The notes under the pieces: generated by a model | The model's database searches: none | Told to the model about the DNA's origin: nothing | What the model saw: the letters and a program-made list of their open reading frames with translations, nothing else | Shown here: positions 1-45,836 of the stretch, in pieces | Layout: each line of letters starts with the position of its first letter | Numbering within the stretch: the stretch's first letter is position 1 | IMG/VR virus record: IMGVR_UViG_3300035698_020555 | Coordinates: 1-45,836 of that record | From: a virus | DNA length: 45,836 nt | Direction: 5' to 3' (one strand) | Position numbers and translations under genes: made by a program

Positions 1-16
1 AAAGGAGAATGAGGAA

Positions 17-496
17 ATGAAAAAGGTGCTTAGTTTAGATAATAACTACATATGCGCAATAACACTGACCGAGATTACCAGAGAGGAATTAGAGCAAAAC
101 CCTGAAAAATACTATATTTCACCCTGTTGTAACAACGTGTTTGTACGGGACTCCATCATGCGTTGGTTTAGGCACAGCCCCCATCAAAACTGCCCGTGCT
201 GTAGAACTCCGTGGAATAGTCCGATATATACACAGCCTCAATTACTACCGGATGAAGACCCGTTCGATACAGCAGAGCAGTTAGAGGCTCTGGAATTGCC
301 ACAGTCAATTATGCTGGCACGACTACACCGACTATCAGATGGCTATGTAATTGGTGATAGGAATAGCAGGAATGCGATTGAGTACGAACTGGGCGATGAG
401 GCACTTAGCTATACAGGGGGGCCCATTCCCGATAGCTGGCAGATGGATCAGAGGGATAGTGAGCTATACAGAATGGCCCGTTCACACTCATTTTAG
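17..496 (+). CDS. RING/U-box-like small protein
   Basis: A 159-aa protein preceded by AAAGGAG. Residues 12-66 resemble a RING/U-box fold: a leading Cys (C13), the motif SPCCNNVF (C37, C38), a helix ending IMRWF, then NCPCCRTPW (C59, C61, C62). In eukaryotic and giant-virus proteins this pattern binds ubiquitin-conjugating enzymes. Here the zinc ligands are incomplete, which is closer to a U-box or a degenerate RING. The C-terminal half (residues 70-159) is acidic and unrecognised. It heads a run of small rightward genes. The function is unknown; an E3-like or host-takeover role is only a guess from the motif. Confidence 0.6.
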   Translation: MKKVLSLDNNYICAITLTEITREELEQNPEKYYISPCCNNVFVRDSIMRWFRHSPHQNCPCCRTPWNSPIYTQPQLLPDEDPFDTAEQLEALELPQSIMLARLHRLSDGYVIGDRNSRNAIEYELGDEALSYTGGPIPDSWQMDQRDSELYRMARSHSF

Positions 497-508
497 AGGG
501 TAATTAAT

Positions 509-754
509 ATGGAAAACGTTGCGGATAGGTCAGAATATATCATTAAGAATAATATATCATTCCGTATAGGTTGGGAGGCTGTTGGTTCTAAATATGAACA
601 TGCCATTATCGTCCCTGCAACACCCCCAAATGCGGAAGGCTATTACACTGAAGATCTTATCGAGGCTGTAATGGTATCTCGTACTAGTTATGAAACCGAA
701 ACTGACTATATAGGCGCAGTCCATAAATGGATTGATGAGTATGAAGGAAATTAA
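509..754 (+). CDS. Hypothetical protein, 81 aa
   Basis: An acidic 81-aa protein with no motif that I recognise. It starts 12 bases after the previous stop, behind GAGGG and the junction AATTAATATG that recurs before its neighbours. It is probably an early accessory phage protein, judged only by size and position. Confidence 0.65.
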   Translation: MENVADRSEYIIKNNISFRIGWEAVGSKYEHAIIVPATPPNAEGYYTEDLIEAVMVSRTSYETETDYIGAVHKWIDEYEGN

Positions 755-755
755 T

Positions 756-880
756 ATGAAAGAACTATTTGATATTGTAGATACGATAGTTTGGGGACTG
801 GCATTTGTGTTTGGTTGGGGGTAGCCTCAATTGCAATAGAAGCATACATATTCGCAAGGCATTTTTTAGGAGGGGCTTAA
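756..880 (+). CDS. Small membrane protein, broken by a -1 shift at a G5 run
   Basis: Frame 0 from ATG 756 stops at TAG 822-824 after 22 aa ending in VWGLAFVFGWG. Stepping back one base in the G5 run at 817-821 gives an open frame to TAA 878-880. The joined product is about 41 aa with a single hydrophobic segment that continues across the shift (VFGWGVASIAIEAYIFA). The hydrophobic continuity suggests one gene that has lost a G, or a programmed shift, or an assembly homopolymer error. The start has an AAGGAAATTA ribosome-binding site and is one base beyond the previous stop. Confidence 0.45.
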
Positions 881-881
881 T

Positions 882-1277
882 ATGGGCATAGCATTGAAAA
901 TAAAAAGGGGATATACATACCCTGAGACGTATGAGGTTAAAGGGGTTATGGCAGCCTATAACTATGATGTATGGAGTTGGGATTTGGATGGCTGTTGGGA
1001 CAAGCAAACAGAGGAGGAAAAAATATTGATAGAAACGGATATTGAATCTGCACAAGAATTATTGCGATCTCTAAACTCCGGTATTGAAGAGAAAGAAAAG
1101 TATGTAGCGAGCATGAAACGCAAAATACAGGAGTGGGAACCTAAAGTAAAAGCGCAGTCCGATAAACTATTAAAAGAGAGGGCAGAATTAGAAAGGCTAG
1201 AAAAAGAGAAAGGAGTAAAAAAAACCAATGTTTTTGCTTGGGTAGGCCGGATTTTCCGGAGAGGTCAACATGGATAG
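882..1277 (+). CDS. Coiled-coil protein, paralogue of 21779-22165
   Basis: A 131-aa protein behind a strong AGGAGGGG site. Residues from about 55 to 115 are heptad-rich, Lys/Glu-rich and predicted coiled coil. The segment TDIESAQELL matches TDIESAQKLL in the gene at 21779, and both have a short basic C-terminal tail, so the two are paralogues in separate early-gene clusters. No enzymatic motif is visible and the function is unknown. Confidence 0.7.
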   Translation: MGIALKIKRGYTYPETYEVKGVMAAYNYDVWSWDLDGCWDKQTEEEKILIETDIESAQELLRSLNSGIEEKEKYVASMKRKIQEWEPKVKAQSDKLLKERAELERLEKEKGVKKTNVFAWVGRIFRRGQHG

Positions 1278-1461
1278 CGATAATTATACCCTTAACAGGG
1301 AGAACCTAGCATGGGGACTCAGAAAAGCCATTCAGGATTACGTAGGGAATAAAGACGATAGGCCAGATGAGATTGTCCATTTCAAAGAACAAAAGATATT
1401 TCTAGACCTTTTGGATACGCATATGAAAGAAGATATTATTTTGGCTATGGAAGGGAATTAA
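1270..1461 (+). CDS. Hypothetical protein, 63 aa
   Basis: A small charged protein that starts inside the last codons of the coiled-coil gene (8-base overlap) behind GGAGAGG. This suggests translational coupling. No recognisable domain is present. Confidence 0.6.
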   Translation: MDSDNYTLNRENLAWGLRKAIQDYVGNKDDRPDEIVHFKEQKIFLDLLDTHMKEDIILAMEGN

Positions 1462-1483
1462 TATGTCGATTGAATCGACATAT
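1461..1483. promoter_or_regulatory. 23-bp perfect palindrome (operator or hairpin)
   Basis: ATATGTCGATT at 1461-1471 and its exact complement AATCGACATAT at 1473-1483 flank a single G. There is no T-run after it, so it is not a standard terminator. It sits directly after the last stop of the small-gene cluster and upstream of the helix-turn-helix gene, a typical place for an operator. A 25-codon frame (1463-1540) begins inside it, but I do not call it as a gene. Confidence 0.5.
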
Positions 1484-1492
1484 AAGGTTAAC

Positions 1493-2314
1493 GTGTCGAA
1501 ATACTATTTAGTAAGCTTCATGTTTTTAGGAGGGGATTGATAAGTAAGCGTATGTAACTAAATAAATAACAACAGCGTCAAAACGGATGATTTCGAGGCT
1601 AAGTCATATGTAAATTAATAAATAGTAAATGGAGGAAGGGATAAGTACTGGACGGGATTATGAACATGTTCAGACAGAAAGAGGGAGGGGATATTGAACC
1701 GAAGGAGAATAAAATGAAAAAGAGAAGTGGATTTAGGAAGAAAATAAAGAGAGGTTACGTGGGTGTAGTAGATATTACAGCTAGATATGGCATAAAGGAA
1801 CAGACTATACGCACACATATTACCCGTGGCGATTTAAAGGCCTCCCAAGCAAAGAAGGGCGGGGTATTCCATATTAAAAAAGAGGATGCAGACCGGTTCT
1901 ATGGGGAGGCCCCTATAGCTATTGTAAGTGAAGCCCCTGTTTCAGATGGCGTGACAGAATGTATCGCCCTCTTAAAAGTAATTGAGGAGAACACACGAGG
2001 AGATGCTAGTATCGTTCCCCTTTTAAAAGTAATTGAGAAGAATACCCGGACTGAACCTAGTGTTACTGCCTGCTTCCCTACCGCGGAGCAGATCATTAAC
2101 CATTTGATGGAGAATACCAAGTTAAAGAAATTAACCCAAGTGATCGGCCATGATTCATTGAACGCTACCAAGGCCGATTATATCGCTTCATTAACCCTCT
2201 TTTTAGGGGCATTTTAATAAATAAGTCTTATGTGATTTAATAAATATCTTTGTGTCGAAACTGGCATGTTTGAGCACGATTTCTTATGTAATTTAATAAA
2301 TAGTAAATGAGAGG
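1493..2314. repeat. Degenerate intergenic repeats flanking the HTH gene
   Basis: A composite unit recurs three times. It has a box GYGTCRAAA (1493, 1575, 2252) followed 25-55 bases later by TATGTAAnTnAATAAATA (1551, 1607, 2285). A fourth copy of the second box alone is at 2228. Two copies continue into AGTAAATGgagg or AGTAAATGagagg. The units lie on both sides of the gene at 1714-2217, leaving 1462-1713 and 2218-2330 otherwise empty. They may bind a regulator, possibly the product of that gene, or be replication iterons. Confidence 0.45.
1714..2217 (+). CDS. Helix-turn-helix DNA-binding protein (excisionase/MerR-like)
   Basis: I choose ATG 1714 because AAGGAG lies 6 bases upstream; the frame is open from 1660. 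The product is 167 aa. Residues 10-60 have the pattern of excisionase-type winged helix domains: VDITARYGIKEQTIRTHI (helix-turn-helix), then KGGVFHIKKEDADRFYG (wing and closing helix). Residues 80-120 contain a repeat, LLKVIEENTR and LLKVIEKNTR. It is bordered on both sides by the intergenic repeats, so autoregulation or directionality control is plausible. No integrase is visible in this window. Confidence 0.65.
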   Translation: MKKRSGFRKKIKRGYVGVVDITARYGIKEQTIRTHITRGDLKASQAKKGGVFHIKKEDADRFYGEAPIAIVSEAPVSDGVTECIALLKVIEENTRGDASIVPLLKVIEKNTRTEPSVTACFPTAEQIINHLMENTKLKKLTQVIGHDSLNATKADYIASLTLFLGAF

Positions 2315-2330
2315 ATTAATAAATAATAAA

Positions 2331-2347
2331 AGTATCACTGTGATACT
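2331..2347. promoter_or_regulatory. Short palindrome
   Basis: AGTATCAC and GTGATACT are exact complements separated by one T. It lies in the 216-base gap between the convergent genes at 2217 and 2434, next to the larger multi-stem element. It could be an operator or part of a termination region. Confidence 0.35.
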
Positions 2348-2360
2348 ATATAGATTAAAT

Positions 2361-2408
2361 CCTGCCAGCGCTTATGTGTTATAAGCATCCGGATGATCGT
2401 CTGGCAGG
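2361..2408. other. Three-stem structured element between convergent genes
   Basis: CCTGCCAG (2361-2368) pairs with CTGGCAGG (2401-2408). Inside are two further hairpins: GCTTAT/ATAAGC with loop GTGTT (2370-2386) and the palindrome CATCCGGATG (2386-2395). Together they form a three-way junction. There is no T-run on either strand. It may be a bidirectional termination or mRNA-stabilising structure, a small RNA, or a recombination site. Confidence 0.4.
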
Positions 2409-2433
2409 CCGTTACCCTTAAATCTGGAGCTCC

Positions 2434-3261
2434 TTAATTCCTATGCTCTTTATTAATATCCCTAACCGCTTCCATTAAGTTTAAAGGGGTGCCTTTGGCG
2501 CGCGCTTCTTTGCATATAGAATTAATATCTTTAGGTAAGCACATACCCCCCCATCCACGCTTACCATCCGGGCCGGGAACAGAATAATGGGATGTTCCCA
2601 TTCGCGCATCCATATGAAACATGGCCATTAAATACTCCCAAGTTGTTTCTGAGTCCCCTTTTATTTTTTGGTAGAGTGCATAAAACTCATTCATGAAGGT
2701 TACCTTCATAGCAAGAAATGAATTTTCCATATATTTTAATAATGCAGCCTCTACAGCAGTATCACAATATCGAGTTGGGCATAGGTTACAAATGCTGTAG
2801 TCCTTGAATAGTTTTTCTACTTCATAACAATCCTGCACATACCCGCCCAATATCATTTGTTTTTGATTTACGAAGTCTCTCTTTGTTGAGCGTTCCCGTA
2901 AATATTCAGGAGATACTACAATACTAAGCTCTGGGTAAATAAGGCCGTATTTCTCGATTATAGAAGGCAATACAGCTGATTTAATGATGATTATAGGGTA
3001 CTTTTGTTTGATTACACATACGTTATGGAGGTTCGCCATGACAGAATCGATCGGGGCGGAATTAAATCGTTGCTCATCTTCTATCCAAGGGGTGCTGACA
3101 GAAACAAAAACAAACTCACAGGTTTCTATTATATCCGAATAGGGTGTATTTGCTGCAGTGCCTATTAGTTTAGGATCATTTAGGTATAAGGTACACGCAT
3201 CTCTAAACCCTATTCCGATTGCTTGCCCAACATTCCCATAACCGATTATTGCTATATTCAT
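2434..3261 (-). CDS. Nucleotide-sugar dehydrogenase (UDP-glucose dehydrogenase-like), short form
   Basis: A 275-aa protein behind GGAGG. N-terminal Rossmann motif IIGYGNVGQA (NAD binding), then SVSTPW, SPEYLRE, the lysine helix LLKYMENSFLAMK, and GGMCLPKD with the catalytic Cys. These are the signatures of the UDP-glucose/GDP-mannose dehydrogenase family, which oxidises the sugar C6 alcohol to a carboxylate in two NAD-dependent steps. Family members are usually 390-450 aa; this one ends soon after the catalytic Cys motif and lacks the C-terminal nucleotide-sugar-binding domain. It may therefore have an altered substrate or be defective. It is the last gene of the leftward operon. Confidence 0.8.
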   Translation of the reverse strand: MNIAIIGYGNVGQAIGIGFRDACTLYLNDPKLIGTAANTPYSDIIETCEFVFVSVSTPWIEDEQRFNSAPIDSVMANLHNVCVIKQKYPIIIIKSAVLPSIIEKYGLIYPELSIVVSPEYLRERSTKRDFVNQKQMILGGYVQDCYEVEKLFKDYSICNLCPTRYCDTAVEAALLKYMENSFLAMKVTFMNEFYALYQKIKGDSETTWEYLMAMFHMDARMGTSHYSVPGPDGKRGWGGMCLPKDINSICKEARAKGTPLNLMEAVRDINKEHRN

Positions 3262-3273
3262 TATTTTGCCTCC

Positions 3274-4611
3274 TTACATATTTGCTAATATGCCGCCCAA
3301 TATATTTATGGTGCCCGGATCATAGTGGCATGAAGCAAGAACAATTTTCATTTTTTCTATACAGGTCATTATATCCCCTTTTTGATAGGCAATATAGCCA
3401 AGATGTAACTCTACCATATCAATGTAGCCGTAGTTAACTGAAATCCATTCAAGGATTTCTTTACAGTTATCTAGCTCTTTATCTATGAAATAGTTGAGTG
3501 CTAATGTGATTTTCATTTCAATATTATCAGGGTACTTCTTACAATATCCTTCTAGAAAATCTTGGCTATCTACATGATCCATTAAGCCTGCAACTTTTTT
3601 TATCACTTCCGGGAATTTGTCAAAATGTTTCATGGCCTGTTTACCAAGGTTCAAAGATTTTTGGATGTCCTTTATTAAATTATTATCCATTTCCAGTTTC
3701 AAAACATAACAATTTAGAACGTTATTGAGTAACCCCGCACTATAGCTACCATCGCTATCAGCCGAAAAAGGGATGGTCTTTGCATCCGCTTTTTCAAAGA
3801 TGAGTGCAGTACCGTATATCTTATGGGGATCATTAAACACTTCTTTAAAGCCTAGATTTTCAATGAATTTTATTAAGAGTTTGTCATTGAAAATGTTTAT
3901 ATGGTCAGCTTTGAATAGCACAGAACCGCTATGCTTCACATCATCACGCGGGAACGGGACTGATGCTGTTATATAATCAAGGGTGGGCAATGCAATATAT
4001 AACCGTCCATTAGCTGTTAATTTATCCCGTAGCTGTAATACAATTTCTTTTGGGTTTTGCAGATGTTCTAGTACATGATACAAAATGATTAGATCATAAG
4101 AATTAGTCACTTTATCTAGGTCAGGATCCATACTTACATCTAGACCATTAATAAATTTTGCCCAATTCGCATGCCCTTTGTTTAGCTCAATACCAAACAG
4201 GGAACTGGATTCTGGATACCGTTTTTGTATTTCTGTTAGCATGTACCCGTCAGAGCAGCCATAATCAAATACTGATTTGGGTGTGAATCCTGAGTCACGC
4301 ATATATTTGAATAGTAATTTGTCTTGATGCTGCAATTTTGTTTCTTTTGTACGTAGAAATGTATCACCTTGAGGCCGTATATATTCTCTATAGTACCTAA
4401 TTAAATCTTTTGGTTGGGGGTTATACGTGATGAACCCGCATACTGTGCAATGCACCAATTTACAGTCTAGGAGGGGCTGTGCTTTTTCTATAAGGGTAAA
4501 GCTATTTTCAGAATCGCAAATAGGGCATTTCTTTAGCACTACCCTATCCGTATTATAGGTTGCCCATCCGGGTATTGTTTTCTCTAAAGGTTCTAGTTTA
4601 ATTTTTGGCAT
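3274..4611 (-). CDS. SAM-dependent methyltransferase with zinc-ribbon N-terminus and C-terminal TPR-like region
   Basis: A 445-aa protein. Residues 27-65 have two CxxC pairs (CPIC, CTVC) as in sugar C-methyltransferases. A class I methyltransferase fold follows, with motif I VFDYGCSDGY and a later YHVLEHLQNP typical of the type 11/12 group. The C-terminal 100 residues look like TPR helices (LALNYFIDKEL, LGYIAYQKGD). It overlaps the DAHP synthase gene by 14 bases, so the two are coupled. Its place among nucleotide-sugar genes suggests a sugar methyltransferase, which is inference. Confidence 0.75.
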   Translation of the reverse strand: MPKIKLEPLEKTIPGWATYNTDRVVLKKCPICDSENSFTLIEKAQPLLDCKLVHCTVCGFITYNPQPKDLIRYYREYIRPQGDTFLRTKETKLQHQDKLLFKYMRDSGFTPKSVFDYGCSDGYMLTEIQKRYPESSSLFGIELNKGHANWAKFINGLDVSMDPDLDKVTNSYDLIILYHVLEHLQNPKEIVLQLRDKLTANGRLYIALPTLDYITASVPFPRDDVKHSGSVLFKADHINIFNDKLLIKFIENLGFKEVFNDPHKIYGTALIFEKADAKTIPFSADSDGSYSAGLLNNVLNCYVLKLEMDNNLIKDIQKSLNLGKQAMKHFDKFPEVIKKVAGLMDHVDSQDFLEGYCKKYPDNIEMKITLALNYFIDKELDNCKEILEWISVNYGYIDMVELHLGYIAYQKGDIMTCIEKMKIVLASCHYDPGTINILGGILANM

Positions 4612-5350
4612 GTTTAACCCCTATCTCTTTTAAAAAGTGTTCAAATTCAGGGATAGTATATTGTTGATCTGGATCGGATAAGGCAAATGCGGGATATTCA
4701 TCTACCTCAATCATTAACCCATTCGCACCAGCAGCAATTGCCGCTTTGGATAAGGGCAAATTAAGCCACTTTTGTGCAGCTGCATGGCAGGGATCTACTA
4801 CTATAGGGTAATCCGTATAGAATTTTAGAACAGGAACGGCTGTTATATCTAGGGTGTAGCGGTACTCTACTTCAAACGTTCTAATTCCGCGCTCACAAAT
4901 AATAATATTTAAATTACCACCATCGCTTATATAAGACGCTGCACTGATTATATCCCGTATAGGAGCCGCAAAGTTCCGCTTGAGCATAACAGGCTTGTCT
5001 TGTTTTCCAAGCTCTTTTAGTAGCTCAAAGTTGTACATATTCCTAACTCCTACTTGAAATATGTCCACTGCATCATACATCCCCTCTATTTTCCGGGTAT
5101 CTAAAACCTCTGCAATAATGGCAAGCCCGTGTTGCCGTTTTATTTCTTTCAATATCTCTATTCCATTATCACCAATCCCTTGGAAATCTGTAGGATTAGA
5201 ACGGGGCTTGTATATGCCTCCCCTCATTATTTTTATCCCGTTTTTCTTTAACGCTTTAGCAACTGCCATTGCCTGCACGTAGCTAGAAATTGAGCAGGGG
5301 CCCGCCATAACAAAAAAATCTGTATTCAAATCCAACCCATTAACAATCAT
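4598..5350 (-). CDS. aroF: DAHP synthase, type I-beta core (AroF-like)
   Basis: A 250-aa protein behind GGAGGTAGG. Family signatures run in order: AGPCSIS, RGGIYKPRSNPTDFQGIG, the lysine motif MLKRNFAAP, CERGIRTFE, VDPCHAAA and LMIEVDEYP. These supply the Cys, His, Glu and Asp metal ligands and the PEP-binding KR pair. The enzyme joins PEP and erythrose 4-phosphate to start the shikimate pathway; KDO8P synthases are related but lack this exact pattern. The ACT or ferredoxin-like regulatory domain is absent, so feedback control is unlikely. A shikimate entry enzyme is unusual in phage, and a role in making a 3-deoxy sugar acid is an alternative. Confidence 0.8.
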   Translation of the reverse strand: MIVNGLDLNTDFFVMAGPCSISSYVQAMAVAKALKKNGIKIMRGGIYKPRSNPTDFQGIGDNGIEILKEIKRQHGLAIIAEVLDTRKIEGMYDAVDIFQVGVRNMYNFELLKELGKQDKPVMLKRNFAAPIRDIISAASYISDGGNLNIIICERGIRTFEVEYRYTLDITAVPVLKFYTDYPIVVDPCHAAAQKWLNLPLSKAAIAAGANGLMIEVDEYPAFALSDPDQQYTIPEFEHFLKEIGVKHAKN

Positions 5351-5391
5351 AACCTACCTCCTTATTATTGTTATCTCTATAGTAGAAAGTA

Positions 5392-5832
5392 TCATAAAAA
5401 ATCTTTTTTTAAATGCTTTTTCATGGCTCCCATCTTTTTTAGTTTTTGGATACACCTTGAGTATAGCCGAACAGCGTTTCGTGTGGCATAGGTATCGAAC
5501 CCCTCACTTGTTTGTGCATGGCTAGATGTTTTCATTCTATCTTGTACCGTTAATGCAAACTCCATTAATGCGCTTTTATTATTGGTAGCCACGTACCCAT
5601 CAATCCGCCTCATAAACTCGTCAATATAAATTTTTGATACTTCTAAGATATGCGTTTTTTCAAATATGGAATTTTCTTTATAGTAATGGAACGCATCAAA
5701 GGTAAAGAAAAAAGCGTTTAATAATTGCATATTATCCAAATGGAACACTTTCACTTTTAAGGTATCTACATTGATCTTAAATAAAGTATTTTCGTTTAGG
5801 GCAGGGTTAAGTATGTTAAATGTTTTAGCCAT
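5392..5832 (-). CDS. Hypothetical protein, 146 aa
   Basis: A 146-aa helical protein that ends in a basic tail (KKHLKKDFL). I do not recognise a family. Its start (GGAG upstream) overlaps the last codons of the cytidylyltransferase-GT2 gene by 8 bases, so it is probably translated with it. The middle (IYIDEFMRRIDGYVATNNKSAL) resembles small helical chaperones such as FliS only loosely, so I do not assign that. Confidence 0.6.
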   Translation of the reverse strand: MAKTFNILNPALNENTLFKINVDTLKVKVFHLDNMQLLNAFFFTFDAFHYYKENSIFEKTHILEVSKIYIDEFMRRIDGYVATNNKSALMEFALTVQDRMKTSSHAQTSEGFDTYATRNAVRLYSRCIQKLKKMGAMKKHLKKDFL

Positions 5833-7162
5833 TAATAAACTCCTTTATTTTTTTATCCAACACACCATTAACTTTCCAGTTCGCTGTTAAACTTCCTTTA
5901 TGGATGCGGTGCGTGAATAAGGCATTATTTAAAAAATCGATTTTAAAGCCGTATTTCTTACACGTTTCAAATAGGGAGACGCCATCTCGATGGGTTTGGC
6001 CGTCCACGTATTTAACATATTGATATAACTTCCGCCGGAGTAGTGCGTGGCAGGATAACATTGTTTCACATCCCTCCCGTCTCTTTTTAGTTTTAGCATT
6101 CTCCCAATAGTCAGGGATTACAATATGCGCGTCCTCCATTTGTATTGCCATGTATAAACGTTCTAGGGCCTTTTCATTTAGATAGTCATCAGTATCCGCC
6201 CGTATAATATAATCTGCACTGCATTTTTGCATGGCAAACTGTATGGCATCGATAAAGGTGTGTTCTGTAGCAGTGGCCATCCCGTATATTTTAAAGCGAG
6301 GATCGTTCATGTAGGGCAAAAGCGTATCAAAATGTGCTGCTCTATCTGAGCCATAATCGACATAGATATATTCAAAGTCAGTAAATGTTTGGTTAAGCAC
6401 CGATTCCACACAACCCTTGATCCATTCAGGTCGATAATTTTTGTTTACAGAATACACTGATATTTTTGGCATTTTATTTATCTGTTTAAGGAAGGGATAT
6501 TTATTGAAAAGTTTCAATATAGAATTCGCATTTACTATATTGGGGTAAAGCGCATCGTAAACATAGCTAACCAATTCTTTATCCGCTTGGGTATCCACTG
6601 TAAGGCGTATATCTGAGGTGTTCATATCTAGCTCCGGCGGGAATGGTAATTTACCAACTTTAAACTCTTTTGATTTTAACCAAAACTCAATCGATTCAAT
6701 TGCCATTGTAGAATGGTTATCTAATGCTTTTTCAAGGGCAGCTCGTTTAATTATTTCAAAATCCATCCCTCTAATGATGTTAGGCAAATACGCATAATCG
6801 TATTTTTTCTCCAGTGCCTTGTTTAATGATGTGCGCACAAGTTCAGGGTCTATGAATAAGTCATCCCCCGTTATACGCACAAAATAGTCATACCCCTTGG
6901 ATGCCTCTAATAATCGTTGTGCAATGTTTAAATAAGAACCCCTATACACTGTTATAAAGGGCAAGAAATCTTCACAATATTTGCCTAATTTATCATCTTC
7001 TTTTCGGTTAGTTGTTGCGAGTATCACGGGTATTGCAAGGGTTTGGATGCGTTCACAAATGAAATCTAGGGGAGTGTTTTCACCTAAGAATTTAGCAAGT
7101 ATTTTATTTGGGCATCGTTTAGAGTCCGCTCGGGCTTGAATAATAACACATGTTTTAATCAT
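5825..7162 (-). CDS. Fusion of SpsF-like cytidylyltransferase and GT2 glycosyltransferase
   Basis: A 445-aa two-domain protein. Residues 1-230 match the SpsF/CMP-sugar cytidylyltransferase family: VIIQARADSKRCPNKIL at the start, then VRITGDDLFIDPE. That family activates acidic sugars as CMP derivatives. Residues 235-445 are a GT-A family 2 glycosyltransferase: ISVYSVNKNYRPEWIKGCVESV, ADYIIRADTDDYL with the metal-binding Asp residues, and a late His-rich segment. The fusion could activate and transfer a sugar in one polypeptide. Its start overlaps the previous stop as ATGA. Confidence 0.75.
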   Translation of the reverse strand: MIKTCVIIQARADSKRCPNKILAKFLGENTPLDFICERIQTLAIPVILATTNRKEDDKLGKYCEDFLPFITVYRGSYLNIAQRLLEASKGYDYFVRITGDDLFIDPELVRTSLNKALEKKYDYAYLPNIIRGMDFEIIKRAALEKALDNHSTMAIESIEFWLKSKEFKVGKLPFPPELDMNTSDIRLTVDTQADKELVSYVYDALYPNIVNANSILKLFNKYPFLKQINKMPKISVYSVNKNYRPEWIKGCVESVLNQTFTDFEYIYVDYGSDRAAHFDTLLPYMNDPRFKIYGMATATEHTFIDAIQFAMQKCSADYIIRADTDDYLNEKALERLYMAIQMEDAHIVIPDYWENAKTKKRREGCETMLSCHALLRRKLYQYVKYVDGQTHRDGVSLFETCKKYGFKIDFLNNALFTHRIHKGSLTANWKVNGVLDKKIKEFING

Positions 7163-7449
7163 AAAAAGGTGTCCCTTGTATCTTTAATAAAGGAATCGAA
7201 TTTTTCGGAATTGTATCGAAACATCTTTTTATAGGATCCATTACTATACTTTTCTTCACCATAAAATGAACTCACAAGTGAACATTCACACAGCTTAGAT
7301 AATGAAAGAGATAACGTGGGTTTTTCATAAAATAAATCATGCGCCAACTCCTTTAGTGTAGCAGGCCTTTCTTTTAAATAAATTAAAATATCAAACCTGC
7401 CCGGCTCTTTTAATATAGTAAAAAAGTTTAGCAGTTTTTCTTTTTTCAC
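7159..7449 (-). CDS. Winged-helix regulator (ArsR-like)
   Basis: A 96-aa protein with a GTG start at 7449-7447. The sequence has the ArsR-type winged helix order: RFDILIYLKERPATLKELAHDL, KPTLSLSLSKLCECSLV (recognition helix), then a wing. No metal-binding Cys pair is evident. The start codon lies within the last, degenerate copy of the tandem repeat at 7432-7611, so copy-number change would alter its leader or N-terminus. It may regulate the sugar genes around it. Confidence 0.65.
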   Translation of the reverse strand: MKKEKLLNFFTILKEPGRFDILIYLKERPATLKELAHDLFYEKPTLSLSLSKLCECSLVSSFYGEEKYSNGSYKKMFRYNSEKFDSFIKDTRDTFL

Positions 7450-7611
7450 TTTTCAATCCCAGTTTTCGTTTTTTCACTTTTCAATCCCAGTTTTCGTTTT
7501 TTCACTTTTCAATTCCAGTTTTCGTTTTTTCACTTTTCAATTCCAGTTTTCGTTTTTTCACTTTTCAATTCCAGTTTTCGTTTTTTTTCACTTTTCAATC
7601 CCAGTTTTTTG
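7432..7611. repeat. 28-bp tandem repeat (about six copies)
   Basis: The plus-strand unit has a T-run, then CACTTTTCAATCCCAG (or AATTCCAG), then TTTTCG. Five near-identical 28-base copies run 7441-7580, with a 30-base variant at 7581-7611 and a degenerate start at 7432. The array covers the 3' end of the radical SAM gene, the intergenic gap and the start of the ArsR-like gene. Because 28 is not a multiple of 3, each copy changes the reading frame. No spacers are present, so it is not a CRISPR array. Confidence 0.9.
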
Positions 7612-8582
7612 TTTTTTACTTTCCATTTAAAACTTTCTTGCGATAAACAATTAACGCACGCCATATGAAAAATATGCCCGTTATATTCTATGAATTGCTT
7701 TTTATTGTAAACTTTCCGTCTATCAAGTACAGATAAATTATCTAGGGAGTTGCGTATGTCCGCTATATAGCTGCTTTTCCACAATCTTAGCAATGAATTT
7801 CGTTCATTGTTATCAGTGTTAATATTCCCCAATATTATGAATGGCTTTTTCCACATTACACAACAGGGGTATACATCCCCATTCCAGCTAACCACTAGAC
7901 GCCTATTTGGCATATAACAATTCTTTCTGCCTACGTCTGCCATATCGCCTAGAGTGTAACTTACAACGTCATCAGTACGCTCCATTACATTGCGGATAAA
8001 TAATTTTATATCAGGGTATTTGATGGTGTACCTTGCTTTAAATTCTTGAAGTTCATGCTCATTAAGTGCAGTTACAACAAAGGATAATGTGACATTTCTA
8101 TTTAACCCGTACACTTTTTCAATATTATTATTTAGTAAGCTATACTTCCCAGCGGCTCTAATTTTTCGATAGGTTGCAGCACTTACAGAATCTACACTAA
8201 AGCTTATCCACGTACAGCATTCAGCAATATCTTTATTCAGGTTAGGCTTATAATGGCCGTTGGTGTTCAAGCGGATGTCAATAAACTTACCTTTCACATA
8301 GTGCAAAAACTTTACAAATTCCGGATGTAAGGTTGATTCACCACGTAGATTGAGTTTAATGCTGGGGACTTTCCCCTCTATCTCATCAATGATACGTTTG
8401 AATAAGCTGAATTCCATATACCCTATGTTGAAGTCTTGTTTAATATCGCTATGCGGGCAAAAAGAGCAGGCAAGGTTACATTCCGAGGTCAGTTCAAAAT
8501 CTACATGGATAGGGTATTTGAACACTTTCCATTTAGCTAAATGCCATTTAAGGCGGTACAAAATATATTTTATGTTTACCAT
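7530..8582 (-). CDS. Radical SAM protein with SPASM-like C-terminus
   Basis: ATG 8582 is chosen because AAGGAG lies 6 bases upstream; the product is 350 aa. SECNLACSFCPHSD carries the CxxxCxxC cluster that binds the 4Fe-4S and SAM. The C-terminal region has NCYMP, DVYPCCVMW and CVNCLSQ, cysteines of an auxiliary-cluster (SPASM/twitch) domain. Such enzymes modify peptides or sugars, but the substrate cannot be read here. The last 30 residues (Lys-rich) are encoded by the 28-bp tandem repeat and terminate where the repeat frame reaches AAGTGA. It overlaps the glf stop by 7 bases. Confidence 0.85.
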   Translation of the reverse strand: MVNIKYILYRLKWHLAKWKVFKYPIHVDFELTSECNLACSFCPHSDIKQDFNIGYMEFSLFKRIIDEIEGKVPSIKLNLRGESTLHPEFVKFLHYVKGKFIDIRLNTNGHYKPNLNKDIAECCTWISFSVDSVSAATYRKIRAAGKYSLLNNNIEKVYGLNRNVTLSFVVTALNEHELQEFKARYTIKYPDIKLFIRNVMERTDDVVSYTLGDMADVGRKNCYMPNRRLVVSWNGDVYPCCVMWKKPFIILGNINTDNNERNSLLRLWKSSYIADIRNSLDNLSVLDRRKVYNKKQFIEYNGHIFHMACVNCLSQESFKWKVKNKKLGLKSEKKRKLELKSEKTKTGIEK

Positions 8583-9865
8583 AACTGACTCCTTACCTCT
8601 TGATAGAATCCCCATTTTTCAGCAGTTCCGCCATTCCCCTCAATTAATTCTACAATGAAATTGGCAATTTCAACTGCTCGCGACATGGATACGTAGGCAT
8701 ACAGCCCGAGTCGCCCGGCACAATAAAAGTTATGCCAATGCGAAACTTTATCCAATACCCCAAGGGCTTTATCAATATTTTCTTTTGTGGATATGGGATA
8801 ACATCTATCTACGCGCTTATGGAACAGCTCAAAATCATTTTCACTAAGCTCATCAGTTAGGAAATCTACTACTTCAGAATACCATTCCACTAAATGTATT
8901 GTATTTTCATCATATGCTTGGAACGGGAATGCAAAGGATAGTAATGTATATTCCGCTTGTCCGCTATGTTGTGGGTATTCTACTACCCTAGTAAAGCTCC
9001 AAGTGTTCGGGAATGTAGTAGAATATGTGGGCATTAGGGGCCTATTCGATTTCACATAAGCATATATTTTCAATATTCCACGCCATTCTAGGGGGGAATC
9101 CTCCCCGTCAGAGCACACATCCAAAGGGGCTGTATTAATTACAATATCTTTAGAGGTATCAAATTCAATAAACTGATTATTAAAGGGGATAGCAAACACA
9201 GCATGTAAGGTATCGCCGTCATTATTAATTCCTCTCAATTTTTTCTTTTCTATCTTTACCCCTTCAGTCATTTTATTAAAGAATTTCCTATATGAACCCG
9301 GATGCCCTGCCCACATATCACCAAACATGTGGGTGGGACTTTCCTTTTTTAAGGTTAGGGGCCTCTTTGTTGCCCATTCCATGCCCATTTTGCTAGGTGC
9401 AATCCCCCATTGTTTCTCGTTATATCCTTCAATGAATGCCTGATATGCGGAATCGCCAATGTTATTAATTACATATTCCTCAAAATTCTTAGGGCTATCA
9501 ATGGTATGGTATTTACGATCTGTTAGTAAGCTATTTTCTTCTAATCGCTTTATATTCAGTTTAGAGATAGGGAAGTCATAAAGAGACCTGCCCTTTAAGG
9601 AGCCATCAATACTCAGTTTTACGATATAATCGTACAACTCATTATATAAATGGCTTTCCCACCAGTGCTGTTGTTTTTTTGTTTTAGCATATAGGATATG
9701 CGGCCCGAACTCGTAGTTAATACCGTTCCATTGATTTGTTTGACATAGCCCGCCAATAGTATCCTCTTTTTCGTATAATATAACGGCATGCGTTGCCTTT
9801 AATGCATTTGCTAAAACGCATCCCGTTAAGCCTGCACCTATAATATGTACTACCCCTTTTTTCAT
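8576..9865 (-). CDS. glf: UDP-galactopyranose mutase
   Basis: A 429-aa protein behind GGAGGG. N-terminal FAD-binding HIIGAGLTGCVLAN, then DTIGGLCQT and EFGPHILYAKT. FIEGYNEKQWG and the Arg of GAGHPGSYRKF-like WAGHPGSYRKF are typical of flavin-dependent Glf/UGM. The enzyme interconverts UDP-galactopyranose and UDP-galactofuranose, the donor for galactofuranose in bacterial surface glycans. Length is slightly above the usual 370-400. With the adjacent transferases it points to surface-sugar remodelling or virion glycosylation. Confidence 0.9.
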   Translation of the reverse strand: MKKGVVHIIGAGLTGCVLANALKATHAVILYEKEDTIGGLCQTNQWNGINYEFGPHILYAKTKKQQHWWESHLYNELYDYIVKLSIDGSLKGRSLYDFPISKLNIKRLEENSLLTDRKYHTIDSPKNFEEYVINNIGDSAYQAFIEGYNEKQWGIAPSKMGMEWATKRPLTLKKESPTHMFGDMWAGHPGSYRKFFNKMTEGVKIEKKKLRGINNDGDTLHAVFAIPFNNQFIEFDTSKDIVINTAPLDVCSDGEDSPLEWRGILKIYAYVKSNRPLMPTYSTTFPNTWSFTRVVEYPQHSGQAEYTLLSFAFPFQAYDENTIHLVEWYSEVVDFLTDELSENDFELFHKRVDRCYPISTKENIDKALGVLDKVSHWHNFYCAGRLGLYAYVSMSRAVEIANFIVELIEGNGGTAEKWGFYQEVRSQLW

Positions 9866-9867
9866 TC

Positions 9868-10296
9868 TTATCCCTCCATTATATTATTTAATATGGTTTT
9901 CAATTCTTCAGTTGTTTTATAGCTGGCTTCTTTACTTCTATTTCCTAGGGTATCCCCCATTCGAATATCTCCGCATGTAGAGGGCTCACATTCTGGGAAG
10001 AGCTCAATGATATTTATAAGGTTTCTATCTACATTAAATATTCCAAATGGAATAAAATCTTTTATCTTATTTGAGGTATTGGGTATAAGATTTTCTGCTA
10101 CATTTAAGATGTGCTCTTTTAACGCGAATGTCTTTTTTTCAGAGGCCATGAATATAGCATATACTTCACAACTACCTTTAAACGTTACTTGTAAAATTCC
10201 CTTTTTAGCTTCCCACGTTGTAAAGGATACGATATTTTCTATATTAATATATAAGGTAAGTGCTTTATCATCTATTATTTTAAGCCATTTATTCAT
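9868..10296 (-). CDS. Hypothetical protein, 142 aa
   Basis: A 142-aa protein behind AAGGAGG; its ATG overlaps the stop of the upstream membrane-protein gene (ATGA). Beta-rich N-terminal half, no motif recognised. It sits between a one-pass membrane protein and glf. Confidence 0.6.
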   Translation of the reverse strand: MNKWLKIIDDKALTLYINIENIVSFTTWEAKKGILQVTFKGSCEVYAIFMASEKKTFALKEHILNVAENLIPNTSNKIKDFIPFGIFNVDRNLINIIELFPECEPSTCGDIRMGDTLGNRSKEASYKTTEELKTILNNIMEG

Positions 10297-10475
10297 TTTT
10301 TGTTCCTCCTTAAATATAATTCAAAGGCTATCGATAACATGGCCAATATTATGAATAAGCTGAATAACATATTGGAAACTGTCAAATTTTCTTTGAGTGT
10401 TCCAACCAAATTAGGATTTTGATATGCGCTTGCATGTTGTTGCGTGTTACATGCTTGCGTAGTAGTAACATTCAA
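10293..10475 (-). CDS. Small single-pass membrane protein
   Basis: A 60-aa protein, TTG start behind AGGG. Residues 34-54 form one hydrophobic helix (NMLFSLFIILAMLSIAFEL) followed by RRNKK, giving an N-out/C-in arrangement by the positive-inside rule. No signal peptidase site is obvious. It is coupled to the 142-aa gene downstream. Confidence 0.55.
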   Translation of the reverse strand: MNVTTTQACNTQQHASAYQNPNLVGTLKENLTVSNMLFSLFIILAMLSIAFELYLRRNKK

Positions 10476-10476
10476 T

Positions 10477-11883
10477 TTACCCTAAAACCTTTCTTACCTC
10501 AATCATAATTTCCTCATTTGTTGGTGCTTCATGGTGATGCTTTTTAGGATGGTTTTGCATAGGGATCATTAACGTATTACTTCCCTCATCATAGAGCGTG
10601 TTATATAAAACTGCTTTTACCTGTTCCCCTATTGGCTCATAGCTCAATTTTTGGATGCTTGGCGTGTTCATTTGTTGCGTGGATTCTTGGCAGCTATAAT
10701 GTGAGCAAATAATGGGTGTGTCTGAGCAGGCAACAGCCAGCATTTGAGGTGCGCTATGCGAACCTATGAACAGCTTAGATTGTTGTATCTCTTGAATTTG
10801 CCTATCTAAGCACGCATCCTCGCCAGCAAGGTCAGTGCAGTTCATTAACGGTGTCATGGATGAATCGCCTAGCCGAACAATTTCATAGTCAGGATACGAT
10901 TTTTTCAGATCATCAATAAAATCTTGTGCCTGATTAATGTTCCAATTTCTAATATCATCACCATAATCCGCCTCTCTGAAATGCACACAAATCTTATTTT
11001 GTTTCGGTTCATGTTGGTTCATTAGCTTGGGTAGCTCATAGGAATCCTCTATCCAAAGCCGTGCCCGTTCCTCCCAGATACGTTTACCCGCTACAAACGG
11101 GATTCCTTGTAACACTGGGAAGTACCTGTATTTGTATACCTGCACCCTATCCATATTTTTCCCATATTTTTGGAATATTTGGCGCAATATACAATGCTTA
11201 ATAATATATTCTTGGAGTGTGATATTTAGGAATCCGTTATTAATTGCAAATAGGGTAGCTGACCGATCTTTTTCTACATCTGGCAATAAGGTTATATCAA
11301 TGGCTGTATCCACGGTATCAGATAACAATATAACAAGTTGCCTTAACTCCGGCCTATTGAATGCGCCTACCAAAACAATTTGATCGTCAGGATTCTTTAC
11401 TTTATGCTCTTTTATAAATTGACTAAATACAATGAAATCCCCAAACGCGCAGGGCCATAGGATTGGGAATACCGCTATTTTCTTAGTGGTATCAATCCAA
11501 TCCATAGGCTCATTATTAAATTTGCTTACAGCAGGGAATTGCTTTGCTATCTCGTTGCTTGATTCAAAGATATGCATTTCTCGATAAAGGGCAAAAATTG
11601 CATTAATGATGTGTTGGCCTCTAAGGTATCCAATATAGTGTTGTATATGTTCCGGGTTATCCAATACCCCTATAGTTTGGTACATCATAATTGCATGGTG
11701 GATTAGATCGTTTGTGAAATTTCCTTTAAGTATACAATCCGCGATTATCATATCAATATGGATATTTAGACGCTCTGAGCGTAGCTGAGATAATAAATGG
11801 ATCGCCTCTCGGTACCTTCCATTTTGGTGATGGTCGATTGCATCTTTTTGTAACTGTTCTAGTTGCTGTTTTTCCATTAACAT
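10477..11883 (-). CDS. TPR and GT9-like (heptosyltransferase-type) glycosyltransferase
   Basis: A 468-aa protein. The first 110 residues are helical repeats (HQNGRYREAIHLLSQL). The rest resembles a GT-B fold of the ADP-heptose transferase group: FPILWPCAFGDFIVFSQF as the N-domain loop, CVHFREADYGDDIRNW, then QQSKLFIGSHSAPQMLAVAC as the acceptor/donor loop. The C-terminus has a His-rich stretch, KKHHH. ATG 11883 lies 3 bases after GGAGG; ATG 11877 lies 9 bases away and is a good alternative start. Substrate unknown. Confidence 0.6.
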   Translation of the reverse strand: MLMEKQQLEQLQKDAIDHHQNGRYREAIHLLSQLRSERLNIHIDMIIADCILKGNFTNDLIHHAIMMYQTIGVLDNPEHIQHYIGYLRGQHIINAIFALYREMHIFESSNEIAKQFPAVSKFNNEPMDWIDTTKKIAVFPILWPCAFGDFIVFSQFIKEHKVKNPDDQIVLVGAFNRPELRQLVILLSDTVDTAIDITLLPDVEKDRSATLFAINNGFLNITLQEYIIKHCILRQIFQKYGKNMDRVQVYKYRYFPVLQGIPFVAGKRIWEERARLWIEDSYELPKLMNQHEPKQNKICVHFREADYGDDIRNWNINQAQDFIDDLKKSYPDYEIVRLGDSSMTPLMNCTDLAGEDACLDRQIQEIQQSKLFIGSHSAPQMLAVACSDTPIICSHYSCQESTQQMNTPSIQKLSYEPIGEQVKAVLYNTLYDEGSNTLMIPMQNHPKKHHHEAPTNEEIMIEVRKVLG

Positions 11884-12584
11884 TGTCCTCCTTTAAAATC
11901 GCAATAATCACATAGCTGGGACTTGTTGCGTTTGTATATAGACGTGTTTAAGTATTTAGAATGAACGTGCTCAATGTAGGATTTAACACGCATGAGATCT
12001 GTTGCTGTGCGTGTGCTATAGACTAGCTGGGTAGCTGTTGAATTTTTTATAAAAATATTAAACCCCGTTTTAGTTGGTAATTGCTTATAAATGCTTTCGT
12101 ATAAAAGGGCGTATATACTGAGTTGTAACCCTTTACTTCCTAGTATGTCATCAGCCTCCACTTTTTTATAGAATCGTGATGATGTTTTATAGTCTATAAT
12201 ATAATGTTGATTTGTAATTAAGTCAATTTTTCCATGTATTGAATAGCGTGGCCTCTCTAACTTAATATCCTTTTCAATAGCCTCCCTATCCAATGGAACA
12301 AAGTGCGTTTTTTGGGTGTAGAAAGTTTCAATGAGTTTAGTTGATTGATCGCATAAAGATACCGGAAAAGCGGCTTTTTTCTTTTTAATTGATCGCCTAA
12401 AGTTTTCTTTGCACTCATAAAGAGAAGCTCCCTTGTTCCTATGGTAGTATTCTATGGCAGAATGAAAGGCATTGCCAATTATAAGAGCATCATTTTCTTT
12501 ACGTCTTGCCTTATCAATATAGATCAATTTAAATTTTCTTGGGCATTGCAAGAAGCAGGACAGCTTAGAATATGACCAATGCAT
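11877..12584 (-). CDS. Cas4/RecB-like PD-(D/E)XK exonuclease
   Basis: A 235-aa protein. WSYSKLSCFLQCPRKFKL at the N-terminus, HGKIDLI and YIIDYKTS as the catalytic D...(D/E)xK core, GLQLSIYALLY as the QxxxY motif, and CDYCDFKGGQC at the end. The four Cys (one N-terminal, three C-terminal) are the usual iron-sulfur ligands of Cas4/AddB-type nucleases. Phage versions act in recombination or DNA processing. It is next to a VRR-NUC nuclease and DNA polymerase in the same operon; there is no CRISPR array in this window. Confidence 0.85.
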   Translation of the reverse strand: MHWSYSKLSCFLQCPRKFKLIYIDKARRKENDALIIGNAFHSAIEYYHRNKGASLYECKENFRRSIKKKKAAFPVSLCDQSTKLIETFYTQKTHFVPLDREAIEKDIKLERPRYSIHGKIDLITNQHYIIDYKTSSRFYKKVEADDILGSKGLQLSIYALLYESIYKQLPTKTGFNIFIKNSTATQLVYSTRTATDLMRVKSYIEHVHSKYLNTSIYKRNKSQLCDYCDFKGGQC

Positions 12585-12703
12585 TAGTTAACAGAATACC
12601 TAAATGCAACATGTTTACCATCAGAGCATTCTATTAGAGGAGATATAAAATAATGGTAAGGTGGCTCAGAGGTGAAGGTTACAACGAACGCTTTTCCAAT
12701 CAT
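12584..12703 (-). CDS. Possible 39-aa protein
   Basis: A short frame from an ATG within the VRR-NUC gene whose TAA overlaps the ATG of the Cas4-like gene (TAATG). The last 27 codons lie in a stretch not covered by another gene. The stop-start overlap argues for translation, but no family is recognised and it could be a frameshifted tail of the VRR-NUC gene. Confidence 0.3.
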   Translation of the reverse strand: MIGKAFVVTFTSEPPYHYFISPLIECSDGKHVAFRYSVN

Positions 12704-12938
12704 AAGCAACAAAAGCGTGCCCGCCTGCCCTGTTAATGCAATCAATCCTATATTGTTGTATTGCTGTTGGCTGTGTATGCCCATCTTTTTTTACCTCTAT
12801 CCCTATAAATTTAGAGTTTATTACACCAATTATATCAGGGCTCCCCGCCATATTGGTAATGGTGGGCTTGATCCAATATGAATTGGGCAGGGCCCTTAAC
12901 TTGGATAAAATATAAGATTGCTTATCTTTTTCGCTCAC
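12666..12938 (-). CDS. VRR-NUC domain nuclease
   Basis: A 90-aa protein with a GTG start. The core GSPDIIGVINSKFIGIEVKK has the VRR-NUC PD-(D/E)xK pattern (PD...ExK), followed by QQYRIDCINRAGGHAFVAYD, the characteristic helix and strand. The length is typical of stand-alone phage VRR-NUC proteins, which are thought to cut branched DNA. It overlaps the upstream gene by 17 bases. Confidence 0.85.
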   Translation of the reverse strand: MSEKDKQSYILSKLRALPNSYWIKPTITNMAGSPDIIGVINSKFIGIEVKKDGHTQPTAIQQYRIDCINRAGGHAFVAYDWKSVRCNLHL

Positions 12939-13263
12939 TTAAAGCGGCTTTCCATTTAGCATTAATATAGAGGAATACTTTAGTTACATCGCTTATTTGG
13001 TGTACTTGTGGGTTATCCGGGTATTGTTTAGTGTAGTGATATGCGTAAGTCATATATAAATCTTTATAGCTTCCGCCATTTGATAAAATGCGTATTCCTA
13101 CAACATTCTCCCACTCTTTAGGGAAAATTTTGCTCATTTCTGCAGTATACTTTAAATTGTAAATGCTCTCTATATATATTTTTTCATTGCCTTTTTCATC
13201 ATATCCCTCTTCGTATTTAACCAATAAATTACCATCAATTTCCAATAGTGGCCCCCGGCCCAT
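12922..13263 (-). CDS. Hypothetical protein, 113 aa
   Basis: A 113-aa protein between DNA polymerase and VRR-NUC genes. No motif recognised; the ribosome-binding site is weak. A replication-associated role is suggested only by position. Confidence 0.55.
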   Translation of the reverse strand: MGRGPLLEIDGNLLVKYEEGYDEKGNEKIYIESIYNLKYTAEMSKIFPKEWENVVGIRILSNGGSYKDLYMTYAYHYTKQYPDNPQVHQISDVTKVFLYINAKWKAALSERKR

Positions 13264-13281
13264 AGGTCTTAAATTTTTTAA

Positions 13282-14898
13282 TCATTTCTTTTCACTCCAA
13301 TTTGTAGTTGTTTTTTCCACGTCCACTTTCAATTTTACTTTAAATAACTGGTAAAAGTTTTCCATGTGATACCGAAGCTCTTTTAATAAGTATTTCTCAC
13401 CGTCCGCAACCTCAAAGACAAGTTCATCATGGATCATAAGTAACATATTAGATTTGTGTTCTGCTAATACGTCTTGAATTTGAATCATGGCATCTTTTAC
13501 AATGTCAGCACAGCAGCCTTGCACAAGAGCATTGACCGCTTTATAGACCTCGTTGCGGGCCAAGCGTCGCCTTCGGCCGTACTTGTTAAATATAAACCCG
13601 CGTTCAGCGCATGTGCGCATACACTTTAACAAGAAGGGTTGTACCTGTTTAAACTGTAAAAAGTAGTTATCTCTAATGGCGGCTGCCTCTACCTCAGATA
13701 CACCCAATAATTTGGATAGGCTTGCAGAGCCCATCCCATAAATCAGGCCGAAATTGACGATCTTTGCTTGCTTACGTTCAATACCTAGCCGATCAGCAAC
13801 GATTTGATGGAAGTCCGCACCTTTAGCTAGCTCCGTAAGTAGGAAATTTTCCTTTGCATAGTCCGCAAATATCCTATATTCCATTTGAGAATAGTCGAGA
13901 TAGTAGTTAGTAAAGCCGGGCCTGACCGTAAACGCTTTCCTGATTATAGGGTCATCTTTTGGAATTTGTTGCAGGTTAGGCGATTTACAAGATACCCTGC
14001 CCGTGCGTGCGCCAATCTGAAATATAGAGGCATGAATAACACCACCCACATTTTCCTTTAATAGCTGCTCAACAAAACCTAGGTTCTTATGGGTATGCCG
14101 ATAGCTCAAAATAATACCTGCAAATGGATGTTCAATTGCCCTCAACTTTTCTTCCGCCAAATACGCATTCCCTTTAATAGTTTTATCATAGCCAATCCCA
14201 AGCTTATCTAGTTGCTCTGCTAGTTGCGGATTGGATAACAGGTCAAATTCAGCATCCACAGCAAACCATGCTTGATCCCTATAGGTCGTTAATTCTTTAA
14301 CCAATGCCTCTTTAGTTTTGTTTAAGTAATCCAAATCTATCTGAACGCCTCTTGCTTCCATTTCAACTAATACGGGTATAAGCGCACATTCCATTTCAAA
14401 TAATGGGATTAAGCCTTGCTCTTTAAGCATGGGCATGAACGTTTCATATAGTTTAAAGGTGGCCTCCACATCCCGTTTAGCATAAGGGATCAGGATTTCA
14501 TCAGGCAGCATATCATAACGGCGATTCTCTTTTTTTATTTTATGGTTCTTAAACCAATTATCCACTACATCGTCCATTTTATCTGTATTCTTTAGGAAAT
14601 TCTTAGCTAAGTATTTGAGTGATTTTGAGGCAAGGTTTTCATTGATTAAGTGTGCTGCAATCATAGTATCTCTAATGGGGCCATTAACAACAATGCCCAT
14701 AGCCTTTAAAAAATGCAGGTCAAATTTAGCATTTTGGAATACCTTTGTAATAGACGCATCCTCTAATATAGGTACAATTTCAGATACATCACGGGTTACA
14801 CTATGCGTTATCCCATCGGAGTAGGCATACATGAACGCGGATGCTCCATGGAAAGTGGATAGGCCGGTAGTTTCTAAGTCAATTGCGTAGGCCATCAT
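13282..14898 (-). CDS. DNA polymerase, family A, with 3'-5' exonuclease
   Basis: A 538-aa protein. The exonuclease domain has AIDLETTGL (Exo I), FQNAKFDLHFL (Exo II) and YAKRDVEATF (Exo III). Polymerase motif A is YLDYSQMEYRIFA, motif B is RKQAKIVNFGLIYGMG and motif C is LMIHDELVFE. TGRVSCKSPNLQQIP is the usual template-binding segment. There is no 5'-3' exonuclease domain, which is normal for phage replicative family A polymerases. The start overlaps the previous stop as ATGA; the next Met is equally possible. Confidence 0.95.
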   Translation of the reverse strand: MMAYAIDLETTGLSTFHGASAFMYAYSDGITHSVTRDVSEIVPILEDASITKVFQNAKFDLHFLKAMGIVVNGPIRDTMIAAHLINENLASKSLKYLAKNFLKNTDKMDDVVDNWFKNHKIKKENRRYDMLPDEILIPYAKRDVEATFKLYETFMPMLKEQGLIPLFEMECALIPVLVEMEARGVQIDLDYLNKTKEALVKELTTYRDQAWFAVDAEFDLLSNPQLAEQLDKLGIGYDKTIKGNAYLAEEKLRAIEHPFAGIILSYRHTHKNLGFVEQLLKENVGGVIHASIFQIGARTGRVSCKSPNLQQIPKDDPIIRKAFTVRPGFTNYYLDYSQMEYRIFADYAKENFLLTELAKGADFHQIVADRLGIERKQAKIVNFGLIYGMGSASLSKLLGVSEVEAAAIRDNYFLQFKQVQPFLLKCMRTCAERGFIFNKYGRRRRLARNEVYKAVNALVQGCCADIVKDAMIQIQDVLAEHKSNMLLMIHDELVFEVADGEKYLLKELRYHMENFYQLFKVKLKVDVEKTTTNWSEKK

Positions 14899-15338
14899 AG
14901 CTGTTTTATCCCTTTAACTGAGGGCTTTACCAGTTTCTTTACCTTCAATTTCTCAAATTTCTTGGTGAGTTTTTGGCGTTTTTCTGTTCTCTCCATTTTA
15001 ATACGCATTACCTTGATAAGTCCCCGTATCCCGTCATTCATGATTTGCCTATATGGCATTGGTTGAATGCTTTTCTTGGCGTACTTTAAGACTTCCTCAC
15101 CCGCGTATACGAACAGATAAAAATGTTCTTTTATGTCAGGGTAATAGGCGTTATCTTTTAACTCCCTTTCAAGGCGTATAGATAGGCTGCCTTTTTGGCA
15201 CGTGTCTGCATATCTAAGCTCCCCCTTTTCTACATTGAATTGGCATAAGATTGTGATGTAGTCTTTATCCTCATAAAATGCACCAAACAATTTCGTTATT
15301 TCGTGCCTGTTCTTACGTGTAATCTTGATTTTTATCAT
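14895..15338 (-). CDS. Hypothetical protein, first gene of the leftward operon
   Basis: A 147-aa basic protein behind AAGGGG, with a Lys-rich C-terminal half. I do not recognise a family. It lies 24 bases downstream of the predicted leftward start site and is coupled to DNA polymerase by ATGA, so it may bind DNA or assist the polymerase. Confidence 0.65.
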   Translation of the reverse strand: MIKIKITRKNRHEITKLFGAFYEDKDYITILCQFNVEKGELRYADTCQKGSLSIRLERELKDNAYYPDIKEHFYLFVYAGEEVLKYAKKSIQPMPYRQIMNDGIRGLIKVMRIKMERTEKRQKLTKKFEKLKVKKLVKPSVKGIKQL

Positions 15339-15349
15339 AGTTTAGCCCC

Positions 15350-15378
15350 TTGCTTTAAAGATGTAAATAATATACTAT
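15350..15378 (+). promoter_or_regulatory. Rightward promoter giving a near-leaderless HNH mRNA
   Basis: TTGCTT (15350-15355), 17 bases, then TACTAT (15373-15378). The predicted start is near the ATG at 15385, and no ribosome-binding site precedes either candidate ATG, so the transcript would be nearly leaderless. It overlaps the leftward promoter. Confidence 0.4.
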
Positions 15379-15397
15379 ATGCATATGGATTTTTCAA
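15369..15397 (-). promoter_or_regulatory. Leftward sigma-70-type promoter
   Basis: On the minus strand, TTGAAA (15397-15392) and TATATT (15374-15369) are separated by exactly 17 bases. Transcription would begin near 15362 and reach the AAGGGG site of the first gene of the leftward operon. The -35 box lies within the first codons of the divergent HNH gene. Confidence 0.65.
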
Positions 15398-15978
15398 GTA
15401 AAATTAAGCTGTTTGATTACCAAAAAAGGCATACTGGTATCTATACAGGAGGGATTGCTCCTATTAAGGGGTATGAAGAAGAGTATTTTATAACTTCTAA
15501 GGGGAATGTATTTTCAAAGATGCGTAAAGTCCCGCATTTTAAAGGGGAAGGGGTGCGTAAAATAAAGAGAAGACATTTACAAGCTTGGTATCATCTTGGC
15601 TATGCTTGTATATCTCTCTCTAAAAGGGGGAAAGTTACAAAGTATTCAATAGCAAGATTAGTTGCTTTGCATTTTATACCCAACGCTGAAAACAAGCCAT
15701 GTGTTAATCACAAGAATGGAATCAAATTAGATAATAGAAAATCTAATTTAGAGTGGTGCACTTATTCTGAAAATAACAGGCATGCTTTTGGGCTTGGTTT
15801 GCGAAAAGCAGCGCATGTTGGGAGATACTTTAGAAAATACCCTATGTATCTGGCAAAAATACTTAGGCTGGAATACGCAAAAGATAATTCGAGGGGTAGG
15901 ATATTAGAGTTAAGTAAGGCGTATAATATGACATATAGAACAGTACAGGCCATTGTAAAAAATACAGGATACCGATGA
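15379..15978 (+). CDS. HNH homing endonuclease (NUMOD4-HNH type), inserted before SNF2 helicase
   Basis: A 199-aa protein (or 197 aa from ATG 15385). YEEEYFITSKGNVFSKM is a NUMOD4-like DNA-binding segment. KPCVNHKNGIKLDNRKSNLE is the HNH core with the catalytic His/Asn pattern, and ILELSKAYNMTYRTVQAIVK is a C-terminal helix-turn-helix. The first residues, MDFSSKIKLFDYQK, copy the start of the downstream helicase (MNISFKSKTTLFDYQK), with TTTGATTACCAAAAA identical at 15412 and 16008. The stop overlaps the helicase start as ATGA. This looks like a homing gene that entered the helicase at LFDYQK and left a rebuilt 5' end. Confidence 0.85.
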   Translation: MHMDFSSKIKLFDYQKRHTGIYTGGIAPIKGYEEEYFITSKGNVFSKMRKVPHFKGEGVRKIKRRHLQAWYHLGYACISLSKRGKVTKYSIARLVALHFIPNAENKPCVNHKNGIKLDNRKSNLEWCTYSENNRHAFGLGLRKAAHVGRYFRKYPMYLAKILRLEYAKDNSRGRILELSKAYNMTYRTVQAIVKNTGYR

Positions 15979-17408
15979 ATATATCATTTAAAAGTAAAAC
16001 CACTCTATTTGATTACCAAAAAGAAATCGTTGCTAGGATCAAAGGCTATACACATCACGCACTTTTTTTGGATATGGGTACTGGCAAATCTCGCATTGTG
16101 ATTGAGCTGTTATTGAATACCTATAGGGAACAAGGGTTATTGGATACGCTTATAGTATGCCCAAAGATTGCTATGCATAACTGGAAAAATGAGTTTAGCA
16201 GGCATACCCACCTAAAAAAAGAGGTTTATATACTAGAGGGTAGCAAACAAAAACGTATTAAAACGCTCCGCGCTAGGATGCCCGCCATATTTGTATGTAA
16301 CTATGAAATGCTTGAGCCACTAAAAAATGAGTTATTGGAGTGTGGTTTTGAGATTATCATTGCAGATGAATCGCAACGTATTAAATCCATGAAAGCCAAA
16401 CGCACCAAGGCCAGCATAGAGCTTGGAGATTCTAACTTTACCCACTATAAATGGATTTTATCGGGTACGCCTATTCTGAACACGCCCATGGATGTGTTTA
16501 GCCAATATCGTTTTCTTGATAGCGGGAAAACGTTCGGTAAAAACTTTTACCATTTTAGAAATGTATATTTCGAAGATCAAAACGCGGGCTTTAAAGCCAA
16601 GCCCCAATATTTCCCTAACTATAAACCACGAAAAGGAAGTATCCAAACCCTACATAAGGGCATTCACTCTATTGCAACGGTGATGAAGAAAGAGGAATGT
16701 TTATCGCTACCGCCAAAAGTATATCAAACCGCCCACGTAGAGATGAGCGTGGCTATGAAAAAGGCATATACTGAGATGGCTACCCTATTCATTACCTACC
16801 TAGAAGAATCCGCGTGCGTGGCACCTACAGCCCTAACCAAGTTAATCAGGCTATCGCAAATAACGTCCGGGTTCCTAAAAGATGATATGGGAAATCAAAT
16901 ATCATTTAAAACCAACCCTAAATTGGATGCGGTGCTTGAGCTGGTAGATGACATAATTGAATCAGGACATAAAGTCATTTTATGGGCCTATTTCAGGCAT
17001 GATATTGAAATGCTTAGAGATGCCCTATCCAAATACAATCCGGCTGTGCTCTATGGTGGTACTAAAAATAGAGAAAAGGAGGCAGCTTCTTTTACCTATA
17101 ACGACATAACACCCCTTATTATCGCCAATCAACAGGCAGCTGGGTTGGCTGTGAACCTAGTAGAGGCTAGCTACGCTATCTATTATTCACAAAACTATAG
17201 CCTTGAACATAGGCTGCAAAGTGAAGACAGATGCCACCGTATCGGATCAGAGCGGCATTCTAAGATTACCTATATTGATGTGGTGTACAAAGATAGCATT
17301 GATGAGGTGGTAGTGGACGCATTGAAACGAAAAGAAGATTTGGCTTCCAAGTTACTAGATAAGAATTTTTGGAAGGAGGTGAAAGTTTGGAAAAAGAAAA
17401 GTCTTTGA
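15975..17408 (+). CDS. SNF2-family DNA helicase/translocase
   Basis: A 477-aa protein. LFDYQKEIVARI (Q-like motif), DMGTGKSRIVIEL (Walker A), IIADESQRIK (Walker B, DESQ), LSGTPILNTP (motif III), then in the second RecA lobe LIIANQQAAGLAVNL (motif V) and SEDRCHRIGS (motif VI). This is the compact SNF2 helicase common in phages; such proteins remodel DNA-protein complexes during replication or recombination. Translation is coupled to the HNH gene by ATGA. Confidence 0.9.
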   Translation: MNISFKSKTTLFDYQKEIVARIKGYTHHALFLDMGTGKSRIVIELLLNTYREQGLLDTLIVCPKIAMHNWKNEFSRHTHLKKEVYILEGSKQKRIKTLRARMPAIFVCNYEMLEPLKNELLECGFEIIIADESQRIKSMKAKRTKASIELGDSNFTHYKWILSGTPILNTPMDVFSQYRFLDSGKTFGKNFYHFRNVYFEDQNAGFKAKPQYFPNYKPRKGSIQTLHKGIHSIATVMKKEECLSLPPKVYQTAHVEMSVAMKKAYTEMATLFITYLEESACVAPTALTKLIRLSQITSGFLKDDMGNQISFKTNPKLDAVLELVDDIIESGHKVILWAYFRHDIEMLRDALSKYNPAVLYGGTKNREKEAASFTYNDITPLIIANQQAAGLAVNLVEASYAIYYSQNYSLEHRLQSEDRCHRIGSERHSKITYIDVVYKDSIDEVVVDALKRKEDLASKLLDKNFWKEVKVWKKKSL

Positions 17409-17572
17409 TCCAGTTGGAAGAGGTTAAAGCCAATTTGATAACTCTGAAAGATGTAATTGAGGGAAGTAACGATCTAAGGGTATGCGTGCGTCTATGTGCA
17501 CATGCACTCGGAAATATATATAACTATTTAGTAGAAAAAGAAGAAGGAGAAAATGAAAATGAACCTAAATAA
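17387..17572 (+). CDS. Hypothetical protein, 61 aa
   Basis: I choose TTG 17387 because GGAAGGAGGTG ends 5-6 bases upstream. A small helical protein with an acidic C-terminus. It overlaps both the SNF2 gene and the SPFH gene, so it is part of the same translational chain. Confidence 0.55.
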   Translation: MEKEKSLIQLEEVKANLITLKDVIEGSNDLRVCVRLCAHALGNIYNYLVEKEEGENENEPK

Positions 17573-18443
17573 AGACTGGGAAATTGCGCTGCTCATACTG
17601 GCTGTTGTTATAGGGTTACCCCTCCTATACAAAGTAGCAAATATTAATTTCGTAAAGCCAGGCTATGTTGGCGTTAAAGTTAATCTGCTAGGGACTAAAC
17701 AGGGGGTGGACTCAGAGGAACTTGGGGTAGGTATCCATATCTTGGGGCCTATGAAAAAGTTATATCGCTATCCCGTATTTAAACAAAACTATGTGTGGAC
17801 TAAAGACGCTCGGGAAGGCTCCCCTACAGATGAAGCATTCCGTTTTCAAACTAAAGAGGGTTTGAAAGTTAGAGCTGATATGGGTATCACATATCACCTT
17901 AATAAGGGCATGGTGAATACCATATTTCAAAAGTATAGACGTGGCATTGAGGAAATAACCGACATATTCTTACGGAACGTTGTACGGGATTCTATCAATA
18001 CCGTTAGTTCGAAAATGGAGATACAAGACCTTTATGGGGCCAAGAAAGAAGAGTTCTTATTGTTGGTAGAAAAGAAAGCCAAGGCACGGGTAGAACAGGA
18101 AGGGATTTTTATTGATAAGATTTATCTAATCGATAACTTCGAACTCCCATCAACCGTTGTCGCTGCACTAAATGCCAAAATCGAGGCTACACAACGCGCG
18201 CAACAGCGTGAAAATGAGCTTAGAGAGGCTGAGGCTGAGGCAAAGAAAAAGGTAGCCGAGGCGCAAGGTGATGCCCGATCAATCCTTACGCGCGCACGGG
18301 CACAAGCAAAAGCGAACACGATTCTTAGTCACTCGATTACGAAACCGCTTAACCGTTATGAGATGATAAAGAAATGGGATGGAGCATTACCGAAATTTTC
18401 CGGAGGGGCAACGCCAATGTTTCAGATGAAAGAGGAGTTATGA
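17553..18443 (+). CDS. SPFH/band 7 (prohibitin-stomatin-like) membrane protein
   Basis: A 296-aa protein behind GAAGGAG. Residues 8-26 form an N-terminal membrane anchor (IALLILAVVIGLPLLYKV). The SPFH core follows: VKPGYVGVKVNLLG, FRFQTKEGLKVRADMGITYH and LRNVVRDSINTVSSKM. A long Ala/Glu-rich coiled coil (NELREAEAEAKKKVAEAQGD) then leads to the end, as in prohibitins, HflK/C and stomatins. Such proteins assemble into membrane cages that control proteases. In a phage it may modulate host FtsH or organise membrane-bound replication; this is inference. Confidence 0.85.
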   Translation: MKMNLNKDWEIALLILAVVIGLPLLYKVANINFVKPGYVGVKVNLLGTKQGVDSEELGVGIHILGPMKKLYRYPVFKQNYVWTKDAREGSPTDEAFRFQTKEGLKVRADMGITYHLNKGMVNTIFQKYRRGIEEITDIFLRNVVRDSINTVSSKMEIQDLYGAKKEEFLLLVEKKAKARVEQEGIFIDKIYLIDNFELPSTVVAALNAKIEATQRAQQRENELREAEAEAKKKVAEAQGDARSILTRARAQAKANTILSHSITKPLNRYEMIKKWDGALPKFSGGATPMFQMKEEL

Positions 18444-18646
18444 TAAAAATTATAGCTTTCATTATATTTTTAATCGGAGCAAGCTCCTTAAATGCAATTG
18501 ATATTCCCCACCAAGAACCTGAGTTCGTTCAAGGATATTTTTCAGGAGGGATGAAGGGCGGAAAAGCACCTGATAGAATAAATGAAATTTTACAACGCGG
18601 GTATCAAATAGCAGAAATTGAGAGAGTAGGAAAGAGTTTTTTATAG
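18440..18646 (+). CDS. Small secreted protein coupled to SPFH gene
   Basis: ATG 18440 overlaps the SPFH stop (ATGA) and follows AGAGGAG. The 68-aa product begins with a clear Sec-type signal peptide: MIKIIAFIIFLIGASSLNA, with cleavage likely after LNA. The mature part is about 49 aa and unrecognised. Coupling to the membrane-anchored SPFH protein suggests a shared job on the outer face of the membrane. Confidence 0.65.
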   Translation: MIKIIAFIIFLIGASSLNAIDIPHQEPEFVQGYFSGGMKGGKAPDRINEILQRGYQIAEIERVGKSFL

Positions 18647-18679
18647 TCTATTTTAAACTAAGCCAGGGAAGGAGAGTGC

Positions 18680-18955
18680 ATGAATAAAGTTTTAGAGAGT
18701 GAATTTATGAATTTGACGATGGAAGAGGTAAAAGAATTGGTTGCAAAACACCATGCGGATAGCCATAAAGGAGTTATATGGAATTATCAATTTTGTTATG
18801 TCTTTGCGTTTTATGATACGAGTGATGAGGAGATTGCGCCAAAGCTAACATCCACCATGAAACCAGAAGAGGAAATAATGTTTCTAGAGAAATGTTTAGT
18901 TATATTAAAGCAGGAGTATTGCCAACAGTGGCTATTCAAGGGAGAGGCTGTTTGA
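18680..18955 (+). CDS. Hypothetical protein, 91 aa
   Basis: Behind GGAAGGAGAG. An acidic protein with no motif recognised; small early-type gene. Confidence 0.6.
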   Translation: MNKVLESEFMNLTMEEVKELVAKHHADSHKGVIWNYQFCYVFAFYDTSDEEIAPKLTSTMKPEEEIMFLEKCLVILKQEYCQQWLFKGEAV

Positions 18956-18956
18956 T

Positions 18957-19142
18957 ATGGGATTACTTTTTTTAATACTCGTTTATGTGGCTTTTTTTTA
19001 TTATGTGTTTTTCGGAAACCAAGAAAAGAAAAAAGAAGTTGAAGATTTTGGTATGAGGGATGAGAATTTTATACTGGAATCGATTTTAGTACATAGTAGA
19101 GAGGAATCAAAGGCGATAGCGAAGCTGAAGGAGAAATTATAA
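18957..19142 (+). CDS. Small membrane protein, 61 aa
   Basis: Residues 2-20 are a hydrophobic helix (LLFLILVYVAFFYYVFF), followed by a charged coiled-coil-like tail. GGAGAGG lies upstream and the last base overlaps the next start. Confidence 0.6.
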   Translation: MGLLFLILVYVAFFYYVFFGNQEKKKEVEDFGMRDENFILESILVHSREESKAIAKLKEKL

Positions 19143-19351
19143 TGGCTAGATTTTGGGAAGCGCATGGAACGACATATGCCACGTATTTTGACATTTATTC
19201 TGTTGTTGCGCTTGAAAAAGCAAACGATGAGGGTATGGTTGCTGTACACCTGAATACAGGTGCCATCTTACACGTGGGCAAAGGCAAATACGAAACAGCA
19301 GAGAAGTATATGAAAGCACTAATGGACGCAATTACAGGAAGGTTTGAGTAG
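19142..19351 (+). CDS. Hypothetical protein, 69 aa
   Basis: A 69-aa protein whose ATG shares a base with the preceding stop (TAATG). The pattern AVHLNTGAILHVGKGKYE suggests a small beta sheet; no family recognised. Confidence 0.55.
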   Translation: MARFWEAHGTTYATYFDIYSVVALEKANDEGMVAVHLNTGAILHVGKGKYETAEKYMKALMDAITGRFE

Positions 19352-19352
19352 C

Positions 19353-19661
19353 ATGAACATCTTTATTGAACGGTATGGGGCTGGTAATTATGCACTAAAG
19401 TATCTTGGGGGCGGACTAGCTACTTCCTCCTCTTTGACTCCTTCACTTGCTGTTTTCTTGGGGGATGCGGATGAAATCTGCAAGAACATTACAGATACAG
19501 TGCACACCTACGAAGCTAGCCGGCTGGCTGATATAGAAAAAGAGAAGAACGAGAAAGAAACGCATCTAGAGGCATTAAAAAAGTATTTGGCAACTGATGA
19601 TTTGGAAGGGGTTTTAGAATACATTAAAGCTGAGTTTGAAGTGGAGGATAGATATGAGTAA
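19353..19661 (+). CDS. Hypothetical protein, 102 aa
   Basis: ATG 19353 is preferred over an upstream TTG. Residues 45-100 are Glu/Lys-rich and probably coiled coil. No known domain. Confidence 0.55.
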   Translation: MNIFIERYGAGNYALKYLGGGLATSSSLTPSLAVFLGDADEICKNITDTVHTYEASRLADIEKEKNEKETHLEALKKYLATDDLEGVLEYIKAEFEVEDRYE

Positions 19662-19914
19662 CACTAACTTCCCATTCGAGTCGCTTAACTCCTATTTTCA
19701 GGCCAGATGGAGGCCTCGGACGGTGGATATAGTTGAGTTGGATTGTGATAGGGTATTCATTGATTTTAATTTCGTAGCTGAATGCCTAGCCCTAAAAGAT
19801 TGGGGGCCACTCATAGAGTATATGGAAGGCCGCTTAGAGGTCAGGTGTAGGACGGCTATGGATATTGCACAGGAGGTATTAGATGCAGCCATTAACCCAC
19901 ATAAGGAGATTTGA
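19654..19914 (+). CDS. Hypothetical protein, 86 aa
   Basis: ATG 19654 follows GGAGG, inside the last codons of the preceding gene. No motif recognised. Its 3' end forms the recurring junction AAGGAGATTTGAATG, in which its TGA is followed directly by the next ATG. Confidence 0.55.
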   Translation: MSNTNFPFESLNSYFQARWRPRTVDIVELDCDRVFIDFNFVAECLALKDWGPLIEYMEGRLEVRCRTAMDIAQEVLDAAINPHKEI

Positions 19915-20136
19915 ATGGATATAAATAATGAGATTCTAGAAAAGTTAGCCAGCTTAGAGCATGCGCAATGGATGCGCTGGGCGAAAACAATACTCGAAAC
20001 AGAAACAATATCCGATAAAAGACGTGCGCGTTGGGAAACCGACTGCTTTAAACCATATTCAGAATTATCAGAGGAAATGAAGGAATTCGACCGCAAAGAG
20101 GTCATGTTGAAAATCCATGTATTAAAGGAGCTTTGA
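19915..20136 (+). CDS. Hypothetical protein, 73 aa
   Basis: Starts immediately after the previous stop with AAGGAG inside the upstream gene. Contains LEHAQWMRWAKTILE and KPYSEL, a pattern I associate with short phage proteins of unknown function (RyR-like fold), but I do not assert it. Confidence 0.55.
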   Translation: MDINNEILEKLASLEHAQWMRWAKTILETETISDKRRARWETDCFKPYSELSEEMKEFDRKEVMLKIHVLKEL

Positions 20137-20391
20137 GTGATTAAATGTGACATATTTAGAGATTATAGGAACAAAGCTTTGCTTGAGTTTGAAGGCAATG
20201 AAACATTAGACGAAGAATCAAGGGATTTACTTGCCGACTTTCAAACGTTTGTGGCCTTTGTTACCGAAATGCTTAATGAATCATACACCCCCAAGGATTA
20301 TAAATATTTTGAAATCATGGGGAGCTTACTACTAAATGAACTGTCTTCTGCCTTGATTATGAAAAACATCACGGATAGGGAGGAGATTTAG
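20137..20391 (+). CDS. Hypothetical protein, 84 aa
   Basis: GTG start placed directly after the previous TGA, with AAAGGAG upstream. An acidic helical protein; no family recognised. Confidence 0.5.
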   Translation: MIKCDIFRDYRNKALLEFEGNETLDEESRDLLADFQTFVAFVTEMLNESYTPKDYKYFEIMGSLLLNELSSALIMKNITDREEI

Positions 20392-20392
20392 C

Positions 20393-20968
20393 ATGGAAAT
20401 AACATATGAAATGCAAGGTTGGTATTGGGAGAGGACTGGAAGGCATCGGGGCTTAGTGAAAGAAAACTTAAAAGCGTTGTCCGCACATGAGCTGCTTTCT
20501 AAAGAGGCTCTTGTAGAAAGGGGTAATAGCCATGATTTGGATAAGTATAGTGTGGATAATAACAAGGCTTACATCTTAGTATCTTGGTATTTTAAGAAAA
20601 GGAGGGAATGCCTAAACTTTCAAATGCCAAAACATGTTTTAAAAGCAGTTAATAAGGCCACCCATTCCCATGTTATTTCAAACGCACATCACCCTGAATA
20701 TCATGCCAATAAAATAAAACCGATTTCAATATTTGAAAGAGATGACATCGTGAAGGGGAACCTCTCCATTATTGAAGTACCAGAGATGCCTATACATGAT
20801 GTAGCAGAAATGGTTTGCGACTGGACTGCCATAGCACAGGAATTGGGCGAGGAAAATGCATCTGCAAGAAGCTGGGCTGATAAGCAAATTGGAAATAAAT
20901 GGGTTTTTTTTGATAAAGATACACAGCTTATTTATGATTTTATAACGGTGTTAGAATGTCGGGATTAA
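20393..20968 (+). CDS. DUF5662-like (HD-like) phage protein
   Basis: A 191-aa protein behind GAGGAG. HRGLVKENL, NSHDLDKYS, AHHPEYHANK and PIHDVAEMVCDWTA follow the order seen in the phage DUF5662 family, with His/Asp pairs like an HD phosphohydrolase active site. A nucleotide or nucleic-acid phosphodiesterase role is inferred; the true substrate of this family is not known to me. Confidence 0.7.
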   Translation: MEITYEMQGWYWERTGRHRGLVKENLKALSAHELLSKEALVERGNSHDLDKYSVDNNKAYILVSWYFKKRRECLNFQMPKHVLKAVNKATHSHVISNAHHPEYHANKIKPISIFERDDIVKGNLSIIEVPEMPIHDVAEMVCDWTAIAQELGEENASARSWADKQIGNKWVFFDKDTQLIYDFITVLECRD

Positions 20969-20979
20969 AGGAAATTTGA

Positions 20980-21333
20980 ATGGTAGAAATACGTACAAAA
21001 GATAAGCCTGAAGAGGGAACAGCCCATCACTTATTAGAGCACAAAGAAAACTGGGATGGGGAAGGGGACGGCCCTTATTCTGCTGAAACTATTATCTTAG
21101 CAGAAGAGGTATGGAAGTGGTTTTATCTTAATGAGTTCGGTAAGGGGGAGATATTCCCCGGCCCGGGTACAAGTATAGACATCACGTTTGAAGGCTGTGA
21201 CATAACGGGAACCTGTGCGTGGCTTGTGAATGTCAGATCAAAAGATGACATGAGCGTATATTTAGAACAAGAAGGGCTCGCATTTAAAGGTAAAATGTTT
21301 AAGTTGAAAGAAAAAACGGCAGAGGAGATTTGA
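20980..21333 (+). CDS. Hypothetical protein, 117 aa
   Basis: Behind AAAGGAAATTTGAATG, one of the shared junctions. NWDGEGDGPYSAETI suggests a family of small proteins found near toxin-antitoxin or phage loci, but I cannot assign a function. Confidence 0.6.
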   Translation: MVEIRTKDKPEEGTAHHLLEHKENWDGEGDGPYSAETIILAEEVWKWFYLNEFGKGEIFPGPGTSIDITFEGCDITGTCAWLVNVRSKDDMSVYLEQEGLAFKGKMFKLKEKTAEEI

Positions 21334-21807
21334 ATGTATAAGCATACGTTATTACTTTGTGCTTTTCCCGGAACAGGGAAAACTTATTTTTCAAGAAAAC
21401 ATAAAAAAGAGGTGCTTGATAGTGACAGTAGCACCTTCAATAAATGCTATTTTCCTAAAAACTATATAGAATACATAGAAAATAATATTGGAAAAAAAAA
21501 GGTAATTTGTATCAGTACACACAAAGAGGTGAGGGACGCTCTAGTAAGGAACAAACTTGGCTTTAGCCTAGTATACCCCGACATAAACTTAAAGGATGAA
21601 TATATTGCAAGATACATTGCGCGTGGGGATAGTAGTGCTTTTATTGGAATGCTGGAAGGTAATTGGGATGACTGGATTCTGGATTTAAAAAATCAAAAAA
21701 CATGTCACCATATTGTTTTGTCCGAAGGTGAGTTTATAGGCACCCTCGAAAGATTTAGAAATAAAGGAGATTTGAAGGATGATAACAAAGGGCGATGTGG
21801 TATTTGA
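21334..21807 (+). CDS. P-loop kinase-like protein
   Basis: A 157-aa protein. LLLCAFPGTGKTYFSRK is a Walker A loop of the GxPGxGKT kind (Gly replaced by Ala), followed by LDSDS as the kinase Asp motif. The layout resembles small nucleotide or polynucleotide kinases. It overlaps the downstream coiled-coil gene by 29 bases. Confidence 0.7.
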   Translation: MYKHTLLLCAFPGTGKTYFSRKHKKEVLDSDSSTFNKCYFPKNYIEYIENNIGKKKVICISTHKEVRDALVRNKLGFSLVYPDINLKDEYIARYIARGDSSAFIGMLEGNWDDWILDLKNQKTCHHIVLSEGEFIGTLERFRNKGDLKDDNKGRCGI

Positions 21808-22165
21808 GCTTGTGCGTGGTGGGGAATACCCAGATAAGTTTACATTAATAAAATCTGTTGCACCGATTATATGTGAACGGAAAGTTGCAACTTATGAATA
21901 TGTCGGCCCTGACATGGAGCATAGGGTGTTTAGCGGATACCATTATTATACTGAAACAAAGGAGGGTTATGACGTGATCTCAACGGATATAGAATCAGCG
22001 CAAAAGTTATTATTAAAAGTGAAAGAAGAGATAACGAGTATGCAGAAAGGAGAGACTATTTTAACCGCTCGATTAGCAGAGCTTGAGGAAAAGTGCCATA
22101 TACAACGGGAGATACATGATAAAAATAGAAGTTTTTGGAGTAAATTGCGGGGGAGTGATGATTGA
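21779..22165 (+). CDS. Coiled-coil protein, paralogue of 882-1277
   Basis: A 128-aa protein behind AAAGGAG. TDIESAQKLLLKVKEEI matches the central region of the 882 gene, and the N-terminal beta segment and helical tail are in the same order. Function unknown. Confidence 0.65.
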   Translation: MITKGDVVFELVRGGEYPDKFTLIKSVAPIICERKVATYEYVGPDMEHRVFSGYHYYTETKEGYDVISTDIESAQKLLLKVKEEITSMQKGETILTARLAELEEKCHIQREIHDKNRSFWSKLRGSDD

Positions 22166-22269
22166 TGGGAATAAGACAGTTCTTTAGAGAAATGTATATG
22201 CTGTATTGGGCATGGAAATATGATAAATATCGCTATTATGAATTGGACGATATCCCAAAAAAAAATTGA
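22165..22269 (+). CDS. Small protein, 34 aa
   Basis: ATG 22165 overlaps the previous TGA. The product is rich in Tyr and Trp (MYMLYWAWKYDKYRYYEL), suggesting an amphipathic, membrane-surface helix. No strong ribosome-binding site, so probably coupled. Confidence 0.4.
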   Translation: MGIRQFFREMYMLYWAWKYDKYRYYELDDIPKKN

Positions 22270-22305
22270 TATGGAAAAAGAGGGATAAAGGAGTATATTT
22301 GAACC

Positions 22306-22692
22306 ATGAATCACAAAAAATTAGTTGAAAATATAGTAGAGCTACGCGATCAAAAGAAAGAATATGAAGACTTAATTAAACATATTAACACTGAGCTGGA
22401 AAAAGTAGAGCAGGCATTAATTGAAGTATTGGTTCAAGAGGGAATTGGAACCATTAAATTCCCCGGATTAGCAACGATCACAACTACCATTAAGGCATTC
22501 CCTAGAATAATAGATAAAACACAATTCTACGCCTATCTAAGAGATAGTGGCCAAGACGGGCTGATACAAGAAACGGTGAATGCGAATACGCTTCGGGCGT
22601 GGTGGAATAGTTTGGCAGGTGAGAAGCTGGCCGCGGAACGTATTGGCCTAGCGGTTTGGGAAAAGCCTGCTTTGTCGGTCAGGAAAGGATAA
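22306..22692 (+). CDS. Hypothetical phage protein with N-terminal coiled coil
   Basis: A 128-aa protein behind AAAGGAG. Residues 1-45 are coiled coil (DQKKEYEDLIKHINTELEKV), followed by a compact domain with RIIDKTQFYAYLRDSGQDGL and NANTLRAWWN. I recognise this as a layout seen in many phage genomes, without a known function. Confidence 0.65.
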   Translation: MNHKKLVENIVELRDQKKEYEDLIKHINTELEKVEQALIEVLVQEGIGTIKFPGLATITTTIKAFPRIIDKTQFYAYLRDSGQDGLIQETVNANTLRAWWNSLAGEKLAAERIGLAVWEKPALSVRKG

Positions 22693-22695
22693 GAG

Positions 22696-23016
22696 ATGTT
22701 TGTAAAAAATGGGAAATTTATGTTGGATATGAAGGTAGTTACAGCCTCATTTGAAAGAAGTATAAAAGAAATATGTACCACAGAAGAGGGGCTACATACC
22801 CTAGCCTTTACCTATGCAGAAGCGTGTATGGCTTTAGCATTTATTCAAATTATAATAGGGATGGATAAAAAATTTAATAGCACGCTAGACTTTGAGGAAT
22901 GGGTAGAATCCTATGCAGATTCACTGGGAAGTGAAGATATTGTTGGCTTGATTCTTTCTAAAATGAAACTTTCAACTGAATTATTGTACTCTTTTAAAAA
23001 GGATAGGGAAGGATAA
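22696..23016 (+). CDS. Paralogue family A, member 1
   Basis: A 106-aa helical protein behind GGAAAGGATAAG. It shares EEGLHTLAFTYAEACMALAF, DFEEWVES and LILSKMKLSTELL with the gene at 23023-23330 and, more distantly, with 24090-24410. Function unknown; small early-type protein. Confidence 0.65.
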   Translation: MFVKNGKFMLDMKVVTASFERSIKEICTTEEGLHTLAFTYAEACMALAFIQIIIGMDKKFNSTLDFEEWVESYADSLGSEDIVGLILSKMKLSTELLYSFKKDREG

Positions 23017-23022
23017 GCGGGT

Positions 23023-23330
23023 ATGGTAAATTTTGAAACATTTAGTATAAATCTATATGAAGTTAATGACGTTTTTAAAAGAACAATGGATAAAGAATCT
23101 AAAACGGAAGAGGGGAAAAATAAACTTTGTTATGGGTTTGCGGAATTGGGGGTGCTCTATCCTTTTTTTACCTTATTCTATGTAAGGATAAGGGGTTTAA
23201 TGGGTGGAATGACTTCGAAGAGTGGCTAAAGGGATACGATTTTATGTTTAAAGGGGGCAGTGCCAGTGATTTAATCCTATCCAAAATGCAATCGTCTATA
23301 ACTATAATTGAGGAATTCCGGAAAGGATAA
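23023..23330 (+). pseudogene. Paralogue family A, member 2, with a -1 shift at a G5 run
   Basis: The first frame (23023-23229) matches the N-terminal half of family A (TEEGKNKLCYGFAELG). After the G5 run at 23148-23152 the family continues only in the -1 frame (FNGWNDFEEWLKG, LILSKMQSSITIIEEF), to 23330. One extra G would restore a protein of about 102 aa. The cause may be an inactivating loss, programmed -1 shifting, or an assembly error. Confidence 0.7.
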
Positions 23331-23343
23331 GAAGGAAAATACT

Positions 23344-23523
23344 ATGGGTATTACTGATTTTATTTTTTGTTTTGTTATCTTTATACTCCATCTTATTAGT
23401 GTCAAGATGAGCTATTCCAATGGTAAATGTGCAGGGCGACGCGAATTGTTTGGTGAGCAAGTACGAAAAGCAATAGATAAAGGAGGGCATCATATCGATA
23501 ATTTTTTTAATGCAATCAGATAA
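23344..23523 (+). CDS. Small membrane protein, 59 aa
   Basis: ATG 23344 follows GAAGGAAA. Residues 3-20 form a hydrophobic helix (ITDFIFCFVIFILHLISV), then a basic tail. It has the same architecture as the next gene, and the two may be diverged duplicates. Confidence 0.55.
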   Translation: MGITDFIFCFVIFILHLISVKMSYSNGKCAGRRELFGEQVRKAIDKGGHHIDNFFNAIR

Positions 23524-23540
23524 GAAAGGAGGTATGCAAT

Positions 23541-23744
23541 ATGGAAATTTCGAATGTTGTTTTATGTTTATTGATTGCTGCGTTACTCGTGGTTACGCAT
23601 ATACTTGCCTGCATTAAAGGGCATTTGGATGCGCTAAAGAATATTAAGCATACGATTGAAGTATTGGATGAGGTGGAAAAAGAGGAGGAAGGGGGGGGGC
23701 CATTAAGTAGCCGTAAGGACAAAATAAATAATATGGAGGAATAA
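23541..23744 (+). CDS. Small membrane protein, 67 aa, with a G9 tract
   Basis: Behind AAAGGAGG. Residues 4-24 are hydrophobic (SNVVLCLLIAALLVVTHILA), followed by a coiled-coil-like tail. A run of nine G at 23691-23699 encodes part of EEGGGPLSS; slippage there would change the last 20 residues. The final NNMEE comes from the recurring ATGGAGGAAT junction. Confidence 0.55.
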   Translation: MEISNVVLCLLIAALLVVTHILACIKGHLDALKNIKHTIEVLDEVEKEEEGGGPLSSRKDKINNMEE

Positions 23745-23749
23745 GGATT

Positions 23750-24061
23750 ATGGAAAATAACATAGATGAAAACTTAGAGGTGGAGGAGGTGCAAATAAGT
23801 GCGTTGGTTGAGCAACTAACAACGTTGGATTTTGAGGATTTTAAGAGAACTCTTGATAGAACATGTGAAGCTCGCTTTATTGATCCAGAGGATATGTTCT
23901 TTATTTACATTAAGAATTCTAAATATAAGGCAAGAACTGCTAAGGGGAGTTTAGAGGCTTTAGTAGGGATGTTAACTCTTATGGTATCTAAATACATGTC
24001 ATTTGCCCTAAAGGAACTCCCTTCGGGAGAGTTGGTTGACTCGGATGTGAAAACTAAATAG
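23750..24061 (+). CDS. Paralogue family D, member 1
   Basis: A 103-aa acidic helical protein behind ATGGAGGAAT. Its ARFIDPEDMFFIYIKNSK segment aligns with GRFRDEEDVFILFTEANK in the gene at 24420, and both start with MENN. Function unknown. Confidence 0.6.
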   Translation: MENNIDENLEVEEVQISALVEQLTTLDFEDFKRTLDRTCEARFIDPEDMFFIYIKNSKYKARTAKGSLEALVGMLTLMVSKYMSFALKELPSGELVDSDVKTK

Positions 24062-24089
24062 ATAACAACTAAAGAAAAGGAGCTGAATA

Positions 24090-24410
24090 ATGATAAAGAA
24101 AAGTATTTTTGCAGTGGATTTAGAGCTGATGCGTGGCTTTTTTGAAAAGCAGCTAATAGAAACGCTTAAAGAAGAGGGGGGGATTGAAAAAATAGCGCAT
24201 ACTGAAATGGAGCTGTGTATTTCACTTACTTTATTGGCAGGAGCTTTTGCAACTGCAATAGGGATTGAAGATGAGGATTTACTTTTCGAATGGGTACGGG
24301 CACAAGATAGTATAGGAGGTGATATGGTAAAAAATATGGTTATAGAAAAGCTAAATACTAGTAGCATGATTATGCATCAATATAAAAGAGACGTTACAAC
24401 AAATAACTAA
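24090..24410 (+). CDS. Paralogue family A, member 3
   Basis: A 106-aa protein behind AAAAGGAG. It shares LLFEWVRAQDS and a C-terminal KLNTSSMIMHQYKRD with family A, and the same hydrophobic middle. It alternates with family D genes, suggesting duplication of a two-gene unit. Confidence 0.6.
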   Translation: MIKKSIFAVDLELMRGFFEKQLIETLKEEGGIEKIAHTEMELCISLTLLAGAFATAIGIEDEDLLFEWVRAQDSIGGDMVKNMVIEKLNTSSMIMHQYKRDVTTNN

Positions 24411-24428
24411 TATAGAGGAATGAATAAT

Positions 24429-24734
24429 ATGGAAAATAACAGTGGTGGAAAGCCTGTTCTTCATGAGGAACAATTAAATGCGTGTATTGAGTTTCTAAAA
24501 AAGTGTAATAATGGAAGGTTTATAGCCATTATGCAGTTAATACTTGATGGGCGTTTCCGGGATGAAGAGGATGTATTTATACTTTTTACTGAGGCGAATA
24601 AAAAAAATATACTTATTTCTAACGGCATGTATACAAAGATCATAGGTGCTTTGTATATGTTATTACAACGATTTTCTCAAGCTAAAATAGACCAAGATTC
24701 AGCTACGGATAAAATAACTAATATGGAGGAATGA
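24429..24734 (+). CDS. Paralogue family D, member 2
   Basis: ATG 24429 follows AGAGGAATGAATAAT; an ATG at 24420 is also in frame. About 101 aa, matching 23750-24061 in its central GRFRDEEDVFILF. Ends in TNMEE from the shared junction. Confidence 0.6.
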   Translation: MENNSGGKPVLHEEQLNACIEFLKKCNNGRFIAIMQLILDGRFRDEEDVFILFTEANKKNILISNGMYTKIIGALYMLLQRFSQAKIDQDSATDKITNMEE

Positions 24735-24739
24735 TGATT

Positions 24740-25432
24740 ATGGAAAACAATATGATTAATGGATTAGAGAATTATGAAGAGAAGAGACGCGCACCGTACA
24801 TAAAAATTGTTAATGGTACGTCCGTTAATGAGCTTGGCCTGCCCGGCGGGACGATAATAAATTCAGCGGATGCGGATGTGCTTGCAGAGCCCGGAAAAGC
24901 ATTTGAATGTATCCCCATATTCTACCTCCGCACATGGTCATTATGGGAGGATAGGAAATTAGTTAAAAAATCAATTGATGGCATCATTTGGTCAGATGGT
25001 ACGCCTGTTCGTGATGAGGAAAAGAATTGGTGTAATGGTATGCCACCAATCGCTACCTTTGCGCATGAAATAGTGGTGCTGCCTGTATCCAAAATAGGCA
25101 CCAATGAAACCATGTTACTAACCTTATCTAAGATGAACCAAAAGAATGGGGATGCCCTCATAGGCGCACTCAAGAATTATGCTATTAAAGAAAAGGCATC
25201 AGGCCTCTATGAAATGGTGATTAGCTTGACCACTGAGCTAAAGAAGAATGATAAAGGTTCTTGGTTTGATTTTAAAGAAATGGGCCTTGACTCTATCAAG
25301 GGGAAATTGGATAAGAAACACTTAGACTCACTAAACGCGCTCTATGTTAGAGCCAAAGAAACCACTGCAATGTTAACCGAGGCACGCAACTCAGTTGAAC
25401 AGATAGAGGCACCCAAAGACGCTGAGTTTTAA
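24740..25432 (+). CDS. Uncharacterised phage protein next to primase-helicase
   Basis: ATG 24740 follows GGAGG with 10-base spacing. The product is about 230 aa. PGKAFECIPIFYLRTWSLWE and a C-terminal helix (ALYVRAKETTAMLTEA) resemble a family of phage proteins lying beside replication genes; a single-strand-binding function is possible but not shown by a motif. The beta-rich middle (MPPIATFAHEIVVLPV) fits an OB-like fold loosely. Confidence 0.55.
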   Translation: MENNMINGLENYEEKRRAPYIKIVNGTSVNELGLPGGTIINSADADVLAEPGKAFECIPIFYLRTWSLWEDRKLVKKSIDGIIWSDGTPVRDEEKNWCNGMPPIATFAHEIVVLPVSKIGTNETMLLTLSKMNQKNGDALIGALKNYAIKEKASGLYEMVISLTTELKKNDKGSWFDFKEMGLDSIKGKLDKKHLDSLNALYVRAKETTAMLTEARNSVEQIEAPKDAEF

Positions 25433-25434
25433 AA

Positions 25435-25632
25435 GTGTCTTTAATTGCCACAATAGATGGGATTTACCTAAATATCCGGGAAATGGACACCGAAGATGGG
25501 GTTTTATACTATATTGAAATCCGTTCTAGCGATTTATTGTACGTGGATTTATGCAGTATTGGCTTTTATGATACAGAGAAGGCTGCAGGGTTCCATCGGG
25601 ATTTCGAGTATCTAATAAAAAAATATCAATAG
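25435..25632 (+). CDS. Hypothetical protein, 65 aa
   Basis: GTG start two bases after the previous stop, with no strong ribosome-binding site, so likely coupled. Beta-rich small protein; no family recognised. Confidence 0.45.
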   Translation: MSLIATIDGIYLNIREMDTEDGVLYYIEIRSSDLLYVDLCSIGFYDTEKAAGFHRDFEYLIKKYQ

Positions 25633-25664
25633 TAAAAATAGGTGTTAAAGGAGGGCATAGCTAT

Positions 25665-28600
25665 ATGGACTATCAGAAATTCTATTCTGAGCATGTGAGC
25701 TGGAGCCGTATTGATTCGAACCGAGAGGCGCATTGCCTATGCCCATTCCATGAGGATACCAAGTCATCATTGCATGTGAATATGGAGCACGGTGCTTGGA
25801 ATTGTAAGGCGTGCGGGTTTGGCGGGGGGCCTGCACAGTTTCTTGCGCGGCTGAAAAATATGCCGCTTGCAATGGCGTATAGTAAAGTGAATGAGTTTGA
25901 GGTGATTGATAGGGGCTTGGTAGAAGACATTACCCCCTACCATAATCGCTTGCTTAACGATAAAGAGGCACTCACCTACCTAGATGCTAAACGGGGTATC
26001 ACGCTTGAGACGGTTAAGCTGCTAAATATTGGCTATGACGGAAATAGATTTTGGATTCCCATATACAATACCGATAGGCTCATTATTAATATTAGAAAAC
26101 ATAAATTCGGTGCAGGTGAGCATGAACCGAAAACCATATCCATTAAAGGGGCCGGGCGTTGCCAAATCTATAATCTAATCCAAAAGGAAAGTGAGCCTGT
26201 ATACATCCTTGAAGGTGAGGCGGATACGATTCTCGCATACCAATATGGCCTGAATGCCCTTTGCTTTACAGGAGGGGCCAACGCCCTTTATAAAGGCGAT
26301 CTATCGATGCTAACGGATAAAGACGTTATCATTTGCTTTGATATTGATTCAGCGGGCTTACGTGGGGCTTTGAAATTGGCTACGCACCTAGATGGAGCCG
26401 TTAAATCCATTTCGATCCTTACATTGCCGCCAGATGGCTTACCTAAAAATGGGGATTTTACCGATTATATGCTAGCCCACCCCATAAAGGAGTTTAGGGC
26501 ATTAGAAATAGAGGCGTACCAAAGGTGCTTGGATATTGATGAACTGCTATACGTAACGGAGGAGAATAAATTTTATTCTACAAAGGCTATAGTTACATCC
26601 GTAACCAATACGTTCAGGGTGCCTAAACGGATGCTGTTCGGATGTAATACAGGGCTTAGGGTGCAAAAGGCATGCGCTAGATGCCCTCTGAATCTTAAAG
26701 ATAAACTTGATTTTACATTGCAATCAGATTCGTTTTTCTTGTTGCAGTTTATGGGGTGTAATGAAGATCAAACCTACCAAAAAATACTTAAATTCGCTGG
26801 CTTTGGCCCACGCTTCGGGTGTTCGCATTTCAAAATGGAGGTCAGCTCCTCTACCTATATCCAAGAAGTGCTACTTGTTAAGCCCGTTAGCTTGCATACA
26901 AAAACCTCGCAAAAGTTCGTTTATCCCGTAGGCTATGTAATTGACCATCCAGATGTAATAGGAGGGAAACACTATGCCATGGAGGCATGCGCTACTACCA
27001 TCCCGAAAAACTCTAAGGCCGGCCTGTTAATCACTGAGCTAGAACTTATGAAGGATGATATTGCTAATTTTGCCCTATCTGAGGAGGCCAAGCATATACT
27101 TGCTAAAGAGGTCGCCTTTGAATATATAGAGGATATGGTAAAAAAACGGAAAGAACGCACATTAATATATGAACAAATAACTACAATTGAACATAGAGCG
27201 TTGCTATTTGAGGCCGTGGATCTTGTCTATATGTCAGTGCCCTTCTTCAATTTTAGGGGTAGAGAGATTAAAGGTATCCTCAATTGCCTTATATTTGGGG
27301 ATACGCGTTGCTTAGAAAAAAGCCAATTGATTTATGACCCTATAAAAAAACAACAGCTTCCTGTATCTAACATAAAATCAGATTTCTATGTATATGCGTG
27401 GGATGGTTCTAAAAAGGTTATTGCAAAAGCGCATAAGCCCTTTAAAAAGGATATGGGAAGGATGGTTAAACTAACATTTAAAAATGGGGATTCTTTACGC
27501 GTCTCAGATACGCATTTGATTTTGGATTCTTCCTTAACGTATCTGCCCGTTTCTCAACTCCAATGCGGAGATTCTGTTTACCAGCTTCCGTCCATTTTGG
27601 GGTTTTCCCTTTCAATTCTTCTTTCAAATGTGACGCATTTGTTTCGTAGAGTTTCAAATTTCCTATCCTATTATCAGTCTGTATTCCATTTATATGGTGT
27701 ACAACTTCATTCTTTTTTAAATAGCGTCCTATTTTTTTCTCCATTACTAGCCGATGTTCCAATACATACGTTTTATGGCGTGCAAAAGGATGGGCAGGGA
27801 AATAAATTAAAATATACCCATTTTTATCCAGCAAACGCCCCCCCTTCCATGAAGGATGGTTTTCACCTTTTGGATACGGTGAAACAGTCGACTTTATATT
27901 ATGGCGTTTACAAAGCCTTGAAATATGCTGGTAGCAACAGTTTAGCTCTTTTGAAACCCAGCGTTGCGTTTTGTTTTCAACTTCTATCCAAAGGCGTATC
28001 TGTTCTATGGGCCAATGTGTTTTTATTTTTGTCCGCACTTAATATCTCCAATCATAGAATTGAAACTATAGAAGAGCTAGGAATAGGCGTCAAATGGGAT
28101 TTTGAAGTGCCTATATATCACAATTATATTATTGGAAAAACAGTCCACCACAATAGTGGCAAAACCGTGGCTGTGGATGGGATTATGAACTATATAGGGC
28201 TAGGTGATATGTCTAGCGGTGAAAATTGCTCTTTTGCAGGGCTTGTCGGAGGTGTGCATAAAATGCCGTCCGGGGAATGGGGGCTAGAATGGAAAAAGAT
28301 ACCCCTAAACGATGGCAGGATTGTTAAAATAGATGAATTTCATGAGATGAACGTTGCTGATATACGGAAAATGTCAGAAATGATCTCTACGGGCATTGCA
28401 CGTATCGATAAAGTGAAGTCCGGTACTGCTCTAGCACGTACCCGGCTGATTTTGCTTGCTAATTGTAGGAATGGGAAAACGTTAGGGGATTATAATTTCG
28501 GGGTGGAGGCTATACCTGATATTATGGGCGGGGCTACAGAGGATATATCACGATTGGATATTACCGTGGCAATTAAATCAGATATTAAATTGCAGTTTGT

Positions 28601-29273
28601 AGAGGATAAAGAGCGGGTATTAGAAATACCCCCTTACTTAAGAGCAGATATACTACGCCAACATGTGCTATGGGCGTGGACGCGGAAGCCCGAACATGTC
28701 TTGTTTAGTGAAACCGCTGAACGCCTCATTTATGAGCTGGCAACAGAGCAGGCAGATAAATATACCAAAGCGATTCCCCTTGTAACAGAATCAGAGCAGC
28801 CCTTTACCCTAGCTAAAATTGCAGTGGCCGCGGCATGCCTGTTCTTTAGTACAGATAAAACGTTTGAAAAAGTTGTTGTACAGCCTAACCATGTACTCTA
28901 CGCTTCCGCATTCATGGAACGCTGCTATAGCTGCCAAAATATGAATTATGACCAATATAGTGAACGAGATGCCCGCAACTCTGAGCTTAATTTCAAATAT
29001 ATAGATAGGATCCCTTGGTCAATTGAAGCACTTGAATGGCTAGAAGAAGCAGCGCATGGGATTAGTAGAAATGATATAGGGGATATGTTTAATATCGACT
29101 TCCAACGCATAGGAAAGGTGCTACGGGATTTGAAATCAGCACGTATTATTAAGAAAAATGCGAATAGCTATATTAGCGTCACTTCCCAATTTAAGATGTA
29201 TTTGAAACATAATAGAAATTATATCCTTTCTCTATGTGAGAAAGAGGAGGCTTCTAATAATGACGACTTCTAA
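25665..29273 (+). CDS. Primase-MCM-type helicase fusion containing an intein
   Basis: A 1202-aa precursor behind AAAGGAGGG, about 920 aa after splicing. Residues 23-52: CHC2 zinc finger (C26, H29, C47, C50) of DnaG-type primases. Residues 178-245: TOPRIM domain, E183 in LEGEAD, D226 and D228 in FDIDSAG. Residues about 320-480: an OB-like region with C..CARC and YIQEVLL, as in MCM N-terminal domains. The AAA+ module has Walker A GDTR|SGKT (split by the intein), GLVGGVHKMPSGEWGLEW, Walker B VKIDEFHEM (D890, E891) and sensor 1 LILLANC (N933), the MCM order. A winged helix ends the protein. It should prime and unwind DNA at the fork. Confidence 0.85.
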   Translation: MDYQKFYSEHVSWSRIDSNREAHCLCPFHEDTKSSLHVNMEHGAWNCKACGFGGGPAQFLARLKNMPLAMAYSKVNEFEVIDRGLVEDITPYHNRLLNDKEALTYLDAKRGITLETVKLLNIGYDGNRFWIPIYNTDRLIINIRKHKFGAGEHEPKTISIKGAGRCQIYNLIQKESEPVYILEGEADTILAYQYGLNALCFTGGANALYKGDLSMLTDKDVIICFDIDSAGLRGALKLATHLDGAVKSISILTLPPDGLPKNGDFTDYMLAHPIKEFRALEIEAYQRCLDIDELLYVTEENKFYSTKAIVTSVTNTFRVPKRMLFGCNTGLRVQKACARCPLNLKDKLDFTLQSDSFFLLQFMGCNEDQTYQKILKFAGFGPRFGCSHFKMEVSSSTYIQEVLLVKPVSLHTKTSQKFVYPVGYVIDHPDVIGGKHYAMEACATTIPKNSKAGLLITELELMKDDIANFALSEEAKHILAKEVAFEYIEDMVKKRKERTLIYEQITTIEHRALLFEAVDLVYMSVPFFNFRGREIKGILNCLIFGDTRCLEKSQLIYDPIKKQQLPVSNIKSDFYVYAWDGSKKVIAKAHKPFKKDMGRMVKLTFKNGDSLRVSDTHLILDSSLTYLPVSQLQCGDSVYQLPSILGFSLSILLSNVTHLFRRVSNFLSYYQSVFHLYGVQLHSFLNSVLFFSPLLADVPIHTFYGVQKDGQGNKLKYTHFYPANAPPSMKDGFHLLDTVKQSTLYYGVYKALKYAGSNSLALLKPSVAFCFQLLSKGVSVLWANVFLFLSALNISNHRIETIEELGIGVKWDFEVPIYHNYIIGKTVHHNSGKTVAVDGIMNYIGLGDMSSGENCSFAGLVGGVHKMPSGEWGLEWKKIPLNDGRIVKIDEFHEMNVADIRKMSEMISTGIARIDKVKSGTALARTRLILLANCRNGKTLGDYNFGVEAIPDIMGGATEDISRLDITVAIKSDIKLQFVEDKERVLEIPPYLRADILRQHVLWAWTRKPEHVLFSETAERLIYELATEQADKYTKAIPLVTESEQPFTLAKIAVAAACLFFSTDKTFEKVVVQPNHVLYASAFMERCYSCQNMNYDQYSERDARNSELNFKYIDRIPWSIEALEWLEEAAHGISRNDIGDMFNIDFQRIGKVLRDLKSARIIKKNANSYISVTSQFKMYLKHNRNYILSLCEKEEASNNDDF
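27309..28154 (+). mobile_element. Intein in the Walker A motif of the primase-helicase
   Basis: Residues 549-830 (282 aa). The first residue is Cys549 (CLEKSQLIYDP, block A). Block B is around RVSDTHLILDS and block F is KWDFEVPIYHNYIIG. The end is VHHN with Ser831 as the first downstream extein residue. Removal joins GDTR to SGKT and restores the P-loop. Class 1 features (C1, HN, S+1) are all present. The stretch between blocks B and F is hydrophobic and without a nuclease motif in this frame, because it is the reverse reading of an HNH gene. Confidence 0.9.
27478..28038 (-). CDS. HNH homing endonuclease encoded antisense within the intein
   Basis: A 186-aa protein on the minus strand. GTG start at 28038 with GGAG 7 bases upstream. 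WPIEQIRLWIEVENKTQRWV is a helix-turn-helix; NGYILIYFPAHPF, then VLEHRLVMEKKIGRYL and EVVHHINGIQTDNRIGNLK form the HNH core with the catalytic HH and the N/D residues. It runs antisense to the open intein frame. Its last 12 codons are antisense to block B of the intein. Its third codon positions face second positions of the sense codons. It should cut an intein-free helicase gene, driving homing. Confidence 0.85.
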   Translation of the reverse strand: MRTKIKTHWPIEQIRLWIEVENKTQRWVSKELNCCYQHISRLCKRHNIKSTVSPYPKGENHPSWKGGRLLDKNGYILIYFPAHPFARHKTYVLEHRLVMEKKIGRYLKKNEVVHHINGIQTDNRIGNLKLYETNASHLKEELKGKTPKWTEAGKQNLRIGVEKRADTLRKNPKSNAYLRRVKNPHF

Positions 29274-29670
29274 AGCCTATAACAAACGATATTGGGAAGC
29301 GAATAAAGAAAAGATTAAGGATGCTAGGAAAAGACGGTTGTTGAAGCTGGAGGGGGAGGCGTTGACCGAGGAGAGAATAAAACGCTATAAACAGAATAGG
29401 CGATATTATTTGAAGACCGCAGTTAAGCTAAGAGATAAAAGGAATACAACTGCTAAGAAATATTATCGGGATAATAAAGATATACTGAAAAAGAAAAGGG
29501 CAAAATGGTTGCATGAAATGAGGATGCTGGAGCTACAAAGCTTAAAAGAAATGCGGGAAGCAAGAGAAGCAGAACAAAAAAAACAGCGCGAAGCGATAGA
29601 AAAACGATTCCCAGCGGTAAAAGAATTCCACGAGGCGTGGAACAACACTTTTCCAAATTCCCAGTATTAG
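29260..29670 (+). CDS. Lys/Arg-rich coiled-coil protein
   Basis: ATG 29260 follows GAGGAGG, inside the end of the helicase gene. About 136 aa, with YNKRYWEANKEKIKDARKRR and RYKQNRRYYLK repeats like the basic N-terminal regions of phage HNH nucleases, but no HNH core follows. It may be a DNA-binding protein or a truncated nuclease. It lies immediately before the origin-like element. Confidence 0.6.
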   Translation: MTTSKAYNKRYWEANKEKIKDARKRRLLKLEGEALTEERIKRYKQNRRYYLKTAVKLRDKRNTTAKKYYRDNKDILKKKRAKWLHEMRMLELQSLKEMREAREAEQKKQREAIEKRFPAVKEFHEAWNNTFPNSQY

Positions 29671-29690
29671 ACATCCTCTAAACCTCTTAT

Positions 29691-29881
29691 AAAAACCTTG
29701 ACTACTTATAAATCCACACACTTGCCCAAAATCCTTCTATACTGGGAAGAGTATATATAGATATATATAATTATATTTCTTTCTATGTGTATAGAGAGTA
29801 GTGTAAGTGTGTGGATTTATAAGTAGTCAAGGTTTTTTTGAGGTGGAAAAGTTATCCACATGTTATCCACAGGGTGTTGAT
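29691..29881. other. Origin-like element: 33-bp inverted repeat, AT-rich core, DnaA boxes
   Basis: The 320-base gap 29671-29990 holds no gene. Two perfect 33-base arms (29691-29723 and 29805-29837) are exact complements and enclose 81 bases that are almost entirely A/T (29724-29804). Just to the right are two perfect DnaA boxes TTATCCACA (29852-29860, 29863-29871) and a near match on the other strand, TGTTGATAA (about 29875). This is the arrangement of a DnaA-dependent origin with an unwinding element. The right arm ends in a T7 run, so a terminator-like role is also possible. Confidence 0.65.
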
Positions 29882-29955
29882 AACTTTTTTGGGCTTTTTT
29901 CCAATGTCGCATAATCACATAATATTTAGGTGTTTTGTAAACATAGATAGTTTTT

Positions 29956-29984
29956 CTTAGAGGCTTCCTACTGCATGCTATAAT
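29956..29984 (+). promoter_or_regulatory. Promoter with near-leaderless start
   Basis: TATAAT at 29979-29984 is 6 bases before the ATG at 29991, with no ribosome-binding site in between. A weak -35 (CTTAGA, 29956-29961) is 17 bases away. The mRNA would begin at or next to the start codon. Confidence 0.45.
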
Positions 29985-29990
29985 AGTGGC

Positions 29991-30395
29991 ATGGTACAAC
30001 CACAACGGCTCTGGAATGATAAGCTTAGAAAATATGAAGAAATCACACCCCTTAGAGAAATGGTATCCCCTAGCATCACCGATGCAACATGGGCTTTTCA
30101 AAAACCGAAACAAATAAAAGGGCGTACCGTAGCAATTAATATGATATTTGATGTGCTATTAGAGACCCGAAACGCAGAACGCTTTAAATATGACCTACAA
30201 GAAGCGTTTAATGATAACCCTTTAGATTACTACGAACGCTTTGTTAAATACTTACAACCCCGTGAATTTGTTCTTGATATTAATAGCCAGCATGTGGAGG
30301 CCCGTATCGATTTGACTAAATTAAGTGATTCCGACCTCTCCAAGTTAGAAAATTTGCTTGATAAGGCGGAAACGCAAGACGCAATAGACGTTTAG
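29991..30395 (+). CDS. Probable small terminase-like or packaging accessory protein
   Basis: A 134-aa protein. FKYDLQEAFNDNPLDYYERF and the closing TKLSDSDLSKLENLL resemble short phage proteins encoded before large terminases, which often act as small subunits. The call rests on that pattern and on position at the head of the packaging genes. There is no ribosome-binding site; see the promoter entry. Confidence 0.45.
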   Translation: MVQPQRLWNDKLRKYEEITPLREMVSPSITDATWAFQKPKQIKGRTVAINMIFDVLLETRNAERFKYDLQEAFNDNPLDYYERFVKYLQPREFVLDINSQHVEARIDLTKLSDSDLSKLENLLDKAETQDAIDV

Positions 30396-30408
30396 AAAGG
30401 AGAAATAT

Positions 30409-30558
30409 ATGGAGGAGCTGACATTTAGCTTGAAGGAGGTAGAGTTTTTAATTAATCGGCTTAAGCTAGCAGTAGATATGGAATACCAAGCCTTCTTACA
30501 ATTAAAGGAAACTAAAGAGGATGCTAAAAATGCCTACACCAAAACTGTTGTGTGGTAA
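30409..30558 (+). CDS. Hypothetical protein, 49 aa
   Basis: Behind AGAAAGGAG. Helical, with LKEVEFLINRLKLAVDMEYQ. The end overlaps the start of the first methyltransferase fragment by 29 bases in another frame. Confidence 0.5.
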   Translation: MEELTFSLKEVEFLINRLKLAVDMEYQAFLQLKETKEDAKNAYTKTVVW

Positions 30559-30682
30559 TAACTTAGATGTGCTTGCTGGCTTTGATGCGGATTCCATTGA
30601 TACAATAATAACAGATCCGCCTACACGTAGTAGGGTACAATATAGGGGGGGGTATAGAAGAAAAAAGAAAAATAGATCGTGA
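30530..30682 (+). pseudogene. DNA methyltransferase N-terminal fragment (first copy)
   Basis: A 50-aa frame that begins as a beta-class DNA methyltransferase (LLCGNNLDVLAGF, DTIITDPP) and then diverges at the catalytic DPPY motif (TDPPTRSRV). It stops at 30682 after a G8 run (30645-30652). The second N-terminal copy and the rest of the enzyme lie beyond the HNH gene. Confidence 0.75.
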
Positions 30683-30692
30683 ACGAAAACAG

Positions 30693-31130
30693 TTGGGGAG
30701 AAGGTTAAATAGCCCTTATTCTATTAGGGTACGGGAAGCAAAGCGAACCCCAGAAAAAAAGGAAAGAAGGAAAGAGTTAAGGCAACGGCCTGAACAAAAA
30801 GAAAAAGAGAAGGTGTATGCACGAGAATATAGGAAAAGAAGTGAGGTAAAGTATAAAAGCCAAGCGAGGGATAAAGCAAAGAGAGCTTTGGCGTCAGGAA
30901 GGTTAAAGCGTCCGGGGCAGTGTTTTTTATGTGGCAAGTTGGATACCCCTTTAAAAGATGGCAGATCCGGACTTAGAATGGATCATTATAGAGGGTATGA
31001 TTTCCCCTTAGAGGTAAGGTTTGTTTGTATTGATTGTGACGCAAAGCAAGAAAGGGACAGAGGAAATACAACAGCCCTTTATAAGGAGGTGATGGATAAT
31101 GGGGAAAACAAAACTATATCTCGGAGATAA
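30693..31130 (+). CDS. HNH-like endonuclease inserted in the methyltransferase gene
   Basis: A 145-aa frame from TTG 30693; the same frame is open upstream into the G8 run (IEEKRKIDRERKQ), so the true start may be upstream or by frameshift. The N-terminal half is basic and helical (REYRKRSEVKYKSQARDKAK). The C-terminal half has a zinc pair CFLCGK, a RMDHYRGYDFPLEV core and VCIDCD. The usual final CH is CD here, so catalytic power is uncertain. It sits between two copies of the methyltransferase 5' end, a homing-type insertion. Confidence 0.65.
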   Translation: MGRRLNSPYSIRVREAKRTPEKKERRKELRQRPEQKEKEKVYAREYRKRSEVKYKSQARDKAKRALASGRLKRPGQCFLCGKLDTPLKDGRSGLRMDHYRGYDFPLEVRFVCIDCDAKQERDRGNTTALYKEVMDNGENKTISRR

Positions 31131-31197
31131 TTTGTCCGTATTAAATGAAATGGAATCTAATTCTATCGATACAATAATTACGGATCCCCCTTATTAA
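31099..31197 (+). pseudogene. DNA methyltransferase N-terminal fragment (second copy)
   Basis: ATG 31099 follows AAGGAGG. 32 aa ending SIDTIITDPPY, then TAA at 31195-31197. Without that one codon the frame would run on into the rest of the enzyme (GLSFMNKSWDYD). The sequence differs from the first copy in most codons, with GATACAATAAT in common, so it is not a fresh duplication. Confidence 0.75.
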
Positions 31198-31209
31198 GGT
31201 TTATCGTTC

Positions 31210-32391
31210 ATGAACAAGAGTTGGGATTATGATATTCCTAGTACAGACACCTGGAAGGCTTGTTTGAGGGGGGCCAAGCCCGGGGCGTTTCTACTTGCCT
31301 TTGGCGGTAGTCGCACATTCCACCGTATTGCCTGCACGATAGAGGATGCGGGATGGATAATCCGAGATACTCTTATGTGGCTGTACGGTTCTGGGTTCCC
31401 AAAGTCACATAATATTAGTAAAGGGATTGATAAACAGGTAGGTGCGCAGCCTACTGTTATAGGAAAACAACAAAAAGGGTCATCACCTCTAGCAAGTAAG
31501 CATAGTGGGGAATGGGGCGATGGCCAAGTAGATGGCATCTTTGATGTGACAGCTCCTTCATCAGAACAAGCGAAAGAATGGGAAGGCTGGGGGACAGCTC
31601 TGAAGCCTGCGTTTGAGCCTATCATAGTTGCTATGAAGCCACTTGATGGCTCGTTTGCTGATAACGCCCTCAAACATGGTGTTGCAGGCCTTAATATAGA
31701 TGGGGGGAGGATCAACACAGAGGACAACTTAAATGGTGGGACTTATGCAAAGAATAGTAAATGGGAGAAAGAAGATGCGTCTTCTTTTTATATGCCATCC
31801 ACGGGCAAGGACTTCGTACAACCTCTAGGCCGATGGCCTGCCAATGTAATACTGGACGAGGAGGCAGGCAAGATGCTGGATGCGCAAAGTGGATATAGCA
31901 AAAGCACTTCGAGTCCTCGCAAAAACAGTAATACCGGAGGGGGGTTTACAGGAAGCCCTCCTAAAACAATAGAAACGTTATTCACTGATTCAGGTGGAGC
32001 ATCCAGATTCTTCTATTGCCCTAAAGAAAATAAGAAATGGCGGAATGCCGGTTGTGAGGATTTGGAGGAACAAAAAGCAGGTATATTAAGTGGGAGAAGT
32101 GATATGTCATTGGGGGGTACTATCCCAAGGAACAGAAACATACATCCTACAGTTAAGCCTATTCCGTTAATGGAATATCTATGCAAACTTACTAAAACAC
32201 CAACAGGTGGGATAGTTTTAGACCCGTTCATGGGATCAGGTTCTACGGGCATAGCCGCCTTACGTGAAGGACGTGACTTTATAGGCATAGAACTTAACCC
32301 AGAATACTTCAACATAGCAAAAGAACGTATCGGCTTAGTAGAAAATCCAATTAAAGGCACTCCATTAGATGCTTTCATTACCAACACGTAA
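31210..32391 (+). CDS. Beta-class DNA adenine/cytosine methyltransferase, main part
   Basis: 393 aa in the frame of the second N-terminal fragment, separated by the in-frame TAA. MNKSWDYDIPSTDTW, ACLRGAKPGAFLLAFGGSRT, IRDTLMWLYGSGFPKSHN and, near the end, VLDPFMGSGSTGIAALREGR (SAM-binding motif I) plus FIGIELNPEYFNIAKERI. The order DPPY first, then motif I, is the beta class. Weak AAGG lies upstream of ATG 31210. Separated from its DPPY it may be inactive unless the stop is read through. Confidence 0.85.
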   Translation: MNKSWDYDIPSTDTWKACLRGAKPGAFLLAFGGSRTFHRIACTIEDAGWIIRDTLMWLYGSGFPKSHNISKGIDKQVGAQPTVIGKQQKGSSPLASKHSGEWGDGQVDGIFDVTAPSSEQAKEWEGWGTALKPAFEPIIVAMKPLDGSFADNALKHGVAGLNIDGGRINTEDNLNGGTYAKNSKWEKEDASSFYMPSTGKDFVQPLGRWPANVILDEEAGKMLDAQSGYSKSTSSPRKNSNTGGGFTGSPPKTIETLFTDSGGASRFFYCPKENKKWRNAGCEDLEEQKAGILSGRSDMSLGGTIPRNRNIHPTVKPIPLMEYLCKLTKTPTGGIVLDPFMGSGSTGIAALREGRDFIGIELNPEYFNIAKERIGLVENPIKGTPLDAFITNT

Positions 32392-33892
32392 GGATATAGA
32401 AGAAGAAAAGTTGCGTAGGATCAGGTATGACTTCCCGGCGTATATTCGCTATATCTGGGAGGTATTAGAGCCAGGAAAAGAATATTTAGCTAATTGGCAT
32501 ATTGATTTGATTGGCGAATATTTACAGGCTGTTAATAATGGAGATATTTTACGCTTAATTATTAATATACCGCCTAGATACATGAAATCTTTATTAGTAA
32601 GCGTGTTATCCCCTACGTTTACGTGGCTTTCTGTGCCCACCAAACGTTATTTATTTACTAGTTATTCGCAAGCGTTATCCACAGCACACAGCCTATTAAG
32701 AAGGCGTATTTTGCAATCTGAAAAGTATGCAATGTTACAGCCTGATTTTAATATATCCTCAGATCAGAATTCTAAGATGGAATTCAAAAATACAAAGCAA
32801 GGGCATATGCTTGCAACCTCTGTTGGCGGCTCTGCAACTGGTAGAGGGGGTGATTGCTTGGTTACTGATGACATTTTGAACCCTATGGAAGCGGCATCAG
32901 ATATACAACGTAAATCAGCACTGGAGTATTTCGATAAAACGTTTTTAACGCGGTTAGATGATAAGAAAAAGGGCTCCATAATTGTTGTAATGCAACGCTT
33001 ACATGAGAACGATTTAACAGGCCATTTATTAGAGCGAGGGGGATGGGAATTATTGAAGATTCAAGGGGTTGCTTCCAAAAAGACAATTTATACATTTCCT
33101 ATATCCAAGAAAAAAGCAATTGTGCAAGCGAATGAGGTGTTATGGCCGGAGCGTGAATCGGAAATTGAAATCAAAGATACAAAAAAGAATTTAGGGGAGT
33201 ATGCCTTTTCCTCACAATACCAGCAAGAGCCTGCACCCGCTGAAGGGGGGATGTTAAAGAAGGCATTCTGGAATTTTTATCAGCATTTACCTAGCGATTT
33301 AGATGCGGAAGTGCAATCGTGGGACTGCACATTCAAAGAGGCTGCTACATCCGATTTTGTATGTGGGCAGGTATGGGCAAAGAAGGGGGCTAACAAATAT
33401 CTAGTGGATCAGGTCAAAGCACGGCTTGGGATTGTTAAGACTATTGAGGCTATTTTAATGTTTTCTAAGAAGTATCCTAAGACCCGCACAAAGCTTGTTG
33501 AGTCAAAAGCAAATGGATCTGCGGTGGTAGAGCTGTTAAAATCGAAAGTAACGGGCTTAATAGAAGTAGAGCCCCAAGGTGGCAAGGGGGCACGGGTCAA
33601 TGCGGTAATGCCTTCAATAGAGGCTGGAAACATTTATTTACCGTGTACCGTAGATCCAAGTGGATGGAATGCAACACCTTTTTCCAAACGTAGCCCTCAG
33701 ATGATGGAATACATTGCAAAGCCTCCGTGGGTAGATGACTTTATTAGATCATGTGCAATGTTCCCAAATGCGACTCATGATGATGATGTTGATGCGATGA
33801 GCCAAGCGTTAATAAGGTTAAATGATATGGTCGATTATGAGAAATTGGTTAAGAAGTTCAAAATAGGAAAGTCCATATCAATAAAATTTTAA
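32369..33892 (+). CDS. terL: Large terminase subunit
   Basis: A 507-aa protein that overlaps the methyltransferase end by 23 bases. The ATPase has IINIPPRYMKSLLVS (deviant Walker A), VGGSATGRGGDCLVTDDIL (Walker B) and VVMQRLHENDL (coupling motif). The nuclease has VQSWDCTFKE, KLVESKANGSAVVELL and ATHDDDVDAMSQAL (catalytic acidic residues). It pumps DNA into the procapsid and cuts it. Confidence 0.95.
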   Translation: MLSLPTRKDIEEEKLRRIRYDFPAYIRYIWEVLEPGKEYLANWHIDLIGEYLQAVNNGDILRLIINIPPRYMKSLLVSVLSPTFTWLSVPTKRYLFTSYSQALSTAHSLLRRRILQSEKYAMLQPDFNISSDQNSKMEFKNTKQGHMLATSVGGSATGRGGDCLVTDDILNPMEAASDIQRKSALEYFDKTFLTRLDDKKKGSIIVVMQRLHENDLTGHLLERGGWELLKIQGVASKKTIYTFPISKKKAIVQANEVLWPERESEIEIKDTKKNLGEYAFSSQYQQEPAPAEGGMLKKAFWNFYQHLPSDLDAEVQSWDCTFKEAATSDFVCGQVWAKKGANKYLVDQVKARLGIVKTIEAILMFSKKYPKTRTKLVESKANGSAVVELLKSKVTGLIEVEPQGGKGARVNAVMPSIEAGNIYLPCTVDPSGWNATPFSKRSPQMMEYIAKPPWVDDFIRSCAMFPNATHDDDVDAMSQALIRLNDMVDYEKLVKKFKIGKSISIKF

Positions 33893-36388
33893 ATGGTAGA
33901 ACAACAAAAAATAAATAAAAAGTTTTCAGGCGTATCCTCCCAAAAGAGTCCGTGGTATGCGGATTCTATGGTTTATGGGTATGACCCAAACACGTTCAAA
34001 TCCCAAAAAGGCTTTAAAACAATAGATGCGATGCTTGATGATGACCAAGTATTTGGCGTATTAGAGATGAAGAAAGCGTTCATGCTGGGCTCTGGCTATC
34101 ATTTCATAGTAGAAGAGGATGCAGAGGACAAAAAGGTACAAGAGGTTTTAGATTTCATTAAAGTTAATTTTGATGAAAAATATGACAAGCATTTCATTAA
34201 CGATTTATATCAAGTTTTATCCGCATTAGAGTACGGGTTTAGCATGTCGGAAATGCTGTATAAGCGGGGCGATTATAAAGGGTTCCTTGATAAAATATGG
34301 ATGTATCGGCTCAAAACGATACCGCCGCATAGTGTTTCTTTTTATACAGATGATAGTGGCGAATTAGAAAAGGTTATGCAGCATCAATTGAGAGGTGATG
34401 TATATTTACCGGAATGGAAGTTTCTACATTTCGTTAAGAATGCGAAATTTGATAACCCTTATGGGGTTTCAGAGTTACAACGCTGTTATCGGGCATGGTT
34501 CATAAAAGACGTAGTAATTAAGTATTGGGGGATTTACTTACAACGTTTTGCAGCACCTTTCACCATTGCCAAGGTGCCTACAGATTATGGGGATGCTCAA
34601 ACAACAGAATTATTGCACATGCTAGAGTCAATACAGCAATCCGGGGCGGCTGTAATACCCAATGATGCGGAAGTAGAATTTATCAAAGTAACAGAATCAT
34701 CAAGTGAGTACGACAAGGCAATTGAGCGATTTAATCAGATGATCGGACGCTCATTATTGATACCTGACCTGTTAGGGTTTGGTCAAACAACGGGAGGCGG
34801 TTCATACGCTTTAGGTGAAAAGCAATTTGATACATTTGTAACCCTATTACAATTTGATAGGACTGCATTAGAGGAGCTTATTAATGAGCAGGTCATCATT
34901 CCGTTAGTTGACCTGAATTTTGGCCAACAGTCCGTATATCCCAAGTTCAAATTCTTACCATACAGAGATTCTCAATTAGTGGAGATGCTAACTTTATTTA
35001 TTTCCTCGGTAGAGAAGGGATTACCTATAACCCTAGAAGATTATAATAGGTTTAGGGAGTTAATGAATTTCCCACAATTAGAAAAAGATTTTAAGCCTCT
35101 AGAAACAGTTAAAAAGGTTGAGGAGGGCGGTGATGAGAACAACGACAAACAGCCACAAGAGGAGCCTGACATTGACGGAGAGCCTAAAGAGGATACACCA
35201 GATGAGCAACAAGATGGTGCCGATAAAGGCGCGGTTAAGGGAGGGGATCCGAAGGCGTTGGAGGATAATGTTGAGAAAAACACACGTGCTACATTTGCCA
35301 AAGCATCACGAAAAATAAACAAGTATGAGAAGCGAGCAGGGCTTGTAGAAGAGGATACCTTTTTAAGAGCTAAAGAGGATATGGCTATATCCAAGATAAG
35401 CGGGATATTTGAGAGGGCCAGAGATGCCTTCAAGAAGTCCATAGTAGCTAAAGGGATTATCCAAGATAAGAAAATAGGAGATATAAAGAGTTTAAAGCTT
35501 CGGTTCATGGGTGAGGTTTACGATACCCTGCTAAAAGATTTAGTTCAGATATACGATACCTCATTTATCAATTCAAAAAAGCAGATTAAGACGTTAAAGG
35601 AAGAGCAGAAGGATGCGCTGGACAAGTTCGCGGTTAAATCGCCAAACGATTTATTTTTACCATCAAGCCAAGCAAAGAAATTGGCTGAAGCTGGCATTCA
35701 AGAGCGCACATTTCAGGCGGTAGGTAAATTGAATGATGATTTATTGAACGATTCCAAGTCAGCATTATTGAATGGTATTGAGAAGGGCTTGCCTACAAAT
35801 ACGGTAATGAAAAACTTAGATGATATATGGAACCCTGTAGTAAAAGGCACGGCCGGGGCCGGGTTATCGGCTAGTCCTGCATTAGTAGAAACTATTGTCC
35901 GCACAAATTACACAACGTTTTATAATACAGCCAAGTTACAGATAGCTCGCTCAAGTGATTTAGGTTCCCCTATTGAGATGCTGATGTATTCTGCAATCCT
36001 AGATGATAGGACAACTGAGATATGCCAATCATTGGATGGTACTGTATTACCCAAGAACGATCCTATGTGGGATCGCATAGCACCCCCGAACCATTTTAAC
36101 CAAGTCAAAGAAGGTTCTTTAATAACGACACAAGATGGCGATGCTCCTATAGAAGAAATTAAGACCGGGGATTTAGTATTTACGCATAAAGGCAATTATA
36201 AACGTGTATATGAGACAATGAACAAATTTGATGATAAGTATTATTATGAGCTTAGTATAGAAGGAAAAGACAACCCTTTATATATAAGTGGGGAGCATCC
36301 TATTTTAACGGATACAGGCTGGAAAAGAATGGATGCATTAACTATGTTAGATAGTGTTATATGCATTGAGGAGGTCACTAATGGATAA
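33893..36388 (+). CDS. Portal fused to Mu gpF-like head protein, ending in an intein N-half
   Basis: An 831-aa protein directly after terL. Residues 1-410 are a Mu gp29/DUF935-type portal (DDQVFGVLEMKKAFMLGSGY, YGVSELQRCYRAWFIKD, SYALGEKQFD). Residues about 480-736 are gpF-like: TIVRTNYTTFYNTAKLQIA, AILDDRTTEICQSLDGTVL and RIAPPNHFN, the conserved motif normally continuing CRS. At residue 737 an intein N-half begins (95 aa), and the reading frame ends at its natural split point. The missing CRS and C-terminus are in the gene at 36512. Confidence 0.9.
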   Translation: MVEQQKINKKFSGVSSQKSPWYADSMVYGYDPNTFKSQKGFKTIDAMLDDDQVFGVLEMKKAFMLGSGYHFIVEEDAEDKKVQEVLDFIKVNFDEKYDKHFINDLYQVLSALEYGFSMSEMLYKRGDYKGFLDKIWMYRLKTIPPHSVSFYTDDSGELEKVMQHQLRGDVYLPEWKFLHFVKNAKFDNPYGVSELQRCYRAWFIKDVVIKYWGIYLQRFAAPFTIAKVPTDYGDAQTTELLHMLESIQQSGAAVIPNDAEVEFIKVTESSSEYDKAIERFNQMIGRSLLIPDLLGFGQTTGGGSYALGEKQFDTFVTLLQFDRTALEELINEQVIIPLVDLNFGQQSVYPKFKFLPYRDSQLVEMLTLFISSVEKGLPITLEDYNRFRELMNFPQLEKDFKPLETVKKVEEGGDENNDKQPQEEPDIDGEPKEDTPDEQQDGADKGAVKGGDPKALEDNVEKNTRATFAKASRKINKYEKRAGLVEEDTFLRAKEDMAISKISGIFERARDAFKKSIVAKGIIQDKKIGDIKSLKLRFMGEVYDTLLKDLVQIYDTSFINSKKQIKTLKEEQKDALDKFAVKSPNDLFLPSSQAKKLAEAGIQERTFQAVGKLNDDLLNDSKSALLNGIEKGLPTNTVMKNLDDIWNPVVKGTAGAGLSASPALVETIVRTNYTTFYNTAKLQIARSSDLGSPIEMLMYSAILDDRTTEICQSLDGTVLPKNDPMWDRIAPPNHFNQVKEGSLITTQDGDAPIEEIKTGDLVFTHKGNYKRVYETMNKFDDKYYYELSIEGKDNPLYISGEHPILTDTGWKRMDALTMLDSVICIEEVTNG
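36101..36385 (+). mobile_element. Split intein N-half, starting with Gln
   Basis: 95 aa beginning QVKEGSLITTQDGDAPIEEI; the usual Cys or Ser at position 1 is Gln here. Block A (GSLITTQDG) and block B (ISGEHPILTDTGWKRM, with the His) are present. The end lies where natural split inteins such as DnaE divide. With the 37-aa C-half the total is 132 aa, mini-intein size. Confidence 0.85.
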
Positions 36389-36524
36389 TTTATTTTTTAG
36401 TGAGTTTCTAGGGATGCGCAGGATTTTAAAGCCTAGTTTTGACAGGAAGGCATCTTTAATTCTTGCTCTATCCCGTCTTGTTTTACACCACTTATCAGTG
36501 AGGAGTGTTTTATGTCAAATATAA
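36381..36524 (+). CDS. 47-aa reading frame bridging the two intein halves
   Basis: ATG 36381 has GAGGAGG 6 bases upstream and overlaps the last codons of the N-half by 8 bases. It stops at 36524, overlapping the C-half start by 13 bases. The product has a hydrophobic helix (KASLILALSRLVLHHL) and no known motif. Ribosomes could pass from one gene to the next along this chain. It may be a remnant of a lost homing endonuclease or only a coupling device. Confidence 0.45.
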   Translation: MDNLFFSEFLGMRRILKPSFDRKASLILALSRLVLHHLSVRSVLCQI

Positions 36525-36754
36525 GTTCTATACGAAAAGTGGAGCATGAGGGAGAGCGTTTTTATAATTTAGCTGTTGAAGAAGATGAGAGCTACATTGC
36601 AAATGGCATTGTAGTGCATAATTGCAGAAGCCAATTGGTATATGTAACAAAGGCGGATGTAGAGATAGATGGTATAGAGCCATCCAAAGAGCCTAACTTA
36701 CAAAAGCTTCAAGGGTTGCCGGGGGTATCAAGTCAAAAAAGGTCATTTGTTTAG
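36512..36754 (+). CDS. Split intein C-half plus gpF C-terminal extein
   Basis: ATG 36512 follows GAGGAG with 8-base spacing. Residues 1-37 are an intein C-half: blocks F and G, RFYNLAVEEDESYIANG and VVHN. Residue 38 is Cys, the first C-extein residue (CRSQLVYVTKADV). The remaining 43 residues complete the gpF-like protein. Trans-splicing would give PPNHFN-CRS, the family's normal motif. Confidence 0.9.
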   Translation: MSNISSIRKVEHEGERFYNLAVEEDESYIANGIVVHNCRSQLVYVTKADVEIDGIEPSKEPNLQKLQGLPGVSSQKRSFV

Positions 36755-36763
36755 GAGACTATT

Positions 36764-37312
36764 ATGGTAAGACGCGGTTTAGATAAAAATAAGAGGGCAT
36801 TTGAAATTGATAGCTATGGCGCATTAAAAACAGTAGGCAGGAACGATTCTATTTTAGAGGATGGCCGTGCCCTTTATTATTCAGGTAAAACAGCGGCTTT
36901 AGGGGCTGCAGCGGTTGTTAAATATCTATTTATTCCTACGTCGGTTGCGACTACTCATGTTCATTTTTATTTTGACATACAAGCCGATCAGGGCAATATA
37001 GATGTTTTATTTGCTCAAAGTTGCACAATTGCAACAAGTGGGACGGGAACAGCGTTAGCTTTAGTTAATAGGAATCGCGTATCAACGCTTAGTTGTACGT
37101 GTGCGCTTTATGGTGGCGATTGTTCTACAACAGCTGCAGGCACTACTTTAATAGATATGCGGATAGGTGCTGTTGCAAGGAGCACTGGAAATGCGCGGGA
37201 AGCTTCTGAGTTTATTTTAGTTCCGGGCGCGCCTTATTTATTACAAATAACAGCCAATCAGGCAAGTTTAACAGCTTCTATAGAGCTTTCATATTATGCG
37301 CATGTGGATTAA
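36764..37312 (+). CDS. Virion-associated paralogue 1
   Basis: A 182-aa beta-rich protein, the first of four in tandem. All start with a short segment of the form LDxNxxP/AF (here LDKNKRAFEIDSYGAL) and continue with THVHFYFDIQ and NRNRVSTLS. They resemble phage proteins encoded next to capsid genes that are thought to be head fibres or decoration proteins. Confidence 0.6.
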   Translation: MVRRGLDKNKRAFEIDSYGALKTVGRNDSILEDGRALYYSGKTAALGAAAVVKYLFIPTSVATTHVHFYFDIQADQGNIDVLFAQSCTIATSGTGTALALVNRNRVSTLSCTCALYGGDCSTTAAGTTLIDMRIGAVARSTGNAREASEFILVPGAPYLLQITANQASLTASIELSYYAHVD

Positions 37313-37327
37313 AGGAGGTAATAGTAA

Positions 37328-37873
37328 ATGTCAAGTTATGTAAAGGTAATAGACAACGATAGAAACCCATTGGTATTAGATACGTATAAAGGCCTTGTAA
37401 CAATACCTATTGCCCATTCAAAGATTCATACTGGAGAGCATTATGTTTGTACTCAGGTAATTACAGCACAGGCTTCTAATACTGCTACATGGTACGGGAT
37501 TAGAACGCCGGACACGACAACAACATATCATATGAATTTAGATATGAATTTTACGGGTGAAGGCGAAATCCAATTATTTGAGGGGGGTACGTTTACAGCG
37601 GGCACCACCCTAATTTCTTATAGTTTGAATAGGCAATTATCAGTTACAGCAAATCTAATTATTGCCTCTAGCGTAACAGTTTCAGCAAGTGAGACGGGTA
37701 CATCTATTTTCCATTATCGCACAGGTTTTAGATCGGATATTTACCAAGCCCCGTTCCTTGAGCAATCAGGAGGCGAGTTTTTATTGGCTGCTGCTACTGA
37801 CTATATTGTGAAAGTTGTACCGCATTCAGATAGTGCAACTGTATCAAATTTATTTAATTATTGGATTGCATAA
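37328..37873 (+). CDS. Virion-associated paralogue 2
   Basis: A 181-aa paralogue (DNDRNPLVLDTYKGL, HSKIHTGEHYVC, TPDTTTTYHMNLDMNF, LNRQLSVTANLI) behind AAAGGAGG. The shared SxxHxGxHY segment is also in copies 3 and 4. Confidence 0.6.
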   Translation: MSSYVKVIDNDRNPLVLDTYKGLVTIPIAHSKIHTGEHYVCTQVITAQASNTATWYGIRTPDTTTTYHMNLDMNFTGEGEIQLFEGGTFTAGTTLISYSLNRQLSVTANLIIASSVTVSASETGTSIFHYRTGFRSDIYQAPFLEQSGGEFLLAAATDYIVKVVPHSDSATVSNLFNYWIA

Positions 37874-38431
37874 ATGGCAAGTAACAAAATACCGTTATTA
37901 AATGATAAGACACCGCTTCTGACGTTAGGGGAGTATAGCGGATTAGATATTATTGATTCTGCACATTCTAAAACGCATGAGGGCAGGCATTATTATTGTA
38001 GGGGGCCTATTGTACTTTCTACCTCGACTGGTAGGTGGATAGGGATTACAACACAAGATACAACAGCGTCTTATCATATTAAATTTGAATTATATGCACG
38101 AACTGGAGGGGAGCATACGTTTGAATTCTTTGAAGGGAGTTCTTTTACTGGAGGACAGGCGTTAGTAAATTATAATTTTAATCGCCGTTTTTCGATGTCA
38201 TCTGCTTTGACTTGTGCTTGGAGTGCAACAGCTGTTACAACGGGTACGTGTATTTTCCAACAGTATATTACAAATCCTTTTTTAAATGCTGTTCCAATTA
38301 ATCAAGCGAAACGTTCTTGTTATGAGTTTGTATTAGGTAGGAACACTAAATATTTATTGTTGCTTCAAAAGCATCTTATTGCTCAAGAGAATCATGCAGT
38401 TTTCATATTGAATTATTATGTAGAGGGGTAG
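37874..38431 (+). CDS. Virion-associated paralogue 3
   Basis: A 185-aa paralogue directly after copy 2 with no strong ribosome-binding site. NDKTPLLTLGEYSGL, AHSKTHEGRHYYCRG, TQDTTASYHIKFEL and FNRRFSMSSALT align with copy 2. Probably the closest pair. Confidence 0.6.
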   Translation: MASNKIPLLNDKTPLLTLGEYSGLDIIDSAHSKTHEGRHYYCRGPIVLSTSTGRWIGITTQDTTASYHIKFELYARTGGEHTFEFFEGSSFTGGQALVNYNFNRRFSMSSALTCAWSATAVTTGTCIFQQYITNPFLNAVPINQAKRSCYEFVLGRNTKYLLLLQKHLIAQENHAVFILNYYVEG

Positions 38432-38435
38432 GCAT

Positions 38436-38999
38436 ATGGCAAGTAACAATGTTTTTCTAGATAAAAATAAAAAACCCTTAACCTTTAGTCCGTATGGGGG
38501 GACTATTTATTTAGAGGAAGCTCAATATCAAATGCATGCGGGCAAACATTATTATGCGGAGCATAACGGGCCAAAAGTGCAAGGCGGGCCAATACCTGCT
38601 TTTGGATTTATAACCCCTGATACTTCTACGCAAATACATTTAACTGTATCTCCTATTATAGATGAAAGAGGATATTTTCAGATATTCGAGGATGGTGTAA
38701 TTGCGGGTACTGGGGGCGCGTTGCCTATATACAGTTATAACAGGATGAATTCAGTTACAAGTGCGGGGGTAAAGGTATATTTTTCGACTACTTTTTTCTC
38801 AGCTGGAACTGAAATATTTAGGGTAGATGCAGGAGGAAGTATGACTCTAGGGGGAAATATGAAGTTTTCTAATTATTTATATAATAGGAATGAGTATGAG
38901 TTTATATTAAAACAAAATGCGACGTATAATTTCATTCTTAATTGTACTTTTTCAGGGACTATTATATATATGCGCTTTGATTGGTACGAGGTCGATTAA
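38436..38999 (+). CDS. Virion-associated paralogue 4
   Basis: A 187-aa paralogue (LDKNKKPLTFSPYGG, YQMHAGKHYYAEH, TPDTSTQIHLTVSP, YNRMNSVTSAG) that is more diverged. It precedes the protease gene. A family expanded fourfold suggests host-surface contact or capsid decoration. Confidence 0.6.
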   Translation: MASNNVFLDKNKKPLTFSPYGGTIYLEEAQYQMHAGKHYYAEHNGPKVQGGPIPAFGFITPDTSTQIHLTVSPIIDERGYFQIFEDGVIAGTGGALPIYSYNRMNSVTSAGVKVYFSTTFFSAGTEIFRVDAGGSMTLGGNMKFSNYLYNRNEYEFILKQNATYNFILNCTFSGTIIYMRFDWYEVD

Positions 39000-39013
39000 T
39001 AGGGAGGTGTTAC

Positions 39014-40279
39014 ATGGAAGTATTTGAGAATATAAAGAATGTGGAAATTTTTGAGACTGGTGAATGGAATGCGCAGAAGTTTGATATTGATGATTTAGAT
39101 AATATGGTAAAAGCTTTTTTTGAGTTAAAAGATAAGATCAAGCCTTTTGTTAAGCTAGGTCATTCTGATAATCAAAAATTGTTACAAGCTGATGGGTATC
39201 CTGCAGCTGGATGGATTGCAAATTTACGCCGGATGGGCGATAAGTTAGTATGCGATTTTAAAGAGGTTCCTAAAGTGATTGCGGAGCTAATTAAAAAAGG
39301 CGCATATAAGCGTGTATCTTGTGAGATATACAAAAATTTTATTGGTATGGAAAAGGAAACTGATAATGGAGAGCGGAAAGTGTTCCCGCGTGTATTGTCA
39401 GCAGTGGCGTTATTGGGTGCCAATCAGCCGGCTGTGACTACATTAAAAGATGTGTTGGCGTTATATACGCATGACACTGAGAATAAAGAAATTGAGGTAT
39501 TTGAATATACTACTAAGAAGGAGGTTACAATGGATCCATTAGAAAACAAACCAGAATCAACAGTTCCGGAATCAACAGTTCCGGAATCAACAGTTCCGGA
39601 AGAAAAGGATGTTGAGTCAAAAGTAGATTTTAGTTCACAATTATCTGAGTTGAAGCAAATTAAAGATGAATTTATTAAACAGAATGCAGAATTCAAAGCT
39701 GAGAAAGCGGAATTTGTTAAGCAGAAAGAAGAAGTAGAGAAAGCGAAAGCTGATATTGAGCAGGAAAAAGTACAATTTGCGAAGCTTGCAGCTATTGCAG
39801 ATAAACTTGAAAGCCCTGACCAATTAGTTGAGTTTATTGAAAACGCCAAGAAAGAGAAAGAAGAGTTTTCTAAGAAACGTGAAGAGGCTGAAACTTTAAT
39901 TGCTAAATCGCATAAAGAAGAGGTTGGCAAATTCGTTTCTGAGATGGCGGATGCAGGTAAGATTGTGCCAGCACAGGTTGAAATGATTAAGTCTATGCTT
40001 TTTAAATTTCAAACTGAAACGGAGGTAATGCATTTTACCACTAAGATAGAAGAGATCGGGCTGAATCATGAAATGAATATTTATGAGGCATTCAAATCTT
40101 TTATTAGATCGCTACCCAACAGGCAACTATTAGATGAGTTTTCAGTAGGGAAAAAGGTTTATTCTGATACTACTGAAGAGCGTAGGTCATTAGAAGAACG
40201 ATATATGAAAGAACACAATGTAGACTTGGGCAAAGCTCAGAATGCAATTCAAAAGCTACGCTCTGAATTATACATATAA
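39014..40279 (+). CDS. Prohead protease with C-terminal scaffold (Mu gpI/Z-like)
   Basis: ATG 39014 follows GGGAGGTG. The 421-aa product has an N-terminal protease-like part (KPFVKLGHSDNQK, PAAGWIANLRRM, LIKKGAYKRVSCEIY, PRVLSAVALLGANQPAV), in the manner of Mu-type prohead proteases. A PESTV repeat linker (three 15-bp copies at 39554-39598) leads to a coiled coil rich in Glu/Lys (residues about 200-310), the scaffold. The protease removes the scaffold during head maturation. Confidence 0.8.
   Translation: MEVFENIKNVEIFETGEWNAQKFDIDDLDNMVKAFFELKDKIKPFVKLGHSDNQKLLQADGYPAAGWIANLRRMGDKLVCDFKEVPKVIAELIKKGAYKRVSCEIYKNFIGMEKETDNGERKVFPRVLSAVALLGANQPAVTTLKDVLALYTHDTENKEIEVFEYTTKKEVTMDPLENKPESTVPESTVPESTVPEEKDVESKVDFSSQLSELKQIKDEFIKQNAEFKAEKAEFVKQKEEVEKAKADIEQEKVQFAKLAAIADKLESPDQLVEFIENAKKEKEEFSKKREEAETLIAKSHKEEVGKFVSEMADAGKIVPAQVEMIKSMLFKFQTETEVMHFTTKIEEIGLNHEMNIYEAFKSFIRSLPNRQLLDEFSVGKKVYSDTTEERRSLEERYMKEHNVDLGKAQNAIQKLRSELYI
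39530..40279 (+). CDS. Nested scaffold protein (internal start)
   Basis: ATG 39530 in frame with the protease gene, with AAGGAGG 5 bases upstream. It would make a 249-aa scaffold alone, without the protease part. Lambda C/Nu3 and similar phages use the same nested plan. Support is the ribosome-binding site and domain boundary. Confidence 0.6.
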   Translation: MDPLENKPESTVPESTVPESTVPEEKDVESKVDFSSQLSELKQIKDEFIKQNAEFKAEKAEFVKQKEEVEKAKADIEQEKVQFAKLAAIADKLESPDQLVEFIENAKKEKEEFSKKREEAETLIAKSHKEEVGKFVSEMADAGKIVPAQVEMIKSMLFKFQTETEVMHFTTKIEEIGLNHEMNIYEAFKSFIRSLPNRQLLDEFSVGKKVYSDTTEERRSLEERYMKEHNVDLGKAQNAIQKLRSELYI

Positions 40280-40293
40280 GGAGGTAATAGATT

Positions 40294-40722
40294 ATGGCAA
40301 ATATAAGTCCAGTAGCACGTGGCGGAAGATTTTTAGGCACGTTTAAATGTGGAGGTTCCATTTGTACCTCTTCATCATTAGATAAATTTGTAAAAGTATC
40401 CGCATCCGGAACAGTTGCACTTAACACCTTTGACTCAACCAATGCAATTTCTATCGGTACAATGGTTGATTATACCAGTGGCGATGCATCTGCACCTGAA
40501 TGTACAGTAAACCTATTATGGCCTACGAAACGGGCTATTGCAGGCGGAGCTTGTACAGCAGGGGGTAGAGTAGTTTTACAGTCAAGCACAGGGTACTTGA
40601 TTGACGCGGCCGGAACACTAACAGCGAATCCGATCGAAGGGATTGCGGTTACAACAGCAGCAGATTCAGGCGAGAAAATGGAATATTTCCCACTATATTC
40701 TAGTGGAATTGTTATTGCATAA
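40294..40722 (+). CDS. Capsid decoration/cement protein
   Basis: A 142-aa Ala/Gly/Thr-rich beta protein between scaffold and major capsid, behind AAGGAGG. VKVSASGTVALNTF, AGGRVVLQSSTGYLIDAAG and PIEGIAVTTAADSG resemble the DUF2190-type decoration family. Position and composition make this a cement protein. Confidence 0.7.
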   Translation: MANISPVARGGRFLGTFKCGGSICTSSSLDKFVKVSASGTVALNTFDSTNAISIGTMVDYTSGDASAPECTVNLLWPTKRAIAGGACTAGGRVVLQSSTGYLIDAAGTLTANPIEGIAVTTAADSGEKMEYFPLYSSGIVIA

Positions 40723-40751
40723 TAAATTTTATATAAAGGAGGTAGATTCAA

Positions 40752-41687
40752 ATGGGTTACGGTAGAAATGTACACGTAGATCAGCCGTTATCAGATTACG
40801 CAACAAAGATTTCTCAGGAAATGAGTAATTTCATTGCTGATAAAATGGCTTCACCCTTAAAGGTAAGAAAAGAATCAGATTTATTTTACAAATTTGGTCG
40901 TGAGCAATGGATTGAGAGAGATGATAAGAGATCTCGCACATCTAAATCAAATCAGGCTGCAATGCCAACACTTTCAACAGATACGTATGTAGTTCAAGAG
41001 CATGCCTTGTATGATTTAGTTTCACATCGTGAAATTGAGGAAGCGGATGCACCTCTTGAGCCCCTTCAAGATTCTGCTAAAGATTTAACAGAAATGTTAA
41101 TGATTGGTAAAGACAGATTCGCGGCTGGTATTCTTTTTGTTACAGCAGCAGCAGCGAATTACACTTCTCTAACAGCAGCAACTAAATGGGATGTTACTAC
41201 AACAGCAACTCCCCTTTCTGATGTTGATACAGGTCTTGATACTATCGAGAAAGAAATCGGTAGGCAACCAAACAAGATGACTGTTGGGTCCCAGGTATGG
41301 TTGAAACTAAAACGGCATGACGATTTGACGGATATTATTAAATATACGCAACGTGGAATCGTGACCGCTGATTTAGCAGCAGCAGTTTACAACGTAGATC
41401 AATTTAACGTAGCACGCTCAGTATATATGACTACTGGTGAGGGTATCACTTCAGAGGCCACCGACTATATTTGGGGTAAAAACGTACTTCTTCAGTACAA
41501 CCCAACAGCGTCCGGCAAGAAGACAGTTGCCCACTCTAAGTTATTTACTACTAAGAGCAGCGAAGTTCAAGTTAAGAAATGGCCTGACCAAGACACCGAG
41601 AGTATGAAGGTAGAAGCAAGTGTATTTTACGATGTTAAAATCACAAGTTCTCTAGCTGCATATATCATATTTGGTGCTGTATCCTAA
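40752..41687 (+). CDS. Major capsid protein
   Basis: A 311-aa protein behind AAAGGAGG. VVQEHALYDLVSHREIEEAD and GRQPNKMTVGSQVWLKLKRH match HK97-fold capsid proteins of Mu-type or related siphoviruses; the position after decoration and protease genes is the usual one. Length fits a shell subunit. Confidence 0.85.
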   Translation: MGYGRNVHVDQPLSDYATKISQEMSNFIADKMASPLKVRKESDLFYKFGREQWIERDDKRSRTSKSNQAAMPTLSTDTYVVQEHALYDLVSHREIEEADAPLEPLQDSAKDLTEMLMIGKDRFAAGILFVTAAAANYTSLTAATKWDVTTTATPLSDVDTGLDTIEKEIGRQPNKMTVGSQVWLKLKRHDDLTDIIKYTQRGIVTADLAAAVYNVDQFNVARSVYMTTGEGITSEATDYIWGKNVLLQYNPTASGKKTVAHSKLFTTKSSEVQVKKWPDQDTESMKVEASVFYDVKITSSLAAYIIFGAVS

Positions 41688-41705
41688 CGGGTATATAGTA
41701 AAGTT

Positions 41706-41737
41706 ATGGGTGGCCGGATCAACTGGCCACTCCATAG
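41706..41737 (+). terminator. Hairpin after the capsid gene
   Basis: TATGGGTGGCC (41706-41716) pairs with GGCCACTCCATA (41726-41737), with one bulged base and a 9-base loop. No T-run follows, so it could stabilise capsid mRNA or partially terminate. Confidence 0.4.
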
Positions 41738-41755
41738 CATAGAGAGGAGGATATA

Positions 41756-42238
41756 ATGGTTGATATTATTGAGGATACTAATAGTGAAGATACTTCTGGT
41801 GTATTTATCATGTCGCCGGAAACACCTACATCAGATATTCCGGACGAGTTCTTAGAGGATCCAATAGAAGTAATTGAAGAGCCAATAGAAGTAATTGAAG
41901 AACCTATTATTGTAGAGCCAAAGCCTAGAAAGACGCGCGTCTCTGTTAAGAAAAAAGAAGAGGCTAACGTACCTGAAATTAAATACATCCGCATGAAAGG
42001 ATTTTATAAGCACACCACTGCAAAAGGGTGGCTAATGAAAAACAATTCTTATAAGGTATGTGACTTAGATGGTGGTATGGAAACAGCACAGAAATTATTA
42101 GATGCTGGGACGGCTATTATTGAAGAAAATAAATCCAGAGTTTCTATGGTTCCGGGGCCACTCAAAAAAGCCATTCGCGGCGAGAAGGGTTTACCAATTG
42201 ATGCGATAAGGGCAGCAGCAAAAGCAAGGCGAGTATAA
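41756..42238 (+). CDS. Hypothetical head-associated protein, 160 aa
   Basis: Behind AGAGGAGG. The N-terminal third is acidic with a repeat DPIEVIEEPIEVIEEPI, the middle basic. The C-terminal part has KGWLMKNNSYKVCDLDGG. No family recognised; position between capsid and connector suggests a structural or assembly role. Confidence 0.6.
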   Translation: MVDIIEDTNSEDTSGVFIMSPETPTSDIPDEFLEDPIEVIEEPIEVIEEPIIVEPKPRKTRVSVKKKEEANVPEIKYIRMKGFYKHTTAKGWLMKNNSYKVCDLDGGMETAQKLLDAGTAIIEENKSRVSMVPGPLKKAIRGEKGLPIDAIRAAAKARRV

Positions 42239-42239
42239 A

Positions 42240-42743
42240 ATGTTACACCGATATATTGCGGCCTCTGATATTTTTTTATATGAGATATACCAGCTGACAA
42301 GCACTGCCTTGCCATCAGCTACGGTTAATGTGTTCATTGATGATGCAGAGTCTTTGGTAAATGGAAGGTTAGCAAAACGATATACAGTCCCCTTCACTTC
42401 CACATCAATACCCTTTGTTGTTCAAAAAGTAGTAAAGGATTTCGGCGGCTATTATTGTTTAGAGTACATTTTTCAATATCAGAATAGGAATTTAAGCGAC
42501 TGGGTACAGCAACGTTATGATGCATCCAAAGAGCTTTTAGAGCAATTGTACAATGACGAGATACGGCTTGTTGCTTCCTTGCCCGCGGGCGGGGTTGGCG
42601 TTTTGGAACCTAACCTAGGTGTAAATTTAAAAGCGAAATATACTACCTTCCCACCAATAGTAAATATGGACAGCCCCTATAATTGGGGTGTTTCAAAACA
42701 GCTTTCTGATAACATAGCGGATAGAAGGCAGGCAGCTGATTAA
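42240..42743 (+). CDS. Head-tail connector (Mu gp36/DUF1320-like)
   Basis: A 167-aa protein. FIDDAESLVNGRLAKRYTVP and FGGYYCLEYIFQYQNRNL match the DUF1320 pattern of Mu gp36. It begins one base after the previous stop and its last base overlaps the next start. Confidence 0.8.
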   Translation: MLHRYIAASDIFLYEIYQLTSTALPSATVNVFIDDAESLVNGRLAKRYTVPFTSTSIPFVVQKVVKDFGGYYCLEYIFQYQNRNLSDWVQQRYDASKELLEQLYNDEIRLVASLPAGGVGVLEPNLGVNLKAKYTTFPPIVNMDSPYNWGVSKQLSDNIADRRQAAD

Positions 42744-43183
42744 TGGTCAAAGTAGTTTATGATGATCGGGAGTTTCAGTTATTGCTTAAACGCTTGATCG
42801 ATAAACTAGGCAGCAAGAAGCGGCAGATACTAAACGCAGTTGGTAAGCAAGCCGATAGCATCGTATCAAGAAATTTTGATAAAAAAGTAGATAGCAAAGG
42901 GGTGCCTTGGCGTAAATTGAGCCCCTATACAGTTGCAATGCGAAGGAATACAGGAACGGGCAGTGTAAAGATATTAGAGGATACCGGACGGTTAAGAAAC
43001 ATACAGGATAGGGTACACGGCAATGCTGTATTAGTAGGAACAACAGTGGATTATGGGACTCCCCATCAGTTTGGAAAGGGTAGGATACCCAAACGAGAAT
43101 GGCTTTATATTGATGCGGAGGGTAAGCGGCGATTAATACGGATTTTAGAGTTGGAATTTAAAGAAGCGGATAGAGGTTTATAA
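42743..43183 (+). CDS. Mu gpG-like virion morphogenesis protein
   Basis: A 146-aa protein. NAVGKQADSIVSRNFDKKVD, GVPWRKLSPYT, LEDTGRLRNIQDRV and VGTTVDYGTPHQFGKGRIPKR follow the gpG/tail-completion family. Such proteins join head and tail. Confidence 0.85.
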   Translation: MVKVVYDDREFQLLLKRLIDKLGSKKRQILNAVGKQADSIVSRNFDKKVDSKGVPWRKLSPYTVAMRRNTGTGSVKILEDTGRLRNIQDRVHGNAVLVGTTVDYGTPHQFGKGRIPKREWLYIDAEGKRRLIRILELEFKEADRGL

Positions 43184-43184
43184 C

Positions 43185-43697
43185 ATGGTTCAAATATTAG
43201 ATTATGTTCATTTAAGAAATACATTCATAACGTATTTGAACAGTCAAAACACAACCACTGCATCCTATACGATGTCAAAAAGTTTGGAAATACCTATAAA
43301 GAAAATAGAGGCAAAGGATTTAGAAATATTCCCTATTTCTCTTGGCAACATGCCCTATATCGGAGTCAAGTTAGTATCAAAAGAAGACGATGAGCTATTC
43401 GATAATCAGGGTGGCAACTCCTCACGGCAATGCGTAGTTAAAATGGAGGCTACTTGCGTATACGATAATATGTTAGATAGCCCAAACGATTCTGAGACAT
43501 ACGTTGCCTATATGGTTAGAAACATAGAGGCCAATATTAGAGGGAATATTGATTTATCCGGATACACCTATAGCACAACATCACTTAGTTATATGCTACC
43601 CGGTGAGGTGGTATTTAAGAGTGTTATTGGTGATGATTCCACGTACAATAAGGCAGCAACAGTTGAAATTATTTTTAACTTATTTGTTGGATTTTAG
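43185..43697 (+). CDS. Probable tail terminator protein
   Basis: A 170-aa protein two bases after the gpG-like gene. The layout (after gpG, before tail tube) and mixed alpha/beta pattern with a C-terminal strand fit a tail terminator. No strong motif seen. Confidence 0.5.
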   Translation: MVQILDYVHLRNTFITYLNSQNTTTASYTMSKSLEIPIKKIEAKDLEIFPISLGNMPYIGVKLVSKEDDELFDNQGGNSSRQCVVKMEATCVYDNMLDSPNDSETYVAYMVRNIEANIRGNIDLSGYTYSTTSLSYMLPGEVVFKSVIGDDSTYNKAATVEIIFNLFVGF

Positions 43698-43709
43698 AAA
43701 GGGGTTTTT

Positions 43710-44609
43710 ATGATAACGAAAGAGGAAACAATACGCCAATCAACAAACACATTTAATAAATGGCGTGATATTTGGGATGCGAATACCAAGGAGAATAAAT
43801 GTAATTATACAAAGCCTACTAAAAACATAATCGGGTTTGGTACTAAACGCAGATTAATACTTTTCGCATTTGGCCCGTCTTTCGCTGATAACTTAGCTAA
43901 AGTAAAAGCTCAGAAATTGCATTATGACCATGACATTATGGTTGTGGACAAGGCTTTAGGCCCCGTATTGGAGGCAGGCATTATACCTAACTATGTCATC
44001 ACAGCAGATGCGCATATGCGCCTAGAAGATTCTATTAATCTTGAAACATTCAATCCGAAGCTATGTAAAAAAATAACATTAATATCGTGCGTACTTTCTA
44101 ACCCTAGCTGGGCAACGTTCTGGAAAGAGAATGGGGGTGATACCTATTTTTATATTAACAAGGATGGTATCCGGACGCATCACCGCTATGGAAAGACGTT
44201 CAATTTCGATCCGGAGAAAGGCGAAATAGATGCATTCCTATTACCTGCAGCTACTAACGTAGCGAATAGCGGGTTTGTATTTTCGACATTGTTGTTAGGG
44301 TATAAAGAAATTTTTTTATGTGGCTTTAATTATAGTTGGGATATGTTTGGTTCGTATTATGGTACTGAGAAACGGGATAGTACGCATAGGCATTTAAACG
44401 TAGATAAACGCATCTCGGATAACCATATTACAATGTTAGGGATAGGTAATAAACTGGTACAAACATCTAGTTCAATGATGTTTAGTGCGAGGTGGCTTAC
44501 TGGCTTCATATTGAAAGTGGAAAAGGAGCTAGGCGTGCGCACCATTAACTTAACTGGTCGCGGCTTAATTCGAATACCATTTCAAGCAATTTTAAAGGAG
44601 GCAGCATAA
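43710..44609 (+). CDS. DUF115/MAF-like glycosyltransferase
   Basis: A 299-aa protein behind AAAGGGG. LFAFGPSFADNLAKVK, IMVVDKALGPVLEAGIIP and NYVITADAH match the DUF115 family that includes the flagellin glycosyltransferase Maf and the MptE-like fold. In flagellated bacteria these add nonulosonic acids to flagellin. Inside a tail module it could glycosylate a virion protein. This is inference. Confidence 0.75.
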   Translation: MITKEETIRQSTNTFNKWRDIWDANTKENKCNYTKPTKNIIGFGTKRRLILFAFGPSFADNLAKVKAQKLHYDHDIMVVDKALGPVLEAGIIPNYVITADAHMRLEDSINLETFNPKLCKKITLISCVLSNPSWATFWKENGGDTYFYINKDGIRTHHRYGKTFNFDPEKGEIDAFLLPAATNVANSGFVFSTLLLGYKEIFLCGFNYSWDMFGSYYGTEKRDSTHRHLNVDKRISDNHITMLGIGNKLVQTSSSMMFSARWLTGFILKVEKELGVRTINLTGRGLIRIPFQAILKEAA

Positions 44610-44863
44610 TGACTAAGAAAGTTAAAATTCAATTTGTAGGTACTGCAGGCATCCAAATCCCGTTATTAAAGGACGGTCGACGTTCCGTTACATTACCATT
44701 TAAGAGTCACACTAAAGGTGGGATAATGGAAAAGGTGGAACAGATATTGGAAGTGGATCAGGATGCGGCAAACGATTTAATGAGGGCATGGCCGAAATCA
44801 TTTATAGTAATTAAAGATAAGCCAAAGGCGAAAGAAATGCCTGTTGAGGAAATTAATGGTTAA
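44609..44863 (+). CDS. Hypothetical tail-region protein, 84 aa
   Basis: Behind AAAGGAGG; overlaps the stop of the DUF115 gene and the start of the tail tube gene. LPFKSHTKGGIMEKVEQILEV, basic C-terminus. Unknown. Confidence 0.55.
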   Translation: MTKKVKIQFVGTAGIQIPLLKDGRRSVTLPFKSHTKGGIMEKVEQILEVDQDAANDLMRAWPKSFIVIKDKPKAKEMPVEEING

Positions 44864-45833
44864 ACTGGGGTATAACTCATATATCGGTTTAGGTTCTGAA
44901 ACGGTGTACAAAACTGCACAGCAGCCGAATGGTTATATTGAGTATAGCGGTGAGGATTTCGATGTAGAGATAGAGGAGTTAATAGTAAATACTGTCCATG
45001 GCGATGCGCAACATCACAAGCGCGTTCAGGGGGCGGAAACCATTAAAGGAAGCTTGGAATTTCCGCTTATTCCTTCAGTGGCATTAAATATTTTTTCGAA
45101 AGTAGCAATGGGGGGTTCTATTACAACAGGAACTTATACAGGGTACTACCGTTTTATTATAAAATCACGAGTAACCACACATTCGCAAACGGGACATACC
45201 CTACAAATTTGCAGAGATATTGAGGATACTGCATCAACAATTAATTATACAGGCTGCAAAATAAATTCATTTAATTTAAATCTTACAGAGGGGGGCATTG
45301 TACAATGCTCATGTGAGTTTTTAGGGGTTAATGCCTCTTATGCAAATACCATTTCAACAGCTTCATATAGTACAGAGATGCCTTTTACTTTTAAAGACCT
45401 CACCTTCAGTTTTGGTACGAGTGTAAGTTACTTAAGCACAAGTGCTATTGATACTCTTTCTTTTAATATAAATAATAATTTATTGGAATTAAGATCATTG
45501 GGTACCGCTACAAATTTGGGTATTGAGGAAGGCATGCAAGAGATCACATGCGAAATAACTGCAAGGTTTGATTCTAATAAGTATAAGACTTTATTTTTAA
45601 ATGATACTAAAACTTTTTTACGTTTTCATTTTGTAGGGGATTCTATAGTTTCTGGGGTATTGAACGAATTTAAGATTGAAATGCACAATGCATATTGCAC
45701 ATCAGAAGAAGCAAATATATCTGAAGCTGGTGGCCTCGTGGAGGCAACTTATAGATTTAGGGGTATATGTGATCCTACGTATTATAGGGTTACGGCATTA
45801 ATATATATATATTCGCCGTATAACATACAGTAA
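44856..45833 (+). CDS. Major tail tube protein
   Basis: ATG 44856 follows GAGGA with 5-base spacing; the product is 325 aa and complete (TAA 45831-45833). GDAQHHKRVQGAETIKGSLE and the following beta strands are like siphovirus/myovirus tail tube proteins of the phage TTP family (tube/Ig-like), though the closest family is not determined. It is the last gene in the window. Confidence 0.7.
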   Translation: MVKLGYNSYIGLGSETVYKTAQQPNGYIEYSGEDFDVEIEELIVNTVHGDAQHHKRVQGAETIKGSLEFPLIPSVALNIFSKVAMGGSITTGTYTGYYRFIIKSRVTTHSQTGHTLQICRDIEDTASTINYTGCKINSFNLNLTEGGIVQCSCEFLGVNASYANTISTASYSTEMPFTFKDLTFSFGTSVSYLSTSAIDTLSFNINNNLLELRSLGTATNLGIEEGMQEITCEITARFDSNKYKTLFLNDTKTFLRFHFVGDSIVSGVLNEFKIEMHNAYCTSEEANISEAGGLVEATYRFRGICDPTYYRVTALIYIYSPYNIQ

Positions 45834-45836
45834 GAG

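Follow-up and report, generated by a model that had tools for sequence, protein, structure and literature searches.

Full-length mobile inteins, such as those in the TerL proteins of mycobacteriophages, carry a homing endonuclease in the sense frame, between splicing blocks B and F (PMC5050341). In the 45,836-nucleotide virus contig analysed here (IMG/VR record IMGVR_UViG_3300035698_020555, below called the window), this place in an intein is occupied by an HNH endonuclease gene that is encoded on the opposite strand. The locus thus raises the question whether the same DNA can encode a spliceable intein and a working endonuclease, or whether one of the two frames is a remnant. Our analysis indicates that the window very probably contains a mobile intein that is served by a homing endonuclease from an antisense gene of its own, expressed separately; that the intein splices, that the antisense gene is expressed and that its product cuts DNA and mediates homing is what we infer from the sequence. 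The features of the locus and further observations in the window are listed in the table.

Table. Features of the intein locus and other genes of interest in the window
Feature	Position	Strand	Remarks
CHC2/Toprim primase-helicase host gene	25665..29273	+	1202-aa ORF without internal stop; intein in Walker A P-loop (GDTR^intein^SGKT)
Intein N-terminal splicing domain	27309..27593	+	residues 1-95; C1; block B at about 27486-27527; H69 invariant; pLDDT 94-98
Sense linker	27594..28040	+	residues 96-244 (149); predicted disordered; antisense to HNH core
Intein C-terminal splicing domain	28041..28154	+	residues 245-282; blocks F and G; HHN then S+1; Y273, H281 and N282 invariant
HNH homing-type endonuclease	27478..28038	-	186 aa, GTG start; helix-turn-helix-like N-terminal region and HNH core; HNH_3 E 4.7e-10
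Shine-Dalgarno sequence GGAG	28046..28049	-	7 nt before GTG; from sequence
Sigma70-like promoter TTGACG-17-TATAGT	28065..28093	-	26 nt upstream of GTG; within DNA coding for the intein C-domain; predicted
Hairpin and T run	28144..28163	-	precisely at intein/C-extein junction; upstream of HNH promoter
Free-standing HNH endonuclease	15379..15978	+	PHROG phrog_59; upstream of helicase
Endonuclease-like gene	30693..31130	+	phrog_2340; adjoins methyltransferase-like gene
Methyltransferase-like gene	31210..32391
Portal-MuF split intein, N-half	36101..36388	+	ends ORF 33893-36388; starts with Q1 after PPNHFN
Portal-MuF split intein, C-half	36512..36754	+	own ATG at about 36512; ends VVHN^CRSQ

The sense-strand intein (27309-28154) lies in frame in the host gene and is free of stops over 282 amino acids. 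Of the class 1 intein features, it has the N-terminal nucleophile (C1) and an HHN^S C-terminus, and its removal restores a conserved extein: deletion of the intein in silico yields ...LNCLIFGDTR/SGKTVAVDG..., which aligns across the junction with LLVIGDTRTGKTETGS of the intein-free primase of Bacillus phage BSTP12 (GDTRTGKT). The match to Pfam Intein_splicing (E 5e-5) is under the curated cut-off and weak taken alone; against a profile of relatives that was built without it, the window intein scores 140.9 bits. Block B has the form S-x-x-H instead of the usual T-x-x-H, with a histidine that is invariant in 43 relatives, and the splicing residues are invariant among the 43 inteins compared. AlphaFold predicts a HINT fold for the sense protein (pLDDT 94-98 for residues 1-90 and 96-98 for residues 251-282), the best PDB match of which is the NpuDnaB intein (4o1r, E 1.3e-6). 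The first-pass annotation had proposed an intein with an open sense frame at this position, and the terminal residues, the profile score and the predicted fold confirm it. Between blocks B and F, no endonuclease domain is encoded in the sense frame: the sense protein matches the splicing domain only, and the linker has pLDDT values of mostly 38-56, rising to about 67 at either end.

The antisense protein contains the HNH_3 motif with its catalytic residues, H115, N123, N127 and H137 being invariant. A profile from which it was left out gives it 169.8 bits; the best free-standing HNH protein reaches 111. PHROG 10730 (HNH endonuclease) is matched by the HNH of phage Ymer over its full length (9e-64), by that of a terminase relative (L042, 4e-60) and by the window HNH (1.5e-27). 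The AlphaFold model has a mean pLDDT of 90, and its best PDB match is I-HmuI (1u3e), with a Foldseek probability of 0.98 but a non-significant E of 0.1; therefore, the HNH assignment rests mainly on the family match. A complete minus-strand HNH gene with GTG start and GGAG site, as described at first sight, is thus found, and according to the coordinates its final codons are indeed antisense to block B.

Most relatives from the first HNH scan were free-standing, and the locus was taken for an isolated oddity; this reading was dropped once matches in Pectobacterium phages were read on both strands. In eight Pectobacterium and Dickeya phages, identified by tblastn of phage genomes, the large terminase has an intein in its Walker A motif (GFG^C...HHN^TGKS) with the HNH gene antisense inside it, and the HNH protein is 42% identical to the window HNH over residues 57-183. 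Pseudoalteromonas phage PHS3 has the same layout (GGAG^C...HHN^SGKS) with an HNH that is 50% identical to that of Ymer. The isolate genomes with this layout are Ymer, Abuela, Koroua, Amona, Sabo, Taid, Pappous, Setonix and PHS3. Two scans of IMG/VR identified 241 and 275 relatives, and the best 80 were kept from each. In the first set, the HNH ORF is wholly inside the antisense frame in 80 of 80 loci, with one phase throughout; in the second, this holds with the same phase for 73 of the 75 newly fetched loci. Clustering left 86 distinct antisense cases, with an intact HNH in every one, and 10 free-standing HNHs, eight of which stem from an earlier, looser scan. In the antisense cases, clusters and phages alike, the HNH gene lies fully inside the intein-bearing open frame in identical codon phase.

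A Pfam intein domain was matched by 35 of the 52 sense proteins examined (best 2e-16), and the exteins among these 52 include Terminase_6 (28), Terminase_3 (11), SNF2 (2) and TraG (1). The insertion site in the P-loop is common to these unrelated exteins, that is terminases, SNF2 helicases and a TraG-like ATPase, and to the primase-helicase of the window. The tree places the antisense layout at a single origin in 58% of bootstraps, a value that does not separate one origin from two. IMG/VR scans that used the window intein or its exteins alone gave no matches, and selection was therefore measured on the relatives and not on the window copy; a near-identical relative of the window was absent from the collections scanned. 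Scans of GTDB genomes gave no confirmed relative, and a plasmid scan gave weak matches to the HNH core only. Several of the contigs from IMG/VR have identifiers in the style of isolates and are possibly prophages.

That one DNA has to encode both the linker and the endonuclease was part of the first-pass annotation, and this could be substantiated in the window as well as in the relatives. When the HNH codons of the window were reshuffled synonymously, the sense frame acquired a mean of 5.6 stops and was stop-free in 1 of 5000 shuffles; the observed number is zero. For the 86 clusters, the same shuffling predicts 469 stops in the host frame, against none observed. The other two antisense frames of these clusters contain 702 and 694 stops with 702 and 668 expected, and in the free-standing HNH relatives the corresponding frame has stops at about the expected rate. 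In the zone opposite the HNH core, 691 differences were counted in 17 independent pairs, and 414 fall on the second base of a sense codon, the wobble position of the HNH frame. HNH-synonymous changes in the linker zone amount to 407 versus 196 expected. A comparison of dN/dS in both frames of related phages had been proposed as a check for the locus. In the zone opposite the HNH core, it yielded about 0.28 for HNH and a sense ratio of about 2.1, both from crude counts outside any overlapping-gene model and uncorrected for multiple hits; in the zone opposite the N-terminal splicing domain, crude counts give a sense ratio of about 0.5, with half the divergence of the HNH-core zone (0.041 versus 0.082). 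The exteins have an ordinary third-position pattern (ratio about 0.13, likewise from crude counts). Five Pectobacterium haplotypes contain 24 changes that alter the sense protein and are silent in HNH (11.7 expected), with neither stops nor indels, and beyond the overlap 32 silent versus 2 changing differences. These substitution patterns indicate that the HNH frame is under purifying selection in the relatives, and that the constraint on the sense frame is relaxed in the linker and kept in the splicing domain.

The relatives also provide the informative test for expression signals, since promoter counts across the entire window are not above chance and only a position-specific test over relatives is informative. 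In many of them, the C-domain DNA contains a sigma70-like promoter whose boxes are 17 nt apart and whose -10 box ends 26-32 nt before the HNH start codon; L059 has the best one, with the perfect sequence TTGACA-17-TATAAT. Promoter scores of at least 10/12 were found in 21 of 86 loci versus 3.1 expected upon synonymous resampling of the sense codons. Shine-Dalgarno matches of at least 5 nt occur in 45 of 86 loci versus 13.5 expected with the same resampling, the observed count being inflated by the choice of the start with the best Shine-Dalgarno sequence. The predicted window promoter agrees in its spacing with the family and has a P of about 0.07 taken singly. The hairpin at the intein/C-extein junction could shield the HNH promoter from read-through, or be a chance feature.

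Evidence for mobility comes from empty sites. Intein-free terminases with an uninterrupted GPVGSGKS at the insertion site reach 97.7% identity with occupied ones in the C-extein (L316 and L060). Thus, in the relatives one exact site is occupied in some alleles and empty in others; for the host gene of the window, the intein-free counterparts are distant homologues only. When the scan used the sense splicing domain as its key instead of HNH, an antisense HNH was present in 79 of 80 loci, 78 of them unbroken (one ends at a contig edge). In one locus (L189) the antisense HNH is broken by a stop and the intein is still open, and another (L218) encodes a 173-aa mini-intein without antisense HNH, which shows that the splicing domain is retained even without the endonuclease. 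Rare decay states are what the homing cycle predicts.

Taken together, the plus strand would be translated into a primase-helicase precursor, from which the HINT domain (residues 1-95 and 245-282) would excise itself together with the disordered 149-residue linker and so restore the P-loop GDTRSGKT. The minus strand would yield the helix-turn-helix/HNH endonuclease from signals of its own inside the intein, a promoter and a ribosome-binding site, and this enzyme would cut intein-free P-loop alleles, into which the whole unit would be copied; the HNH protein could also be a nickase or serve another role. We think it likely that the window belongs to a widespread phage intein lineage, in which an autonomous antisense gene for the homing endonuclease, equipped with a promoter and ribosome-binding site, is nested in the intein frame, and that this unit has moved among the P-loops of unrelated ATPases.

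Other readings have to be weighed against this one. The antisense ORF might be a dead or accidental remnant, left by a free-standing HNH gene that landed backwards in the intein, so that only the sense frame matters. The broken and the missing HNH, each beside an open intein, are what such decay looks like, but antisense decay with a kept intein, which had been named beforehand as the sign of a remnant, is rare (one broken and one absent in 80 loci), and HNH is intact in all 86 clusters and in 78 of the 80 sense-keyed loci. The purifying selection on the HNH frame, the enrichment of promoters and Shine-Dalgarno sequences and the confidently predicted HNH fold likewise speak against a remnant, which is very unlikely and largely refuted by the dual-frame substitution pattern. 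Conversely, the intein may no longer splice, the insertion being tolerated or splitting the host protein, with the endonuclease as sole functional product, similar to what has been proposed for the ShiLan domain. The sub-threshold Pfam score and the unusual block B would fit such a loss; against it stand the confident HINT fold, the presence of C1, His, Asn and the +1 Ser, the invariance of the splicing residues in 43 inteins, the sense constraint in the splicing domain and a location in a P-loop that must be restored. As the natural mini-intein moreover keeps the splicing domain alone, we regard a non-splicing insertion as highly improbable.

HNH nucleases have further roles in phages. Both products might work while HNH serves a purpose other than homing, for instance in attacks on rival phages or on the host, or in controlling the host gene from the antisense strand; the internal antisense promoter could affect that gene too. 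Yet HNHs of this clade are nearly always found inside an intein, the closest solved structure is the homing enzyme I-HmuI, and the common P-loop site in unrelated exteins and the empty and occupied alleles point to homing, so that a non-homing role appears unlikely. An assembly or annotation artefact might be suspected in a contig from an uncultivated virus, but it is next to impossible, being already refuted by the identical layout in nine isolate genomes. An intron was considered as well, and this reading was abandoned because an Rfam search at the locus gave no RNA element.

With mycobacteriophage TerL inteins, the mobile intein favoured here shares the HINT domain, P-loop sites in phage ATPases and an endonuclease coded between blocks B and F; in contrast to them, its endonuclease is outside the precursor, on the other strand, with its own start and predicted promoter. 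The ShiLan domain is an in-frame insertion in a phage methylase that hides an HNH in another reading frame (PMC11855218). Both are insertions into phage genes with an out-of-frame HNH of related families, but the ShiLan HNH is on the same strand and comes without splicing domain or detectable ribosome-binding site, whereas the window has an intein with the HNH on the opposite strand, preceded by a predicted promoter and ribosome-binding site. Nuclear group I introns carry antisense His-Cys homing endonuclease genes (PMC9548176) and are likewise self-splicing mobile elements; their host strand need only be RNA, while in the window both strands encode protein. I-HmuI is also an HNH enzyme of the homing type, and it is encoded in a group I intron. 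The record of PHROG 10730 has the HNH annotation only and does not record the intein arrangement. No intein with an antisense endonuclease was found in the open-licence full-text literature, where a subscription paper could have been missed; within that literature, the initial statement that no example has been described holds. The layout is thus apparently undescribed: an intein, yet with an endonuclease that fails the defining sense-frame position.

Mobile inteins as a rule have their endonuclease within the frame of the intein itself. The layout would be an exception, and the family offers many natural replicates of a long antisense gene overlap in which both products are conserved. The layout also makes testable how a selfish element separates the time of cutting, set by an antisense promoter, from the time of splicing, set by the host gene. 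In addition, it explains misannotated phage terminases. In PHS3 (L013), gene calling picked the antisense HNH, and the annotated TerL therefore starts only after the intein, the true ORF comprising 708 aa; the intein-containing Pectobacterium terminases are annotated as 'hypothetical'.

Further observations concern the relatives and the window. The HNH of the Pectobacterium and Dickeya phages (L014/L018-L025) continues for 50-60 more residues at its C-terminus, opposite splicing block A on the other strand. PHS3 shows conservation of this extension as well, though a large part of that conservation may stem from the sense frame. One terminase (L129) contains two inteins/Hint domains, one with an antisense HNH and a second with a Hint_2 match at residues 506-548. 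Mycobacteriophage methylases (L026; H37-H40, H98-H100, H109, H162-H175) have in-gene HNH matches of the ShiLan type with related HNH cores, which suggests that this HNH family may have given rise to hidden HNHs repeatedly. The portal-MuF split intein of the window has a residue 1 that is not a usual nucleophile.
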